64,000 bases of DNA from Azospirillaceae bacterium (GTDB taxonomy: Bacteria; Pseudomonadota; Alphaproteobacteria; Azospirillales; Azospirillaceae). The notes beneath the pieces were generated by a model. The model saw only the letters and a program-made list of their open reading frames with translations, was not told where the DNA came from and did not search any database. Positions within the stretch are counted from its first letter, which is position 1, and every line of letters starts with the position of its first letter. The position numbers and the translations under genes were made by a program. Of the stretch, positions 1 through 64,000 are shown piece by piece. The stretch is from NCBI GenBank assembly GCA_028283825.1, contig JAPWJW010000002.1:496001-560000 (forward strand), in the 5' to 3' direction.

Positions 1-2226
1 TATCCTGACGACGGCGCCGGCGGCACGCCGTCGATCCTGGCGGTGATGCAGGATGACGCGGTCGATATCATCAAGCTGACCCCGGCCCACCTGCAGCTGG
101 TCCGCGACGCCGGCATCCGCGCCCCGCGGGTGCGCAAGCTGATCCTGGGCGGCGAGGATCTGAAGACGGCGCTATGCGGTTCGCTGAACGGCGTTTTCCG
201 CGGCGACATCGAGATATTCAATGAATATGGGCCGACCGAGACCGTCGTCGGCTGCATGATCCATCGCTTCGACCCCGCCGCCGACCGGGGGGGCGCCGTC
301 CCCATCGGCCGGGCGATCAGCAACGTCCGGCTCTATGTGCTGGACAAGGCGCTGCGCCCGGTGCCCATCGGGGCGCGCGGCGAAATCTTCATCGCCGGGG
401 ACGGCGTGGCGCGCGGCTATCTGGGCCGGCCGGAGCTGACGGCCGAACGGTTCCTGCCCGACCCCTTCCATGCCGGCGCGCGGATGTATCGCACCGGTGA
501 CATCGCCCGCTGGCGCGCCTCCGGGGTGATGGAATATTTCGGCCGCGCCGACCACCAGGTCAAGATCCGGGGCGCGCGGGTGGAACTGGGCGAGGTCGAG
601 GCGGCGCTGGCCGCCCATCCCGCGGTCCGGGAATGCGTGGTCGATGTCGTCCATCACGGCAAGGTCGGGGGCGGGGACCGGCCGCTTGCGCCGACCTACT
701 GCGCGCGCTGCGGCCTGCCCTCCAACTATCCCGGCGTCAGCTTCGACGGGGAGGGCGTCTGCAACCATTGCCACAACTTCGAGTTCTATCGGGACAAGGC
801 CAAAGCCTATTTCCGCCCCATGGACGATCTCAGCGGGCTGTTCGCCGAGGCCAAGGCCCGCAGCCGCGGCGACTACGACTGCATGGTGCTGTACAGTGGC
901 GGCAAGGACAGCACCTATGTGCTGTGCCGGGTCGTGGCCATGGGCATGCGGGTCCTGGCCTTCACCCTGGACAACGGCTACCTGTCGGAGCAGGCGAAGG
1001 ACAACATCCGCCGCGTGGTGGGGGCGCTGGGCGTCGATCACGTCTTCGGCGAAACGCCGTTCATGCGCGATATCTTCGCCGAAAGCCTGCGGCGCAACAG
1101 CAACGTCTGCAACGGCTGTTTCAAGACCATCTACACCATCGCCATCAACCTGGCCAAGGAAAGGGGCATACCCTGCATCGTGACCGGCCTGTCACGGGGC
1201 CAGCTCTTTGAAACGCGGCTGGCCGAACTGTACCAGAACAACGTTTTCGATCCCGACACCATCGACCGCATGGTCCTGGATGCCCGGAAACTCTATCACC
1301 GGGCCGAGGACGTCATTTCCCGGTCGCTCGACGTCCGCATCTTCCAGGACGACGCGACCTTTGAGATCGTCAAGATCATCGATTTCTATCGCTATTGCGA
1401 CGTGGAGCTGGACGAGCTTTATCGCTTCATCAAGGCCCAGGTGCCCTGGAGCCGGCCCATGGACACCGGCCGGTCGACCAACTGCCTCATCAATGAGGTG
1501 GGCATCTATGTCCATAAGAAGACGCGGGGTTTCCACAACTATGCCCTGCCCTATTGCTGGGATGTCCGCCTGGGCCACAAGACGCGGGACGCGGCGCTGG
1601 CCGAACTGGACGAGCAGATCGACGTCGCCAACGTCACCAGCATCCTGACCGAGATCGGCTACGAATGGGATGGGGACGGGGATAAGACCGAGACGGCGCT
1701 CGTGGGTTACTACGTCGCCGACCGCCGCATCGCCCTGGAGGATCTGAAACATTTCCTGGCGCGGAAACTTCCGGCCTACATGGTGCCCAGCTATTTCATC
1801 CGGCTGGACGCCATCCCCCTGACCGCCAACGGCAAGGTGGATCGCAAGGCGCTGGTGCGGCCGATGGGCAAGCGCCCCGACCTGGCCCGGGAATTCGTGG
1901 CGCCGACGACGCCGGTGGAGGCGGAACTGTGCCGCATATGGTCCGGCCTCCTGGGGGTGGTCCAGGTCGGCATCCACGATAATTTCTTTGACCTGGGGGG
2001 GCATTCGTTGCTGGCGGCACGGGTGATCCTGCGCGTCGGCGCGACCTTCGGCGTCGATCTGTCGGTGCGCCAGCTGTTCGAGGTGCCGACCATTGCCGGG
2101 CTGGCCGCCGCCATCGCCGCCATGCCCAAGGGACCGGCGGGGCCGGCCCTGGTGCGGGGGGCCCGCGTCGCCCATCGCCCGGGGCCGCCGGCACCGCCGG
2201 ACGGTGCCGCCCCGCCCCCCCTGTGA
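1..2226 (+). CDS. NRPS module (5' partial): adenylation domain interrupted by a PP-loop ATPase domain, then a carrier domain
   Basis: The reading frame is open from base 1, so the gene starts upstream. In order it shows: the second half of an adenylation (A) domain with YGPTET (about nt 226-243), YRTGD (nt 487-501) and the A8 motif KIRGARVELGEVE (about nt 562-600); an inserted domain at about nt 655-1695; then the A9/A10 end (LPAYMVPSYF, NGKVDRKAL near nt 1828-1854); and a peptidyl-carrier domain with DLGGHS, whose phosphopantetheine Ser is at nt 2005-2007. The insert has a PP-loop SGGKDS (nt 895-912) and three CxxC pairs (nt 700-711, 760-771, 1108-1119). It resembles WbpG-type N-acetyl sugar amidotransferases, members of the adenine nucleotide alpha-hydrolase superfamily. 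The visible specificity positions (278 onward in GrsA numbering) read K-I-G-E-V-G, matching the asparagine code. There is no TE. The stop is four bases upstream-overlapping with a GTG of the next frame, so the genes are tightly coupled. Confidence 0.93.
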   Translation, partial: YPDDGAGGTPSILAVMQDDAVDIIKLTPAHLQLVRDAGIRAPRVRKLILGGEDLKTALCGSLNGVFRGDIEIFNEYGPTETVVGCMIHRFDPAADRGGAVPIGRAISNVRLYVLDKALRPVPIGARGEIFIAGDGVARGYLGRPELTAERFLPDPFHAGARMYRTGDIARWRASGVMEYFGRADHQVKIRGARVELGEVEAALAAHPAVRECVVDVVHHGKVGGGDRPLAPTYCARCGLPSNYPGVSFDGEGVCNHCHNFEFYRDKAKAYFRPMDDLSGLFAEAKARSRGDYDCMVLYSGGKDSTYVLCRVVAMGMRVLAFTLDNGYLSEQAKDNIRRVVGALGVDHVFGETPFMRDIFAESLRRNSNVCNGCFKTIYTIAINLAKERGIPCIVTGLSRGQLFETRLAELYQNNVFDPDTIDRMVLDARKLYHRAEDVISRSLDVRIFQDDATFEIVKIIDFYRYCDVELDELYRFIKAQVPWSRPMDTGRSTNCLINEVGIYVHKKTRGFHNYALPYCWDVRLGHKTRDAALAELDEQIDVANVTSILTEIGYEWDGDGDKTETALVGYYVADRRIALEDLKHFLARKLPAYMVPSYFIRLDAIPLTANGKVDRKALVRPMGKRPDLAREFVAPTTPVEAELCRIWSGLLGVVQVGIHDNFFDLGGHSLLAARVILRVGATFGVDLSVRQLFEVPTIAGLAAAIAAMPKGPAGPALVRGARVAHRPGPPAPPDGAAPPPL

Positions 2227-2252
2227 CGCCCGCGACGAGGGAGAAGCACGAG

Positions 2253-5200
2253 ATGACCGGATCCTTAGCGTCGCTGGCCATCGCCGGCGGGGGCACCGAA
2301 ACCGCCCTGCCGGCACCGGTGGGGCTCGAGGCGGAGGGGGAGGGGAGTTTCCTGTTCCCCGCCTCTTTCGCGCAGGAGCGGCTGTGGTTCCTGGACCAAT
2401 TCGATCCCGGCAGCGCCGTTTATCTGCTGCCCAACAACTACTGCTTCCAGGGGCCGGTGGACGCCGGCGCCCTCGCCCGCGCCCTTAACGAAATCGTCCG
2501 GCGGCACGAGGCGTTGCGCACCCATTTCGTCCGGATCGAGGGCGCGGTGATGCAGGCGGTGGTGCCACAACTGGACATCCCGTTGCCGCAGATCGACCTG
2601 CGCGGACTGCCCGACGGTATCCGGGATGCCGAATTCCACCGGATCGTGGCGTTGGAGGCCACGCGGCCGTTCGACCTGGCGACCGGGCCGCTGCTGCGCG
2701 CGACCCTGGTGACGGTGGGCGACGCCGCCCGCTACCTGCTGCTGACCCTGCACCACATCGTTTCCGATGCGTGGTCATCCGAGATCTTGTATCGCGAATT
2801 GACCGCGCTTTATGGCGCCTACATCGCCGGCCTGCCCTCTTCCCTGCCTGACCTGCCGATCCAGTACGGGGATTTCGCCCATTGGCAGCGCCAATTGCTG
2901 ACGGGCGGGGTGCTGGACGACCATATGCGGTACTGGCGCCGGCAGTTGGACGGGGCGCCGGCGCTGCTGGAACTTCCCGCCGACCGGCCGCGCGGCCCGA
3001 CGCAGGGTTTCCGTGGTGCCAGCATCCATTTCGCCCTCCCGGACGCGGTGACGGCCCGGCTGAAGGCGATCGCCCGGGAGGAGAACGCCACCGTGTTCAT
3101 GGTGCTGCTGGCGGCCTTCACGGCGCTGCTGCACCGCTATACGGGCCAGAACGACCTGGTGGTCGGCAGTCCCATCGCCAACCGTGGCCGTGCCGAGATC
3201 GAGGAACTGATCGGCTTCTTCGTGAATACGCTGGTGCTGCGGGTGCGGTTTGCCGGTGATCCCGGTTTCCGCCAGCTGTTGCGCCACGTCCGCGACGTGA
3301 CGCTGGAGGCCTACGCGCATCAGGATCTGCCCTTCGAGAAACTGGTGCATGAGCTGCGGCCGCCCCGCCATGCCAGCCACAATCCCCTGTTCCAGGTCAT
3401 GTTCGTCCATCAGGTCGCGGCGGCGGCGGCCGACGCGGGCGGCGCCGATGCGGACTTCATTTCCCAGCCGGTCGCCGGGACGGCGAAATTCGACCTGACC
3501 CTGTTCATCACCGAGGCGGGGCCCCGCCTGACGGCCGCCATCGAGTTCAACACCGACCTGTTCGATGCCGCCCGCATCATGCGGTTGATCGGTTATTTCC
3601 GTACGCTGCTGGGCGCCGTGGCGCAGGCGCCCGACCAGCCCGTGTCGGCGCTGGCCCTGCTGCCGCCGGCCGAGGCGGCCCTGCTTGGCCAATGGAACGC
3701 CACCAGCCATGATTACGGCACCGCCCAGACCGTCGCCGCCCTGTTCGAGGCCCAGGCCGCCCGGCAACCGGCGGCGGCGGCCGTCATCAGCGGCGGCCAG
3801 ACGCTGAGCTATGGCGACCTCAACCGGCGGGCCAACCGCCTGGCCCATCACCTGCGGCGACTGGGTGTCGGCGACGAGACCCGGGTCGGCTTCTGCCTGC
3901 GGCGCTCGGCCGACCTGGCGGTGGCGCTGCTGGCGGTGCTGAAGTCCGGTGGCGCCTATGTGCCGCTGGACCCCACCTATCCGCGAGAGCGGCTGGCCTT
4001 CATCGTCGGCGATTCCGGGATGGCGGTGGTCATCAGCGATGACAACGCGCGGGACGCGCTGCCCCCGCTTGATGTCCCGCTGCTGTCGTTCAGCCGGGAC
4101 GCGGCGGCCATCATGGCCGAACCCGATCATAACCCGTCTGACGGCAGTCTGGCGGACGCCGGCCCGGCCGCCGATCCCGACCGGCTGGCCTATGTGATCT
4201 ACACCTCGGGTTCCACCGGCCGGCCCAAGGGCGTGGCCATGGCGCAGCGCGCCCTGTTCAACCTGTTGCAGTGGCAGGTGGCCCATTCCAGGCTGCCCGG
4301 CGAGGCGCGCACGCTGCAATTCACCTCGCCCAATTTCGATGTCTCGTTCCAGGAGATCTTCTCCACCTGGTGCGGCGGCGGCACCCTGGTCATGGTGGAT
4401 GACGACACCCGGCTGGAACCTGGGCAATTGCTGCGGGCCATCGCCGAGGGGGCGGTCGCCCGCCTGTTCATTCCGCCGGTGGTGCTGACGCAGTTGGCGG
4501 TGGCCGACGCGGCTGCCACCGTGGACCTGTCGGCGCTGCGGCAGGTCATCGTCGCCGGAGAGGCGTTGCACCTCACCCCCGCCATCACCGCTTTCTTCGC
4601 CCGTTGGCCGGGTGCCAGCCTGCATAATCACTACGGGCCGACCGAAACCCATCTGGCGACCGCCTTCACCCTGGCCGGGCCGCCGGCCGGCTGGCCGGTG
4701 CTGCCGCCCATCGGCTATCCCATCGCCAACGTCCAGACCCACATTCTGGACCGTCGGCTGCAACCGGTTCCACCGGGTGGGCCGGGGGAGCTTTATATCG
4801 GCGGCATCGGCCTGGCGCGGGGCTATCTGGGCCGGCCGGACCTGACCGCGGACCGTTTCGTCCCCGACCCCTTTTCCGGGGTGCCCGGTGCCCGGCTGTA
4901 CCGCACCGGTGATCTGGTGCGCCATGCGCCCTCCGGCGATATCGAGTTCCTGGGGCGGGCCGACGACCAGGTCAAGATCCGGGGTTTCCGGGTGGAACCG
5001 GGCGAGGTGCGGGCCGCCCTGCTGCGCCACCCGGCGGTGCGCGACTGCGCCGTGGTGCTGCGCCCCGACCACCAGGAGGGTGGGGCCAGTCTGGCCGCCT
5101 ATCTGACGCTGCGGCCGGAATTGACGGTGACGACCGCGGACCTGCGCCGTACCCTGGCCGCGACGCTGCCCGACTATATGATCCCGTCCAATTTTGTCGT

Positions 5201-5660
5201 GCTCGACGCGCTGCCGCTGCTGCCCAACGGCAAGCTGGACCGCAACGCCCTGCCGGCGCCCGATGCCGCGCGGCCCGACCTGGACCAGGACTTCGTCGCC
5301 CCCGCCACGCCGACCGAGATGGTGCTGGCGGATCTGTGGGCCGAGGTGCTGCGGCTGGATCGGGTGGGGGTCCAGGACAATTTCTTCGACCTTGGCGGGC
5401 ATTCACTCCTGGCGACCCAGGTCGTCTCCCGCATTCGCGAGCGGCTGCGCGTGGATCTGCCGTTGCGGCGCCTGTTCGATGCGCCGACCGTCGCTGAGCT
5501 GGCCGTCGCCATCGACGGGCTGGCGGGCGAGGGGGGCTCCGCCGCCACCGCGCCGGCGTTCGACCCGCCGCCCCTGGACGGCCCCCAGCCGGAGGAGCTT
5601 CTCGCCCGGCTGGCGCAATTGTCCGATGCCGAGGTCGAGACCCTGTTGGCCGGGCTTTAG
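2253..5660 (+). CDS. NRPS, one C-A-PCP module (proline-like specificity)
   Basis: A protein of 1135 residues carrying one elongation module. The condensation domain has HHIVSDA (nt 2751-2771), where Ala replaces the usual Gly of HHxxxDG. The A domain has YTSGSTGRPKG, YGPTET, YRTGD, KIRGFRVEPGEV and NGKLDRNAL. The carrier has DLGGHS with its Ser at nt 5403-5405. By alignment to GrsA the specificity residues read D-V-Q-F-I-A-H-L-A, close to known proline codes (DVQLIAHVV type); this is my own reading, not a tool result. A GTG at 2223 overlaps the upstream stop, but ATG 2253 has GAGGGAG nine bases upstream and is preferred. The C-terminal tail is a short helical segment. The product would pass on to the next gene, 18 bases downstream. 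Confidence 0.95.
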   Translation: MTGSLASLAIAGGGTETALPAPVGLEAEGEGSFLFPASFAQERLWFLDQFDPGSAVYLLPNNYCFQGPVDAGALARALNEIVRRHEALRTHFVRIEGAVMQAVVPQLDIPLPQIDLRGLPDGIRDAEFHRIVALEATRPFDLATGPLLRATLVTVGDAARYLLLTLHHIVSDAWSSEILYRELTALYGAYIAGLPSSLPDLPIQYGDFAHWQRQLLTGGVLDDHMRYWRRQLDGAPALLELPADRPRGPTQGFRGASIHFALPDAVTARLKAIAREENATVFMVLLAAFTALLHRYTGQNDLVVGSPIANRGRAEIEELIGFFVNTLVLRVRFAGDPGFRQLLRHVRDVTLEAYAHQDLPFEKLVHELRPPRHASHNPLFQVMFVHQVAAAAADAGGADADFISQPVAGTAKFDLTLFITEAGPRLTAAIEFNTDLFDAARIMRLIGYFRTLLGAVAQAPDQPVSALALLPPAEAALLGQWNATSHDYGTAQTVAALFEAQAARQPAAAAVISGGQTLSYGDLNRRANRLAHHLRRLGVGDETRVGFCLRRSADLAVALLAVLKSGGAYVPLDPTYPRERLAFIVGDSGMAVVISDDNARDALPPLDVPLLSFSRDAAAIMAEPDHNPSDGSLADAGPAADPDRLAYVIYTSGSTGRPKGVAMAQRALFNLLQWQVAHSRLPGEARTLQFTSPNFDVSFQEIFSTWCGGGTLVMVDDDTRLEPGQLLRAIAEGAVARLFIPPVVLTQLAVADAAATVDLSALRQVIVAGEALHLTPAITAFFARWPGASLHNHYGPTETHLATAFTLAGPPAGWPVLPPIGYPIANVQTHILDRRLQPVPPGGPGELYIGGIGLARGYLGRPDLTADRFVPDPFSGVPGARLYRTGDLVRHAPSGDIEFLGRADDQVKIRGFRVEPGEVRAALLRHPAVRDCAVVLRPDHQEGGASLAAYLTLRPELTVTTADLRRTLAATLPDYMIPSNFVVLDALPLLPNGKLDRNALPAPDAARPDLDQDFVAPATPTEMVLADLWAEVLRLDRVGVQDNFFDLGGHSLLATQVVSRIRERLRVDLPLRRLFDAPTVAELAVAIDGLAGEGGSAATAPAFDPPPLDGPQPEELLARLAQLSDAEVETLLAGL

Positions 5661-5678
5661 CAAGAAAGGTGTCCGCCG

Positions 5679-8600
5679 ATGAGCGTCATGACGACCGGCC
5701 CGGAGCTTACACCGGTGGAAAAGCGGCAGCTGCTGGAACGGCTGTTGCGCGAAAAGGCGGCCAAGCCCAAGCAATATCCGGTTTCGTTCGGGCAGGAACG
5801 GCTGTGGCTGGTGGATCTGCTGCAGCCGGGCCTGTCGGTCTACAACCTGGGGACGGGCATCCCCTTCGCGGGGACGGTGGACAGCGCCCTGTTGCAGCGG
5901 GCGGTGGATGAACTGGTCCGCCGGCATGAGGTGCTGCGCACCCGTTTCAGCGTGAGCGACGGTGTTCCGGTGCAAATCGTCGAACCCGGCATTACCGTGA
6001 CGGTGGCGGAGGTCGATCTGACGGTCCTGCCCGCCGCCCGCCGCCCGGACGAAGTGCGGCACCTGCAAACGCGGGAGATTCAGCGGCCCTTCGACCTGAC
6101 GCAGGCGCCACTGGTCCGGTTCCTGCTGCTGCGGATCGGTCCCAGCATGGCGCAACTGGTGTTCGTGCTGCACCATATCATTTCGGATGGCTGGTCCTTG
6201 GGCATATTGGCGCACGAGTTGGGCGTGCTCTACCAGGGGTTGGGACAAGGCCGCGACGTGCCGCTGCCGCCGCTGCCGCTTCAGTACGGCCGTTATGCCG
6301 AATGGCAGCGCCGGTGGCTGAAAGGCGAGACGTTCGATCGCCTGCTGTCCTATTGGACGACCCAGCTGCGCGGCCTGCCGGCCCTGATGGAGCTGCCGAC
6401 CGACCGGCCGCGGCCCCTGATGCAAAGCTACCGCGGCGCCAATTACAGTTTCGATCTGCCGGATGGGCTGTGCGAAACCTTGCGGGGCCTGGGCCGGCGC
6501 AGCGGCGCCACGCTCTACATGATCCTGCTGGCGGCGTTCCAGACCCTGCTGCTGCGCTACAGCGGACAGGAGGATGTGGCGGTCGGAACGCCCATCGCCA
6601 ACCGGACCGTCCGCGAGCACGAGGCCCTGATCGGCCTGTTCGCCAACACGCTGGTGATCCGCGCCGACCTTTCCGGCAACCCGCGCTGGCTCGACCTGCT
6701 GGCCCAGGTCCGCGAGGCGACGCTGGAGGCGCAGGCGCATCAGGACCTGCCTTTCGAACGGCTGGTGGAGGCGCTGCAGCCGGCCCGCCACCTGGGCTAT
6801 CATCCGCTGTTCCAGGTCATGTTCGCCTATCAGAACATCCCGGCGCTGGACGCGCTGGCCTCATCGGGGGACGAACCCGACGCGGCGGTCATGACCGGCA
6901 CGACCCGGTTCGACCTGTCGATGTTCCTGCAGGACCATGACAAGGGCCTGCGTGGCACCCTGGAATACAGCACCGATCTTTTCGACCAGGACCGCATCGT
7001 CCGCATGGTGGGCCATTTCCGGACCCTGCTGTCGGCCATTGCCGAGGCGCCCCAACGGCGGTTGTGGGAGCTGCCGCTGCTGACCGCGGCGGAACGGCAC
7101 CTGCTGGCGGGGTGGAACGCGACCACGGCCGCTTTCCCGCCTGAGCCGGCGATGCCGCTGCTGTTCGAGCGGCAGGCGGTGGCCCGGCCCGACGCCGTGG
7201 CGGTGACGTGTGGCGCGGTGCAGTGCCGCTATGGCGAACTGAACCGCCGCGCCAACCAACTGGCGCATTACCTGATCGGGCTGGGGGTGGGGCCGGATAC
7301 GCTGGTCGCCCTTTGCATCGACCGTTCCGTCGAGATGGTGGTGGGGGTGCTGGCGGTCCTCAAGGCCGGCGGTGCCTACCTGCCGCTGGATCCCGACTAT
7401 CCGGTGGATCGCCTGCGCTTCATGCTCACCGACGGGCGGGTGCCGCTGTTGCTGAGCGGTCCCGACCGGCCGGCGGCGTTCGCGCCCGTCGGCACCACGG
7501 TGATCCGGCTGACGGCGGATGCGCCGATCCTGGCCCGCCAGCCGGAGGACGATCCCATGGTCGCCGTCGATCCGGCCCGGGCCGCCTATGTCATCTACAC
7601 CTCGGGCTCGACCGGTGTACCCAAGGGGGTGCAGGTGTCCCGCGGGGCGCTGTCCAACCTGCTCCACGCCCTGCGGCAGAGCCTGCAGCCGACGCAGGAG
7701 GGCCGTTGGCTGGCCTTGACGACCCTGTCGTTCGACATCGCCGCCATGGAGATCTTCCTGCCGTTGATGGTGGGGGCGGAACTGGTCGTCGCCGGCCGCG
7801 AGGCGGCCCTGGACGGCGAGACGCTGGCGCGGACGCTGGCCGCGACCGACATCACCTTCATGCAGGCGACACCGGTGACCTGGCGGCGGCTGATCGAAAC
7901 CGGTTGGCGCGGCGACAAGCGCATGACGCTGATCAGTGGCGGGGAACACCTGCCGCAGGACCTGGCCGACCGGCTGACGGGGGACGGCGCCACCTGCTGG
8001 AACCTGTACGGTCCCACCGAGGCCACCATTTATGCCACGGGCGACCGGCTGGCCGGGGCCGGCGCGCCGGTGACGATCGGCCGGCCCATCGCCAATCTGC
8101 AGGCCCATGTGCTGGATCGCCATCTCAACCAGGTGCCGCCGGGCGTGCCGGGCGACCTTTACCTGGGCGGTGCCGGCCTTGCCCAAGGTTATCTCAACCG
8201 CCCCGATGCCACCGCCGACCGGTTTGTGCCGGACCATCTCGGTACCGTTCCCGGCGGGCGGCTCTATCGTACCGGCGACGTGGTCCGGCTGCTGGCCGAC
8301 GGCCGGATCGACTATCTGGGTCGCAGCGATTTCCAGGTCAAGATCCGCGGCTTCCGCATTGAGCCAGGTGAGATCGAGGCGGTGCTGCGACAGCATCCGG
8401 CGGTGCGCCAGGCGGCGGTGATCGCCCGCCGGGATGGCGCCGGCCAACCGGCCGGCCCCTATCTGGTCGCTTACGTCGTGGCGGAAGGCGCACGGCCCCG
8501 CGCCACCGCGCTCTACGATCATTTGCGAACCCGGTTGCCCGACTACATGCTGCCCACGGCCCTGGTCTGGCTCGATGCCCTGCCGCAGACGCCCAATGGC

Positions 8601-8996
8601 AAGATTGACCGCCGGGCCTTGCCGGCGCCGGACCTGAACCGGTCCCGTGACGAGGGCGACTTCACGGCGCCTGCCGGGCCGGTTGAGGAGATCGTGGCCG
8701 CCGCCTGGATGGACGTGCTGAACCTCGACCAGATCGATGCGCGTGATGATTTCTTCTCGCTGGGCGGTCATTCGCTGACGGCAGCCCGGGTGATGCACCA
8801 GCTCTGCGACCTGCTGGGCCTGGACCTGCCGCTCTTGCTGTTGTTCAAGGCCCCCTCGGTCGGCGGCTTGAGCCGGGAACTGCTGAACCATCCGGAGCTT
8901 GGATCAAGCGTGGCCGCCGCGGCTGCCGCCACCTTGGCCGGGCTGGAAGAGATCGAGGCCGCCGCCCGCCTGGACGCGGAGGGATTACCGACCTGA
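5679..8996 (+). CDS. NRPS, one C-A-PCP module (glycine/alanine-like specificity), no thioesterase
   Basis: A protein of 1105 residues. The condensation domain has the complete HHIISDG motif (from nt 6171). The A domain has YTSGSTGVPKG, FDIAAMEIF, YGPTEA, YRTGD, KIRGFRIEPGEIE and NGKIDRRAL. The carrier has SLGGHS with its Ser at nt 8772-8774. Specificity residues read by eye as D-I-M-Q-I-G-L-I-Y, nearest to the DILQLGLIW glycine-type code; confidence in that is low. It ends about 60 residues after the carrier with no thioesterase, reductase or terminal condensation domain, so peptide release must use something outside the visible part. Start ATG 5679 follows AAAGGTG. It belongs to the same operon as the two upstream NRPS genes. 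Confidence 0.95.
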   Translation: MSVMTTGPELTPVEKRQLLERLLREKAAKPKQYPVSFGQERLWLVDLLQPGLSVYNLGTGIPFAGTVDSALLQRAVDELVRRHEVLRTRFSVSDGVPVQIVEPGITVTVAEVDLTVLPAARRPDEVRHLQTREIQRPFDLTQAPLVRFLLLRIGPSMAQLVFVLHHIISDGWSLGILAHELGVLYQGLGQGRDVPLPPLPLQYGRYAEWQRRWLKGETFDRLLSYWTTQLRGLPALMELPTDRPRPLMQSYRGANYSFDLPDGLCETLRGLGRRSGATLYMILLAAFQTLLLRYSGQEDVAVGTPIANRTVREHEALIGLFANTLVIRADLSGNPRWLDLLAQVREATLEAQAHQDLPFERLVEALQPARHLGYHPLFQVMFAYQNIPALDALASSGDEPDAAVMTGTTRFDLSMFLQDHDKGLRGTLEYSTDLFDQDRIVRMVGHFRTLLSAIAEAPQRRLWELPLLTAAERHLLAGWNATTAAFPPEPAMPLLFERQAVARPDAVAVTCGAVQCRYGELNRRANQLAHYLIGLGVGPDTLVALCIDRSVEMVVGVLAVLKAGGAYLPLDPDYPVDRLRFMLTDGRVPLLLSGPDRPAAFAPVGTTVIRLTADAPILARQPEDDPMVAVDPARAAYVIYTSGSTGVPKGVQVSRGALSNLLHALRQSLQPTQEGRWLALTTLSFDIAAMEIFLPLMVGAELVVAGREAALDGETLARTLAATDITFMQATPVTWRRLIETGWRGDKRMTLISGGEHLPQDLADRLTGDGATCWNLYGPTEATIYATGDRLAGAGAPVTIGRPIANLQAHVLDRHLNQVPPGVPGDLYLGGAGLAQGYLNRPDATADRFVPDHLGTVPGGRLYRTGDVVRLLADGRIDYLGRSDFQVKIRGFRIEPGEIEAVLRQHPAVRQAAVIARRDGAGQPAGPYLVAYVVAEGARPRATALYDHLRTRLPDYMLPTALVWLDALPQTPNGKIDRRALPAPDLNRSRDEGDFTAPAGPVEEIVAAAWMDVLNLDQIDARDDFFSLGGHSLTAARVMHQLCDLLGLDLPLLLLFKAPSVGGLSRELLNHPELGSSVAAAAAATLAGLEEIEAAARLDAEGLPT

Positions 8997-9040
8997 AACG
9001 TTCGTGTTGCCGAAACCTGATGAGACGGAGGAGGAACAGC

Positions 9041-9724
9041 ATGTCGACCAAGAGCGAGGATCGGCCGGAAAAAAGCGATGAGGGCCGTCGCACGGCGGCC
9101 AGGACCGCCACGGCCACCCCCTCCGGGCCTTCACCGGCGACGGCCGACGCCAATGCCGATGCCGAGGCGGCACCCAGCCTGGCCAGCTCATTATGCGCGG
9201 TCCGGCGCGCCATATGCCTGGCCAGCCACGAGGCGGAACTGGCGGTTTCACAGGCCTGGTGGCGTGCCTATGCCGAACTGGGCGCCAGCCAGCAGCGCAT
9301 CGCCTGGGACGCAAGCTTCAGCCGCAACAGTGCCTATCAGGCCTGGCTTGCCGCGGCGCAAACCGCCAGCCAGCGTAATGATGGCCAGCAGTTGGCCGCC
9401 GCCCATGAGACCTACTACCGTACCTTGGAAACGGCGGCCAAGGTTGAGCGGCAGGACTGGGATGCGGCGCAGAACAATTACTGCAAGGCTCTGGAGGCCG
9501 CCAACGATGCCCGTGCCGCCGCGGTCGATAAGGCGCTGGCGGCCTATCTCGGGGACCTTCGGGACGTGTGGCAGGGCGCCGACCTGAGTGCCAGGGGCGT
9601 GTCCATCCTGACGCAGCTGGCCCAGGAAATCGGCTATGCCGCTCAACTCGCCCAAGCTCAAGGGTGGGTCCCCGGACCCACCGGCACGGCCACCCACGGC
9701 CCATCCGTGAGCGCCGGCAGATGA
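9041..9724 (+). CDS. Alanine-rich helical protein of unknown function, end of NRPS operon
   Basis: A 227-residue protein I do not recognise. Start ATG 9041 has GGAGGAGG seven bases upstream, better than the in-frame ATG at 9020. The first 45 residues are polar and look disordered (Lys/Glu/Thr/Ala-rich). The rest is a long run of Ala-, Gln- and aromatic-rich heptad-like sequence (AWWRAYAEL, AYQAWLAAAQT, YYRTLETAAKVE) that should form amphipathic helices or a coiled coil. There is no signal peptide or transmembrane segment. It starts 44 bases after the last NRPS gene on the same strand, so it is probably co-transcribed. A scaffolding or accessory role is only a guess. Confidence 0.75.
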   Translation: MSTKSEDRPEKSDEGRRTAARTATATPSGPSPATADANADAEAAPSLASSLCAVRRAICLASHEAELAVSQAWWRAYAELGASQQRIAWDASFSRNSAYQAWLAAAQTASQRNDGQQLAAAHETYYRTLETAAKVERQDWDAAQNNYCKALEAANDARAAAVDKALAAYLGDLRDVWQGADLSARGVSILTQLAQEIGYAAQLAQAQGWVPGPTGTATHGPSVSAGR

Positions 9725-9850
9725 CGGCCGTCAAACGAAGCCTTCCACAAGGACGGTGCACGAATAATTCGGGAAAATCCGGCAAAGTCCCCTGACAATT
9801 CCGCCGGGGGTTGGGCGGCCTGCGCGGTCGCCACGCGTCGTTTGTGCATG

Positions 9851-9888
9851 GGTCAAGCCCGGCCGAAAGTCCGGAACCGGGCTTGACC
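9851..9888. terminator. Long hairpin after the NRPS operon
   Basis: A perfect 12-bp inverted repeat, GGTCAAGCCCGG (9851-9862) with CCGGGCTTGACC (9877-9888), encloses a further 3-bp stem. There is no clear T-run on the + side. It lies between the helical protein gene and the DUF2946 gene, so it fits a terminator of the NRPS operon. A regulatory RNA stem is also possible. Confidence 0.5.
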
Positions 9889-9930
9889 TCAATCATTGAC
9901 AGCAATTCGCCGCTTTCTTATCAGGTTCTT

Positions 9931-10431
9931 ATGAGCCTTGCCCGCCGCCATCCCGTCCGGGGACCTGCCCGGAACCGGCACCGCCTGTCGCGGTGGGCGT
10001 GGCTGTTGGTGGTCGCGTTGTTCCTGCGGGGCCTGGTGCCGGTGGGCTATATGCCCAATCCGGCCTCGGGCGAACCGGGCGCCGGGGCCATCATGCTGTG
10101 CGACAGCGTGCACGACCTGCTGTCGGTGATGACCGACCCGATGATGGCCGACCCGGCGCTGGCCAAGCCTGGGATGATCCAGGCGATGATGGCGGATCCC
10201 TGGATGCACCATCATCACGAGGGCGGCGGCCATGCCGGGCATACGGTCGATGCGCCCTGCGTCTTCGCCGCCGTGGCCGCCTTGGCGGCCGTGCTGCTGG
10301 CCGTCATCCTCATCCTGTCGCCGGAATACCGCGCGGTCCGCTGGACGCCCGCGCCGGCAGCCCCCCGGCGGTATCTGCGGCCCCCCGGCACCCGGCTGGC
10401 CCGGGGCCCGCCATCCCTTCTCCTGAGCTGA
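9931..10431 (+). CDS. DUF2946 family membrane protein
   Basis: A 166-residue protein with the layout typical of DUF2946: an N-terminal membrane helix with the LRGLVPVGYMP signature, a CDSVHD segment, a Met/His-rich stretch (DPMMAD, MMADPWMHHHHEGGGHAGH), then a Cys and a second hydrophobic helix (CVFAAVAALAAVLLAV). ATG 9931 is chosen because the hydrophobic N-terminus begins there; upstream in-frame codons read through the hairpin. DUF2946 genes are commonly found beside TonB receptors and PepSY proteins, as here. The His/Met content suggests contact with a metal, probably copper or iron, but the family's function is not established. Confidence 0.8.
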   Translation: MSLARRHPVRGPARNRHRLSRWAWLLVVALFLRGLVPVGYMPNPASGEPGAGAIMLCDSVHDLLSVMTDPMMADPALAKPGMIQAMMADPWMHHHHEGGGHAGHTVDAPCVFAAVAALAAVLLAVILILSPEYRAVRWTPAPAAPRRYLRPPGTRLARGPPSLLLS

Positions 10432-10535
10432 TCCGATCCGCTTCCGGCCCCGTGGGCCGGGCACAGCCTTTCGCGGCCCCCGCCTGTGCGGGGGCGGCGT
10501 CATGGCGGCCCAATGGGCTGCCGCAGGAGAGTTTC

Positions 10536-12938
10536 GTGTACCGCTTCCATTCCAGGACCGGCGGCGCCGTCGCGCTGACCGCCGTCATTGCCCTGTCCAT
10601 CGCCTGGGCGCATCCCGCCCCGGCCCAGACCGCCGATGCCGCCGCACCGACCAAGGCGGAGAAAAAGGCGGCGTTGCAGCGCCAGCTTGAACAGGTCCAG
10701 GCCGCGCTGACGGCGCTGGACGCCGACGACGTGGCCAAGGTGGCCGTGCCGCAGCCGTCGACCCCGGTACCCCAGGATGTGCTGGTCACCGCCGACCGCG
10801 TGGCGCCGCCGGTGCGCAACGCGCCCCTGGGCCAGACCATGGGCACTGTCAGCCGTGACCAGTTCCGGAACAGCCCCGCCTTTTCCGTGGCCGACATCCT
10901 GGCCCTGACGCCGGGGGTGACCATGCAGCAGGGCAACGGCCCCCGCGACGTTTCCATCTCCGTCCGCGGGTCGAACGGGCGGCAGACCTACGGTGTGCGC
11001 AACATCCAGATGTTCGAGGATGGCTTCCCCGTCACCCAGCCGGACGGCCTGGGGCGCAGCGACCTGACGGACCCCCACGCTTATGCCGGCATCGACGTGG
11101 TGCAGGGCCCGTCCTCCGCCCTTTACGGCAACTACGCCACCGGCGGTGCGGTCAACTTCCGCACGCGCAGCGGCGCCGACATCGACGGGGCGGAAACCGG
11201 GGTGGACGTGGGTAGCTTCGGCTACGTCAACGCCTATGCCACGGCGGGCGCCCATTACGACGATTTCGACTACAGTTTCTTCGGCAGCCATGTGCGCGGC
11301 AACGGGTCGACAGCGCACAGTTCCTTCAACACCACGACGGAGAACCTGCTGGCCACGTTGGAGGCCAGCCCCCGCGACCGCATCACCGTGAAGCTGGTGA
11401 ACAACGACCTGGATTCCAACCTGTCGCTACGCCTGTCCCTGAACCAGTTCAACCTCAACCCCTATCAGGCGGGTTGTGCCGCTCTGGCGGCGGCCGGCTG
11501 CGCCCCGGTCAGCGTATACGCCAACGGCGTCAACGGCACCAAGCTTAGCCTCAGCCCCGACCAGGCCGGCCTGGGGCGGCACGACCGCCGCACCATCGCC
11601 GGCGCGCGCTGGGAACACGACATCGACAACGCCACCGTCTGGCGCACACAGTTCGTGTTCGACAACCGCGACTACAACCAGCCGACCAGCGCCACCAGCG
11701 CCCGGGGCACCGTGCCATCCTTCAACCTGATGAGCGACGTCACCAACCGGGGCCAGATCTTCGGGCTGGAGGCGACGCAGTTCGCCGGACTGTCCTTCAA
11801 TTATGAGGACATCAACTCCTACAGCTACAACCTGGCGCCGGCCACGGCGGCCGGTGGCGGCGCCACCCTGGGCGCCCTGACGCAGAGCATCTTCGGCCAC
11901 CACTACAATGTCGGCGCCCACCTGCGGGAAGAGGTGGCGCTGGCACCACAGTGGAAGGCGGTGGTCGGCGTGGGCGGCGACTACACCGACATCGACGCCT
12001 TGCAGACCGCCTACAGCTATCCCACCGGCGGCGGTGCCACCACCACCCTGATCCGGGCGCGGCGCACCTTCGTCAACGTGGCGCCGGAGGCCTCGCTGGT
12101 CTACACGCCCGACCAGGACTGGCAACTGCACGCCCGGGTCGCCACCGGCTACGGCACGCCGCAATCCGGCAACCTGTTCGTCACCCAGGCCGGCACGTTC
12201 GGCAACAACACCCAGTTGAAGGCGCAGTCCAACGTCGGTTTTGATCTGGGCGCCGACTGGACGCTGGGGCGCAGCCTGAAGGCCACCGTCACCGGCTTCT
12301 ATGAGTTCTTCTCCAACGAGCTGGTGTCGCAGTCCGCCGGCGCCAACCTGCAAACCTTCACCTTCAACGCGCCGTCCTCCGTGCATCGCGGCGTGGAGGT
12401 TTCGGCCGATTGGCAGCCGCTGCCGGACAGCCTGCCCGGCGCCCGGCTGTCGGCGGCCTATCTGCTGGATGACCAGTATTATGATGAGTATGTGGAGGTG
12501 CTGAGCGGCAGCGGCCGCACGGTGGCCTTCAACCGCGCCGGCAACAAGATCCCTGGCGTCATGCCGTCATACCTCAACGCCCGCGTGAGTTACGACCAGC
12601 CCACCGGCGCCCTGAAGGGCCTGGGTGGCTTCGTCGAGGTCAACCACGCGGCATCCTTTATGCTGGACAACGCCAACCTGCTGAAGGCGCCGGGCTATGA
12701 CCTGGTGAACGCGAACCTCCACTATGAACCCTCGGCGCCCGCCCTCGCGGGCATGCGTTTGTATGTGGAGGTGCGCAACGTGTTCGATGAGACCTACGTC
12801 GCCTCCGCCTCCAACATCACCGACACCCTGAACGCCGCCGGCGGGCAGAACGGTGCCGGCACTCTGGCCGCCAGCACGGGCTCCATCTGGGCGGGATCGC
12901 CCCGGACGGTCATCGGCGGCGTGCGCGTGAAGTTCTAA
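10536..12938 (+). CDS. TonB-dependent outer-membrane receptor
   Basis: An 800-residue receptor. GTG 10536 is chosen because GGAGAG lies just upstream and a signal peptide follows (GGAVALTAVIALSIAWAHPAPAQ). Next comes a short coiled-coil segment (EKKAALQRQLEQVQAAL) before the plug. The plug is marked by PQDVLVTADRV (TonB box-like), SVADILALTPGV, and VQGPSSALYGNYATGGAVNFRTR. The beta-barrel ends in GGVRVKF with a C-terminal Phe, as needed for outer-membrane insertion. Flanked by DUF2946 and a PepSY protein 19 bases downstream, so a metal-chelate substrate is likely. The extra N-terminal coiled coil is unlike the other receptors in this window. Confidence 0.93.
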   Translation: MYRFHSRTGGAVALTAVIALSIAWAHPAPAQTADAAAPTKAEKKAALQRQLEQVQAALTALDADDVAKVAVPQPSTPVPQDVLVTADRVAPPVRNAPLGQTMGTVSRDQFRNSPAFSVADILALTPGVTMQQGNGPRDVSISVRGSNGRQTYGVRNIQMFEDGFPVTQPDGLGRSDLTDPHAYAGIDVVQGPSSALYGNYATGGAVNFRTRSGADIDGAETGVDVGSFGYVNAYATAGAHYDDFDYSFFGSHVRGNGSTAHSSFNTTTENLLATLEASPRDRITVKLVNNDLDSNLSLRLSLNQFNLNPYQAGCAALAAAGCAPVSVYANGVNGTKLSLSPDQAGLGRHDRRTIAGARWEHDIDNATVWRTQFVFDNRDYNQPTSATSARGTVPSFNLMSDVTNRGQIFGLEATQFAGLSFNYEDINSYSYNLAPATAAGGGATLGALTQSIFGHHYNVGAHLREEVALAPQWKAVVGVGGDYTDIDALQTAYSYPTGGGATTTLIRARRTFVNVAPEASLVYTPDQDWQLHARVATGYGTPQSGNLFVTQAGTFGNNTQLKAQSNVGFDLGADWTLGRSLKATVTGFYEFFSNELVSQSAGANLQTFTFNAPSSVHRGVEVSADWQPLPDSLPGARLSAAYLLDDQYYDEYVEVLSGSGRTVAFNRAGNKIPGVMPSYLNARVSYDQPTGALKGLGGFVEVNHAASFMLDNANLLKAPGYDLVNANLHYEPSAPALAGMRLYVEVRNVFDETYVASASNITDTLNAAGGQNGAGTLAASTGSIWAGSPRTVIGGVRVKF

Positions 12939-12957
12939 ATCCACGGGTGGGAAAACC

Positions 12958-14400
12958 ATGATGAGCATCGATACCCTCTCCGCCCAGGAAGCTTTCGACC
13001 AGGGGGGGCCTGCCGATCGCCGGTCCTGGCTGGATCTGCGGGCGGTCTGGCGCTGGCACTTCTACGCCGGCCTGTTCTGCGTCCCCTTCATCGTCTGGCT
13101 GTCGCTGACCGGCGCCCTCTATCTGTTCAAGCCGCAGGTGGAGGCGCTGATCGACCGGCCCTACGACACCCTGGCCGTCACCGGCCAGCGGGCCAGCGTC
13201 GCCGACCAGGCACAAGCGGCCGTCGCCGCCGTGCCGGGCGGCGTGCTGAACGCCTATGAGCTGCCGGCCGGTCCCAATTCCGCCGCCCGCATCATCGTCG
13301 GCCGGGGGACGGAGCAATTCCGCGTCTACGTCCACCCGGAAACCCTGGCCATCCTGAAGGTGGTGAGCGAGGACGACCGCCTGATGCGCATCATCTTCCG
13401 CCTGCATGGCGAACTGATGATGGGTGACAAGGGCTCCTACCTTGTGGAACTGGCGGCCTCCTGGGCCATCGTCATGATCCTGACCGGCCTGTACCTGTGG
13501 TGGCCGCGCCAGGCCCGGGGTTTGGCCGGCATCCTTTATCCCCGGCTGGGCAACGGCGGGCGCACCTTCTGGCGCGACCTGCATGCCGTGGTGGGCCTGT
13601 GGGTCTCCTTCTTCGCGCTGTTCCTGCTGCTCAGCGGCCTGCCCTGGTCAAAGAACTGGGGCGCCTATTTCAAGGAGATGCGCTACATCACCGGCACGGC
13701 CGTGCCCAAGCAGGACTGGCCCACCGGCCGGTCCGACGAACTGGCCGCGCGCCTGGCGATGAACAACGGCGTGGCGGCCAGCGCCGCGGCGGTTGCCGAT
13801 GAGCATGCGGCCCATCACCACCACGGCGGCGGGGCCATGCCCGCCATGGTGATGGACTACACGCCGCTGGACGGCCTGGTGGCCACGGTGGCGCCCCTGA
13901 ACCTGGCGGCACCCGTGCTGATCTCCCCCCCGCGCAAGCCGGGCGGCCCCTGGACCGCCAAGTCGGACGCGCAGAACCGACCGCTGCGCACCGACCTGAC
14001 GCTGGGCGCCGATGGCCAACTGCTGACGCGCCAGGATTTCAACCAGCGCCACTGGCTGGATCAGGTGGTGGGCTTCGGCGTGGCGGCGCATGAGGGGCAG
14101 TTGTTCGGCTGGCTGAACCAGGTGCTGGGCGTGTTCACCGCCGTCAGCCTGGTCACCCTGGCCGTCAGTTCGGTGGTGCTGTGGCTGCGTCGCCGCCCGT
14201 CCCACATGCTGGGGGCGCCGCCGGCCACCCGCGCCTCGCAACGGCCGGCGCGTTCCCCCTGGCTGTTCGCCGTGCTGCTGGTGGCGCTGGGCTTGTTCCT
14301 GCCGCTGCTGGGGATATCGTTGATCGTCGTGCTGCTGGTCGAGCGCCTGGTGCTGCGCCACCTGCCGGTGGCACGGGCCTGGCTGGGGCTGGCGGCGTAG
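12958..14400 (+). CDS. PepSY-associated transmembrane protein (iron-regulated membrane protein/reductase family)
   Basis: A 480-residue inner-membrane protein with the PepSY_TM layout: a first helix with WRWHFYAGLFCVPFIVWLSLTGALYLFKP, a periplasmic PepSY region, a second pair of helices with FRLHGELMMGD and GLYLWWPR, a third with DLHAVVGLWVSFFALFLLLSGLPW, and C-terminal helices. The membrane-embedded His residues (WHFYAG, LHGEL, LHAVVG) fit haem or metal binding, as proposed for ferric-siderophore reductases such as FoxB/PiuB relatives. A His-rich loop, EHAAHHHHGGGAMP, is notable. It follows the TonB receptor at 19 bases and probably acts on the imported chelate. Confidence 0.9.
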   Translation: MMSIDTLSAQEAFDQGGPADRRSWLDLRAVWRWHFYAGLFCVPFIVWLSLTGALYLFKPQVEALIDRPYDTLAVTGQRASVADQAQAAVAAVPGGVLNAYELPAGPNSAARIIVGRGTEQFRVYVHPETLAILKVVSEDDRLMRIIFRLHGELMMGDKGSYLVELAASWAIVMILTGLYLWWPRQARGLAGILYPRLGNGGRTFWRDLHAVVGLWVSFFALFLLLSGLPWSKNWGAYFKEMRYITGTAVPKQDWPTGRSDELAARLAMNNGVAASAAAVADEHAAHHHHGGGAMPAMVMDYTPLDGLVATVAPLNLAAPVLISPPRKPGGPWTAKSDAQNRPLRTDLTLGADGQLLTRQDFNQRHWLDQVVGFGVAAHEGQLFGWLNQVLGVFTAVSLVTLAVSSVVLWLRRRPSHMLGAPPATRASQRPARSPWLFAVLLVALGLFLPLLGISLIVVLLVERLVLRHLPVARAWLGLAA

Positions 14401-14422
14401 GGGGCCAAGGCGCCGTCATGGT

Positions 14423-15592
14423 TCATCGGGCGCGTTCCAGGATGGAGCAATAGTTGGCGACCCCGACGCCCCCCATGTTGAACACGGCGCCCAGCGTGGG
14501 GGTGGGCAGTTGCAGCGCGCCGGCCTCCCCGGCCAATTGCATGGCGACCATCACATGCATGGAGACGCCGGTGGCGCCGACGGGATGCCCCTTGGCCTTC
14601 AGCCCGCCCGACCGGTTGACGGGCAGGACGCCCCCGACCTCCGTCCAGCCCTCCAGGATGGCTCGCGCCCCCTGGCCGCGCGGGGTCAGGCCCATGGCTT
14701 CATATTCCATGAGTTCGGCGATGGTGAAGCAGTCGTGGGTTTCCACCAGCGACAGATCGGAAAGTGTGAGGCCCGCCGCCGCCAGGGCCTGGCGCCAGGC
14801 CTCGGCCGCCCCCTCGAACCAAGTGGGGTCGCGGCGCGACAGGGGCAGGAAGTCGTTCACATGGGCGGCGGCGCGGATGCGGACGGCGCGGCGCAGGGTC
14901 CGGGCGGTATCCGCGTCGGCCAACACCAGGGCCGCGGCGCCGTCGCTGAGGGGGGAACAGTCGGTACGTTTCAGCGGCCCGGCGACGATGGGGTTTTTCT
15001 CCGACACCGTCCGGCAGAAGTCGAAGCCCAGGTCGCGCCGCATCTGGGCATAGGGGTTGTCCAGGCCGTTGCGGTGGTTCTTGGCGGCGATGCGGGCCAG
15101 GGCGTCCGACTGGTCGCCGTAGCGCTGGAAATAGGCCCCCGCCACCTGCGCGAACATGCCGGCGAACCCGGCGGGCACCAGGCCTTCCTCCACGCGGTAT
15201 GACGCGCTCAGCAAATGGTCGCCCGCCTCGGCCGTGGACACCGCCGTCATCTTTTCCGCCCCCACCACCAGGGCCAGGCGGCCGCGCCCCGCCGCGATGA
15301 AGTCGCGCGCGGCGTACAGGGCGGCGGAACCCGAGGCGCAGGCGTTCTCGCAATGCACCGCCGGCTTCAGCCGCAGTTCGGGAACCGATTGCAGGGGCAG
15401 GGAACTGGGGAAGCTCTGGCGGCTGAAGCCGGAGTTGAAGTTGCCGACGAAGACGCCGTCGATGTCTGCCGGGGAGACGCCGGCATCGGCGATGGCCGGG
15501 CGGGCGACGCGGGCGATCAGCTGTTCGATGTCGGCATCATCCAGCTTTCCGAAAGGGCTGTGCGCCCATCCGACGATACAGGGTCCGGTCAT
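14423..15592 (-). CDS. Thiolase (SCP2/acetyl-CoA acetyltransferase type)
   Basis: A 389-residue thiolase-fold enzyme. The nucleophile region is HCENACASGSAAL (Cys85) and the C-terminal catalytic region is KAKGHPVGATG, followed by FNMGGVGVANYCSILE. This is the SCP-x-like, non-decarboxylating type used for thiolytic cleavage in beta-oxidation-like pathways. The ATG has AAGGA upstream. It converges on the PepSY gene, with 22 bases between the stops, and lies downstream of the MFS gene on the same strand. It probably performs the CoA-dependent cleavage step of the neighbouring catabolic island. Confidence 0.93.
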   Translation of the reverse strand: MTGPCIVGWAHSPFGKLDDADIEQLIARVARPAIADAGVSPADIDGVFVGNFNSGFSRQSFPSSLPLQSVPELRLKPAVHCENACASGSAALYAARDFIAAGRGRLALVVGAEKMTAVSTAEAGDHLLSASYRVEEGLVPAGFAGMFAQVAGAYFQRYGDQSDALARIAAKNHRNGLDNPYAQMRRDLGFDFCRTVSEKNPIVAGPLKRTDCSPLSDGAAALVLADADTARTLRRAVRIRAAAHVNDFLPLSRRDPTWFEGAAEAWRQALAAAGLTLSDLSLVETHDCFTIAELMEYEAMGLTPRGQGARAILEGWTEVGGVLPVNRSGGLKAKGHPVGATGVSMHVMVAMQLAGEAGALQLPTPTLGAVFNMGGVGVANYCSILERAR

Positions 15593-15610
15593 GGGAAATC
15601 CTTATGAGAC

Positions 15611-15638
15611 AACGGCGTGAGGTTCGCCTCACGCCGTT
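15611..15638. terminator. Perfect 12-bp hairpin between MFS and thiolase genes
   Basis: AACGGCGTGAGG (15611-15622) pairs perfectly with CCTCACGCCGTT (15627-15638) around a four-base loop. It lies 19 bases upstream of the thiolase start and about 100 bases after the MFS stop. There is no strong T-run, so it may be a terminator, an attenuator in the thiolase leader, or an mRNA-stability stem. Confidence 0.45.
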
Positions 15639-15738
15639 TCTGGCCGGCGACTGCCGGCCCCGGAGTGAGCACCGCAGGGCGGAACGAGGAAGCCCAAGCC
15701 GCCGGATGGCGGCGCCCGGCGCTTGAGGGCGAAAAAAA

Positions 15739-17119
15739 TCAAGCGCTGAGGCGCTGGCGGCGCAACGCCTCGAAACCGTCACGGTTGGCGACGTACAGCA
15801 GGATGACGGCCAGGGCGGCGGGCAAGGCGGCGGCGGCGATGGCGTAGGACAGGTGGGACGGGCCGAACAAATGGTCGCTGGCCAGCCCCACGGCCAGCGG
15901 ACCGCAGCCCGATCCGCCCAGGCCCAGCAGCAGCACCATCAGGGCGGAACCCTGGCCGCGCAGTTGGTTGGGGAACATCTCCTGCACCATCACCTGGCCG
16001 CTGGCGGAAGCGAAGGGCAGGGCGGTCAGGCACAGCGCGATGCAGGCGAAGGCCGCCTTGGTGTCGCCGGCCAGGGGCAGCAGCGCCAGCCCGATGGCGG
16101 CGGCCCCGGTTCCCGCCGCGCACACCCGGAACTTGGCGGCCGGCACCCCCCGCGCGGTCCAATGGTCGGCGATGAAGGCCCCGGCCAGGGCGCCGGCGAT
16201 GCCGCCCAATGCGGCGATGGTGCCCAGGGTCACGCCCACGCCGGACGCGGCCAGCCCGAACTGGCGGATCAGCATGCTGGGCGCCCAGGCCATGACCGAA
16301 TAGGCGGCGAACGCCAGCAGGCCGTGGGCCAGGAACACACCCGTCATGATCCGGGCATGGGCGCGGATGTAGGCGACAAGGCCGGGGGTGGTCGCCGCCG
16401 ACATCTCCGCCGCGGGCAGCGGCACGCCCGTTTCCTGGCGGGCCGGTTCGCGCATGGCCAGCACCAGCAGGGCCACGGCCAGGCCGGGCAGGCCGATGAC
16501 CAGGAAGGTGCCGCGCCACGGCGCCAGGCCACCCAGCAGCGGCAGGCGCCGGATGCTGGGCCAGCCAGCCCGGCAGCACGCCCCCCGCTATGAGCGACAG
16601 GCCGATGCCGATATAGACGCCCAGCAGATAGACGCTCATGGCCCGGCCCCGCGCGCGCGGCTGGAAACAGTCGGCGATCAGGGAACAGGCGGCGGGGGTC
16701 AGGCAGGCCTCGCTGACGCCCACGCCCATGCGGGCGGCGAACAGCCACCAGTAGCCGGGCGCCAGGCCACACAGCATGGTCATGAGGCTCCACGTGCCGA
16801 TGCCCACGGCCAGGACGTACTTGCGCCGTCCCCGGTCCACCCACCGGCCGATGACCAGCCCCAGCGTGCTGTAGAGCAGGACGAAGGCGAAGCCGTAGAG
16901 CAGGCTCATGCCGGAATCGCTAATCCCCAGATCGTGCTTGATGGGGCCGACCAGGATGGCCAGCAACTGCCGGTCCAGAAAGCCCGACAGGGTCGCCAGG
17001 AAGACGATGGATGAGACGAAATAGGCCGACCGCCGGGTAGGGTAGGGCGGACTGGCAATGGTTCCCACACGCTCCATACGCACTGGCACGTCCCCCCGTT
17101 CATTTGTCGTTGACGCCAT
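15739..17119 (-). pseudogene. MFS transporter, frameshifted near nt 16555-16586
   Basis: Together two frames encode a normal-sized 12-helix major facilitator protein of about 460 residues. The first part (from ATG 17119, GAAGGA upstream) gives the N-terminal half: FVSSIVFLATLSGFLDRQLLAILVGP, LVIGRWVDRGRRK (the MFS loop 2-3 motif), and RARGRAMSVYLLGVYIGIGLSL, up to GGVLPGWLAQ. The second half resumes in another frame with IRRLPLLGGLAPWRGTFLVIGLPGL and runs to LRRQRLSA. The switch falls near a six-C run (plus strand 16581-16586). It could be a real disabling indel or a sequence error. The sugar/aromatic-acid-type MFS fold and position suggest uptake of the catabolic substrate. Confidence 0.8.
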
Positions 17120-17156
17120 TTGATCCTTCGTCGGGGGACAGGTCCAGCCGCCGTTA

Positions 17157-17199
17157 TGGACGCGTGTCCAGAAGCGACCGCCGTTGGACGGGCGTCCAA
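17157..17199. promoter_or_regulatory. Two matching palindromes, TGGAC-N4-GTCCA, in the divergent MFS/acyl-CoA synthetase promoter region
   Basis: TGGAC-GCGT-GTCCA at 17157-17170 and TTGGAC-GGGC-GTCCAA at 17184-17199, with centres 28 bases apart. Both arms are perfect. They lie between the diverging starts at 17119 and 17277, the expected place for the operator of a local regulator. The TetR gene at 19472 is the obvious candidate. This is inference from symmetry and location. Confidence 0.55.
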
Positions 17200-17276
17200 G
17201 CTTTGCCATTGCCCGGGCCACGGGCGCTGCGTCAGCCATAGGCCCCTAAGAAAACCATCAGGGAGGGGCGCGTCCG

Positions 17277-18794
17277 ATGCGCATGATCGACTATTTCGAA
17301 CAGGGATTCCGGCGTCGCGGCGATGCGCCCGCCTTCATCCTGGGCGGCGAATCCATGTCCTGGGAAACGGCGCGCGACCGGGTGGAGCGTATCGCCGCCG
17401 CCCTGGCCGCCCGGGGTGTCGAGGCGGGCATGCGGGTGGGGGTGTACAGTCCGAACAGCGTCGACGCCTTCCTGGCCATCCTGGCCGCCTTCCGGCTGGG
17501 CGCGGTCTGGGTCCCGATCAACGCCCGCAATTCGGATGAGGCCAACCGCCACTGGCTGGCCCTGATGGGCTGCCGCTGCCTGTTCTACCACCCCGACCTG
17601 GCGGATGAGGTCGCGGCGCTGCGCCCGGTGTTGGCGGACGGCCTGCTGGTCCGCCTGGATGAGCTGGCCGCGTTCGAGGCCCTGGGGGACAGCCCGGCCC
17701 CCTATCCGGCCGATGCCCCCGACACCCTGGCCAGCGTCTTTCCCACCGGCGGCACCACCGGCCTGTCCAAGGCGGCGGAATGGACGCTGCAGACGTGGGA
17801 GACGATGATCGCCACCTTCTGGCAGTGCATGCCCCATGAGGGGCGGCCCGTGCACCTGGTGGCCGGGCCGATGACGCATGCCGCCGGCGTGCTGGCCTTC
17901 TGCTGCCTGCCCGGCGGCGCCACCAACGTCATCCTGCCCAAGGCCGACCCGCGCGCCATCCTGGACGCCATCAAGCGCGAGGGCGTGACCCACCTCTACC
18001 TGCCGCCCACCCTGATCTACAGCCTGCTTGACCAGCCGGATGTGCGCACCCGCGACTATTCCTCGCTGCGCTACATGGTGGTGGCCGCGGCCCCCATCTC
18101 ACCCGCCAAGCTGCGGGAGGCGGTGGCGGTGTTCGGGCCGGTCGTCTGCCAGTCCTATGGCCAGGCGGAGGCGCCGATGTTCATGACCTTCCTGCCGGCG
18201 CGGGACCTGGCGGCCGGGCCCGAGGCGCGCTGGGCCAGCTGCGGCCGCGCCACGCTGGCGACGCGGGTGGAGGTCATGGGGGCGGAAGGCCACCTGCTGG
18301 CCGATGGCGAGCGGGGGGAGATCGTGGTGCGCGGCAACCTGGTCACCCCCGGCTATTACCGCAATGCCGAGGCGACGGCGGCGGCCCGCGACCAGGGCTG
18401 GCACCGTACCGGCGACATCGGCTATCGCGACGCGGTGGGTTTTTTCCACATCGTCGACCGCGCCAAGGACATGATCATCAGCGGCGGCTTCAACGTCTAT
18501 TCCACCGAGGTGGAGCAGGTGATCCTGTCCCATCCGGCGGTGCGCGACTGCGCCGTGTTCGGCGTGCCCGACCCCAAATGGGGCGAGGCGGTGCACGCGG
18601 CGGTGGAACTGAAGGACGGGTGCCAGGCCGCGCCGGCCGACATCATCGCCCTGGTCAAGGAAAGGCTGGGCGGCGTGCACGCCCCCAAGGCCGTGACCTT
18701 CTGGGCCGAATTGCCCCGCAGCCCGGTCGGCAAGGTGCTGAAGCGCGCCATCCGCGACCCCTATTGGCAGGGCCGCGACCGCGCGGTCGGCTGA
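17277..18794 (+). CDS. Acyl-CoA synthetase / AMP-dependent ligase
   Basis: A 505-residue ANL-superfamily enzyme. Motifs: PTGGTTGLSK (P-loop, A3), YGQAEAPMF (A5), WHRTGDIGYRD (A7), DRAKDMIISGGFNVYSTEVE (A8) and SPVGKVLKRAIRD with the catalytic Lys (A10). It activates a carboxylic acid to its CoA thioester through an acyl-adenylate. ATG 17277 has GGGAGG about ten bases upstream; ATG 17283 is an alternative. It starts a + strand run with the CMD gene 33 bases downstream and should provide the CoA ester cleaved later by the thiolase. Confidence 0.93.
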   Translation: MRMIDYFEQGFRRRGDAPAFILGGESMSWETARDRVERIAAALAARGVEAGMRVGVYSPNSVDAFLAILAAFRLGAVWVPINARNSDEANRHWLALMGCRCLFYHPDLADEVAALRPVLADGLLVRLDELAAFEALGDSPAPYPADAPDTLASVFPTGGTTGLSKAAEWTLQTWETMIATFWQCMPHEGRPVHLVAGPMTHAAGVLAFCCLPGGATNVILPKADPRAILDAIKREGVTHLYLPPTLIYSLLDQPDVRTRDYSSLRYMVVAAAPISPAKLREAVAVFGPVVCQSYGQAEAPMFMTFLPARDLAAGPEARWASCGRATLATRVEVMGAEGHLLADGERGEIVVRGNLVTPGYYRNAEATAAARDQGWHRTGDIGYRDAVGFFHIVDRAKDMIISGGFNVYSTEVEQVILSHPAVRDCAVFGVPDPKWGEAVHAAVELKDGCQAAPADIIALVKERLGGVHAPKAVTFWAELPRSPVGKVLKRAIRDPYWQGRDRAVG

Positions 18795-18826
18795 TCCCCT
18801 CCAACCAGGACAAGGACTTGAGAGCC

Positions 18827-19375
18827 ATGCCCACGATCCCCTACCAGGACGACCCCGGCCCCGACGCGGCGGAGGTGGTGGCCGCCATCCGCGCCCGGCG
18901 CGGCGGCCGCCTGCTGAACCTGGACCGCATGCTGCTGCATAATCCGCGCGTCGCCGCCGGCTGGGGCGCCCTGATGGGCCCCATCCGCAACAGCCCCAAC
19001 ATCAGCGCCCGCCACCGCGAACTGGCCATCTGCGCGGTGGCCCGCCTGAACGGCGCCGACTATGAGTTCCGCCACCACACCGGCCCATGGCTGCGCGACG
19101 GCGGCACCCAGGCGCAGCTGGACGCGCTGGACGATGTCGCCGCCGCCAGCCGCGATACCGACCTGTTCGACGCGGCGGACCGCGCGGTCCTGGCCTTCGC
19201 CCTGGACAGCACCCGGCATGTCCGCATCGCCGCGGACACGCTGGCGGCGGTGCGGACCCACTTCCCAGATCCGGCGGCGGTGTTCGACCTGACCATGATC
19301 GTTGCCTCCTACAACATGGTGGCGCGTGTCCTGGTGGGCCTGGATATCGGGTTCGAGGCGCCGGTCGTGACGTGA
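18827..19375 (+). CDS. Carboxymuconolactone decarboxylase (CMD/AhpD-like) family protein
   Basis: A 182-residue helical protein with the CMD signature: the conserved region SARHRELAICAVARLNGADYEFRHHTGPW carries the Glu, Cys and His positions of the family. The full CxxC of peroxidase-type AhpD is not seen, so a decarboxylase/hydrolase-like role or simple accessory function is more likely than peroxidase activity. Start ATG 18827 follows a GGAC/AAGGAC region. It lies in the catabolic run right after the acyl-CoA synthetase. Confidence 0.85.
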   Translation: MPTIPYQDDPGPDAAEVVAAIRARRGGRLLNLDRMLLHNPRVAAGWGALMGPIRNSPNISARHRELAICAVARLNGADYEFRHHTGPWLRDGGTQAQLDALDDVAAASRDTDLFDAADRAVLAFALDSTRHVRIAADTLAAVRTHFPDPAAVFDLTMIVASYNMVARVLVGLDIGFEAPVVT

Positions 19376-19471
19376 CGTCACCCCTTGCTCCTGGGGCCCG
19401 CTTGGTCTTTGCCCGCCCCTGGCCTATGATCCGGGCGAAGGGAAGCGTCCGGTGGGGATGCAAGGGGATGG

Positions 19472-20137
19472 ATGGCCAAGTCTGATGCGATCGCGGCGCT
19501 GATGGACAGCGCCACCACGGTGTTCGCCCGCAGCGGATATGAGGGGGCGTCGCTGCGGGACATCGCGGCGGACGCGAACCTGCCGCTCAGCACCATCAAC
19601 GCCTATTTCGGCGGCAAGGCCGACCTGTTCGTGGCCGTGATGCAGAGCATCTGGCGCGAGATCGAGGCGGAGCGGCGGGCCCTGCTGGCGGAACGGCAGG
19701 CGGCCAGGGGCGGTGCCGCGGCCGACCTGCGCGACATTGTCACCGCCCTGACCAAGCCGCTGGTCAACCGCGCCCGCAGCGCCGACCCCCTGATGCGCAG
19801 GGCGCCGCGCCTGCTGCGCCAATGGGTCAACGCCCCGGCGGAGGTGCGCGAGGCCATGCGGCGGCAAAGCTTCAGCAACCCTTCGTTGCGTATCTGGATC
19901 GATTCCGTGCGCGCGGCCAGCCCCGGCCTGACCCCGGCGCAGGCGGTATGGGGTTTTTCCTTCATCGTCGGCGCGCTCTATTCCTATGAGCTGATGGACA
20001 GCCGCTACGACGATATCGTTGACCTTGGTCATGACGATCCCGAAACGATCGCGCAATACCTGGTGAATTTCGCCGTTGCCGGCATGCGGGGCATCGGCGG
20101 CGGCGTGCCCGAGGCGTCGTTGGACAACCGTCCATAG
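19472..20137 (+). CDS. TetR family transcriptional regulator
   Basis: A 221-residue protein with an N-terminal TetR helix-turn-helix: ATTVFARSGYEGASLRDIAADANLPLSTINAYFGGKADLF, about residues 14-52. The C-terminal ligand domain has the helical pattern usual in this family. Start ATG 19472 follows AAGGGG. It sits inside the catabolic island with the same orientation as its neighbours and is the best candidate for binding the two palindromes at 17157-17199. The ligand is probably a pathway acid or CoA ester (inference). Confidence 0.9.
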   Translation: MAKSDAIAALMDSATTVFARSGYEGASLRDIAADANLPLSTINAYFGGKADLFVAVMQSIWREIEAERRALLAERQAARGGAAADLRDIVTALTKPLVNRARSADPLMRRAPRLLRQWVNAPAEVREAMRRQSFSNPSLRIWIDSVRAASPGLTPAQAVWGFSFIVGALYSYELMDSRYDDIVDLGHDDPETIAQYLVNFAVAGMRGIGGGVPEASLDNRP

Positions 20138-20214
20138 GCTGCTGTTGCCTGGATGAGCCACTTGCCTGTCCACTAGCCCTACCCCGAACGGGGAAGAAAA
20201 AAGGGAGGACGCTG

Positions 20215-21222
20215 GTGGCCGCATGGGAATTCACCAAAGGGCTGCATGATCTGGGCAACGGCTGCTGGGGCTATATCCTGCCCGACGGCAGCTGGGGCTG
20301 GAGCAATGCCGGCCTGATCGAGGACAGCGGCGAGACCCTGCTGGTCGACACGTTGTTCGACCTCAAGATCACGGCGGAGATGCTGGCGACCATGAAGGAC
20401 GCCGTGCCCGCCGCCGCGCGGATCGGCACCCTGGTCAACACCCATTCCAACGGGGACCACACCTTCGGCAACGAACTGGTGACCGGTGCCCGCATCCTGA
20501 CCACCCGGTCGGTGGACGCGGACCTGGAACACGTCATGCCCGACGCCATCGCCGACATGCTGGACAACTGGCGGGAGTGGGAGGGCGGCGACTTCATGCA
20601 CCAGGTGTTCGGTCATTTCGACTTTCGCGGCATCACCATCACCCACGCCACCGACACGTTCGACGGCGCCCTGGACCTGACGGTGGGCAACAAGGCGGTG
20701 CGGCTGGTCGATGTCGGCCCTGCCCACACCCGCAGCGACATCCTGGTCCATGTGCCGGGGGACAAGGTGGTCTACACCGGCGACATCCTGTTCGCCGGCG
20801 CCCATCCCGCCATCTGGTCGGGCCCCGTGGCCAACTGGGTCAAGGCCTGCGACCTGATCCTGGACTGGGACGTGGACGTGGTGGTGCCCGGCCACGGCCC
20901 CATCGTCGGCAAGCCGGCGGTGCGGGACTTCAAGGCCTACCTGCAATACATCTGGGATGAGACGGCCAAGCGCCACGCCGCCGGCATGGGCTTCCTGGAC
21001 TGCGCCTTCGACATCACGCTGGGTGAATTCGACGATTGGGGCGATGCCGAGCGCATGATCCCCAACGTCATGACCATCTACGGCGAACTGAGCGGCACCC
21101 GCCCCGTGCTGCCGCGCCAGGAGCTGTGGGCGCAGATGGGCCGCTACTACAAGCGGCGCCATACGCGCCGGGCGGAGGCCGCCGGCTGCCCCGGCTGCAC
21201 CAATCCCACCCACCATCACTGA
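20215..21222 (+). CDS. MBL-fold metallo-hydrolase
   Basis: A 335-residue metallo-beta-lactamase-fold protein. The metal motif is NTHSNGDHTFGN (HxNxDH variant of HxHxDH), with a later Asp (VVYTGDILF) and His (VVVPGHGPIVG) completing a dinuclear site. The C-terminus ends in a His triplet (CPGCTNPTHHH). The GTG start at 20215 is chosen from the upstream AAGGGAGGA. Such proteins hydrolyse lactones, thioesters or esters in catabolic clusters. It is followed after 24 bases by the FAH-family gene. Confidence 0.9.
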   Translation: MAAWEFTKGLHDLGNGCWGYILPDGSWGWSNAGLIEDSGETLLVDTLFDLKITAEMLATMKDAVPAAARIGTLVNTHSNGDHTFGNELVTGARILTTRSVDADLEHVMPDAIADMLDNWREWEGGDFMHQVFGHFDFRGITITHATDTFDGALDLTVGNKAVRLVDVGPAHTRSDILVHVPGDKVVYTGDILFAGAHPAIWSGPVANWVKACDLILDWDVDVVVPGHGPIVGKPAVRDFKAYLQYIWDETAKRHAAGMGFLDCAFDITLGEFDDWGDAERMIPNVMTIYGELSGTRPVLPRQELWAQMGRYYKRRHTRRAEAAGCPGCTNPTHHH

Positions 21223-21246
21223 CGCCTTTTCCCAAGGAAAACCGCG

Positions 21247-22188
21247 ATGAAGCTTATCTCGTTCGCCATTGACGGCGGCGTGCACATCGGCGCGCTGCTG
21301 CCGGGCGAAGCCAGCCTTAGCGACTTCACCGCCGGTGCCGCCGGCGCCCCTTGGTCCATCGACATGCTGGCCCTGATCGACGGGGGCGAGTGGGCGCTGG
21401 ACGCCGCCCGGGCCCTGGCGGCGCGCCCCGTCGTGGAACGGCCGCTGGATGCCGTGCGCCTGCTGGCGCCGGTGCCGGTGCCGCGCCAGATGTACGACTG
21501 CCTGACCTTCGAGAAGCACCTGATGCAGGCACGGGCCAACCGCCACCTGGTGGTGGGGGAAAGCGGGGCCGCCCCGCTGTCCGCCCTGTCGCCGGTGTTC
21601 AAGGAACGGCCGGTCTATTACAAGCCCAACCGTTTCAGCGTCGTTGGCACCGGCACGGACGTGATCTGCCCGCGCTATTGCGACTGGTTCGACTATGAAC
21701 TGGAGTTCGGCGTCTTCCTGGGCAGGTCCGGCAAGGACATCCCCAGGGACGAGGCCGGCGACCACATCTTCGGCTACACCATTTTCAACGATTTCAGCGC
21801 CCGCGATCAGCAGTACCGCGAGATGCCGGCCATGCTGGGGCCCAGCAAGGGCAAGGATTTCGACACCGGCAACGCCATGGGCCCCTGGCTGGTGACGGCG
21901 GATGAGATCCCCAATGCCCAGGCGCTGACCATGACCACCATCCTCAACGGCCAGGTCCGCGCCGTCGGCAGCAGCGCCGACATGATGCACACCTTCGAAG
22001 ACATCATCGCCTATGCCTCGGTGGATGAGACGCTGCACGCCGGTGAGTTCTTCGCTTCGGGCACCGTCGGTGGCGGCTGCGGGCTGGAACACGGGCAACG
22101 GCTGCGCCACGGCGACGTGATCGAGCTGGAGGTCAGCGGCCTGGGCCGGCTCAGCAATCGGGTGGTGATACCGGCCGAAGCCGGCTGA
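21247..22188 (+). CDS. Fumarylacetoacetate hydrolase family protein
   Basis: A 313-residue protein with the FAH fold signatures: VFKERPVYYKPNRFSVVGTG, DYELEFGVFLG (metal-binding Glu pair), GYTIFNDFSARDQQ, GKDFDTGNAMGPWLVT and SGTVGGGCGLEHGQRL. The family cleaves or hydrates beta-keto acids and acylpyruvates in aromatic and related catabolic routes; the particular substrate cannot be read here. ATG 21247 follows AAGGA. It is 24 bases from the MBL gene and 59 bases upstream of the TonB receptor, in the same orientation. Confidence 0.92.
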   Translation: MKLISFAIDGGVHIGALLPGEASLSDFTAGAAGAPWSIDMLALIDGGEWALDAARALAARPVVERPLDAVRLLAPVPVPRQMYDCLTFEKHLMQARANRHLVVGESGAAPLSALSPVFKERPVYYKPNRFSVVGTGTDVICPRYCDWFDYELEFGVFLGRSGKDIPRDEAGDHIFGYTIFNDFSARDQQYREMPAMLGPSKGKDFDTGNAMGPWLVTADEIPNAQALTMTTILNGQVRAVGSSADMMHTFEDIIAYASVDETLHAGEFFASGTVGGGCGLEHGQRLRHGDVIELEVSGLGRLSNRVVIPAEAG

Positions 22189-22247
22189 CCCCAAACAAAT
22201 AAGCGGCAGGCGCCCGGAGAGGCGCCGCCGACCACAGGGAGAACACC

Positions 22248-24407
22248 ATGAACGTCCGCACATGCCTTTTCATGGCCGGCACCTCGGCGCTGGTCCTGGC
22301 TTCCCCCGCCCTGGCCCAAACGGCCGCCCCGGCGGCCGTGCCCGCACGGCCGGCCGACATCGGCATCGAGGAGATCGTCGTCACCGCGCAGAAGTTCAGC
22401 CAGAACCTGCAGGAGGTGCCGATCTCCGTCACCGCCCTCAACGCCGACGCGCTGGCGAAATCGGGCGTCGTCTCGCTGGACAGTGTGCAGCAATACGCGC
22501 CGGGCCTGTCCATGGCCACGGTGGGCAGCGGTTTCGTCAGCTACACCTACATGCGCGGCAGCGGCACCAACCAGCTGGACGCCGGCTCCGACCCCAGCGT
22601 CGCCTTCTTCGTGGATGAGGTCTATGTCACCGGCACGGCGGGCGCCCAGTTCGCCCTGTACGACATCGACCAGGTGGAGGTGCTGAAGGGCCCGCAGGGC
22701 ACCCTGTTCGGCCGCAACGCCGCCGCCGGCGCCATCAGCATCACCACCAAGCGCCCCACCGCGGATTTCAGCGCCGACGCCTCCGTCAATGTCGGCAACT
22801 ATGACCTGCGCAGCGTCAACGGCGCCGTCTCCGGCCCGCTGACCAGCGATGGCGAGTTGCGCTTCCGCCTGGCGGGTACCATGCAGAACCGGGGCGCCTA
22901 TACCGAGAACCTGGCGGGGGGCGCCGATCCCGGCACGATCAAGAGCGGCGGCGTGCGCGGACAGCTGGAATACGTCCACGGCGACATGTCGCTGCTGCTG
23001 ACGGCCGACGGCTATTCGGCCCGCAACGGCATGACCAACCAGTTCCTGTCGTCCGCCAACAAGGCCACCTTCCTGACGCCGGCCGCCATCGCGGCGCTGC
23101 CGTCGGGGGAAAGCTTCTACGCGCACTATTACAATGTCGACGGGTTCGAAAACCAGGACGTGGGCGACGTCACCGCCCGGCTGGAATGGGATTTGTCGTT
23201 CGCCAAGCTGACGGCCATCTCCGCCTACCGGTCCAACAAGTTCAGCCGCAAGCAGGACCAGGACGGCACCATCGCCGACTCCTATGAGCTGGATTCCGCC
23301 GAACAGGACAAGTCGTTCAGCCAGGAACTGCGCCTGTCCAAGCAGACCGCCAACGTCAACTGGGTGGCCGGCCTGTTCTATTACAACGACGACACCACGC
23401 GGCAGGACACCGTCATCACCGGCCCGGACTATCCGCCCGTGGCGCTGCGCGACCTGACCAGCATCGACCACAGCCAGTTGCACACCGACAGCATCGCCGG
23501 TTTCGGCCAGGCCACCTATTTCTTCACCCCGGATTGGAGCCTGACGGCCGGCGGCCGCTGGACGCACGATGAAAAGGAAGACAACCGCTGGGTCAGCCGC
23601 TTCGGCGCGCCCACCTACTATGTCGATCCCAATGCCAGCTGGAGTTCCTTTGATCCGGCGGTGACGCTCAGCTTCCAGCCGTCACCCGACATGATGGCCT
23701 ACGCGTCCTGGCGGCAGGGGTTCAAGAGCGGCGGCTTCCAGACGCTGCTGCCGGCCACGGCGGCGGTGGCCGCGACACCCTTCAAGCCGGAAAAGGTGAA
23801 TTCCTACGAGGTCGGTTTCAAAAGCGAATGGCTGGACCACCATTTGCGCACCAACGTCGCCGTGTTCTACGCCGACATCACCGACCAGCAGATCCTGCGC
23901 GTGCTGGGCAATTCCACCAACGTCATCGACAATGCCGGCAGCACCCACACGGCCGGCGTCGACGGCCAGATCGACCTGGTGCTGGGGGCCGTCCGCCTGA
24001 ACGCGGCCATGACCTACCAGCAGGCCCGCTTCGGCCAATACATGACGGGCACCACCAGCTACGCCGGCAAGACCCAGCTGCGGTCGCCGGATTTCTCAGG
24101 CTCCTTCGGGGCGGAATACACCCTTCCCGTCTGGACCCGCGACCTGACCCTGCGCGGTGAATACGTCTATCAGACGGAAAGCTTCTTCGACGCCGCCAAC
24201 ACCAGGGTCACCGGCCTTTACCAGCCGGCCTACGGCCTGGTGAATGCCCGCGCCGCCCTGCACCTGGGCGATTGGGAAATCGCCGCCTGGGCCAAGAACA
24301 TCACGGATGAGCACTACTACCGCAATATCGCGGTCTCCGGTGCGACCGGCCTTGCCGTGCCCGGCGATCCGGCGACCTACGGGGTGTCGCTGCGCTGGTC
24401 GATGTAA
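22248..24407 (+). CDS. TonB-dependent receptor of the catabolic island
   Basis: A 719-residue receptor with a signal peptide (TCLFMAGTSALVLASPALAQ), a clear TonB box (EEIVVTAQK), plug motifs VPISVTALNADALAKSG and VEVLKGPQGTLFGRNAAAGAISITTKRP, and a barrel ending in GVSLRWSM. This sequence style is that of receptors for carbohydrates, aromatic compounds or terpenoids in alphaproteobacteria, not the siderophore-receptor (TIGR01783) style of those at 26812 and 36406. Start ATG 22248 follows GGGAGAAC. Its place at the end of the catabolic run suggests it imports the pathway substrate. Confidence 0.93.
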   Translation: MNVRTCLFMAGTSALVLASPALAQTAAPAAVPARPADIGIEEIVVTAQKFSQNLQEVPISVTALNADALAKSGVVSLDSVQQYAPGLSMATVGSGFVSYTYMRGSGTNQLDAGSDPSVAFFVDEVYVTGTAGAQFALYDIDQVEVLKGPQGTLFGRNAAAGAISITTKRPTADFSADASVNVGNYDLRSVNGAVSGPLTSDGELRFRLAGTMQNRGAYTENLAGGADPGTIKSGGVRGQLEYVHGDMSLLLTADGYSARNGMTNQFLSSANKATFLTPAAIAALPSGESFYAHYYNVDGFENQDVGDVTARLEWDLSFAKLTAISAYRSNKFSRKQDQDGTIADSYELDSAEQDKSFSQELRLSKQTANVNWVAGLFYYNDDTTRQDTVITGPDYPPVALRDLTSIDHSQLHTDSIAGFGQATYFFTPDWSLTAGGRWTHDEKEDNRWVSRFGAPTYYVDPNASWSSFDPAVTLSFQPSPDMMAYASWRQGFKSGGFQTLLPATAAVAATPFKPEKVNSYEVGFKSEWLDHHLRTNVAVFYADITDQQILRVLGNSTNVIDNAGSTHTAGVDGQIDLVLGAVRLNAAMTYQQARFGQYMTGTTSYAGKTQLRSPDFSGSFGAEYTLPVWTRDLTLRGEYVYQTESFFDAANTRVTGLYQPAYGLVNARAALHLGDWEIAAWAKNITDEHYYRNIAVSGATGLAVPGDPATYGVSLRWSM

Positions 24408-24480
24408 TTTCTATGGGGCGTGCACGGGGGCGCCAAGAATCCCGATAGGCATTCCCTGAAAAAAAGGATGGGGGGACAAC

Positions 24481-24507
24481 GCGGGGGCGGCCATGTGCCG
24501 CCCCCGC
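24481..24507. terminator. GC-rich hairpin after the TonB receptor
   Basis: GCGGGGGCGGC (24481-24491) and GCCGCCCCCGC (24497-24507) form a perfect 11-bp stem with a five-base loop, 73 bases after the receptor stop. There is no T-run, but the location at the end of the catabolic run fits a terminator. Confidence 0.5.
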
Positions 24508-24617
24508 AGTGATTCCTGGGAACACCGAAAATGGATTGTTGAATTTATCTGAATTGACGATCCGCGGTGTGAATTTCTAGGGTTGCCCCGTACCACCCGT
24601 TACGGAGAACCCATTCC

Positions 24618-24786
24618 ATGTCGTTCCGTCCCCTGCATGACCGCGTCCTCGTCCGGCGCCTGGACCAGGAAGAAAAGACCAAGGGCGGGATCATCATCCC
24701 CGACACCGTCAAGGAAAAGCCCCAGGAGGGCGAGGTGGTGGCCGTGGGCCCCGGCGTGCGGGATGAGCACGGCCGCTTGCAGCCGC
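24618..24786 (+). pseudogene. groES: groES 5' fragment (co-chaperonin, truncated)
   Basis: Starting at ATG 24618 (ACGGAG upstream), about 56 codons match the GroES N-terminus: [49 protein letters not shown]. GroES is normally about 95 residues, and the later segment (AGDRVLF and the C-terminal strand) is missing. After about nt 24786 the frame continues to 24860 with unrelated low-complexity sequence, and the next recognisable coding is a monooxygenase fragment in a different frame. No groEL follows. The fragment keeps a ribosome site but cannot make a full co-chaperonin. Confidence 0.85.
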
Positions 24787-25233
24787 GACCGCGCCGCCAC
24801 CCTGCGCGGCCTGTCCCAATACGCCAGCCTGGGCGTGGACCTTTCCATCCTGCCGTTTGATGAGCCCATCCAACTGCCCGATGAGATCGCGGAGACCAAC
24901 AGCCACAAAAGCCGCCAGTGCCTGATGGTGGATTGGATCCGGCGGGAACGCCCCACGGTGCGTGACCTGTACACCCGGTTCACCGCCGGCGGGCACCGCG
25001 TGCTGGTCGGCACGCCCGAGAGCATCGCCGACGATTTTGAGGAATGGGTGACCACGGGGGCCGCCGACGGCTTCACCATCATGTTCCCCTCCGCCCCCGC
25101 TGGGATCGAGGATTTCGTGACCCTGGTGGTGCCGGAACTGCAACGGCGCGGCCTGTTCCGCCGGGACTATCCCGGCCGCACCTTGCGCGATACGCTGGGC
25201 CTGCCGGTGCCGCGCAACCGCTTTTTCTCGTGA
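24787..25233 (+). pseudogene. FMN-dependent monooxygenase (NtaA/SnaA/DszA, luciferase-like) 3' fragment
   Basis: About 148 codons match the C-terminal part of nitrilotriacetate/dibenzothiophene-type flavin monooxygenases: [97 protein letters not shown]. The N-terminal two thirds (flavin-binding barrel start) are absent. Coding begins directly at the groES break and in a different frame from it. This looks like the remnant of a deletion or recombination that joined the two genes. The TGA at 25231 overlaps the GTG upstream of the phosphatase. Confidence 0.8.
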
Positions 25234-25244
25234 CGGAGGATTGG

Positions 25245-26000
25245 ATGCTGTCGGGTGTGCCCAATTTCCGCGACGCTGGCGGTTACGCCACCGGCCACGG
25301 CGTGCCGCTGCGGCGGGGCGTGCTGTACCGGTCCGGCCGGCCGGCGCAGGCCACGGCGGCGGATGTCGCCACCTTGCGGGAACTGGGTGTGTCCACCATC
25401 GTCGACCTGCGGTGGCCGGATGAGAGGCGACGCCATCCCACCGGGCCCTGGGCCGAAGCGCTGGAGGCCATCACCAGCGATGCCGGCGGCGACATCGACC
25501 CCTGGCCGGGTTTCCTGCGCGACAGCGACCTGAGTGCGGCGACGCTGGAGGATTACATCCGCCGCTTTTACGCCGGTGCCGCCTTTGAAGTGCGCCATGT
25601 CGACCTGTTTTCCCGCTACTTCCAGGCACTGGGCGCCGGCGATGGTGCCCTGCTGGTGCACTGCACCGGCGGCAAGGACCGGACGGGCCTGCTGATCGCC
25701 CTGACCCATCATCTGCTGGGTGTCCATCGTGACGACATCCTGGCCGACTATCTGGCGACCAACCGGCACTGGCCCTTCGACGTCCATAGCGCGGAGGTCA
25801 CGGCATCCCTGGCCGCCGCCCACGGCAGCGTCGTCCCGACGGAGGCGGCGGTGCGCGTGGTGATGGAGGTGCGGCCCGATTTCCTGGATGCCGCTTTTCA
25901 GGCGATCACACGGCGCCACGGGTCGGTGGATGGCTACCTGGACCAGGGGCTGGGGGTGTCGGCGGACCTGCGCGACCGGATATTGGCCCGCCTGGTATAG
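25245..26000 (+). CDS. Tyrosine-protein phosphatase (PF13350-like)
   Basis: A 251-residue protein with the phosphatase loop VHCTGGKDRTG (Cys nucleophile and Arg of CxxGKDR) and the upstream GVPNFRDAGGYAT and RRGVLYRSGRP motifs typical of this dual-specificity-like family. ATG 25245 has ACGGAGGA four bases upstream; a GTG at 25230 overlaps the previous stop. It may once have been co-transcribed with the monooxygenase. It could act on phosphotyrosine proteins or phosphoinositide-like substrates; the target cannot be told from sequence. Confidence 0.88.
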   Translation: MLSGVPNFRDAGGYATGHGVPLRRGVLYRSGRPAQATAADVATLRELGVSTIVDLRWPDERRRHPTGPWAEALEAITSDAGGDIDPWPGFLRDSDLSAATLEDYIRRFYAGAAFEVRHVDLFSRYFQALGAGDGALLVHCTGGKDRTGLLIALTHHLLGVHRDDILADYLATNRHWPFDVHSAEVTASLAAAHGSVVPTEAAVRVVMEVRPDFLDAAFQAITRRHGSVDGYLDQGLGVSADLRDRILARLV

Positions 26001-26062
26001 GCATCCGGATACCGCAAGCCGGCGCTGGCCAAATTGGTGGTCCGTTCGAACGGGAGGACCAG

Positions 26063-26090
26063 TGCCGACGCGGGGCTTCCCGCGTCGGCA
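26063..26090. terminator. Bidirectional hairpin terminator
   Basis: TGCCGACGCGGG (26063-26074) and CCCGCGTCGGCA (26079-26090) form a perfect 12-bp stem with a four-base loop, between the phosphatase stop (+) and the stop of the convergent secreted-protein gene (-). Confidence 0.6.
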
Positions 26091-26097
26091 GGCCAAT

Positions 26098-26799
26098 TCA
26101 GCGTTCTCCGCGCGCCCAGGTGACGGCGGCGTCGAACAGGCGCAGCCCTTCGGGCGTCAGGTTGCCGAAGGTGTCGTTGTCCAGGAAGATCATCACCCGG
26201 CGGGCCGGGGCGATGCTCTCGTAATCCATGGTCGCACCCTTCTCATACCCGAAGATGGCCACCTTCTCGGGCTCGCCGGCCAAGGTGGCGATGATGGTCG
26301 CCCCCAGGCCCGGCTTGCCCCAGTTCATGGGCGCGTTCTTGGCGTAGACGTTCACGATGCCGGCCGGCAGGCCGGCTTCCAGCGGGTGCGGGGCGTTGAC
26401 CAGCCAGAGCGCGTGCTGCTTGTCGGTCTTGCCGAAATCGGTCTCGGGCCGCTTGCCGCTCATGCCCATGTCGTCCAGCAGGTCGCTTTCCCAGGTGACC
26501 AGCGGGACGGTCACGTTGCGGTAGGCGCCCAGCAGATCGCGTGAGCGCACGCTGGACGACAGCACCACCAGGTCCATGCCGTCGGCAGCACTGGCCGGCG
26601 CGTATTGGTCGTACAGCGTCACGGTGAACCCTAAGGACTCCAGGTGCTTTTGCACGGCCTGGTCGGTCTCGATGCTCTTGCCGTCCTTGCGGACGACCAG
26701 CAGCACCTTGCCGGTGGCGGCGAAAGCGCCGCCCAGGCCCAGCGCGCAGAACAGCAGGGCCAGGGCCGCGACGGTGATGATGCGGAAACGATGAAACAT
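26098..26799 (-). CDS. Secreted protein of unknown function, ThuA/GATase1-like fold suspected
   Basis: A 233-residue protein with a clear signal peptide (IITVAALALLFCALGLGGAFA). The mature part alternates strands and helices (KVLLVVRKD, GFTVTLYDQ, MDLVVLSSS, VPLVTWESDLLDDMGM, KVAIFGYEKG, RRVMIFLDNDTFGNLT), as in flavodoxin/GATase1-like folds, and ends with an amphipathic helix (RLFDAAVTWARG) reminiscent of ThuA-like proteins. I do not recognise a catalytic triad. It starts 12 bases after the TonB receptor stop, so it is co-transcribed with that receptor and is probably a periplasmic partner. Confidence 0.8.
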   Translation of the reverse strand: MFHRFRIITVAALALLFCALGLGGAFAATGKVLLVVRKDGKSIETDQAVQKHLESLGFTVTLYDQYAPASAADGMDLVVLSSSVRSRDLLGAYRNVTVPLVTWESDLLDDMGMSGKRPETDFGKTDKQHALWLVNAPHPLEAGLPAGIVNVYAKNAPMNWGKPGLGATIIATLAGEPEKVAIFGYEKGATMDYESIAPARRVMIFLDNDTFGNLTPEGLRLFDAAVTWARGER

Positions 26800-26811
26800 G
26801 GGGTCTTGTCC

Positions 26812-28944
26812 TCAGAGGTCCACGCGGACGCTGAACTTGGCGGTGCGGGGCAGGCCCTCCGCCAGGCGGTTGTTGCCGGCGGCCGCCCAGTAGCGGAGAT
26901 CGGTGACGTTATCGACGTTCAGCTGCCAGGTGACGGCCGTGTGATTGATCGTCGTCCGGTACTGTGCGCCCAGGTCCAGCGTGGTGAAGCCGGGCACGGT
27001 GCCCTGGTTGGCGTCGTTCACCGGGCGGCTGCCGGTGTAGTGCACGCCGCCGTTCAGCGACAGGCCGGACACGATGGGCACGGCGTAGGCGACGAACAGG
27101 CTGCCGGTGTAGGTGGGCGTGTTCTCCGGCGTCTTGCCCAGCAGATCGGCGGTGATGTCCTCGAACCGGGCGTGCAGGTACTGGCCGGACAGCTGCACCG
27201 ACCAATTGTCGTCGATCTGGCCCTGGGCGCTGGCCTCGAACCCGCGGTAGCGCTCGGTCCCGCCGCCGACGAACACGTTGGCGCTGTTGACGTAGCTGGC
27301 GCCGCGCTGGATGTCGAAGGCCGCGACGGAGAACAGGGTGGTGGACGTCGCTTCCCAGCGCAGGCCCGCTTCCTTTTGCTTGGAAATGGTGGGCGCCAGC
27401 GCCTCATTGACGTTGACGGCGGTGTTGGGCGCGCGGTCGCCCTGCTCGATGCCCGTCGCGTACGAGGCGTAGGCCATCAGGGACGGCGTGAATTTGTAGA
27501 TCAGGGCCAGCAGCGGCGTGGTCTTGCTCGCCGTGTAGTGGTTGGTGCCCTGGTCGCTGACATAGTTGGTGTAGCGCCCGCCGACGATGGCCTGCCAGTT
27601 TTCCAGGAAGCTGATGCGGTCGGTCGCGTAGACGCCTTTGTCGGTGGCGGTCAGGGGGGCGGTGTAGGTGGTGCTGGTCGTCGGCAGCCACGGCAGGCTG
27701 ATGGGGTTGAACAGGTTCTGCGCGCCGCTGAACTGGGCGGTGTAGGTCGGGCTCTGGTCCGATTGCGTCTGCGCCGCCCCCACCGTCAGTTCATGGCCCA
27801 CCGGGCCGGTGGCGAAGGTGCCGAACAGTTCGGCGCGGACGTTCTTGTTCACCCAGCTGACGTTTTCCTGGCGGTTGCCGGTGAGGGTGCCCTGGCCGGT
27901 GGTCATGTTGTAGTTCTTCACCTCGGTGAACGCGCGGGCGTCGCGGGTCAGGCGGGCCTGGCCGGCCTCAACCGTGGCGATCCAGTTGTCGGCGACGGCG
28001 TAATCGACATGGGCCAGCAGGTTGTTGCCGTGGGCCACGAAATCCGCCCAGCCCGGCGACAGGCGCTTGGACGGATCGGGCAGGCTGGGCAGGGTGATCG
28101 TGCCGTTCTTGGCCGCCGGCAAGGTCACCACGCTCTGCTCACCCACCGTGCGCTGGAAGTATTCGCCGTCCAGCCGGATGTTGAGGCGGTCGGTGGCGCG
28201 CCAGTCGAACGCGCCGCTGGCCATCTTGCGTTCGCCGTTGATGCCGGCGATGGGGGATTCCGTGTCGCCGCCCGCCAGGTTGACGCGCAGGCCGTACTGG
28301 TCATGGTCGCCGAAGCGCCGGCCGACATCGACCGTGCCGATCAGGCCGCCATTGTCGCTGGTGGACAGGCCGAAGGAGGTCACGGGCTTGTCGCCCGCGC
28401 GTTTGGTCACCAGGTTCACCACACCGCCCGGGGCGGTATAGCCGTAATACAGGGCCGAGACGCCCTTCAGCACCTCCACCCGTTCCTTGTCCTCCAGCGG
28501 CAACTGCATGAGGTTCAGGACGGGCAGGGAGCCGTTGAGGCGGAAGTTGCTGCGGTTGTCCAGGATGACGCCGCGGATGGCCAGGTTGTCGATGGTGTCG
28601 CCGCCCAGCTGCTGCTTGGTGACACCCGGCGCGTTGCGCAGCACGTCGTAGAGGCTGACCGTCGCCTGCGCGTCCATCAGGTCGCGCGTCGCCACGTTCA
28701 CCGTCGCCGGCACGTCCATGATGGACTGGTCACGGAACGCGCCGACACCGACGCGCTGGGCCACCAGCCCCTTGTCGGCGTTGGCATAGACGTTGACCGT
28801 GTCCGAGGTCTCGGGCGATGCCGCCTGGCTTTCCGGGGCCTGGGCCGCCTGAGGCTGCGCCTCCTGGGCGTGGGCGTCCTGGGAAACGACGTTGGTGACG
28901 AAAAGCGGGGCAGCAAGCAACGCTGCGAAGCCGGGGCGACGCAT
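26812..28944 (-). CDS. TonB-dependent siderophore receptor (TIGR01783 type)
   Basis: About 710 residues. The N-terminus MRRPGFAALLAAPLFVTNVVSQDAHA is a good signal peptide, so ATG 28944 is chosen; in-frame ATGs at 28971 and 28989 would put the Fur-like palindrome inside the gene. Plug motifs: VPATVNVATRDLMDAQ, SLYDVLRNAPGVTKQQLGG, IRGVILDNRSNFRLNG, VEVLKGVSALYYGYTAPGGVVNLVTKRAG. The barrel ends in KFSVRVDL. The family carries ferric siderophores through the outer membrane using TonB energy. Co-transcribed with the secreted protein downstream and probably iron-controlled through the operator at 28955-28977. Confidence 0.93.
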   Translation of the reverse strand: MRRPGFAALLAAPLFVTNVVSQDAHAQEAQPQAAQAPESQAASPETSDTVNVYANADKGLVAQRVGVGAFRDQSIMDVPATVNVATRDLMDAQATVSLYDVLRNAPGVTKQQLGGDTIDNLAIRGVILDNRSNFRLNGSLPVLNLMQLPLEDKERVEVLKGVSALYYGYTAPGGVVNLVTKRAGDKPVTSFGLSTSDNGGLIGTVDVGRRFGDHDQYGLRVNLAGGDTESPIAGINGERKMASGAFDWRATDRLNIRLDGEYFQRTVGEQSVVTLPAAKNGTITLPSLPDPSKRLSPGWADFVAHGNNLLAHVDYAVADNWIATVEAGQARLTRDARAFTEVKNYNMTTGQGTLTGNRQENVSWVNKNVRAELFGTFATGPVGHELTVGAAQTQSDQSPTYTAQFSGAQNLFNPISLPWLPTTSTTYTAPLTATDKGVYATDRISFLENWQAIVGGRYTNYVSDQGTNHYTASKTTPLLALIYKFTPSLMAYASYATGIEQGDRAPNTAVNVNEALAPTISKQKEAGLRWEATSTTLFSVAAFDIQRGASYVNSANVFVGGGTERYRGFEASAQGQIDDNWSVQLSGQYLHARFEDITADLLGKTPENTPTYTGSLFVAYAVPIVSGLSLNGGVHYTGSRPVNDANQGTVPGFTTLDLGAQYRTTINHTAVTWQLNVDNVTDLRYWAAAGNNRLAEGLPRTAKFSVRVDL

Positions 28945-28954
28945 GATCCATCCA

Positions 28955-28977
28955 GTGCAAATGAAATTCATTTGCAC
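28955..28977. promoter_or_regulatory. Fur-like operator, perfect 23-bp palindrome
   Basis: Arm GTGCAAATGAA (28955-28965), centre A (28966), arm TTCATTTGCAC (28967-28977); the arms are exact reverse complements. The core AATGAAATTCATT resembles alphaproteobacterial Fur boxes. It lies 10 bases upstream of the chosen start of a siderophore receptor. This is also evidence that the true start is downstream of it. Confidence 0.7.
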
Positions 28978-29061
28978 CTTATGTCGCACTGCCTGCCCCT
29001 TGTAAAGGGCTGCGTTTGATATTTACTTTGAAAATCAACATCAATACACGGTTACCAAAAC

Positions 29062-29073
29062 TAACGGAAAATT
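29062..29073 (-). promoter_or_regulatory. Possible fifth copy of the ACTTTTNNGTTA motif (one mismatch)
   Basis: On the minus strand the site reads AATTTTCCGTTA, one mismatch from ACTTTTNNGTTA. It lies 118 bases upstream of the siderophore receptor start at 28944 and just after the RND pump gene. The rest of 28978-29162 is AT-rich with nothing else clear. Confidence 0.35.
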
Positions 29074-29162
29074 TATACTCGTATTCGTACGCGCGTTCGC
29101 AAGAACATGCATATCAGGCCGATAGACGAGGCTTGGCGGATCGCCGTATTGTGGTCCACCCC

Positions 29163-32100
29163 TCATCGCCGCCCCAGCAGGGCGTACAGCGACGGCATGA
29201 CCAGCAGCACCAGCGGCAGCTGCACCGCCAGGCCCGAAAGGATGGCGATGGCCAGGGGCTGCTGCATGCCCGCCCCTTCGCCCAACCCGAAGGCCAGGGG
29301 CAGCAGGGTCAGCATGGCGGCCAGGGTGGTCATGGCGATGGGACGGAAGCGGTTGCGCCCCGCCTGCGACAGCCGCTCGGCCAGCGCCATGTCCGCCGGC
29401 AACCCCTCGAATTCCGAGAAGAAGAAGATCGCGACCTCCGTCACGATGCCGATGACCATGGTCATGCCCATCATGGCGGTGATGTTCAGTTCCGTCCCCG
29501 TCAGCCACAGGCCGATGAACACCGCCCCCGCCGCCAGCAGGGGCATGGCCAGGATGACGGCGGCGGTGACGAAGCTTTCGTACAGGAACAGCAGCAGGAC
29601 GAACACGGCGGCCACGGCCGCCCCGAACACCGTCATCAGGCCCTGGAAGGCGATGCGCTGCTGCTGGTACAGGCCGCCCAGTTCATAACGCATCGGCGCC
29701 GGCACCAGGTGGCGGCCATCCAGCAGGGCCGTCACGTCGGCAGCGACGGAGCCCATGTCCCGCCCCTCGATCCGGGCGGTGACGGCCACCATGCCCTGCA
29801 GGTTCTCCTGCCCGATCTCCGGCTCACCACTCACGGGCACGACGGTGGCCACGCGCTTCAGGGGGAACATGTGACCGTCGGGCGCCCGCAGGCGCAGGTT
29901 GGCGATGTCGGTGTCGGTGGTGCGCACGGCGGCCGGCACCCAGACCCGCACGCCGATCTGCTTGATGGGCGTGGGAACCTGGGCGGCCACGGTGCCCTGC
30001 AACCAGGCCATGGCCTGGCTGGTGACGCCGGCCACGTCCATGCCCTCCAGCGCCGCTTTGGCGCCGTCCACCCGGATGTCCAGGGCATCGCCCGCCGGGT
30101 TGATGCCGTCCTTGATGTCGACCACGCCGTCCACCCCGGCCAGGGCCGCCGCCACGGCGCGGGCGGTGGGCAGCAGGGTGGCGGGATCGTCGCCGAAGAT
30201 CTTGACCTCGATGGGCTGCGGCACCGCCGTCAGGTCGCCGATCAGATCCTCCATCAGCTGCGCGATCTCCACCTCCAGATCCGGCACGCGCTGGGCGATG
30301 CGGGTGCGGACATCGGTGATGACATCATCGATGGGGCGGCGGCTGCCGGATTTCAGGCGCACGAAATAGTCGCCCTTGTTGGCCTCGTTCAAATCGCCAC
30401 CCAGGCCGGCGCCGATGCGCCGCGACCAGGTCTCCACCTCCGGTGTGGCCTTGAGGATGGCGTCCACCTGCGCCAGTTCGCGGTCGGTTTCCGACAGGGC
30501 GGTGCCGGGCGCGCTGCGGTAGTCCAGGATGAAGCCGCCCTCGTCCACCGCCGGCATGAAACCGGTGCCCACCGCCCGATAGGCCAGGCCGCCCAGCAGC
30601 AGCAGGGGCAGCAGGGCCGCCACCGCCAGCCAGGGCCGGGCCAGCAGCCGGACCGACAGGCGGGCGTAGCGCGCGTCCACCCAGGCCAGCGCCCGGGGCA
30701 CGGCGTGCGGCCGGTGGATATCGACCAGCCGCTCCACCGCCAGCGGCACCGCCAGCCAAGTGATGATGAAGGAGAACGCCAGGCCCGACGCCATGGTCAG
30801 CGACAGCGCCTGGAAAAAGGCGCCGGTGACACCGCTCAGGAAGGCCAGCGGCACGAAGATGACCAGGGTGGCGGCGCTGGATCCCGCCAGCGGCCGGGTG
30901 AATTCGCGGGCGGCGGCCAGGACGCCGCCCTCCGTTTGGCCATGCCCCTCGCGCAGGCGGCGGACAATGTGTTCCACCATGACGATGGCGTCGTCGATGA
31001 TCAGGCCCACTGCCGCCGCCATGCCGCCCAGGGTCATGATGTTGAAGCTGAGGTGCAGCAGGCTGAGCAGCACCACGGTGGCGGCCAGCGCCGCCGGCAC
31101 CACCAGCACGGCGATCAGGGTGATGCGCACGTCGCGCAGGAACAGCCACAGCACCAGGGCCGCCAGCACGATGCCGATCAGCACGGCGTCGCGCACGCTG
31201 CCGGCCGAGGCCAGCACCAGCTGGCTCTGGTCGTACCAGTTGCTGACGGTGACGCCCGGGGGCAGCTTGGCGGCCGCCAGGCTGTCGCGCACGGCCTGGG
31301 CGATGCTCACGCTGTTGCCATCGCGCTGCTGATAGACGTTCAGCAGCACGGCGTCGCGGCCACCGGCGGTCACCCGCGTCCATTGCGGCACGGTGCCGTC
31401 CACCACCTGGGCCACGTCGCCCACCGTCACAACGCCGCCGGGCCCGCTGGACAGCACCACGTGACGCAGGGCGTCCAGGCCGGCCAGGCTGTTGTCCGAC
31501 ACCACCAGGAACAGCTTGTAATGGTCCTCGATGCGGCCCACCGCCTGCACCAGGCTGGCGTTGCCCACCGCCTTGACCACATCGTCGAAGGCCAGGCCGT
31601 GGGCCAGCAGGCGATCCGGGTCGGCAATGACCTGGAATTCCTCCTCGGTGCCGCCGGTGACGCCGACCTCCGCCACGCCCTCCACCCCGGCCAGCAGGGG
31701 CCGCAACTGGTATTGCGCCAGGTCGCGCAGCTGGGTGGGCGACAGCGTCGCCGAGGTCAGGCTGTAGGCGATGATGGGGAAGACCGTGGGTTCCATGCGG
31801 CGCACGGTGGCGGCCGACCCCGCCGGCAGGGTGGGCAGCACCTGGCCCACCGCCGCGTTCACCTGCAGTTCCGCCGTGGTCATGTCCGTGCCCCAGGCGA
31901 AGGTGACCGATAGTTCGGCACTGCCCCGGCTGGTGGTGGAACGGACGTCCGTCACCCCCGGCACGCGGTGCACCGCCTGTTCCAGCGGGCGGGTGGCCAG
32001 CAGCAGCATCTGCTGGGCCGGCCGGTCGCCCGCCTCCAGCGAGACGCGCACCCGGGGGAAGGTGACGGTGGGGAACAGGGTGACCGGCAGCCGGGCCGCC

Positions 32101-32186
32101 AGGATCAGGCCCGCCAGCACCGGCAGGGCCAGCAGGCACAACAGCGAACGGCGATGGGCGCCGACCCAGGCGGCGAACCCGGTCAT
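29163..32186 (-). CDS. RND efflux transporter permease
   Basis: A 1007-residue inner-membrane RND pump. N-terminal helix (SLLCLLALPVLAGLILAARLPVTLFPTVTFP), first porter region, a central helix block including IVLAALVLWLFLRDVRITLIAVLVVP and GGMAAAVGLIIDDAIVMVEHIVRRL (helix 4 with the conserved Asp pair for proton relay), then the duplicated second half with VFVLLLFLYESF and MVIGIVTEVAIFFFSEFE. It overlaps the adaptor gene by ATGA, so translation is coupled. The order TolC-adaptor-pump is that of a tripartite exporter. The substrate is not evident: the heavy-metal CzcA and drug types both remain possible. Confidence 0.92.
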   Translation of the reverse strand: MTGFAAWVGAHRRSLLCLLALPVLAGLILAARLPVTLFPTVTFPRVRVSLEAGDRPAQQMLLLATRPLEQAVHRVPGVTDVRSTTSRGSAELSVTFAWGTDMTTAELQVNAAVGQVLPTLPAGSAATVRRMEPTVFPIIAYSLTSATLSPTQLRDLAQYQLRPLLAGVEGVAEVGVTGGTEEEFQVIADPDRLLAHGLAFDDVVKAVGNASLVQAVGRIEDHYKLFLVVSDNSLAGLDALRHVVLSSGPGGVVTVGDVAQVVDGTVPQWTRVTAGGRDAVLLNVYQQRDGNSVSIAQAVRDSLAAAKLPPGVTVSNWYDQSQLVLASAGSVRDAVLIGIVLAALVLWLFLRDVRITLIAVLVVPAALAATVVLLSLLHLSFNIMTLGGMAAAVGLIIDDAIVMVEHIVRRLREGHGQTEGGVLAAAREFTRPLAGSSAATLVIFVPLAFLSGVTGAFFQALSLTMASGLAFSFIITWLAVPLAVERLVDIHRPHAVPRALAWVDARYARLSVRLLARPWLAVAALLPLLLLGGLAYRAVGTGFMPAVDEGGFILDYRSAPGTALSETDRELAQVDAILKATPEVETWSRRIGAGLGGDLNEANKGDYFVRLKSGSRRPIDDVITDVRTRIAQRVPDLEVEIAQLMEDLIGDLTAVPQPIEVKIFGDDPATLLPTARAVAAALAGVDGVVDIKDGINPAGDALDIRVDGAKAALEGMDVAGVTSQAMAWLQGTVAAQVPTPIKQIGVRVWVPAAVRTTDTDIANLRLRAPDGHMFPLKRVATVVPVSGEPEIGQENLQGMVAVTARIEGRDMGSVAADVTALLDGRHLVPAPMRYELGGLYQQQRIAFQGLMTVFGAAVAAVFVLLLFLYESFVTAAVILAMPLLAAGAVFIGLWLTGTELNITAMMGMTMVIGIVTEVAIFFFSEFEGLPADMALAERLSQAGRNRFRPIAMTTLAAMLTLLPLAFGLGEGAGMQQPLAIAILSGLAVQLPLVLLVMPSLYALLGRR

Positions 32187-33223
32187 CGGCCGGCCTCGAC
32201 GCTCACCGCAGCACCATCTTCCAGCCCGTAATTGCCGACCGCGACCACCGGCTGGGCGGGGTCCAGCGCATCGCCGCGCACCTCCGTGCCCGCCGGCCCG
32301 TCCACCCCGGTCTCGACCGCGACGCGCCGGACCTTGGCGCCCGTGAGCTGGAACAGGTAGGCGCCCGCCGCGTCGCTCAACACCGCCTGCCGGGGCACGA
32401 CGTAGCCGTCGTGCCGGTCGGTGGTGACGGCGACGCGCGCCGGCGTGCCGGGCAGGACCCCGGCGCCGCTGTCCAGGACGACGGTGACATCCACCCAGCG
32501 GGTGGCGGGGTTCAGCATGCCGGCGATGCCGGCGACGGTGCCGCTCAGCGCGGCGGCGTGGCCCAGCAGCGGCGTCACCGCCACCGGCTGGCCCACCTTG
32601 ACCGCGGCGATGTCGGCCGGGTCCACGCCCGCCACCACGCGCACGCCGGCCCCCCGGCCCAGACGCACCACCGGCGCGCCCGGCTGGATGCGGTCGCCCA
32701 GCGCCACGGGGATGCTGTCGACATACCCGTCGAATGGGGCGGTCAGCGTTTCATCCGCGCGGTCGGTGCCCATGCGCCGTTCGGCATCCAGTGCCGCCCG
32801 CGCATCCCGTTCCGCCTGTTCCGCCGCCGCGACCTGGGAATTGGTGGCCAGGTGCTGGTCGCGCAGGCGACGGGTGCGGTCCAGTTCGCCGGCGGCGAAG
32901 GTCAGGGCCGATTGCGCCTTGGCATAACCGGCCGCCGCCGTGGGGTCGGTGACCAAGTCCACCAGGGGCGTGCCCTTGGCCACCGGCTGACCCGGCCGCA
33001 CCAGCACGCGGGACACCTGGCCCGCCCGCTGGAAGCTGACGCTGGCCAGGGCGTCGCTGTCCGGCGTCACGGTGCCATAACCGCCGACCAGGACGGCGAC
33101 CGGCTGGCGGGTCAGGGGAACGGTCTGCACGGCGACCGCCGCCGCCGGTGTCTCGGCCGCCAGGGCGGGACCGGCCAGCAGGGCGGCGGTCACCAGGGCC
33201 ATACCCAGGGGGGAACGGATCAT
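32183..33223 (-). CDS. RND efflux periplasmic adaptor (membrane fusion protein)
   Basis: A 346-residue protein with signal peptide SPLGMALVTAALLAGPALA, first lipoyl half (GYGTVTPDSDALASVSFQRAGQVSRVLVRPGQPVAKG), a short coiled-coil hairpin (AQSALTFAAGELDRTRRLRDQHLATNSQVAAAEQAERDARAAL), second lipoyl half (LTAPFDGYVDSIPVALGDRIQPG), beta-barrel and membrane-proximal domain. ATG 33223 overlaps the TolC stop as ATGA; a longer upstream frame is the shadow of tolC. It links the pump to the outer-membrane channel. Confidence 0.92.
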   Translation of the reverse strand: MIRSPLGMALVTAALLAGPALAAETPAAAVAVQTVPLTRQPVAVLVGGYGTVTPDSDALASVSFQRAGQVSRVLVRPGQPVAKGTPLVDLVTDPTAAAGYAKAQSALTFAAGELDRTRRLRDQHLATNSQVAAAEQAERDARAALDAERRMGTDRADETLTAPFDGYVDSIPVALGDRIQPGAPVVRLGRGAGVRVVAGVDPADIAAVKVGQPVAVTPLLGHAAALSGTVAGIAGMLNPATRWVDVTVVLDSGAGVLPGTPARVAVTTDRHDGYVVPRQAVLSDAAGAYLFQLTGAKVRRVAVETGVDGPAGTEVRGDALDPAQPVVAVGNYGLEDGAAVSVEAGR

Positions 33224-34608
33224 TGTGCGCCCTCCTTGGGCGTAAGCATCGTTTCCGGCAGATCGCCGCCGATCAGGGTCATCAGGTCCACGCGCTGTTC
33301 CTGCACGGCCTGGTCCAGCTTCAGCGCCTCCAGCCGGCGGGCCAGCAGGGCGCCTTGCAGGTCGGCGTAGGTGCGTTCGTCCAGGCTGCCGGCGCGCAAG
33401 GCGGCACCGGCGTCGGTCGCGGCCCCGTCCAGGGCGGCGATGCTGTCCACCGTGGACCGGTGCTGGGCCTCCAGCTGATCCAGTACCGCCAGGCCTTGCT
33501 CCACCCCCGCCACGGCGGCGTCCAGCCGCGCCTGGTAGGTCAGGCGCAACTGGTCGCGGGTGGCGCGCTGCACGGCGATGGCGCCCTGGTTGTCGTCGAA
33601 CAGCGGCAGGCTGATGGACAGGGCCAGGCTCTGCGTCTTGACGTTGGAGCTGTCGCGGGCGCGGTTGCTGCCGATGCCGAGGCCCGGGAACTGCCCCAGC
33701 ACCGCCTGCCACACCGCCTCTTCCTGCGTCTGGTAGCCGGCCTTCAGCGCCAGCAGGTCGGGCCGCCGGCCGGCCAGGGCCGGCAGGTCGGCACGGATGG
33801 CCGCGACGGGCGGCAGGGCCAGGTCACCGTCCGTCAGCGGCGCCAGGGCCAGGGTGGCGGACGGCGTCAGGCCCAGCAGGGCATTGAGGTCCATGGCAGT
33901 GCGCAAGGCCTGCTGGTCCAGGTCGTGCAGCTGGGTTTCCACGCCGTTCAGCGCCGCCAGGTCGCTGACCACGGTGGGCAGGGTCTGGTCGCCCCGGGCC
34001 ATGGCGGCGGCGGAGATGCGATGGCGGTCGGCGAACAGGGCGCGGTTGGCCTCCAGCACCGCGCGCTGGCGGGCGAAGGCCTGGGCCCGCACCACCAGCA
34101 GCCGCGCCTGGGCGACCACCTGCCATTCCTGCCACAGCAGGTCCAGCTCCGCCCCGCGCAGGGTGGCCGCCGCCGCATCCTTGCGGGACGACCGCGTGAG
34201 GAAGGGCATGACGTCCTGCATCAGGCCGAAGGTGAAGGCGTCCATCACCCCGGGACCGGAGGTCAGGAAGCCGTAGTCCAGCGACAGTTGCGGGTTGGGC
34301 AGCAGCCCGGCGGTGAACGCCTCCGCCCTCGCCACGCCGCGCTGGGCGCGGGCGGCCTTCAGGTCCGGATTGCGGGCCACCGCCACCATGGCCACGGCGT
34401 CGATGTCCAGCGGCCGGGCCGGATCCACGGCATGGGTCCGCAGGGCGGGCAGGGGCATCGATGCCGGATCGACGGTGATGCCGGCCAGGCTGGTGGCCAG
34501 ATCCGGCGTCTCCGCCAAAGGGGCGGGGTTGTAACCGGCGCAACCGGCCAGACAGGAACCGGCCAATAGGCAGGCCAGTCCCTTCAGCCGAAAAGTACGA
34601 ATGGGCAT
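33220..34608 (-). CDS. TolC-family outer-membrane efflux lipoprotein
   Basis: A 462-residue protein with a lipoprotein signal (GLACLLAGSCLAGCAGY, lipobox LAGC) and the two repeated coiled-coil/barrel halves of the outer-membrane factor family: DIDAVAMVAVARNPDLKAARAQRGVARAEAF, then the second repeat with LPALAGRRPDLLALKAGYQTQEEAV and LSISLPLFDDNQG. ATG 34608 (the internal Met of the frame starting at 34635) is preferred because the signal begins there. First gene of the pump operon; a copy of the ACTTTTNNGTTA motif lies 74 bases upstream. Confidence 0.9.
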   Translation of the reverse strand: MPIRTFRLKGLACLLAGSCLAGCAGYNPAPLAETPDLATSLAGITVDPASMPLPALRTHAVDPARPLDIDAVAMVAVARNPDLKAARAQRGVARAEAFTAGLLPNPQLSLDYGFLTSGPGVMDAFTFGLMQDVMPFLTRSSRKDAAAATLRGAELDLLWQEWQVVAQARLLVVRAQAFARQRAVLEANRALFADRHRISAAAMARGDQTLPTVVSDLAALNGVETQLHDLDQQALRTAMDLNALLGLTPSATLALAPLTDGDLALPPVAAIRADLPALAGRRPDLLALKAGYQTQEEAVWQAVLGQFPGLGIGSNRARDSSNVKTQSLALSISLPLFDDNQGAIAVQRATRDQLRLTYQARLDAAVAGVEQGLAVLDQLEAQHRSTVDSIAALDGAATDAGAALRAGSLDERTYADLQGALLARRLEALKLDQAVQEQRVDLMTLIGGDLPETMLTPKEGAQ

Positions 34609-34681
34609 GTCTTGGCTTCGATGTGAATAGATCACGAATTCAAGACGGGAAGACGCCAGAATATCCCGCCACCATCCATTG

Positions 34682-34693
34682 ACTTTTCAGTTA
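34682..34693 (+). promoter_or_regulatory. Shared motif ACTTTTCAGTTA upstream of the pump operon
   Basis: Matches ACTTTTNNGTTA, found also at 35803, 35972 and 38594. Here it lies within an imperfect inverted repeat, TGACT...AGTCA (34680-34697), between the tolC start (34608) and the end of the beta-propeller gene. A candidate binding site of the nearby OmpR-type regulator. Confidence 0.5.
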
Positions 34694-34719
34694 GTCATTG
34701 GACATGACATTTTTTTCAT

Positions 34720-35733
34720 TTACCCGACAGGGTTCAACACCAGCAGTCGGAAGCTGCCCGGCTCACTGTGGGGCGCTTGTCCGGCCACCATGGGCAGGCG
34801 CGTGTCCACCGGCAAATAGACCCGGCCGGTCACCGGATCCAGGGCACCGGTGCGGGCCCCCTTGGCGGTGGGGATGGTGGCCGTCACGGCGAAGCCGCCC
34901 GCCCCGTCCCGCCCCAGGATGACCAGCACGCCATCCTGGCCGCAGGGGATGAGGAAGCGGTCGTTCTTGGCGTCGAAGATGACGGCATCGGCGCCCTTGC
35001 CGATGGGCAGGCTGGCCAACACCCGGCCATCGGCGGCGGCGGTGACCACCACCCGCCCACTGGCGCAGGCGGAGACCAGCACGCCGGCGTCGGGATCAAG
35101 CGCCAGGCCGGTGGGCCCGTCACAATCGGGCAAGGGCCGGCGGGCCAGGACGGTGCCCCCGGCCAGATCGACCACCACCAAATCGTTCCGGTCCTCCACA
35201 TTGATGTAGAGCCGCCCCTGCTTGTCCACGGCGGCGAACTCCAGCGCGCCGCCCACGTCGATATGGCCGACGACGGCGCGTCGGGCCGGGTCGATCAGGG
35301 TGATGTCGCCCTGCTTGCCATCCATCACCGCCACCCGCGCGCCGGCACGCACCGCGGCATCCGGCTTGGCGCCCGTCGGCAACTGGGCCAGCACTGCGCC
35401 ATCGGCGGCGTTGAACAGGGTCGCGGTGTTGCTGTTGCCGTTGGTGCTGAGAACCAGACCGCCATCCAGCGGCAGGACAGCGTGCACCCGCTGGCCCGGC
35501 ACCAGGGTGGGCGTCACGTGGCCGCTGTCCAGGTCCAGGACCAGCACGCCGTCGCCCCGCGCCACGTACAGCCGCCGGGCGGCGGCATCCACGCTGGCGT
35601 AATCCCACGGCCCATCCGGCGCCGGAATGCTGGCGCCCGCGCGATAGGGGGCGGCGGCAAAGCCGGGGACGGCGGGAAGGATGGCCATCAGGGCCAGGGC
35701 GGCAACGGACAGGCGGTGACGGAGGAGGGGCAT
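34720..35733 (-). CDS. Secreted YncE-like beta-propeller protein
   Basis: A 337-residue protein with signal peptide LSVAALALMAILPAVPGFAAA and repeated propeller blades, each with a strand followed by a turn such as RRLYVARGDGVLVLDLDSG, GDITLIDPARRAVVGHIDVGG, GRLYINVEDRNDLVVVDLAGG and RFLIPCGQDGVLVILGRDG. YncE-type proteins are periplasmic and often iron- or metal-regulated; no enzymatic motif is visible. It faces away from the TonB receptor at 36406, across a 670-bp region that contains two copies of the shared motif, and lies upstream of the pump operon on the same strand. Confidence 0.88.
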   Translation of the reverse strand: MPLLRHRLSVAALALMAILPAVPGFAAAPYRAGASIPAPDGPWDYASVDAAARRLYVARGDGVLVLDLDSGHVTPTLVPGQRVHAVLPLDGGLVLSTNGNSNTATLFNAADGAVLAQLPTGAKPDAAVRAGARVAVMDGKQGDITLIDPARRAVVGHIDVGGALEFAAVDKQGRLYINVEDRNDLVVVDLAGGTVLARRPLPDCDGPTGLALDPDAGVLVSACASGRVVVTAAADGRVLASLPIGKGADAVIFDAKNDRFLIPCGQDGVLVILGRDGAGGFAVTATIPTAKGARTGALDPVTGRVYLPVDTRLPMVAGQAPHSEPGSFRLLVLNPVG

Positions 35734-35798
35734 GGGGCGGGCCTTCTTGCAGCAGGGGGAAGCCGCCTGCTCAATAACCGCATCGCCAGCCGGGCGGC

Positions 35799-35816
35799 GC
35801 TAACTTTTGCGTTAGC
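35799..35816. promoter_or_regulatory. Shared motif inside a perfect palindrome GCTAAC-N6-GTTAGC
   Basis: Contains ACTTTTGCGTTA (35803-35814) and the flanking bases complete 6-bp arms, GCTAAC and GTTAGC. It lies 66 bases upstream of the beta-propeller start. Best-formed of the four shared sites. Confidence 0.55.
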
Positions 35817-35970
35817 GAGGTGCGGCAAAATCATGATGCAGGGTTTCCCAAACGCGGGCGTATCACCACCCAAGCATCCCGGGATTGACGGCGCCACCGC
35901 GGCCCCATCCCGTGGTTCACACCACCAGTCCGCCCCGTTTATCGGCGCGGCGCGTTGGATGCTGCCCATT

Positions 35971-35983
35971 AACTTTTTCGTTA
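35971..35983 (+). promoter_or_regulatory. Shared motif AACTTTTTCGTTA upstream of TonB receptor 36406
   Basis: Matches the ACTTTTNNGTTA consensus in the same orientation as the other sites. It lies about 420 bases upstream of the receptor start, so it may serve a distant promoter or the beta-propeller gene. Confidence 0.45.
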
Positions 35984-36405
35984 TACTTGTAGATCCGGGT
36001 TTACTCTGGCTATCGTCCCGGTCTAAGTTTTGATGACCTGTAGGTATTGTAAGTATAGGTGCCAATAATCTGGCGTCTATTACTCGATCTTTGGCATGGT
36101 CATGCCTGGCCTGACATTTTTGTATTGCAATTGAGAATCGCTAGCGACTATAAAGTCGCCGTAACGCGGTCAACACCCTCAAATCCCCACGCATCTTTAT
36201 TTGGATCCTGCGACGCCAGGACTCCAACGCTCAGCCACGACTTCTGATCACCCTTCGACGCCAAGCCGACCCGGGCGTGCGCGAGCTAGCGCACGCACTG
36301 CCGACGCTTGGCCATTATCCGGTGCCTTTTCCGGATACTTCGAGAAAACGGCGAACTCATCGCCCAACCAAATAATCACGAAATTCAACAGTTGGAGCCT
36401 CCCCC

Positions 36406-38547
36406 ATGACTTCTCCGTTATGGCGCGCATTGCTGCTGTCCGCGCTGTCCTCCGCCATGCTGGCCCTGCCCGCCCACGCCGCCACGGCGGCGGACGCGGC
36501 GGCCGATGAAAGCGCGCAAGCTGACGGCAAGCCCCCGACGGAAGTGGTGGTGAACGCCAACCGCCAGGCGGCCATCGGCTACAACCCCACCAACGCCACC
36601 AGCGCCACCCGCCTGGACGTGCCCCTGCGCGATGTGCCGCAGACGGTCAACGTGGTGCCGCTGGCGGTGCTGCACGACCAGGGGGCGAATTCCATCCAGG
36701 ACGCCCTGCGCAACGTGCCCGGCGTGGCCATGGGTGCCGGCGACGGCCAGCGCGATCAGGTCTTCATCCGCGGCTTCACCGCCATCGAAGACCAGTACGT
36801 CGACGGCCTGCGCGACGACGCCCTGTATTTCCGCGACCTGTCCAATGTGCAGTCGGTGGAACTGGTCAAGGGCCCGGCCGCCGTGCTGTACGGCCGCGGT
36901 TCCTCCGGCGGGTTGATCAACCGCGTCACCAAGAAGCCGGGCATCGACCTGGCGGAGGCGACGCTGCGCTACGGCAGCTGGGGCGACGTGCGGGGCGAGG
37001 TCGACCTGGCCCACGCCATGCCGGAGGACCATGTCGCCTTCCGCCTGACCGGTGCTGTCGAGGACGCCGACAGCTACCGGTCGCAAGGCATGCTGGAGCG
37101 CAAGGCCCTGGCGCCGTCGGTGGCGGTGGACTTGAGTGAGAAGACCAAGCTGCTGGTCCAGGCCGACTGGCTGGACGACAAGCGGGTCAACGACTTCGGC
37201 GTGCCCTCTTACCACGGCCTGCCGGTCAATGTGTCGCCCAGCACCTATTATGGTGCCGCCAACGCGGCGGCCGCCGACTACGTCCGGTCGCGCGTGGCCT
37301 CCACCACCGAGACCCTGACGCATGAGGTCAGCGACACCCTGAAGCTGCGCGAGGCCTTTCGCTATTACCGCTACAGCCTGGACCGCAACAGCACCCAGGT
37401 CGGCACGGTGAACGAGGCGGCGCAGACCGCCACCCTGACCCACGCCCATGTCGGCCGGATGGAGCATGGCTGGACCAACCAGACGGAGGCCGACCAGAAG
37501 TTCGACGTGGCCGGCATCCAGAACGAATTGCTGGTGGGCGTGGAACTGTCGCACCAGACCAAGGACGCCATCACCATCTCGCGCGGCACCGTGGGCACGG
37601 TATCGCTGTTCAACCCGGTGCTGCCGACGGTGACGCCGGGCAACGCCGGGACGATCACCGCCAACAACCGGGGCCTGTTCGACGACGCCGGCGTCTACGC
37701 CCAGGACATGCTGACCCTGACCGACCAGGTGAAGGCGCTGGTGGGCATCCGCTTCGACCGGTTCGAGCAGCGGACGCTGCAGAACCTGGCGGGCCAGGCC
37801 AACCTTTCCCGCGTGGACCGCAACTACAGCCCCCGCGCCGGCCTGGTGTGGCAGCCCACCGGCACCCAGTCCTACTACGTGTCGTGGAGCCGGTCGTTCC
37901 AGCCGTCGGGCGAATCCTTCGCCCTGGCCGCCAACAACGCCGACATCGCCCCGGAAAGCACCCACAACATCGAGGTCGGCGCCAAGCTGGACTGGTTCGA
38001 CGGCCGGCTCAGCACCACCGCCTCGCTCTTCCGCCTGGAACGCAGCGGCATCAAGGCGACCGATCCCACCACCCTGACCATGATCGCCGTCGGGACCCAG
38101 CGCACCGACGGCCTGGAACTGACCGCGTCCCTGGACCTGACGGAAGGGTGGAAGGCCATCGCCGGATATTCCTACATGGACTCCGTGGTCACGGACTCGG
38201 TGGCGGTGGACAGCGGCCGCCCGGTGGAGGGCCGGCGCGGCACCCTGGCGCCCCGCCACATGGGCAATCTTTGGCTGACCAAGGCCATCGGCGACCATTT
38301 CGGCGTGGGCGCCGGCATGAACTACGTCGGCAACCGCTTCGCCAACCCGGGCAACACCGTGATCCTGCCCTCATACGCCACCGGCGACGCCATGGCCTGG
38401 TATGAGGAAGGACACGTCCGCCTGCAGGTCAACGTCTACAACCTGACCGATGAGCGCTACATCGTGTCCGGCCATGGCACCAGCATCAACTTCAACCAGC
38501 CGGGCGCCCCCCGGTCGGTGATGGGCACCGTCCGCGTCAGCTTCTGA
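36406..38547 (+). CDS. TonB-dependent siderophore receptor (catecholate Fiu-like style)
   Basis: A 713-residue receptor with signal peptide ALLLSALSSAMLALPAHAATA, TonB box region TEVVVNANRQ, plug motifs LRDVPQTVNVVPLAVLHDQG, SIQDALRNVPGVAMGAGDGQRDQVFIRGF, VELVKGPAAVLYGRGSSGGLINRVTKKPG, and a barrel with the late motif YEEGHVRLQVNVYNLTDERYIVSGHG and a terminal MGTVRVSF. It is the TIGR01783 siderophore-receptor type. Start ATG 36406 follows GGAGCC. It ends 14 bases before a terminator hairpin, and the two-component system follows. Confidence 0.93.
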   Translation: MTSPLWRALLLSALSSAMLALPAHAATAADAAADESAQADGKPPTEVVVNANRQAAIGYNPTNATSATRLDVPLRDVPQTVNVVPLAVLHDQGANSIQDALRNVPGVAMGAGDGQRDQVFIRGFTAIEDQYVDGLRDDALYFRDLSNVQSVELVKGPAAVLYGRGSSGGLINRVTKKPGIDLAEATLRYGSWGDVRGEVDLAHAMPEDHVAFRLTGAVEDADSYRSQGMLERKALAPSVAVDLSEKTKLLVQADWLDDKRVNDFGVPSYHGLPVNVSPSTYYGAANAAAADYVRSRVASTTETLTHEVSDTLKLREAFRYYRYSLDRNSTQVGTVNEAAQTATLTHAHVGRMEHGWTNQTEADQKFDVAGIQNELLVGVELSHQTKDAITISRGTVGTVSLFNPVLPTVTPGNAGTITANNRGLFDDAGVYAQDMLTLTDQVKALVGIRFDRFEQRTLQNLAGQANLSRVDRNYSPRAGLVWQPTGTQSYYVSWSRSFQPSGESFALAANNADIAPESTHNIEVGAKLDWFDGRLSTTASLFRLERSGIKATDPTTLTMIAVGTQRTDGLELTASLDLTEGWKAIAGYSYMDSVVTDSVAVDSGRPVEGRRGTLAPRHMGNLWLTKAIGDHFGVGAGMNYVGNRFANPGNTVILPSYATGDAMAWYEEGHVRLQVNVYNLTDERYIVSGHGTSINFNQPGAPRSVMGTVRVSF

Positions 38548-38561
38548 TCGCTCGGTATTCC

Positions 38562-38591
38562 GCCGGGGCCGGTGACACCGCCGGCCCCGGC
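38562..38591 (+). terminator. Terminator after TonB receptor 36406
   Basis: GCCGGGGCCGG (38562-38572) pairs with CCGGCCCCGGC (38581-38591), an 11-bp perfect stem, followed at once by TAACTTTT. The T-tract is part of the shared regulatory motif at 38594-38605. Confidence 0.6.
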
Positions 38592-38593
38592 TA

Positions 38594-38605
38594 ACTTTTG
38601 CGTTA
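38594..38605 (+). promoter_or_regulatory. Shared motif ACTTTTGCGTTA upstream of the response regulator
   Basis: Identical over 12 bases to the site at 35803-35814 (also shares the flanking CTA). It lies 93 bases upstream of the response regulator start, consistent with autoregulation by that protein. Inference from repeat and location. Confidence 0.55.
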
Positions 38606-38697
38606 AGACCAATGTCCCCGGATGCCCCGGGGCGGCCGTGCCGCTATCGTAGCGTCCACGCCCTCGGGAACGCGGGCGACAGTCTAAGGTAGGCCCC

Positions 38698-39378
38698 ATG
38701 CCCAGGATATTGGTGATCGAGGATGAGCAGCGGACGGCGCAGGAGATCGCGGATGCGCTGAAGGCCGAGGGCTACACCGTCGATAGCCGCGACGACGGCC
38801 CCGGCGGATTGGAGGCCGCCCGCAAGACCGCCTATGACGCCATCACCCTGGACCGCATGCTGCCCGGCCTGGACGGCCTGAGCCTGCTGGCCGAATTGCG
38901 GCGCGAGGGCGTCACCACCCCGGTGCTGGTGGTCAGCGCGCTGGACGGGGTGGACGACAAGGTGCGCGGCCTGCGGGCCGGCGGCGACGATTACCTGACC
39001 AAGCCCTTCGCCCTGGCTGAACTGGTGGCGCGGGTGATGGCGCTGGCCCGCCGCCGGGGCGACAAGCCGGCCGGCACCCTGTTGCAGGTGGGGCCCCTGA
39101 GCATGGATCTGATGGACCGGCGGGTGACGCGGGGGGCGCGCACCCTGGACCTGACGCCCCGGGAATTCAGGCTGCTGGAATTCTTCGTGCGCAACGCGGA
39201 ACAGGTGCTGACCCGGTCCATGCTGTACCAGGCGGTGTGGGAATACAGCTTCGACCCCGGCACCAACGTCATCGACGTCCATATCGGCCGCCTGCGCCGC
39301 AAGGTGGATCTAGAGATGGAGGATCCGATGATCCGTACCGTGCGCGGCGGGGGCTGGCGCCTGCATGCCCCGGATTGA
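38698..39378 (+). CDS. OmpR/PhoB-family response regulator
   Basis: A 226-residue protein with a receiver domain (ILVIEDEQ acidic pair, phospho-acceptor Asp52 in LDRMLPGLDGL, VSALDG, YLTKPFALAEL with the conserved Lys) and a C-terminal winged helix (DLTPREFRLLEFFVRNAEQVLTRSMLYQAVW, then NVIDVHIGRLRRKVD and IRTVRGGGWRL). It overlaps the kinase start by 14 bases. Repeated motifs upstream of this gene, the pump operon, the beta-propeller and the siderophore receptor suggest these are its targets. Confidence 0.95.
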   Translation: MPRILVIEDEQRTAQEIADALKAEGYTVDSRDDGPGGLEAARKTAYDAITLDRMLPGLDGLSLLAELRREGVTTPVLVVSALDGVDDKVRGLRAGGDDYLTKPFALAELVARVMALARRRGDKPAGTLLQVGPLSMDLMDRRVTRGARTLDLTPREFRLLEFFVRNAEQVLTRSMLYQAVWEYSFDPGTNVIDVHIGRLRRKVDLEMEDPMIRTVRGGGWRLHAPD

Positions 39379-40747
39379 ACGGCCGCCCTTGCGCCTGACG
39401 GACCTGCCGCGCACGACGGCCTTCCGCATGACCCTGCTGTTCGGCGTGCTGACCATCACCGCCGTGCTACTGGTGCTGGGTTTCGTCTATTGGCAGGCCA
39501 GCGTGTTCCTGACCAGCCGCCTGGACGACACCCTGGTGCGCGAGACGGAGGAGTTCCTGCACACCTCCGCCAGCGAACGCACCACCCACATCAACAGCCT
39601 GGTGGACAGCGACAGCCGGGGCTATTGGAAAACCGTCCTGCTGGCGCCCGACGGGCACTGGGTGGCCGGCAACCTGGACGGGGTGCCGCATGAGCTGCGC
39701 GCCATCGACAACCAGGTGCATGACCTGCCGCACGGGGCCGGCCCCACCACCGGGCACCGTCACCCGGCGCGGGGCCTGGCCCGCCGCCTGCCGGACGGCG
39801 GCATCCTGGTCCTGGCGCTGCGCATCGATGAGGTGGGTGAGGTGCGGGAACTGATCCTGCGCGCCATGGCGGCGGGCCTGGCCGGCAGCGTGGGCCTGGC
39901 GCTGATCGGCGGCCTGGCGCTCAGCTTCGGCACCCTGCGGCGGATCGAGGCCATCCACCGCGCCAGCGCCAGCATCATGGCGGGCGACCTTTCGCAACGC
40001 CTGCCGACCCGGGGATCGGGGGACGATTTCGACAAGCTGGCCACCATCGTCAACGCCATGCTGGCCAAGATCGAGGGGCTGATCACCGACGTGAAGGCGG
40101 CGGGCGACAACATCGCCCACGACCTGCGCACCCCCCTGACCCGCCTGCGCACCCGGCTGGAGGGCGCCCTGCGCCGGGGCGGCGACGTCGAGGCCCACCG
40201 GGCGGCGATGGAGGATGCCATCGCCGACGCCGACCAGATCCTGGCCACCTTCCGCGCCCTGCTGCGCATCGCGGAGATCCAGGACGGGCATCGCCGGGCG
40301 GCGTTCGCCTCGGTCGAGCCCTTCACCCTGGCGATGGCGGCCGCCGAGCTTTACGAGCCCCTGGCCACCACGCGGGGCCTGACCTTCATCGCCGACATCC
40401 GGGCCACGGCGGCGGTGACGGGCGACGCGGATTTGCTGTTCGAGGCCTTGGGCAACCTGCTGGACAACGCCATCAAGTTCACACCGGCCGGCGGCACCGT
40501 CACCCTGACCTTGGCGCAGGACAACGGCCGCACGCCCGAGCTGTCGGTGCGCGATACCGGGCCCGGCATTCCCGCCGACCAGCGGGACATGATGTTCCAT
40601 CGCTTCACCCGGGGCGACCACGCCCGCCACGCGCCCGGCAATGGCCTGGGACTGAGCCTGGTCGCCGCCGTGACGCAACTGCACGGCTTTGAGCTGGAGG
40701 TCCTGGACGGCCACCCCGGCTGCGTCATGCGCATCACCCTGGGCTAA
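39365..40747 (+). CDS. Sensor histidine kinase
   Basis: A 460-residue membrane kinase. TM1 about residues 22-44 and TM2 about 167-189 enclose a periplasmic sensor of about 120 residues with a His-rich stretch (VHDLPHGAGPTTGHRHPARG), which hints at metal sensing. Then HAMP, HisKA with His252 (NIAHDLRTPLTRLRTRLE) and HATPase with EALGNLLDNAIKFTP, VRDTGPGIP and GNGLGLSLV. Its partner is the response regulator that overlaps its start. The stop overlaps the stop of the convergent cytochrome-like gene. Confidence 0.95.
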   Translation: MPRIERPPLRLTDLPRTTAFRMTLLFGVLTITAVLLVLGFVYWQASVFLTSRLDDTLVRETEEFLHTSASERTTHINSLVDSDSRGYWKTVLLAPDGHWVAGNLDGVPHELRAIDNQVHDLPHGAGPTTGHRHPARGLARRLPDGGILVLALRIDEVGEVRELILRAMAAGLAGSVGLALIGGLALSFGTLRRIEAIHRASASIMAGDLSQRLPTRGSGDDFDKLATIVNAMLAKIEGLITDVKAAGDNIAHDLRTPLTRLRTRLEGALRRGGDVEAHRAAMEDAIADADQILATFRALLRIAEIQDGHRRAAFASVEPFTLAMAAAELYEPLATTRGLTFIADIRATAAVTGDADLLFEALGNLLDNAIKFTPAGGTVTLTLAQDNGRTPELSVRDTGPGIPADQRDMMFHRFTRGDHARHAPGNGLGLSLVAAVTQLHGFELEVLDGHPGCVMRITLG

Positions 40748-41205
40748 CCCCGGGCGCGGCGGCCGGCCCGCAGGTGGACCAGGCAGGCGCCCACCGCCAG
40801 GCCGCCCAGCACCTGGTGGCACCAACTGGCGTAATCACGCCAGTCCTCATCCCCCAGGTAATAGAGACCATAGCCCGTCAGCACCAATGTCAGCACGGCG
40901 ACGACCAGCCCACCGCCTGACCGGCGGTGGCGGCGCGCGCGCCACGCCAGGCGCACATGATGGGGCAGGACGGACCCGAAGGCGACCAGGGCCGCCATGA
41001 CCGCGGCGCCATGCAGCTTCATCGCCCATGCTTCCACAGCACCGGCCGCATGCCGGTCGAGGCGCATGAACGCGCGCCCGTAATGCACGATGATCCAGGG
41101 CAGGCCCGTCAGCATCACCGCCAGCATGGCGCGGTGCAGCCACTGGCGATGGCCCCGGGTAAGGCCGAACGCCGCCGCCCGCACGGTGTGGAGGGGGGGA
41201 CTCAT
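40744..41205 (-). CDS. Four-helix membrane protein, cytochrome b-like (DUF4405-like), in the flavinylation cassette
   Basis: A 153-residue protein with four hydrophobic segments: HRAMLAVMLTGLPWIIVHYGRAF, MKLHGAAVMAALVAFGSVLPHHV, LVVAVLTLVLTGYGLYYLG and WCHQVLGGLAVGACLVHLRAG. Several His residues lie in or at helix ends (HYGR, LHGA, PHHV, CHQVL, VHLR), the pattern of a bis-haem cytochrome b. It overlaps apbE by ATGA. In such cassettes a membrane cytochrome passes electrons to a flavinylated periplasmic protein; that role is inferred from the neighbours. Confidence 0.8.
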   Translation of the reverse strand: MSPPLHTVRAAAFGLTRGHRQWLHRAMLAVMLTGLPWIIVHYGRAFMRLDRHAAGAVEAWAMKLHGAAVMAALVAFGSVLPHHVRLAWRARRHRRSGGGLVVAVLTLVLTGYGLYYLGDEDWRDYASWCHQVLGGLAVGACLVHLRAGRRARG

Positions 41206-42053
41206 GCCGTATCCTTTCCGTCAAGCCATAAGGCCTGCCCGCCCAGCGCCGCCAGCCAGGGTGGGGACGCCAGACCCGACAGCAGGACGGGCTTGGTCAG
41301 GGCGTCGGCGGTGACACAGTCGGCCGCCACGACGGTGACGCTGGGCCCGACCGGCAGCGCCCGGCCGTCGCGCGGGTCGATGACTGGCATGACGGGACCC
41401 GCCGCCGTGGCGCGGGCGATGTGGTAGCCGGCGCTGGTGGCGATGGCGGCCTCCTGGAATTCTCCCAGGGACCAGTGCCGGCCGGGGTCGGCGGGATCAC
41501 GCACCGTGATCGCCTGCGGCGCCTCACCGAACACACGCAGGTCGCCGCCCGCGTTCACCGCCCCCGCCGTGGCGCCCGCCGTACGCAGGGCGTCCACCGC
41601 GCGATCAACGGCATAGCCCTTGGCGATGCCCCCCAAATCCAGCCATAGGGGCCGGTCGCTGAATCCCGCCCCGCCTTCGACCACCAGGTCGGCGATGGTG
41701 CCGCGCCCGGGCCGGTCGGCGGTCGGCATGGGCAGGAAGTCCAGATCCACCAGGGCCGGCGCCACCGCCGGGTCGAACAGGCCGCCGGTCGCCCGGTGCA
41801 GCGCCTGGGCGCGGCGCAGGACATCGACCGTCCAGGGGTGCAGCGGCACCGGCCGGCAATGGCCCATCCGGTTCAGGCGCGTGAGGTCGCTGTCGGGCCC
41901 ATGGAAGCTCATCAGCCGCTGCACCCGGGCCACCGCCTCGAACGCTGCCACGATGGCGGCCCCCGGCGGCGCGGTGGCGGTGTCGATGCGCACCTCCACC
42001 ACCGTGCCCAGCAGGGGGCGGGCCCGCCGCGCCTTAGGGCTTGAGGGCGACAT
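41202..42053 (-). CDS. apbE: ApbE, FAD:protein FMN transferase
   Basis: A 283-residue ApbE-family enzyme: MSFHGPDSDLTRLNR, TGGLFDPAVAPAL, WLDLGGIAKGYAVDRAVDAL, AVNAGGDLRVFG, and VTVVAADCVTADALTKPVLLSG near the C-terminus with the metal-binding Asp/Thr. It transfers FMN from FAD onto a Ser or Thr of partner proteins. ATG 42053 overlaps the FMN-binding gene end by 20 bases and is preferred over the longer frame from 42113. There is no clear signal peptide on this start, which is worth noting since the enzyme acts on exported substrates. Confidence 0.9.
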   Translation of the reverse strand: MSPSSPKARRARPLLGTVVEVRIDTATAPPGAAIVAAFEAVARVQRLMSFHGPDSDLTRLNRMGHCRPVPLHPWTVDVLRRAQALHRATGGLFDPAVAPALVDLDFLPMPTADRPGRGTIADLVVEGGAGFSDRPLWLDLGGIAKGYAVDRAVDALRTAGATAGAVNAGGDLRVFGEAPQAITVRDPADPGRHWSLGEFQEAAIATSAGYHIARATAAGPVMPVIDPRDGRALPVGPSVTVVAADCVTADALTKPVLLSGLASPPWLAALGGQALWLDGKDTA

Positions 42054-42555
42054 TCCAGGTGACCAGCAAGCGGTGCACGCCGTCGGTGACGTGCTTGGAC
42101 GACAGGGTGGCACCGGAGATGTTGGTGACGTCCTTCTCCAGCTTCAGTGTATCAGCCGCCGTCTTGCCCTTGAACTGCGCCAGCCATTCGGCCTCGCGCA
42201 CCTCATGGCCGTAGCTTTCCTTGTACTCCAGGATTTCCACGCCCTGGACCGCGCCGTCCTTGGAAATGGCCACCGCCAGGCTGATGAACTCATGCTTGCC
42301 CAGCACCTCATCCAGGATGAAGGTGGCGCCATCGGGTGCTCGCCAGGCCTGGACCGCCTTGTTACGCACATCGACGCCGCTTTTGCTTTCGATGGCATCG
42401 ACCTGGGCCCCCGTCAGGGTGACCGGCAGGGGGGTCAGCGCCTGGCCGGGAAACAGGGCCGCCTGGGCCTGTTCGGGGGTGAGGTAAACCTCGGCCACGG
42501 CCGGCTGGGTGAGTACCAGGGCCGGGGCCAGCAAGGTCAGGGGATGGAAACGCAT
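42034..42555 (-). CDS. FMN-binding domain protein, predicted substrate of ApbE
   Basis: A 173-residue protein with a signal peptide (FHPLTLLAPALVLTQPAVA) and one FMN_bind domain: GAVQGVEILEYKESYGHEVREAEWLAQFKGK, then the flavinylation motif SGATLS (residues 147-152) where Ser152 is the predicted FMN attachment site by analogy with NqrC/RnfG. ATG 42555 follows GGAATTC. It lies between the outer-membrane protein and apbE, all in one minus-strand operon, and would carry electrons in the periplasm. Confidence 0.9.
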   Translation of the reverse strand: MRFHPLTLLAPALVLTQPAVAEVYLTPEQAQAALFPGQALTPLPVTLTGAQVDAIESKSGVDVRNKAVQAWRAPDGATFILDEVLGKHEFISLAVAISKDGAVQGVEILEYKESYGHEVREAEWLAQFKGKTAADTLKLEKDVTNISGATLSSKHVTDGVHRLLVTWNVALKP

Positions 42556-42633
42556 CTCGGGAATTCTCCGTCACGACCGGGCCGGCCCCGGTGTTCCGCG
42601 GGGCCGGCGTTCAAAATCCGAAACGACCGCCGC

Positions 42634-43611
42634 TTAGAACGACATGCCGACCTTCAGGCGCAGGCGTCGCCTTTCGAAATCGTCGGCGTAGGTGCGGCCG
42701 CCCTTGACGAAACCCGGCGACGGGTCGGCCAGATCCTGGGCGAAGGGCAGCTGTTCCAGATAGGTCAGGTTCACGAAGTACCGTTCCCCGCCATAATGGA
42801 TGGTGGGGCCGGCGTAATAGGCGACGTTGGTCGCCGAGTTCGCCGTCCAGAAATGGAAGTTGGAGAATTCACGCTCGTTCTGGAATTCCACACCGGCGTA
42901 CCAATTGGCCGCGATGCGGTATGAGGCGGCGAGGCCGAAATTGACGTCGGTCTCATGGTCCCAATGCTCCACCGCCTCGTTGGACAGGGGATCGGCCTCC
43001 GGATCGCCGTTCAGGCGGCGCAGTTCCTGCCCCACCGTGATGTTGGCCGCCACGACCAGTTGGTCATCCATGAAGTTCTTCTGCAGGATGATGCGGGATT
43101 CCAGCTCCCGCGTCTTCGGCCCCACCAGCGGTTCCACGTAGAAGGCCAGGCCGACGGGATCGGTATAGGGGCTGAGCAGGCGGTAGATCAGCTCGACCGA
43201 CGTGCCTTCATACTTGGTGCCGTTGAAAGCGGCCGTGTCGCTGGCCGGCGTGTATTCGGCGAAAACCTCCGGCACGGCGGTGGCGCCGTCCACGCCGTCC
43301 TGCCGGACGTGTGTCCAGGCATAGTTGGCATAGGCGGCGATCTGCAGGTTGTCCGTCAGGCCGTATTCGACTTCCGTCCGGCCCTCCCACACGCTGTAGT
43401 CGCCGCCGGCCTTGCCCAGGCGGCCGGTCATCCACTGCTCCGCCTCCACCTTGCCCGCCGGCAGCAGGTCGGTGGTGTAGATGTAGCCGAACAGCGGTTC
43501 TCCGGCGCGGGCCGGCAGACCGGCACCGGTGGCGGCCACGACCACCGACAGGGCCAACAGCGGGCGCCGCAAAGCGGAATGGGAAATGGAACACGTCGTC
43601 TTGCGCGACAT
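42634..43611 (-). CDS. Outer-membrane beta-barrel protein (DUF6662-like), first gene of the flavinylation operon
   Basis: A 325-residue protein with signal peptide RPLLALSVVVAATGAGLPARA, then FGYIYTTDLLPAGKVEAEQWMTGRLGK and alternating amphipathic strands with many aromatic residues, ending in LRLKVGMSF with terminal Phe, as in outer-membrane barrels. It matches in layout the DUF6662 family often seen next to FMN-binding and ApbE genes. Upstream, on the minus strand, GAT-GCGACTT-ATTATC is a weak Fur-like site (about 43629-43650). It may give the redox system an outer-membrane port, but its role is unknown. Confidence 0.85.
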   Translation of the reverse strand: MSRKTTCSISHSALRRPLLALSVVVAATGAGLPARAGEPLFGYIYTTDLLPAGKVEAEQWMTGRLGKAGGDYSVWEGRTEVEYGLTDNLQIAAYANYAWTHVRQDGVDGATAVPEVFAEYTPASDTAAFNGTKYEGTSVELIYRLLSPYTDPVGLAFYVEPLVGPKTRELESRIILQKNFMDDQLVVAANITVGQELRRLNGDPEADPLSNEAVEHWDHETDVNFGLAASYRIAANWYAGVEFQNEREFSNFHFWTANSATNVAYYAGPTIHYGGERYFVNLTYLEQLPFAQDLADPSPGFVKGGRTYADDFERRRLRLKVGMSF

Positions 43612-43748
43612 TTTGCCGAGGCTCCTTATAGGTGATAATAAGTCGCATCAGCAATAATGAAACAGGATTTTAGAGTCAACGTATAGTTCAAGTTAAATAT
43701 ATGTAATTTATTATCCCGTATTTTTCGCAGTTTAAAAATAGATAATCA

Positions 43749-43773
43749 CCGGGCGCACCCATGGCGCGCCCGG
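43749..43773. terminator. Hairpin downstream of the small Ala/Thr-rich gene
   Basis: CCGGGCGC (43749-43756) pairs with GCGCCCGG (43766-43773); on the + side it is followed by CTTTT, on the - side by an AT-rich stretch. It lies 57 bases beyond the stop of the minus-strand gene at 43830 and upstream of the DUF6662 operon. Confidence 0.4.
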
Positions 43774-43829
43774 CTTTTCACGGCAGTTACTTTAAGATGA
43801 TTTGGTTTCTGTCTGTTGTCCCCGAAAGA

Positions 43830-44129
43830 TCAGCCTTTGGCCGACCGCGCGGTGTAAGCCTGGGCAGCGGTGGCGGAGGAGACGGTGCTGGTGGCGTTGC
43901 CGTCGGTGGAGGCGATGGTGGTGGCCGCCACCTGGGTGGCCGGGGAGGCCGTCGGCGCCGCCTTGGCGGCCGCGGGCACGGCGCCGGGCTTGGTGGCGTC
44001 GTGATCGGGATCGCCGATGGCGGCGTCCTTGTCGATCCCGGTTTTCTGGTATTGGGCACGGGCGGCAAGTTGCGCGGCCAAGACATTGGTCGGCGCAGCC
44101 GCGCCGGAGGAAATGGCGCTGACGGACAT
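43830..44129 (-). CDS. Small Ala/Thr-rich protein of unknown function
   Basis: A 99-residue protein: MSVSAISSGAAAPTNVLAAQL at the N-terminus, then ARAQYQKTGIDKDAAIGDPDHDATKPG and a low-complexity Ala/Thr/Ser tail ending TARSAKG. AAAAAGG lies about ten bases upstream of the ATG and the codon pattern is GC-rich at third positions, so it is probably real. There is no signal peptide or known motif. Its neighbours (redox operon, type I secretion operon) give no firm clue. It could be a flagellar/cell-surface-type accessory protein, but that is a guess. Confidence 0.65.
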   Translation of the reverse strand: MSVSAISSGAAAPTNVLAAQLAARAQYQKTGIDKDAAIGDPDHDATKPGAVPAAAKAAPTASPATQVAATTIASTDGNATSTVSSATAAQAYTARSAKG

Positions 44130-44847
44130 GGGGTTTAACCTTTTTAAGGCAGGGGATGAAGCCTTTGTGGCAGGCCCATCTTGGTTCCTGATCTTTCAGC
44201 GCACCATTAAAGTCATCGTTAGGATAAGAGAAAGCGCACGAATACCTGCGTTTCACTGCTTATGCATCAACCTGGCCCAGCCTCGGCCCGACGGCTCCAC
44301 ATCTGGGTAATGGGTGGTAGAACTATTATTTAATTGCACTCATTGCGAGAGTGCTTCCTGTCCGGCGGGGTGCATCGTCTGCGTGCGGGGAAAAAGGACG
44401 CGATTGCCTTGGTAAGCCACGGGACAGGAACTTGAGGCTTCGGCAGGTCGCTGGATGAAGCGATAAGTAACTGATATATTGATACCATATTCATTTTCGG
44501 GCTTCTGGGTGCGCGCACCCGCCCGTTGCCGGGAACGGTGTGCGCTGCAGGGGAACGGCGGGCGCCTAAGGCCTTCCCCGAGTCGGGGGGGCAGACTTGG
44601 GGCCAGGGGCATGTCGCCGCCGATGCCTTTGGGGGTAGCGTGCATGCGCCACGGTTGGTCAACGGGTATATGCAGGGCGAAGTGCGTCATGTTGACGCAT
44701 ATACGTATGATCGGTATCCATCGATGTGAACAACGCTTGAACGAAACATTAATTCGCATCTCCGCAAGCATTATTATTTGCAGTCCGTTCCGTATCGCAT
44801 TTCAGTGCCGATCCTGAATCCAATTTCGGCACGGAAGTCGTCAAGCG
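44130..44847. other. Intergenic region upstream of the type I secretion operon, no gene
   Basis: 718 bases with mixed composition. Open frames here (for example minus strand 44340-44771) lack ribosome sites and have no recognisable motifs. The only clear structure is the inverted repeat at 44683-44699; the promoter of the secretion operon must lie downstream of or near it. Confidence 0.6.
44683..44699. promoter_or_regulatory. Inverted repeat TGCGTCA-tgt-TGACGCA
   Basis: Perfect 7-bp arms around a 3-base centre, 150 bases upstream of the secretion operon start, in AT-rich promoter-like sequence. It has the shape of a dimeric regulator site. No regulator gene lies next to it. Confidence 0.4.
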
Positions 44848-47031
44848 GTGCAACCCACAGAGACCCAACCCGAGGCGGGGGCGCCGCCGGCCGCCAGCCT
44901 CCCGGACAGCGGGCTGCTGTGCCTGCGCGCGGTGCTGGGCTTTCACGGCCTGGCGGCGGACGTGGGGCAGCTGCGGCATGCCACGGGCACCGGCGCGGCG
45001 CTGACGCCGGCGGAGCTGGTGCGCCTGGCGCGGCGCCAGGGCCTGAGCGCGCGTGAGCTCACCAGCGGCTGGGACCGCCTGCCGGCCCTGGCGCTTCCGG
45101 CCATCGCCGTGCTGTCGGACGGCGGCTACGTCGTGCTGGCGCGGGTGGTGGACGACCGCGTGCTGCTGCTGGACCCGGCGACGGGCCGGCCCACCCTGTG
45201 GGGCCGGGCGGAGTTCGAGGGGCGCTGGACCGGCCGCCTGGTGCTGGCGACCAAGCGCCTGTCCCTGGGCGACCTGGGGCGCCGCTTCGACCTGGGCTGG
45301 TTCCTGGCGGCGCTGGTCAAGTACCGCTGGATTTTGGGCGAGGTGCTGGTCGCGTCGCTGTTCCTGCAGCTGTTCGCGCTGGTGACGCCGCTGTTCTTCC
45401 AGGTGGTGGTGGACAAGGTGCTGGTGCACCGGGGCCTCAGCACCCTGGACGTGCTGGTGTTCGGCCTGGTGGCGGTGTCGATCTTCGAGACGGTGCTGTC
45501 GGGCTTGCGCACCCATGTCTTCGCCCACACCACCAACCGCATCGACGTGGAACTGGGCGCCCGGCTGTTCCGCCACCTGCTGGGCCTGCCGCTGGCCTAT
45601 TTCGCCAACCGGCGGGTGGGCGACAGCGTGGCCCGGGTGCGGGAGCTGGAGACCATCCGCAACTTCATCACCGGCTCCGCCCTGACCCTGGTGGTGGACC
45701 TGGTGTTCACCGTGGTGTTCATCGCGGTGATGCTGGCTTATTCCGGCTGGCTGACGGCCATCGTGGCGCTGTCGCTGCCCCTTTACGCCGCCATCAGCAT
45801 GGGTGCCGGTCCCGTCTTCCGCCGCCGGCTGGAGGAGAAGTTCCGCCGCGGGGCGGAGAACCAGGCCTTCCTGGTGGAGGCGGTGGGCGGGATCGAGACC
45901 GTGAAGGCCATGGCGGTGGAACCGCAGCTGCAACGCAAGTGGGAGGAACAGCTGGCCGGCTACGTCCAGTCGTCCTTCCGCGTCTCTGCCCTGGGCAACG
46001 TGGCCAGCCAGGGCATCCAGCTGATCTCCAAGCTGGTGTCGGCCGGCATCCTGTATTTCGGGGCCGGCGCCGTGATCAGCGGCAAAATGACGGTGGGCGA
46101 GCTGATCGCCTTCAACATGCTGGCGGGGCGTGTCAGCCAGCCGGTGCTGCGCCTGGCGCAGCTGGGGCAGGATTTCCACCAGGCGCGCCTGTCGGTGGAA
46201 CGGCTGGGCGACATCCTGAACACGCCGATGGAACCGCAGGCCCGGCCGGGGCAGACGGCGCTACCCAACCTCAAAGGCGCGGTGGCGCTGGAACATGTGC
46301 GCTTCCGCTACCGCCCCGACGCCGCCCCGGTGCTGGAGGATCTGACCCTGGCGGTGCAGCCGGGGCAGAGTATCGGCATCGTTGGCCCCTCCGGCTCCGG
46401 CAAGAGCACGCTGACCAAGCTGCTGCAGCGCCTGTACGTGCCCGAGGCGGGCCGCGTGCTGGTGGACGGGGTGGACATCGCCCAGATCGACGCCGCCTGG
46501 CTGCGCCGCCAGGTGGGCGTGGTGTTGCAGGAGAACGTGCTGCTGAACGGCACGGTGCGGGAGAACATCGCCCTGGCGGACCCCGCCATGCCGCTGGAAC
46601 GGGTGATGAGTGCCGCCCAGCTGGCGGGGGCGCATGAGTTCATCCTGGCGCTGCCGCAGGGCTACGACACGGTGGTGGGGGAACGGGGCGCCAGCTTGTC
46701 GGGCGGGCAGCGCCAGCGGGTGGCCATCGCCCGCGCCCTGGTGACCGACCCGCGCATCCTGATCTTCGATGAGGCCACCAGCGCGCTGGATTATGAGAGC
46801 GAGCGGGTGGTGCAGCAGAATTTGGGCGCCATCAGTCGCAACCGCACCGTCTTCATCGTGGCCCACCGCCTGTCGGCCGTGCGCCACTGCGACCGCATCC
46901 TGACGCTGGAGGGCGGACGCCTGGTGGAGGACGGCAGCCATGACGAGCTGGTCCGCGCCGGCGGCCGCTACGCCACGCTGTACCACATGCAGGCCGGCAT
47001 GGCGCCGGTGGGGGTGGCCAATGTCGGCTGA
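44848..47031 (+). CDS. Type I secretion ABC transporter (HlyB-like, with inactive C39-like domain)
   Basis: A 727-residue exporter. The N-terminal domain has the C39 fold but DSGLLCLRAV replaces the catalytic Cys position by Ser, as in HlyB-type C39-like domains that bind substrate without cleaving it. Then six membrane helices (VASLFLQLFALVTPLFFQVVVDKVLVHRG onwards) and an ABC domain with Walker A GPSGSGKST, signature LSGGQRQRV, Walker B ILIFDEATSALD and the H-loop IVAHRLSAVRH. The start is a GTG with GGAAG twelve bases upstream. It powers export of the giant RTX protein encoded downstream. Confidence 0.94.
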   Translation: MQPTETQPEAGAPPAASLPDSGLLCLRAVLGFHGLAADVGQLRHATGTGAALTPAELVRLARRQGLSARELTSGWDRLPALALPAIAVLSDGGYVVLARVVDDRVLLLDPATGRPTLWGRAEFEGRWTGRLVLATKRLSLGDLGRRFDLGWFLAALVKYRWILGEVLVASLFLQLFALVTPLFFQVVVDKVLVHRGLSTLDVLVFGLVAVSIFETVLSGLRTHVFAHTTNRIDVELGARLFRHLLGLPLAYFANRRVGDSVARVRELETIRNFITGSALTLVVDLVFTVVFIAVMLAYSGWLTAIVALSLPLYAAISMGAGPVFRRRLEEKFRRGAENQAFLVEAVGGIETVKAMAVEPQLQRKWEEQLAGYVQSSFRVSALGNVASQGIQLISKLVSAGILYFGAGAVISGKMTVGELIAFNMLAGRVSQPVLRLAQLGQDFHQARLSVERLGDILNTPMEPQARPGQTALPNLKGAVALEHVRFRYRPDAAPVLEDLTLAVQPGQSIGIVGPSGSGKSTLTKLLQRLYVPEAGRVLVDGVDIAQIDAAWLRRQVGVVLQENVLLNGTVRENIALADPAMPLERVMSAAQLAGAHEFILALPQGYDTVVGERGASLSGGQRQRVAIARALVTDPRILIFDEATSALDYESERVVQQNLGAISRNRTVFIVAHRLSAVRHCDRILTLEGGRLVEDGSHDELVRAGGRYATLYHMQAGMAPVGVANVG

Positions 47032-48520
47032 ACCCATGAGCGCGCCGCTGAGCGCCGATCCCAGCCTGAAGCCGCTGGTGAAGCCGCCGGCCCCGCCCAA
47101 GCGCCGGCGGGAGGAGCGCGAGTTCCTGCCCGCGGCGCTGGAGATCATGGACACCCCGGCCTCGCCGGTGGGCCGCGCCATCGGTGGGGTGATCATCGCC
47201 TTCTTCACCCTGGCGGTGGCTTGGGCGTGTATCGGCCACATCGACATCATCGCCACGGCCCCTGGCCGCATCGTGCCCTCGGGCCAGGTGAAGGTGGTGC
47301 AGCCGATGGACAGCGGCATCGTGACCGCCATCCAGGTGCAGGACGGCGACCATGTGGCGGCGGGCCAGCCGCTGATCCTGCTGAACGCCACCACCACGGC
47401 GGCGGACCGCGACCGGGCGACGGCGGACCTGGTCCAGGCGCGGCTGGACGTGGCGCGGCTGACGGCGCTGCGCGCCGGCCTGACCGGCAGCCTGACCAGC
47501 CTGGCGCAGGCGGAGAAGGCCTTCGTGCCGCCGGCCGACCTGGCGCCGGCCCTGGTGGAGCGCACGCGCGCGGCCCTGCGGGCCCAGGCGCAGGCGCAGG
47601 CGGCCAAGCTGGCGGGGCTGGACCAGCAGATCGCGCAGAAGGCGGCGGAGGCGGACGAGGTCGAGGTGACGACGGCCAAGCTGACGGCCTCGACCAAGCT
47701 GCTGGCGCAGCAGACGGAGATCCGCCGGCAGCTGATGGAAAGCGAGTACGGCAACAAGCTGAATTACCTTGAGGTGCAGCAGCGCCTGGTGGAGGCCCAG
47801 CACGAACTGTCGGCCCAGACGCAGAAGGCGGCGGAGGTGGCGGCCGCCCGGCGCGCGCTGGAGGGGCAGCGGGCCCAGGCGGTCAGCGACTATGCCCACC
47901 AGGTGCTGGAAGACCTGGGCACGTCCACCCAGAAGGCGGCGGAATACGCGCAGGACCTGGTGAAGGCGGATCAGCACCTGGCGCAGCAGACCCTGTCGGC
48001 CCCCATCGCCGGCACGGTGCAGCAGCTGGCGGTGCACACGGTGGGCGGGGTGGTGACGCCGGCCCAGGCGCTGCTGGTGATCGTGCCCGACGACGTGCCG
48101 CTGGTGGTGGAGGCCAGCGTGGACAACCGCGACATCGGCTTCGTCCATCGCGGCCAAGAGGTTGAGATGAAGGTGGAGACGTTCACCTTCACCCGCTATG
48201 GCCTGGTGCACGGCCATGTGCTGGACGTCAGCCGCGACGCCGTCACGCCCGACCGCGCCACGCCCACCGCCAACAACACCGCCCGCGCGCCGGGGGAGGA
48301 CCAGGCCAGCGCCACCGACCGGCAGAAAACCGACACCACGCCGGTCTACGTGGCGCACATCGCCTTGGACACCCCCACCCTGATGGTGGACGGGCGCGAG
48401 GAACACCTGGCCACCGGCATGTCGGTGACGGCGGAGATCAAGACCGGCCGCCGCCGGGTGATCGATTACCTGCTCTCCCCCCTGGGCGAGTACGCGCATG
48501 ATGGCTTGAGGGAGCGATGA
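47021..48520 (+). CDS. Type I secretion membrane fusion protein (HlyD family)
   Basis: A 499-residue adaptor. Cytoplasmic N-terminus with FLPAALEIMDTPASP, one membrane helix (GGVIIAFFTLAVAWACIGHIDI), split lipoyl domain (GRIVPSGQVKVVQPMDSGIVTAIQVQDGDHVAAGQ ... LSAPIAGTVQQLAVHTVGGVVTPAQ), a long coiled-coil hairpin, and the conserved C-terminal part (VEMKVETFTFTRYGLVHGHV ... TGMSVTAEIKTGRRRVIDYLLSPL). ATG 47021 overlaps the transporter end; ATG 47036 is an alternative. No outer-membrane TolC is in this operon, so it must use one elsewhere. Confidence 0.94.
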   Translation: MSAEPMSAPLSADPSLKPLVKPPAPPKRRREEREFLPAALEIMDTPASPVGRAIGGVIIAFFTLAVAWACIGHIDIIATAPGRIVPSGQVKVVQPMDSGIVTAIQVQDGDHVAAGQPLILLNATTTAADRDRATADLVQARLDVARLTALRAGLTGSLTSLAQAEKAFVPPADLAPALVERTRAALRAQAQAQAAKLAGLDQQIAQKAAEADEVEVTTAKLTASTKLLAQQTEIRRQLMESEYGNKLNYLEVQQRLVEAQHELSAQTQKAAEVAAARRALEGQRAQAVSDYAHQVLEDLGTSTQKAAEYAQDLVKADQHLAQQTLSAPIAGTVQQLAVHTVGGVVTPAQALLVIVPDDVPLVVEASVDNRDIGFVHRGQEVEMKVETFTFTRYGLVHGHVLDVSRDAVTPDRATPTANNTARAPGEDQASATDRQKTDTTPVYVAHIALDTPTLMVDGREEHLATGMSVTAEIKTGRRRVIDYLLSPLGEYAHDGLRER

Positions 48521-49047
48521 TGGCGGATCGTTCCCGCACTCAACGCGTCCCCGCGTCCCGCCCCCTGCCGGCCCTGCTGCTGGCGGGGGCTTTGGCGTCC
48601 TGCGGCGGCCCGCAGGGTGATCCCCTGCTGGGCCTGACCTGCCCGGCGCCCACCGCTGCGGCGGTGGCGTCCAACACCTACGACGGGCTGGACGCGCCGG
48701 CGCTGGAGGCCAAGGCCGAGGATGGCGACCGGGCGGCGGCGCGGGTGCTGGGCGAACGCTACCGCACCGGCCTGGGCGTCGCGGCCGACCCGGCCCGGGC
48801 GCTGGCCTGGACCCGCCGCGCCGCGGTGGTCGAGAACACGACCACCCAGTTCATCGTGGCGCCGGCGGTGGGCAAGCAGCCCAGCTTCACCGTGCCGATC
48901 AACCACACCACCCTGGCCGCCGGCGACCCGCCGGCGCTGGTGGAACTGGGGCAGCTGTACAGCCTGGGCCTGGGCGTGCCGCGCGATGCGGCCGTGGCCC
49001 GAACCCTGATAGAGTGCGGCCGCAAGGGCCAACAACCATGGACATGA
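48517..49047 (+). CDS. Sel1-repeat lipoprotein in the secretion operon
   Basis: A 176-residue protein with a lipoprotein signal (LPALLLAGALASCGG). Two Sel1-like repeats follow: GDRAAARVLGERYRTGLGVAADPARALAWTRRAA and GDPPALVELGQLYSLGLGVPRDAAVARTLIECG. Sel1 repeats mediate protein-protein contacts. ATGA overlap with hlyD-like stop shows translational coupling. Its presence inside a type I secretion operon suggests a periplasmic helper for export or retention of the giant protein (inference). Confidence 0.85.
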   Translation: MMADRSRTQRVPASRPLPALLLAGALASCGGPQGDPLLGLTCPAPTAAAVASNTYDGLDAPALEAKAEDGDRAAARVLGERYRTGLGVAADPARALAWTRRAAVVENTTTQFIVAPAVGKQPSFTVPINHTTLAAGDPPALVELGQLYSLGLGVPRDAAVARTLIECGRKGQQPWT

Positions 49048-49529
49048 TCATGCCTACCCGCACCCCCATCCCCGGCGACACCGCCGCTTCCGCCGAAACC
49101 GCCCCGGCCATTCCGCACACGGTCAGCCACATGTTCGGTGAGCTGGTGTGGCTGCTGACCCAGTCGCCGCTGCACCGCCAGCTGAAGGTGGCGGACCTGG
49201 AATGGCTGGTGATGCCGCCCCTGCTGGCGGAGCAGTACCGGATATTCCGCGACGGCACCAAGCCCGTGGGCGTCGTCACCTGGGCCTATTTGTCGGAGGA
49301 GGCGGAAGGCCGCCTGCTGTCCGGCCAGCGCCCCCAGGTGGCCGACTGGAAGTCCGGCGACCGCTGCTGGATCATCGACCTGGTGGCGCCGACCACCACG
49401 GCCGAAAACCTGCTGGCCCCCCGCATGCTGGACGATCTGCGCCAGACGGCCCTGAAGGGCAAGACCTTCAAGCTGCAGCAGACCGACCCCAATACGGGGG
49501 AACGGAAGATTGTTAGCATTGTTGGCTAA
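49038..49529 (+). CDS. Toxin-activating lysine acyltransferase (HlyC family)
   Basis: A 163-residue protein with the HlyC fold signature: LLTQSPLHRQLKVADLEWLVMPPL carries the catalytic His (His46), followed by YRIFRDGTKPVGVVTWAYLSEEAE and WKSGDRCWIIDLVAP with the conserved Asp. The family acylates lysines of RTX toxins from acyl-ACP before export. ATG 49038 overlaps the previous stop; GTG 49014 is an alternative. Its presence implies the giant downstream protein is acylated, so it is a toxin or membrane-active protein rather than a pure adhesin. Confidence 0.9.
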   Translation: MDMIMPTRTPIPGDTAASAETAPAIPHTVSHMFGELVWLLTQSPLHRQLKVADLEWLVMPPLLAEQYRIFRDGTKPVGVVTWAYLSEEAEGRLLSGQRPQVADWKSGDRCWIIDLVAPTTTAENLLAPRMLDDLRQTALKGKTFKLQQTDPNTGERKIVSIVG

Positions 49530-49555
49530 TTCATCTGAATCACTGGGAGGCTATT

Positions 49556-49936
49556 TTGGAAATTAAAACTAAGTTTGACGAAATTAAGCCTGAAACTCTT
49601 GTTGAAATGATGGGGGTTAATGGAAAGTTTTATATTGGGAGAGCTGGAGCTCGGCCAGAGCTTGGATCATGTTATTTTTATGGAGATAAATGCGAACAGT
49701 TTTTTTTCTATCTAAGATCTGAGGCGTGCGAGGAGGGGGGGTATAACATTAATATTCATGCGGCCTCAGTTTACAGAATAAGGGGCCCATTTTTCGTTCC
49801 AAACAAAGAAAATATTGAGATAATAAAGGAAAATATAACGAAATTCTTTTCAATTCGGGATTTCTTTTCGCCTCAAAGGCAAATTAGTCCGGCCAATGAC
49901 CAGAAAAATATTATATTTACGTGGGGAATCTCTTAA
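49556..49936 (+). CDS. Small AT-rich gene, unknown function, possible immunity protein
   Basis: A 126-residue protein starting at TTG 49556 with GGGAGG five bases upstream. Sequence: acidic/basic and aromatic-rich, with KFYIGRAGARPELGSCYFYGDKCEQFFFYLRSE and a C-terminal FSIRDFFSPQRQ. There is no signal peptide or transmembrane segment. Its base composition is AT-rich, unlike the preceding acyltransferase and like the N-terminal third of the next gene. The stop overlaps the next ATG (TAATG). A position between a toxin activator and a giant RTX gene, and shared composition with that gene, would fit an immunity or chaperone protein; unproven. Confidence 0.7.
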   Translation: MEIKTKFDEIKPETLVEMMGVNGKFYIGRAGARPELGSCYFYGDKCEQFFFYLRSEACEEGGYNINIHAASVYRIRGPFFVPNKENIEIIKENITKFFSIRDFFSPQRQISPANDQKNIIFTWGIS

Positions 49937-52900
49937 TGTCTTACATTGATCTCGTTATCAATCAGATTAACTCTGCAACGAGCCTGGATCAACTGCGCCA
50001 AATTGCGCAAACTTTTTCCGCTGCGTCTTCCCAACCAGCAAATAGCCTGCTGTACTCCGGAAGCGTGTCAATGCTAGGTTCTGATTTAAGTGTTAGTGTT
50101 TTCAGTATAGTACCGCAAATTAATTCTCAATTGAATTATGGCCTTATCGATAGCACGCCACGTGCTCAGATAATCACTGCTCCGGAATTCACGGCCGCCG
50201 CCGAAAGAATAATTGCGAATTCGGGGTTAACCGGAGTCGCTGCAGAAAATGCATTTAATCAATTTTTTTCGTATTCCACGACTACCGGAGGGGTTCCTTC
50301 GGTTTGGGCTCAAGCATCAAGAGATTTTGCCAGTTCTCTGACTGGGGATGTTACAACTCTTACGGGTGGAGCTGGCAAGCTCGGTGTTTTCTTTGTAGAT
50401 GAATTGCCTGCTCTTTTAAGCAATCCAAATATCACGTCCATTAACGGAATACCAATTGATGAATTGCGCGCACAGGCTGCATCAAAGGGTATTGAGTCTG
50501 TTTTCAACGATATAAATCAAGTATCGGCCGGAATATTTGACAGGGCTATGTACGCTGATACGTCAAGCGGGGATTTGGTAATTAACTTGACGAAGGAAGG
50601 TGCGGATTTATTTGGATTAGATCCGGCTGGGCTCGAGTCGTATGACGATGTTGCTGCAAAATATGGTGCTGACGCCAAAATTATTGACGCCTCTGAGAAG
50701 ATTACGCCTTCAACGATTGAAGAAATTGCTAAGACGCCAGCTGTTTCTGATGATCTCAGGGTCATGGATGGTGCAACTCACGTAAACTTTGGAGAATATG
50801 TTCAGGGCTCTATTAAGGTCGTCGGAGAAGTTGGGATTGCCTATGATGTTGTCACAACGGCCGAGATGGCAGTTCAGCAAATAGAAAGTGGCGATACAGA
50901 CGGTGCCCTCCAGACGTTAACGCGTCTTGGTGCGAGACTGTACGGCGGTGCGGCCGTTGGCGCAGAGGGTGCGGCGGCAGGTGCAAGTCTCGCGGCGCTT
51001 TTTGGTATTGAAACTGGGCCCGGCGCCGTGGTTGCGGGGCTGGTTGGGGGTTTAATTGGTGGCGTAGTAGGAACTGTGGGCGGTCAGGAAGCGGTTGATC
51101 AGATTTGGGCGACTGCGCGTGATATTGTTAATCTTATGGGCGGGGCTGGTGCTGGTCTTAACAATTACCAGCCAGCATCGGTTGGGATATTGGGCGATAA
51201 TGCCGGAAACGTCCCCTCGGATATCGTTGATCAGCTTAATCGATTGGTTGAGCAAAAATACCAACAAAGCCAGGAAGAAGATCCGAGTCTGACTGTTGCC
51301 CAGTTTGTCTCTGGCACGGTGTCGGATGTCAAGAACAATCAGTCTGCGGCATATTCTTCTGATGGTGGTGCATCAGTCCTTGTGGATCCGTCGGATTCAT
51401 CTTCAGGAACTTCCTATGTTGCGACAAGTTCGACCATCTATGATGAAAATGGGACGCTTATAGGTAGCGTTGACGTGGATTCTAACGGGAATGTCTACGC
51501 AGTAGGGCATTCCGCTTCCGGTGGTGACCAGTCACCGCAGACGATTGGTTTATATAAATCGTCCAATGGTAGTGAATCTCTTGCAGTTAATGCCGATGGA
51601 ACGTCAACTGATGATAGATATTTTAATGAAGATGGAAATGTACAGAAAGAAATAGTCAATAGAAATCAGAATGGTGATGAAACTTCACAGGCTGTAAGTG
51701 AGTATTATGATTCAACATTAACTTCCTCTTCTGAGACTTTCTATTATGGGTCGTCTTTGTTTGGTGATATCGACAAAGTTGGCGCAACTTTTAATAGCCT
51801 TACAATAACGGAGAACGCTGACGGGCAGCTTATGGGGGTGGTTTCCACTTTGAGTAATGGGCAGGTGGTTCAATCTTCTCCCATTAAAGTGTCTAATCAA
51901 AGTATTGGCGACTTATACGAAACTCCATACAATGATAATAGTTTGGCTGCTGGTATTGGCCAGGCGTTAGGATCATCTTTAGGCCGCATGTTGGTGGGGG
52001 GTAATGCTTTCGAGGGGATCGGCGTCAGTGCAACGTTGGGCACTCTGCTTGAGCAGGTCGCAGGTTCCATAAACGGATCGACGAACTTAGCCGCCGCAAT
52101 CAATCAAGATTTCTCCAGCACCAAGGGTGGCCTCTTCCAGAATCTTGAGAGTGCTGGTGCGGGCGCGCTGGGCGGCTATCTTTCTGCTGATCTGATGAAC
52201 GCGCTGGGAATTGATCCGAGTTCATTTGTCGGTGGATTGGCGAATACAGTTGCTGCCACTACCATCTCGACTATTGCGAAGAATCTCGCGACCGAGGTTG
52301 TAGATGGTGCTAATGCGGCGAGCTGGAATACTGGCCTGTCGGGCGCCTTTGGTAGCGCTGTTGGCAGTTATTTGGGAGAAGCGCTGGCAGGAGCACTTCT
52401 TTCTCCAGACTCTCCCGAAGCGGCTTTGGGCGCCCAATTGGGAGCTACTTTGGGGACGGTAGCTGGCGCGACGGGACTGTTGGGCTCAATTAGCGCGGGT
52501 ACGGGGGTAGCAGCTGCCGATGCCGCTATCGCCAATGCATTGTCTCAAATCGGAATTAGCCTCGCGCCAGAGGCAATCGGTGGAGTCATTGTACCTTTTG
52601 TTGGGGCATTCGTTGGATTCATTGTTGGAGAGCTTCTAGGCAGTCTCTTTGCAGGGCCGGAGCCCTATAGCTTGGCGACCGTCAAGTACGAAAATGGGAT
52701 GTTTGTCCAGGATGGCCTGAATTCGCCGCAGGGCGGGGAGTATGACCAGACCGCTGTGGAATACGGCGACAGCGTTGCGGCCGAACTGAACGCGATCACC
52801 CAGACGGTTGGTGGCACCCTAATCGAGGCTGGTCACGAATTCTCGGTCGGTATTTATCAAGGCAAGAATTCATATAACAGTAATGAAGGCTACGACAGTG

Positions 52901-55900
52901 TCGCCTATAGCGATACCACCGCGCTGACCGATTATGCGGTCATGCATCAATTAGCGACGATGCAGTTCAGTGGCGGTGACGTTTATATTGAGCGCGCCAT
53001 CGATGCAACGTTGCGCTCTTCCGATACACCGGGCGTTCAGACGCTGGCGGGCGATATCCAGATCGCCGAGGATTACGAGACCTATATTCAGAATCAAGCG
53101 ATGATCAACGAATTGGTCGCCGCGAACCCTAATTCCGCCTTCGCTGCCAGTTGGGTGACAGAACTCGCCATCGCGGGCCAGATGGGTTACGGCACCAGCA
53201 TCCAGGGCGGCACCTGGAGTGATAACCTGGAGGCCACGGCCGACCAGAAGGTGCTGATCGGTGGCGGCGGGAACGATGTCTACACCTTCAAGGCGGGTGA
53301 CGGTTACGTCACGGTCGATAACGGCATCTCCATCGACAACGAGCAGCGCGGCCAGCTGGAATTCAGCGGGGTGACGGGCGTCAGCTTCGTGCGCAAGGGC
53401 GTGGACCTGGTGGTCCTCACCAACGCCACCGGCGACCAGGTGACCATCTCGGGTTTCTATGCCGACAGCTTCGCGCGGGTCAGCGAGATCGATTACAACG
53501 GGACGCAGGTGACGGCGTCGCTGGCGGCCTATTACGGCAACCTGGCGGCGGGCATCACCCCGGCGGTGGATGATCCGGGCGCATCCGCCGGCATGGGCGT
53601 GGCCGGCGCCACCTATGTGCTGCCGGACAACACCTCGCTGTCGGGCGGGGTGGGCGACGACGTGCTGGACGGCAGCAGCGGCGCCGACACCCTGCTGGCC
53701 GGCGGCGGCAATGACACGCTGATCGGCAACGGCGGATCCGACATCTACGCGCTGAACGCCGCCGGCCAGCTGACGGTGGTCAACGGCGTGGCCGGCGCCG
53801 GCGCCAGCAGCGAGCTGGACATCGAGGATGGCGTCAGCAGCAGCCAGTTGAGCTTCGCCCACAGCGGCAACGACCTGGTGATCACCAGCGCCGACGGCAC
53901 CACCGAGGTGACGGTGCAGGGCTGGTTCGCCAGCGATTCCGCCAAGCTGTCCACCATCAGGCTGGGCAGCGGCGCGTCCGCGCTGACGGTGGTGTTCAGC
54001 GTGGTCGACGCCAGCAGCAACCTGGTCAGCTACACCGACGCCACGGGCCGGGTGGTGGAAAGCGTCTTCTTCACCGAGGCGGGCGCCAAGACGGTGGACT
54101 ATCAGTTCCACGCCGACGGTTCCAAGGAAGTGCTGATCTATAACGACACCCGCTACACCCTGGTCGACCAGCAGTTCGACGCGGCGGGAAACCTGCTGAG
54201 CCAGGTCGGCACCCGGCCGGACGGCTATCAGGACATCAACTACTACTTCCCCGGCACCTACATCCTCTCCGCCAGCGGCGACCAGATCACCGTGGCGAAT
54301 GGCACCACGCTGACCCTGGCCGGCAGCGGCGACACCCTGAACGCCAGCGGCACCACCCTGGTGGCCAGCGCCGCCGGCCTGAACGCCACCGACGTCTATG
54401 GCAACAACAACACCATCACCCTGAACACCAACACCACCGACAACATCGGCATCCACGGCACCGGCAACCTGGTCAACGCCACCGGCGACTGGCTGGTGGT
54501 CTATGACAACGCCCAGGCGGCGGTGACCGGTGAGAACGCGACCGTCCACGCGCGCAACAACGCCGCGGTCACCTTCAACAGCCGCAACGACATCCTGGAT
54601 GTCGAGGGCACCGGCGTCACCGCCAGCATGGCTTACGGCACGGTCAACTTCACGGCGGCGGGCCAGTCGGCCACGCTGGCGGGTGGTGAGCTGACCATCA
54701 ACGGCAGCGGCGACACGCTGACCAGCGCCGGCTTCGGCGACGCCGACCTCTACGGTTCGAATAACACCGTCACCCTGCGCGCCAGCAGCACCGACACCAT
54801 CGGCATCCACGGTGGCACCGGCGATGTGGTCAACGCCGCCGGCGACGTGATCACCGTTTACGCGGGCGCCCAGGCGACGGTCAACGGCAACAGCGCCACG
54901 GCCCATGTCCAGGCCGGCGCCTCCGTCACCATGGCCGGTAGCGGCGACGTGGTGGACGTGGACGGCGCCACCGCCACCGCCAGCCTGTCCGGCGGCACGG
55001 TGAACTTCGGCACCACCCAGCAGACGGCTACCCTGTCCGGCGCCAGCCTGGTGATCAACGGCAGCAACGACACCATCATCAGTGCCGGGCTGACCGGCGC
55101 TGATCTCTACGGCGCTGGCGACACCGTCACCCTGGCCGCGGGCGACAGCGTCGGCCTCCACGGCACCGGCGATATGGTCACCGCCGCCGGCGCCGCCGTC
55201 ACGGTGTACGAGAACCTTCAGGCGACGGTGAACGGCGACGCCGCCACAGTCCATGCCCGCAACGGCGTGTCGGTCGGCTTGTCCGGCAGCGGTGATGTGG
55301 TGGATGTGGAGGGCGCCAAGGTCACGGCTATCCTCGAAAACGGCACCATCAATTTCAGCAGCACCGGGCAGACGGCGATCATCGGCGGTTCGAGCCTGGT
55401 GATCAACGGCAACGGCGACACCATCATCAGCACGGGGCTCAGCGGCGCCGACGTTTATGGTTCCAACGACACTCTCACCCTGCTCCCCTTCCCTAGTGAC
55501 AGCGTGGGGATCCACGGCATCGGGGCGGTGCTCAACTCCGCCAACGGCGCTGCGGTGACGGTCTATGAGAACGCCCAGGCGACGGTGAACGGCAACAATG
55601 TCACCGCCCATGTCCGCAATGGCGGGTCGGTCGGCGTATCGGGCTCCAACGCCAGGGTGCTGGTGGAGGGGACCGCCGTCACGGCCGGCCTGTCCCAGGG
55701 CACGGTAAGCTTCACCGCGGCCGGTGAGACCCTGACCCTGGGCAGCGGCGGCAGCGCCGCGTTGCTGCTCGCGGGCCTGGTGGACACCCTGGCCGGCAGC
55801 GGGGCCGCGACAACCCTGGCCTCCACCGGCACCCTGAACGTGACGGGGTCGGGCGAGGTGGTGACGGACGGCATCGCCGGCGGCGTGGTCCTGTCCAGCG

Positions 55901-58900
55901 GCACCAACAACACCCTGGTGGCCACCGGCACGGGCGCCACCCTGGAAAGCGTGGGCGGCAACGCCACGCTGGTGGGCAACGGCCTGGGCAACACGCTGAT
56001 GGCGGCGGGGGGTGCGGCCGTGGCGGAGTATGACGCCGCCGGCATGACCATCAACCTGGCGGCCGGCACGGCGCTGGCGGCGGGCTCCACCACCTCCGAC
56101 ACCCTGGTCGGCATCACCAGCCTGGTGGCGGCAGGCAGCAACGACATCATCACCGGTGCCGCCGGCACCAACATCTCGGTAACCGGCAACAACGACCAGA
56201 TCCTTCTGCATGGCGGCACGATTACCATCTCCGGCGCCGTTGCCAAGGTGGAGACGCTGACGGTCGTTCCGCCGGCCCAGGCCGCCGGCACGGTGGATGT
56301 CCTGACCACCGGCGTGACCTTGAACAGCAGTGCTTCTGCCGCCATCCGGACCCTCAACATGTCCGGCGACACGCTGCTCGCGGGCTGGGGCACCTACATC
56401 GTCAACGGCGCCAACGACGACGTCGTCATCCAGGGCACCAGCGCCAGCACGGCCACCCTCAATGGCACCGGCCACCAGGTCACCCTGGGCAGCAGCAGCG
56501 TCGCGGCGACCCTGACGGGCAGCGGCGACACCGTGACCCTGACCGGCAGCACGCTGGTCGTCACCGGCGCCACCAACCTGGTGGAGACCATTGGCGGCAC
56601 CGGCGGCCTCATCTCCGTCCTGACCGACAGCGACACCATCAGCCTGGCCAGCGCCGGCGCGTCGCTGAGCATGAACAACGGCACCGCCGTCATCAGCAGC
56701 ACCGGCGACACGCTGGCCGGCACCAACGACGGCACCACGCTGACCGCTACCGGCCTGGCCCTCACCGTGGCGGGCGCCACCGGCCAGGTGCAGCGCGTCA
56801 CCGCCACCGGCGACGTCATCACCGTGCTGCCCACCGGCGCCACCCTGACCTTGGCCGGGGGTGGTGACACCCTGTCCATCGGGGGCGGCAGCACCACCCT
56901 CAGCGGCACCGGCGACACCCTGCTGGGCAGCGGCGACAGCGTCAGCCTGACGGTGGCGGGCCTGGCCCTGACCTTGGGCGACGCCTCCGCCCAGGTGGCC
57001 AGCATCGCCGGCAGCGGCGACACCATCACCGCCGTCGGCACCAACGACACCCTGACCCTGTCGGGCAGCAACGACACCCTCACCATGCCCAGCGGCACCC
57101 TGACCCTGCTGTCGGGCAGCCAGGGTGACGTCATCACGATGAGCGGTGGCACGCTGATCGCGCAGGACGGCGTCGGCGCCACGATGGCCACCACCCTGAC
57201 CGGGTCGAACGACCAGGTGGGCATGGGCGCGGGCAACACCCTTGTTCTTTCCGGCAGCAACGACGCAGTCAATGGTACGGCCGACACCGTCACTTTGTTG
57301 TCGGGCGACCAGACGGACGGCCTCTTTTTGAGCGGCAGTCGGGTGGTGGCCCAGGACAATGTGGGCAATACCTCCGGCTACGCCCTCTACGGCGACCGGA
57401 ACATCCTGACGGCCGGCGCCAGCAACACCCTGGAGGTCGGCGGCAGCAACAACAGCCTAACGGTGGCCACCAGCGGTTATGTCGGCATTTACACGGGCAG
57501 CCAAGGCAACGCCGTCACGATGAGTGGCGGTACCCTGGCCACCGAGGACGGCGTCGGCTCCACGACGGCCACCACCCTGACGGGAACCGGTGACCGGGTG
57601 AACCTGGGCGTGAACAACACCCTGGTGCTGTCGGGCAGCACCGATGTCGTCAATGGCACGACGGAGAGCCTCACGCTGCTGTCGGGCAGCCAGTCGGACG
57701 AACTGCACCTGACCAGCAGCACGCTGGTGGCCCAGGCCAATGCCTCCTACGCCCTCTACGGTGACCATGACACCCTGACGGCCGGTACCGCCAACACCAT
57801 GAACGTCGGCGGCAGCAGCGACACCCTGACGGTGGCCGGCGGTTATGTCGGCATTTACACCGGCAGCCAGGGCGACACCATCATCATGTCGGGCGGCACC
57901 ATCGCCACCCAGAACGGCGTGGGCAACACCGCCGCGATCGCCATCAACGGCAACAACGACACCATCAACCTTGCCGACAACTCCGTCGTCGTGCTGACCG
58001 GCACGGGTGAGGCGGTGGCGGCCAATAACAGCACCATCACCATCAACGCCAACTCCAGCGCCGTCATCACCGGTGTCGGCGACACCGTGCTGATGGCCGG
58101 CATCAACGCCACCGCCACGGTCTCCAGCGCCGCCGTCTCGCTGACGGCGTCCGGCGTGGGCATGACGCTGGGCGGCAGCAACGACACCATCACCGGCACG
58201 GGCACGCTGATCTCCACCGGCCTGTTGGCGGCCACCCTGGCCGGCAGCGCCGACACCCTGACCCTGCGGTCCAACAGCACCGACGGCGTGACGGTCACGG
58301 CCGGCACGGGCCATGTCATCAACGCCGTGGGTGACACCCTGGCGGTCGCCGGCCCGGCGCGGGCCTCCATCGTGGGGGCGGGCGACGTGCTGACCATGAC
58401 CGGCGGCGCCGTCGTCACCATCAACGGCGCCAAGGATGTCGTGACCACCACGTCCTCCACCCTCACGGTGGCGGGTGCCGGCGGCGTGGTCGAGACCATC
58501 GGCGGCGGCGCCAGCACCATCACCGTGCAGTCGGCCGGCGATACCATCAGCCTCAGCGGCGCCAACCAGTCGCTGACCATGAGCACCGGGACGCTGGACC
58601 TGACGGGCGGCAATGTCACGCTGGCCGGCACCACCAACCAGGTGGTGATGGCGGCGGGCACCTCGGCCACCCTGGTCGGCACGGGTGACGCGGTCTCGGC
58701 CACCAGTGCCAGCATCACCGTGGCCGGCGCCGGCACGCTGACGGCGTCCGTCACCGGCGATCATGACAGCGTCACCGTCACCTCGGCCGCCGACACGGTG
58801 ACCGTCAGCGGTGCCAGCCAGTCGGTCAACATCGGCAGCGGCACGCTGGTGCTGGCGGGCGGCACCGCCACCGTCAACGGCGCCGCCACGTCCGTCACCT

Positions 58901-61900
58901 TGGCGCCCGGCAGCGCCGAGGTCGCGACCGTCAACGGCAACGCCGACATCATCACCGGCGCCGGCGGCACCACGGTGACCGCCACCGGCACCGGCGACCT
59001 GCTGACCCTGGCCAGCGGCAGCACCGCCACCCTGACCGGCGGCGGCGACACCGCCACGGTCAACGGCGCCACGGTGGTCATCGCCGGTGCCCTGGGCCTG
59101 ACGGAGAGCATTGGCGGCGGCGGCGGCATCATTTCCATCGCCACCACCGGCACGCCGACGGCGCGCGACACCCTGACCCTCAGCGGGGCGGGACAGCAGG
59201 TCACGGCCAGCGGCCATGTCCTGACCGTCGCCGCCTCCGGTGGCCTCACCCTGACCGGCACGGGGGACCAGGTGGCCTTGGGCGCCGGCGCCGGCGCCGT
59301 GCTGAACGGCACCGGCCATGTCGTCACGCTGGCGACCGGCGCCTCGGCCCAGTTGAACGGCAGCAACGACACCGTCACGGCCGCCACCGGCGCCTCCATC
59401 CTGATTTCGACCACCGGTCTGAATGAGACCATCGCCGGCAGCGGCGGCCACGGCATTGTCAGCACGAGCGGCGATACCATCACCATCAGCGGTGCCAACC
59501 AGACGCTGACCATGAACGGCGGGCAGGTGGAGGTCACCGGTGGGCTCACCACCCTGGACGGCAGCGGCAACACCGTGACGGTGGACGCCGGCGCCACCCT
59601 GGCCATGACCATGAGCGGCAACGCTATCACGGCCAGCAACGCCGGCCTGATCATGGTGGGTGCGGGGCCGCAGACGCTCAGCGTCGGCGGCAGCGGCAAC
59701 ACCACCAGCATCGTCAACACCGGCTCCACCGTCACCCTGAATGGCGCCGGGCAGATCTTTTATGGGACCAGCGACCGGGTCACCGTCGCCTCGGGCGACG
59801 CGACGGTGTATGGCACCACCCATGCCATCACGGTCGCCAGTGGCGCCAGCGCCACGCTGGCCGGCTCGGGCGACGTGGTCACGGCTTCGGGTGCGACCCT
59901 GGGTATCGCCGGCGCCGGCACCTTGGTCAGCACCGTCAACGGCGGCAACGACACCATCATGGTGACGTCGGCGTCCGACACGCTCAGCCTCAGCGGCACC
60001 GGCCATTCGGTGGCCATGACCAGCGGCACCCTGGCCCTGCAGGCCAATGCCTCGGCCACGGTCAGCGGCGGCACCACGACCATCACCCAGGCGGCGGGCG
60101 CCGTCGCCATCCTGACCGGCAACAACGACACGGTCGCCAGCAGCAACGTCACCGCCACCCTGGCCGGGGCCGGCGGCCTGACGGCCACCATCGCCGGCAG
60201 CAACGACGTCATCACCGTCGTGCCGACGACGGGCGACGTGCTGATCCTGACCGGCAGCAACGAGGCGGTGACCGCCACCGGCACCACCATCAAGACGGCG
60301 GTGTCGACGGGCACGCTGACCCTGACCGGCCGCACCGACGTGGTGAACACCACCGCCGGCGGTGCCGTGGTCCTCACGGCCGGCAGCTCGGCCAGCCTGA
60401 CCGGCGCCAACGTCACCAGTGTCGCCACCGCCAACGGTGCCACCCTGGTCTCCAGCCGGACGAATGAGACGCTGGCGGCGGGCACGGGCGCCTCGACGCT
60501 GGAGATCACGGGCGCCGGCTACGGCCGCATCCTGGGCAACGCCAACGGCAGCACGCTGGAGGCCGTGGGGGCCGCCGGCCCCGTGGTGCTGGCCTACAGC
60601 CTGGCCAACGTGGCGGTCAACCTGGCGACCAACACCGCCAAGATCAACGGCGCCAGCACGGCCGACACGCTGATCGGCCTGAGCGTGGTGTCTGTGTCGG
60701 GCACCGGCGACACGCTGATCGCGGGTACGGGCGCTGCCACCCTGCAAAGCACGGGTGGGACCACCACCATGGTGGCCACCGGCCAAGGCAGCACCCTGCA
60801 GGCGGCCGGCGGCGCCGTCGTTGCCTCCTACGCCGGTGACAACCTGGTCATCAGCCTGGGGGCCGGCAGCGGCACGGCCAAGGTCTCGGGCGCCAGTGCG
60901 GCCGATGTGCTGACGGGCATCACCACCCTCAGCCTGGGTGGGCACAACGACACGGTCACCGCGACCGGGGCGACGATCTCGCTGACCGCATCGGCGCCGA
61001 CCGCGACCATTGGTGGCAGCGGCAACACCGTCGCCGTCGTCTCGGGCCAGGGGCTGATCACCGTCACCGGGCAGACCGAGCACGTGGCCTTTGCCGTGGG
61101 CGGCAGCATGGCGTTGTCGGCCGGGGCCTCGGCCACGGTCACCGGCGTCGCGGGTGGCGGCACCATCACCGCCAATGGCGCATCGGTGGTTTCCAGCCGT
61201 ACGGGTGAGACCCTGGTGGCCGGCACCGGTGCCTCCACGCTGGAGATCACCGGCGGTGCCAGCGGCACCATCCGGGGCAACGCCAACGGCAGCACGCTGG
61301 AGGCGGTGGCTGCTGGGAGCGTCCTGGCCGCCTACAGCCTGAACAACCTGGCCGTCAATCTGGCGACCAACACCGTCAAGGTGAACGGCGCCAGCGTCAG
61401 CGACACGCTGGTGGGCATCAATGCGGTGTCCACGTCGGGCAACAACGGCACCCTTATCGGTGGCGGCAACACCACCACGCTGATCGCCACCGGTGTCGGC
61501 AACACGTTGATCGCCGGCACGGGCATCACCTCGCTGGTGTCCAGCGGCCTGGGCAACACGCTCAGCGCCGGCGCCAGCGGCGCCACAGCGGTGGCGGTCT
61601 ACAACACCGATAACATCTCGGTGGACCTGTCGCTGGATCCGGAACAGGCGACCCTGCGCGACACCGCCGGGAACATCTTGGGCATGGACGTCCTCTACGG
61701 CATCAACAACGTGCTGGTGAACGGCAGCCATTCCACCATCGTGGCCAACCTTGGGCTCGATACGCTGGTGGTCAACGGCTACGACGACACGCTGATGTCC
61801 AGCCATGGGGTGGGCGCCACCACGTTGGTGGCCAACGGTGGCTCCAACACCCTGGTGACCGACGGCGGGCTGGGTGTGGTCGCCGGCTACGAGGCCGATG

Positions 61901-64000
61901 ACCTGACCATCAACCTGCAAACCAACCTGTCGCAGGTGAACGGCACCAGCGAGATCGGCACCCTGGCGGGCATCGAGGCCATCCTGGTCACCGGCGCCCA
62001 TGACACCATCATCGGCAGTGATGCGGTGGCCAGCACGCTGACCAGCAGCGGCACGGACGACACACTGATCGCCGGTGCCGCCGCCTCCACCCTCATCGCT
62101 ATCGGCGGCAACGCCACCCTGCTGGGCCATGCCAATGGCAGCACCTTAGAGGTGAATGGGGGGATCGCGCTGGCCACTTACGCTGCCGACGACATGGACA
62201 TCAGCATCGGCAGTCCCCTCGGTCAGGATGAAGCCTTTGACAACCTGCACGGCTCTTCGGACACGCTGGTGGGTGTCACGGCGGTGGAAATATCGGGCGC
62301 GTGGTCATTTGCCCGTGTGTCCGCAGGCGCCACGGGCACTTACACCCTTATCGCCGATGGGGCGGGCGAGATCTTGGCCGCCGGCGGCGACCTGACGACA
62401 TTGGTGTCGAGCGGGATGGGCAATACCTTGGATGCCAATAACGCCGTGGCGGTGATTGCCCAGTATTCCGCCGACAATTTGGTCGTCAATCTGGGCGGGA
62501 ACGGGCCATTGATGATGGCTTATACTGCCAGTATTGACGGTAGCGATACCTACGATACCTTGATGAATATTAATACGGTTACCACCTCCGGCAATACTAA
62601 TACGCTGTATGGTGACGATAGCAGTGTCTTCATGGTAACCGGCACCAGCGACCTGATCGATGTCGCCGGATCGCACGTCACCCTCAACGGTGCGGCCGGC
62701 CAGGTGGCAACCATCTCCGGGTACGAGGGCGTCATCAAGATGGTCGCGGTCGGCAACACCCTCACGTTGGGCGGCGCGGACCAGACCTTGGCCGCCAGCG
62801 GGGACACCATCAATGTGAACGCGGCCACGGCGATACTGATGGGGAGCGGCAACACCGTGTCCCTGGCCGCCGCGGACGCGCTGACCATCGCCAGCGGCAA
62901 CGGCAACGTCATCACCACGGCCAATGGTGTCATGGCGCTTCCAAACACAACCCTGACAATCCCCACCCCAGGCGGAACCCTGACGATCGCGGATGGCCTG
63001 GCGGAAACCATTGCGGGCAGTGGTGCCGTTGTCGCCCTGAGTGCCGGTGACACACTGACCGTTACCGGCACGAAGCAAACGCTGACGGGTAGCGGTGATA
63101 CCATCTTCCTGGGGGCGGGGGCCGTCGCGACGCTGACCGGAAGCAACGACGTGGTGAGCCTGGCCAGCGGCGCATCGCTCTCCCTGTCCGGCAGTGGCGC
63201 CGTCATCACCGGCACTGACGCCACCGTCACCCTAGGGGCGACCGACGGCCTGGTGGAAACCCTGGGCGGCAGCGGCAACACCCTGACGGCGTTGGCGGGT
63301 GCAACCATCAATGTCAGCGGCAGCGGCCAATCCTTGAAGGTCAGCCAGGGCGTCGTCATTTTGGCGGCGGGGGCCGACATGAGCCTCCACGGTGCCGGCA
63401 ACACCGTCACCGCGGTCAGCGGCGGTAACGTCACCGTGGGCGGCAATACCAAGACGGGCACGACGAATGCCGTGACTTTGTCCAACGGCACGTTGACGGA
63501 AAGCGCCAACGCCGTCGTGGACCTGACCGGCTCCGGCAACCAAGTGACCATAGGCTCCAGCGACGTTGCCGGCATTTACGGCGCCAACAACGTCGTGACG
63601 GCCACCGGCAGCAGTGATTCCCTGTGGATGAGCGGCACCGGCAACACGGCCACGGCCACGGCCGCCGTGTTCAATCTGTATGCCGGCACCGGCCTGACCA
63701 TCAACGGCAACCGCAACAGCGTGAGCGGCAGCCAGGGAAGCACGGTCGTCACCCTGACCGGCAACAACGACGTTTCCACCCTGACGGCGGGCACGCTGGT
63801 CCTGGCGGGGGCCCTGGGCTACATTGAAACCCTGGGCGGCAGCAACGATACGATCAACGCGACCCTGTCCGGCACCACCATCAGCCTGAGCGGGACCGGC
63901 CACGTGCTGACGGGCAGCGGTGAGACGGTCCTGGTGGCGGCCAGCACCACGGCCACCGTCAATGGCGGCCAGAACGCCGTCAGCCTGTCCAGCGGCGACA
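49936..64000 (+). CDS. Giant RTX/beta-solenoid type I secreted protein, 3' end beyond the window
   Basis: The frame from ATG 49936 was followed by eye: every codon from 49936 to 53220 was read without a stop, and phase checks at 57001, 60001, 62521 and 63961 are consistent. The last visible codon is about number 4,688. Residues 1 to about 1090 form an AT-rich region with hydrophobic glycine-rich segments near residues 335-385 (LYGGAAVGAEG... GLVGGLIGGVVGTVGG) and 863-907 (IGGVIVPFVGAFVGFIVGELLGSLF). Then come classical RTX calcium-binding nonapeptides near nt 53251-53290 (GGGGNDVYTF) and 53640-53750 (GGVGDDVLDGSSGADTLLAGGGNDTL). From about nt 54260 the protein is thousands of residues of strand-turn repeats built on GS(G/N)DT(L/V/I). 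Secretion by the upstream ABC/HlyD system and acylation by the HlyC-like enzyme are expected. Confidence 0.9.
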   Translation, partial: MSYIDLVINQINSATSLDQLRQIAQTFSAASSQPANSLLYSGSVSMLGSDLSVSVFSIVPQINSQLNYGLIDSTPRAQIITAPEFTAAAERIIANSGLTGVAAENAFNQFFSYSTTTGGVPSVWAQASRDFASSLTGDVTTLTGGAGKLGVFFVDELPALLSNPNITSINGIPIDELRAQAASKGIESVFNDINQVSAGIFDRAMYADTSSGDLVINLTKEGADLFGLDPAGLESYDDVAAKYGADAKIIDASEKITPSTIEEIAKTPAVSDDLRVMDGATHVNFGEYVQGSIKVVGEVGIAYDVVTTAEMAVQQIESGDTDGALQTLTRLGARLYGGAAVGAEGAAAGASLAALFGIETGPGAVVAGLVGGLIGGVVGTVGGQEAVDQIWATARDIVNLMGGAGAGLNNYQPASVGILGDNAGNVPSDIVDQLNRLVEQKYQQSQEEDPSLTVAQFVSGTVSDVKNNQSAAYSSDGGASVLVDPSDSSSGTSYVATSSTIYDENGTLIGSVDVDSNGNVYAVGHSASGGDQSPQTIGLYKSSNGSESLAVNADGTSTDDRYFNEDGNVQKEIVNRNQNGDETSQAVSEYYDSTLTSSSETFYYGSSLFGDIDKVGATFNSLTITENADGQLMGVVSTLSNGQVVQSSPIKVSNQSIGDLYETPYNDNSLAAGIGQALGSSLGRMLVGGNAFEGIGVSATLGTLLEQVAGSINGSTNLAAAINQDFSSTKGGLFQNLESAGAGALGGYLSADLMNALGIDPSSFVGGLANTVAATTISTIAKNLATEVVDGANAASWNTGLSGAFGSAVGSYLGEALAGALLSPDSPEAALGAQLGATLGTVAGATGLLGSISAGTGVAAADAAIANALSQIGISLAPEAIGGVIVPFVGAFVGFIVGELLGSLFAGPEPYSLATVKYENGMFVQDGLNSPQGGEYDQTAVEYGDSVAAELNAITQTVGGTLIEAGHEFSVGIYQGKNSYNSNEGYDSVAYSDTTALTDYAVMHQLATMQFSGGDVYIERAIDATLRSSDTPGVQTLAGDIQIAEDYETYIQNQAMINELVAANPNSAFAASWVTELAIAGQMGYGTSIQGGTWSDNLEATADQKVLIGGGGNDVYTFKAGDGYVTVDNGISIDNEQRGQLEFSGVTGVSFVRKGVDLVVLTNATGDQVTISGFYADSFARVSEIDYNGTQVTASLAAYYGNLAAGITPAVDDPGASAGMGVAGATYVLPDNTSLSGGVGDDVLDGSSGADTLLAGGGNDTLIGNGGSDIYALNAAGQLTVVNGVAGAGASSELDIEDGVSSSQLSFAHSGNDLVITSADGTTEVTVQGWFASDSAKLSTIRLGSGASALTVVFSVVDASSNLVSYTDATGRVVESVFFTEAGAKTVDYQFHADGSKEVLIYNDTRYTLVDQQFDAAGNLLSQVGTRPDGYQDINYYFPGTYILSASGDQITVANGTTLTLAGSGDTLNASGTTLVASAAGLNATDVYGNNNTITLNTNTTDNIGIHGTGNLVNATGDWLVVYDNAQAAVTGENATVHARNNAAVTFNSRNDILDVEGTGVTASMAYGTVNFTAAGQSATLAGGELTINGSGDTLTSAGFGDADLYGSNNTVTLRASSTDTIGIHGGTGDVVNAAGDVITVYAGAQATVNGNSATAHVQAGASVTMAGSGDVVDVDGATATASLSGGTVNFGTTQQTATLSGASLVINGSNDTIISAGLTGADLYGAGDTVTLAAGDSVGLHGTGDMVTAAGAAVTVYENLQATVNGDAATVHARNGVSVGLSGSGDVVDVEGAKVTAILENGTINFSSTGQTAIIGGSSLVINGNGDTIISTGLSGADVYGSNDTLTLLPFPSDSVGIHGIGAVLNSANGAAVTVYENAQATVNGNNVTAHVRNGGSVGVSGSNARVLVEGTAVTAGLSQGTVSFTAAGETLTLGSGGSAALLLAGLVDTLAGSGAATTLASTGTLNVTGSGEVVTDGIAGGVVLSSGTNNTLVATGTGATLESVGGNATLVGNGLGNTLMAAGGAAVAEYDAAGMTINLAAGTALAAGSTTSDTLVGITSLVAAGSNDIITGAAGTNISVTGNNDQILLHGGTITISGAVAKVETLTVVPPAQAAGTVDVLTTGVTLNSSASAAIRTLNMSGDTLLAGWGTYIVNGANDDVVIQGTSASTATLNGTGHQVTLGSSSVAATLTGSGDTVTLTGSTLVVTGATNLVETIGGTGGLISVLTDSDTISLASAGASLSMNNGTAVISSTGDTLAGTNDGTTLTATGLALTVAGATGQVQRVTATGDVITVLPTGATLTLAGGGDTLSIGGGSTTLSGTGDTLLGSGDSVSLTVAGLALTLGDASAQVASIAGSGDTITAVGTNDTLTLSGSNDTLTMPSGTLTLLSGSQGDVITMSGGTLIAQDGVGATMATTLTGSNDQVGMGAGNTLVLSGSNDAVNGTADTVTLLSGDQTDGLFLSGSRVVAQDNVGNTSGYALYGDRNILTAGASNTLEVGGSNNSLTVATSGYVGIYTGSQGNAVTMSGGTLATEDGVGSTTATTLTGTGDRVNLGVNNTLVLSGSTDVVNGTTESLTLLSGSQSDELHLTSSTLVAQANASYALYGDHDTLTAGTANTMNVGGSSDTLTVAGGYVGIYTGSQGDTIIMSGGTIATQNGVGNTAAIAINGNNDTINLADNSVVVLTGTGEAVAANNSTITINANSSAVITGVGDTVLMAGINATATVSSAAVSLTASGVGMTLGGSNDTITGTGTLISTGLLAATLAGSADTLTLRSNSTDGVTVTAGTGHVINAVGDTLAVAGPARASIVGAGDVLTMTGGAVVTINGAKDVVTTTSSTLTVAGAGGVVETIGGGASTITVQSAGDTISLSGANQSLTMSTGTLDLTGGNVTLAGTTNQVVMAAGTSATLVGTGDAVSATSASITVAGAGTLTASVTGDHDSVTVTSAADTVTVSGASQSVNIGSGTLVLAGGTATVNGAATSVTLAPGSAEVATVNGNADIITGAGGTTVTATGTGDLLTLASGSTATLTGGGDTATVNGATVVIAGALGLTESIGGGGGIISIATTGTPTARDTLTLSGAGQQVTASGHVLTVAASGGLTLTGTGDQVALGAGAGAVLNGTGHVVTLATGASAQLNGSNDTVTAATGASILISTTGLNETIAGSGGHGIVSTSGDTITISGANQTLTMNGGQVEVTGGLTTLDGSGNTVTVDAGATLAMTMSGNAITASNAGLIMVGAGPQTLSVGGSGNTTSIVNTGSTVTLNGAGQIFYGTSDRVTVASGDATVYGTTHAITVASGASATLAGSGDVVTASGATLGIAGAGTLVSTVNGGNDTIMVTSASDTLSLSGTGHSVAMTSGTLALQANASATVSGGTTTITQAAGAVAILTGNNDTVASSNVTATLAGAGGLTATIAGSNDVITVVPTTGDVLILTGSNEAVTATGTTIKTAVSTGTLTLTGRTDVVNTTAGGAVVLTAGSSASLTGANVTSVATANGATLVSSRTNETLAAGTGASTLEITGAGYGRILGNANGSTLEAVGAAGPVVLAYSLANVAVNLATNTAKINGASTADTLIGLSVVSVSGTGDTLIAGTGAATLQSTGGTTTMVATGQGSTLQAAGGAVVASYAGDNLVISLGAGSGTAKVSGASAADVLTGITTLSLGGHNDTVTATGATISLTASAPTATIGGSGNTVAVVSGQGLITVTGQTEHVAFAVGGSMALSAGASATVTGVAGGGTITANGASVVSSRTGETLVAGTGASTLEITGGASGTIRGNANGSTLEAVAAGSVLAAYSLNNLAVNLATNTVKVNGASVSDTLVGINAVSTSGNNGTLIGGGNTTTLIATGVGNTLIAGTGITSLVSSGLGNTLSAGASGATAVAVYNTDNISVDLSLDPEQATLRDTAGNILGMDVLYGINNVLVNGSHSTIVANLGLDTLVVNGYDDTLMSSHGVGATTLVANGGSNTLVTDGGLGVVAGYEADDLTINLQTNLSQVNGTSEIGTLAGIEAILVTGAHDTIIGSDAVASTLTSSGTDDTLIAGAAASTLIAIGGNATLLGHANGSTLEVNGGIALATYAADDMDISIGSPLGQDEAFDNLHGSSDTLVGVTAVEISGAWSFARVSAGATGTYTLIADGAGEILAAGGDLTTLVSSGMGNTLDANNAVAVIAQYSADNLVVNLGGNGPLMMAYTASIDGSDTYDTLMNINTVTTSGNTNTLYGDDSSVFMVTGTSDLIDVAGSHVTLNGAAGQVATISGYEGVIKMVAVGNTLTLGGADQTLAASGDTINVNAATAILMGSGNTVSLAAADALTIASGNGNVITTANGVMALPNTTLTIPTPGGTLTIADGLAETIAGSGAVVALSAGDTLTVTGTKQTLTGSGDTIFLGAGAVATLTGSNDVVSLASGASLSLSGSGAVITGTDATVTLGATDGLVETLGGSGNTLTALAGATINVSGSGQSLKVSQGVVILAAGADMSLHGAGNTVTAVSGGNVTVGGNTKTGTTNAVTLSNGTLTESANAVVDLTGSGNQVTIGSSDVAGIYGANNVVTATGSSDSLWMSGTGNTATATAAVFNLYAGTGLTINGNRNSVSGSQGSTVVTLTGNNDVSTLTAGTLVLAGALGYIETLGGSNDTINATLSGTTISLSGTGHVLTGSGETVLVAASTTATVNGGQNAVSLSSGD
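54307..55735 (+). repeat. Four tandem coding repeats of about 116-127 residues
   Basis: Within the giant gene. Equivalent points (start of the GSGDT/GSNDT/GNGDT turn) lie at nt 54322, 54703, 55060 and 55408, giving periods of 381, 357 and 348 bases. Each unit carries GADLYG, TIGIHGTG, VTVYENAQATVNG, HARNG and a VDVEG-type segment. Copies differ enough to have diverged by point changes. Confidence 0.75.
57060..57960 (+). repeat. Three tandem coding repeats of about 122-127 residues
   Basis: Within the giant gene. GSQGD/GSQGN turns begin at nt 57121, 57502 and 57868 (periods 381 and 366). Each has SGGT(L/I)A(T/Q) followed by DGVG or NGVG, a TLTG or GNNDT turn, and NTLVLSGSTD-like strands. A second family of repeats, different from that at 54307. 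Confidence 0.7.
60418..61560 (+). repeat. Two related segments with YSLNNLAVNLATN-type strands
   Basis: Within the giant gene. Units around nt 60418-60700 and 61180-61430 share SSRTGETLVAGTGASTLEITG, GNANGSTLEAV, AYSLNN(L/V)AVNLATNT and GASVSDTLVGI. The last part resembles RTX/M10-type linker sequences. Shows that the solenoid contains several repeat families. Confidence 0.65.

What the first reader, a model, noticed from the sequence alone, without database searches (positions are those of the whole stretch)
1..2226. Adenylation domain interrupted by a PP-loop, Cys-rich amidotransferase-like domain
A roughly 345-residue domain with SGGKDS and three CxxC pairs lies between A8 and A9 of an NRPS adenylation domain, the same slot known for methyltransferase insertions. 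The insert resembles WbpG/AANH enzymes, which activate a carbonyl with ATP for nitrogen or sulfur transfer. The visible specificity residues K-I-G-E-V-G match an asparagine code, so the insert could act on the Asn/Asp side chain (amidation, amidine or thioamide formation) while the residue is bound. I do not know a characterised example.
Basis: partly seen in the sequence, partly recalled or inferred. Interest (0 to 1): 0.88.

Follow-up and report, generated by a model that had tools for sequence, protein, structure and literature searches.

The report
Nitrile-forming domain inside peptide-making enzyme
A peptide-building enzyme that probably selects asparagine carries, spliced into its selecting domain, a second ATP-using domain of a kind already shown in an antibiotic pathway to turn bound asparagine into a nitrile; this is a new member, and its cysteine pattern suggests an untested iron-sulfur mechanism.

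Summary
Window 1-2226 is the 3' part of an intact 1218-aa NRPS gene: half C domain, A core, about 345-aa insert, rest of A, T. The insert lies in frame between motifs A8 and A9, and the A code is DLTKIGEVGK, read as asparagine. But a characterised example exists: the AMDH (aminomutase/amide dehydratase) domain of CysH (cystobactamid) and Alb04 (albicidin; 57% identity to the X. albilineans copy). [quoted passage not shown] So nitrile (or iso-Asn) formation, not amidation, amidine or thioamide, is the best reading. Added here: loci with 12 phylum labels; besides a zinc tetracysteine shared with sugar amidotransferases, three more cysteines (CxxC + C) in 94 of 94 AMDH rows against 1 of 32 amidotransferases (80 rows were found with patterns one of which holds the CxxC, 13 were not). 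The CxxC aligns with that of [4Fe-4S] LarE and TtcA. This offers a testable cofactor for an enzyme reported brown and of unknown mechanism. The product of the window's assembly line is unknown.

The parts
1..648 (+). A-domain core, 3' part, and start of the A subdomain (gene begins 1431 bp upstream of the window); motif A8 at 556-585
   Evidence: PF00501 at P0001 12-141; complete gene; module alignment
649..1680 (+). AMDH domain (amide dehydratase / aminomutase, PP-loop) inserted in the A domain; edges approximate
   Evidence: TIGR03573 139.5-142.6 bits, below its 203.2 cut-off; 80 related loci at 55-65% identity; 57% to the only match in an X. albilineans genome; AF2 pLDDT 89.7
700..771 (+). 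Tetracysteine CxxC...CxxC (Cys at 700, 709, 760, 769), probable structural zinc
   Evidence: 93-94 of 94 AMDH rows and 31-32 of 32 sugar amidotransferases; zinc in 8wex (PMC10607449, passages)
895..912 (+). PP-loop SGGKDS
   Evidence: invariant in 81 of 81 rows
1108..1119 (+). CNGC, first two cysteines of the candidate [4Fe-4S] triad
   Evidence: 94 of 94 AMDH rows, 1 of 32 amidotransferases (see bias in the full report); aligned with CxxC of 8cnz LarE and of E. coli TtcA
1483..1485 (+). Third cysteine of the candidate triad (RSTNC)
   Evidence: 94 of 94 AMDH rows, 1 of 32 amidotransferases; its equivalence to the third ligand of TtcA/NcsA is inference, hhalign did not align it
1681..1836 (+). 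Rest of the A subdomain with A9 and A10 (NGKVDR)
   Evidence: PF13193 at P0001 563-612, model 25-76; A10 Lys in 80 of 81 rows
1924..2115 (+). Thiolation (T) domain, LGGHS
   Evidence: PF00550
2223..5660 (+). NRPS module 2, C-A-T, code DVQFIAHLAK (proline-like, from recall)
5679..8996 (+). NRPS module 3, C-A-T, code DIMQIGLIYK (glycine-like, from recall); no thioesterase domain in the Pfam scan
10000..10428 (+). DUF2946 protein, His-rich
   Evidence: PF11162 27.4 bits
10431..12938 (+). TonB-dependent receptor
   Evidence: PF00593, PF07715
12958..14400 (+). PepSY-TM protein
   Evidence: PF03929 222.6 bits

Best explanation
The insert is an AMDH domain working in cis inside an asparagine module. 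The A domain adenylates L-Asn and loads it on the T domain of the same protein. The AMDH PP-loop then uses ATP to activate the oxygen of the side-chain carboxamide (most likely as an AMP-imidate, as proposed for other ATP-dependent nitrile synthetases), and loss of AMP leaves beta-cyano-L-alanyl-S-T, which the following modules extend. Iso-asparagine could be a second product. Shown by sequence here: the fused domains, the code, intact motifs, homology to the Alb04 domain. Shown by others for CysH: dehydration of T-bound Asn that depends on the domain. Inferred: the same reaction in this protein, the adenylated intermediate, and a [4Fe-4S] cluster on C155, C158 and C280 of the domain.
For: 57% identity to the single match in an X. 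albilineans genome, the albicidin producer; CysH reconstitution in PMC7966384 (passages); albicidin module in PMC8949500 (passages). A code DLTKIGEVGK in 62 of 81 rows; 14 further complete rows differ at one or two positions, 5 rows have gaps. SGGKDS invariant in 81 of 81. Weak hits to QueC (Pfam 25.1 bits; NCBIfam 24.8 bits) and to PDB nitrile synthetase 9leh (E 0.064). Nearest solved fold the sugar amidotransferase 8wex; TtuA, LarE and NcsA also in the first 50 rows.
Against: No product or assay for this gene. The CysH sequence was not in hand. The best-scoring named family for the insert is an amidotransferase. Fold similarity fits sulfur transferases as well. The rows come from searches with this domain, so agreement of code and motifs partly reflects selection.
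Confidence: 0.78

Rival explanations
1. Aminomutase reading: the domain mainly turns T-bound Asn (perhaps first oxidised in trans) into iso-asparagine, with nitrile as side product or intermediate, as in cystobactamid.
For: CysH does both, depending on the hydroxylase CysJ. A haem-oxygenase-like/TenA-type oxidase gene lies two genes upstream.
Against: The reported switch involves the alpha-ketoglutarate-dependent oxygenase CysJ; the oxidase here is of another kind (CADD/BesC relatives). The authors state that no albicidin with iso-Asn has been identified.
Confidence: 0.12
2. Thioamide reading: the three extra cysteines carry a [4Fe-4S] cluster that delivers sulfur to the activated side-chain amide, giving beta-thioasparagine, as TtuA/NcsA do for tRNA uridine.
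For: Cys pattern and folds of TtuA, NcsA, LarE; LarE model TIGR00268 hits the domain, 33.2 bits, below its cut-off of 150.
Against: The homologous CysH lost 18 Da. Sulfur-carrier or desulfurase genes near the gene were not searched for.
Confidence: 0.05
3. Amidine or amidation reading (WbpG-like): ammonia is ligated to the activated amide to give beta-amidinoalanine.
For: Best named family is N-acetyl sugar amidotransferase TIGR03573; nearest solved fold 8wex.
Against: Score below the family cut-off; no HisH/HisF2 match in the ORFs of the 80 loci, window or 18 kb upstream. Of three plasmid amidotransferase loci looked at, two have HisH or HisH and HisF2 beside them; the third shows neither, so their absence is not decisive.
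Confidence: 0.04

Closest known systems
AMDH domain of CysH (cystobactamid), PMC7966384
   Same: PP-loop domain inserted in an Asn-specific A domain, SGGKD motif; many homologues reported there
   Different: CysH is a stand-alone module feeding the line through CysB; here two more modules follow in the operon, and a free C domain and a half C domain precede. CysH sequence not compared directly.
Alb04/AlbIV of albicidin (X. albilineans; L078, L138)
   Same: 57% identity over the domain, same slot, same seven cysteines and PP-loop
   Different: A-AMDH-T frame of 972 aa without C; K for R in GLSRGQ. In-line modules are in fact common: 62 of 80 loci have an HHxxxD motif upstream in the same frame (motif only).
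N-acetyl sugar amidotransferases WbpG/WbuX/LpNASAT (TIGR03573, 8wex)
   Same: PP-loop, zinc tetracysteine, overall fold
   Different: Free proteins; 31 of 32 lack the CxxC + C triad
[4Fe-4S] PP-loop enzymes TtcA, TtuA, NcsA, LarE
   Same: CxxC at the same place after the PP-loop (LarE, TtcA); fold of TtuA, NcsA, LarE
   Different: They move sulfur to tRNA or a cofactor; overall similarity low; third Cys not aligned by the tool
Methyltransferase-interrupted A domains (TioS, KtzH)
   Same: Insertion between a8 and a9 (PMC11355689, passages)
   Different: Unrelated inserted domain and reaction

Membership tests
AMDH domain (CysH/Alb04) | Homologous to the Alb04 domain | tested here: met
   57% identity to the one match in an X. 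albilineans genome
AMDH domain (CysH/Alb04) | Inserted in an A domain with Asn specificity code | tested here: met
   DLTKIGEVGK; A10 after the insert; meaning of the code from recall
AMDH domain (CysH/Alb04) | SGGKD ATP-binding motif | tested here: met
AMDH domain (CysH/Alb04) | Dehydration or aminomutation of T-bound Asn | not testable with these tools
   Needs protein mass spectrometry
AMDH domain (CysH/Alb04) | Similarity to CysH itself and its seven core motifs | not tested
   CysH sequence and the paper's supplement were not in hand; of 396 genomes searched, 8 had a match, none in a CysH-sized frame
Stand-alone trans-acting A-AMDH-T module | No C domain, separate from the assembly line | tested here: not met
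   Half C domain at the N-terminus and two modules downstream in the same operon
N-acetyl sugar amidotransferase TIGR03573 | Score over curated cut-off 203.2 bits | tested here: not met
   139.5-142.6 bits
N-acetyl sugar amidotransferase TIGR03573 | Zinc tetracysteine and PP-loop | tested here: met
[4Fe-4S] PP-loop enzymes (TtuA/NcsA/TtcA/LarE) | Three cysteines ligating a cluster | tested here: inconclusive
   Three conserved Cys, CxxC aligned; third Cys and cluster not shown; model coordinates not available

The most novel reading that the evidence does not exclude
AMDH domains are [4Fe-4S]-dependent PP-loop amide dehydratases: a cluster held by only three cysteines, with one open iron, acts as Lewis acid on the activated Asn carboxamide (giving nitrile or iso-Asn). 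This would explain the brown CysH protein, whose authors looked for and did not find a CxxCxxxC motif, and would put an Fe-S enzyme inside an NRPS A domain; I know of no other case, from recall, no search made.
Probability: 0.45. Interest if true: 0.75.

Novelty: new member of a known kind. Interest (0 to 1): 0.5.

Why it matters
AMDH is an NRPS-embedded way to make a nitrile from asparagine, and its mechanism was left open by its discoverers. A conserved cysteine triad gives a direct mutational and spectroscopic test. The related clusters (12 phylum labels; 43 of 80 loci with a HupE-type or TonB-like gene within 10 kb) point to unknown metabolites with a nitrile or iso-Asn.

Tried and rejected
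Assembly artefact or frame break: rejected. Membership in TIGR03573: rejected on score. pABA line like albicidin: module 2 and 3 codes begin with D and do not suggest pABA (code meanings from recall). A first comparison with amidotransferases chose frames by motif, left out 4 of 32 loci and probably used wrong frames for L118 and L124; one search repeats it with frames chosen by similarity and supersedes its counts. Measuring the AMDH end by a short motif left 7 of 34 rows unmeasured and caught an earlier match in 9 of the other 27; lengths are not used. The second AF2 model (A core truncated, 34 rows, pLDDT 78.7, pTM 0.57) only agrees with an insertion between two strands (E209-219 and E564-573) with low-confidence linkers. 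A search for a CysH-like copy in 396 genomes of the phylum of L045 gave 8 genomes with a match, none in a frame of about 1000 aa. The only PF01171 match in the own genome looks like TilS by eye, so E. coli TtcA was used instead. Lundy et al. 2020 on interrupted A domains is not held and was not seen, so whether it lists this insert is unknown.

Full report
OBSERVATION. Window 1-2226 is open in frame. The window is G000:C2:496001-560000, and the upstream stretch shows the whole gene, 1218 aa: the C-terminal half of a condensation domain (PF00668 positions 189-456 at residues 13-247), AMP-binding, insert, AMP-binding_C from position 25, PP-binding. Against modules 2 and 3 of the same operon the insert is an addition between A8 and A9. 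Third-position GC is even across the edges; total GC is lower in the insert.

IDENTITY. TIGR03573 (sugar amidotransferase) matches the insert over positions 2-316 of 344, below its cut-off. A scan of genome contigs (one genome for each of 84,980 species) gave 173 stretches with one of six peptide patterns; 168 encode a relative and the best 80 were kept. In these 80 the domain lies in a larger open frame (552 aa or more), at 55-65% identity. One is Xanthomonas albilineans, whose genome gives one match. A review describes albicidin's alb04 as an Asn-activating module with a 342-aa SGGKD-bearing alpha-ANH-like stretch, placed between A and T (PMC8949500, passages); in the X. albilineans row the A10 motif follows the domain, so it too lies inside the A domain. 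The cystobactamid paper names the domain AMDH, shows that CysH turns bound L-Asn into beta-cyanoalanine (+114 to +96) and that removing the domain stops this, shows its role in iso-Asn formation, and states that homologues are all inserted in Asn-specific A domains (PMC7966384, passages). Three papers hold both 'AMDH' and 'cystobactamid', one of them a correction; one holds 'nonribosomal' with 'amide dehydratase'; none holds adenylation domain, amidotransferase, nonribosomal and PP-loop together.

SUBSTRATE. The code positions read DLTKIGEVGK in 62 of 81 rows, window included; 14 further complete rows differ at one or two positions; 5 rows have gaps, two of them at all nine core positions. That this code means Asn is from recall and from PMC7966384's statement on its own set.

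CYSTEINES. One search compares 94 AMDH rows (81 of A1; L093, L095, L099, L100; and nine more: L094, L139-L144, L146 and the free-standing relative L145) with 32 sugar amidotransferase loci; 124 of the 126 rows differ from each other. The tetracysteine is kept in 93-94 of 94 and 31-32 of 32. The further CxxC and Cys (domain residues 155, 158, 280) are kept in 94 of 94 and in 1 of 32 (L111, the exception). Bias: one of the six patterns was NVCNGCFK and another CNHCHNFE, so these cysteines are partly selected for in the 80 loci; residue 280 and SGGKDS are in no pattern. The 13 added rows came from whole-domain searches and also carry them, but four (L093, L095, L099, L100) were cut out by a CNGCF motif, by which L094 (CDGCF) was first missed. 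The tetracysteine binds zinc in the Legionella amidotransferase (PMC10607449, passages). The extra CxxC aligns with a CxxC of LarE 8cnz (a [4Fe-4S] structure by its title, ligand identity recalled) and of E. coli TtcA (hhalign probability 76.5%). PMC10067955 (passages) gives three-Cys clusters for NcsA and the TtcA-TtuA family, with an open iron as Lewis acid. The third Cys was not aligned by the tool, so the triad is an inference. AF2 gives pLDDT 89.7 for the domain; the best PDB match is 8wex, and YcfA, TtuA, LarE and NcsA are among the first 50 rows, with TilS and carbapenam synthetase. The discoverers saw a dark brown CysH, suspected metal, and found no CxxCxxxC.

MECHANISM. ATP-dependent nitrile formation through an AMP-imidate is proposed for PesC and, by that paper's account, in other contexts such as auranthine and preQ0 (PMC13060819, passages). 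I infer the same for AMDH, with or without help from a cluster.

FAMILY AND CONTEXT. In a quick tree the AMDH rows are one side of a branch against the amidotransferases (SH-aLRT 92, with long branches flagged; 99 in the flawed first run). Free-standing relatives like L145 were barely sampled, so the true sister group is open. The 80 loci carry 12 phylum labels. In flanks of up to 10 kb, often cut by contig ends, 40 of 80 loci have an acyl-CoA dehydrogenase, 50 a free A-type ligase (by length and motif; 28 have both), 39 a HupE/UreJ protein, 24 a TonB-like receptor, 22 a PPTase, 21 an ornithine cyclodeaminase (one member of each class scanned by Pfam; for the free ligase, the one of the Roseovarius locus). 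Free ligase, dehydrogenase and free carrier together on a Roseovarius plasmid recall the prolyl-to-pyrrolyl system of pyoluteorin-type pathways (recall). The window's cluster is different: single queries for acyl-CoA dehydrogenase, HupE, ornithine cyclodeaminase, PPTase and thioesterase found nothing in the window or 18 kb upstream. It has a haem-oxygenase-like gene (best named family CADD, 45 bits, cut-off 200; PDB BesC 1.9e-5 and CADD 3.2e-5), a free C domain, the AMDH module, two C-A-T modules, then DUF2946, TonB receptor and PepSY-TM genes. A metal-related product is a guess from these neighbours. Of 385 genomes of its class searched, 4 have the domain at E 1e-60, the window's own included; the four other genomes listed from its family do not.

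VERDICT. Real, intact, and a new in-line member of a published domain family. The unsolved point that these data sharpen is the cofactor and chemistry.

Noticed in passing
L145 1453-2445 (-): A free-standing 331-aa relative of the AMDH domain (33-40% identity) with the same seven cysteines and SGGKDS; by eye its neighbours include an acyl carrier protein and an asparagine-synthase-like gene, perhaps an AMDH-like system outside NRPS.
   Followed up: partly
L011-L090 flanks: AMDH genes of many phyla share neighbours: free A-type ligase, acyl-CoA dehydrogenase, ornithine cyclodeaminase, HupE/UreJ protein, TonB receptor or PPTase; perhaps one widespread uncharacterised cluster family.
   Followed up: partly
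L034, L035, L038, L039, L041, L049: Rhizobial and Microvirga mini-cluster: PPTase, thioesterase (with TubC_N docking domain in L034), A-AMDH-A-T without C, acyl-CoA dehydrogenase.
   Followed up: no
L100 12062-16112: Streptomyces plasmid: the NRPS is annotated as two genes that meet just before the AMDH domain (39.5% identity), beside asnB; the A domain may be naturally split at the insertion edge.
   Followed up: no
L010 3934-5559 and 5570-9226: Free-standing complete C domain directly before a protein that begins with only the C-terminal half of a C domain: the module's C domain seems replaced in trans.
   Followed up: partly
L009 13853-14641: Haem-oxygenase-like/TenA-type gene (CADD family below cut-off, BesC 7twa E 1.9e-5) upstream of the NRPS genes; no match at 1e-5 in ORFs of the 80 loci.
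   Followed up: partly
L111 1465-2640 (-): An amidotransferase-like protein that does have the CxxC + C triad, the one exception among 32.
   Followed up: no
9020-9724: 234-aa ORF after module 3 without any Pfam match.
   Followed up: no
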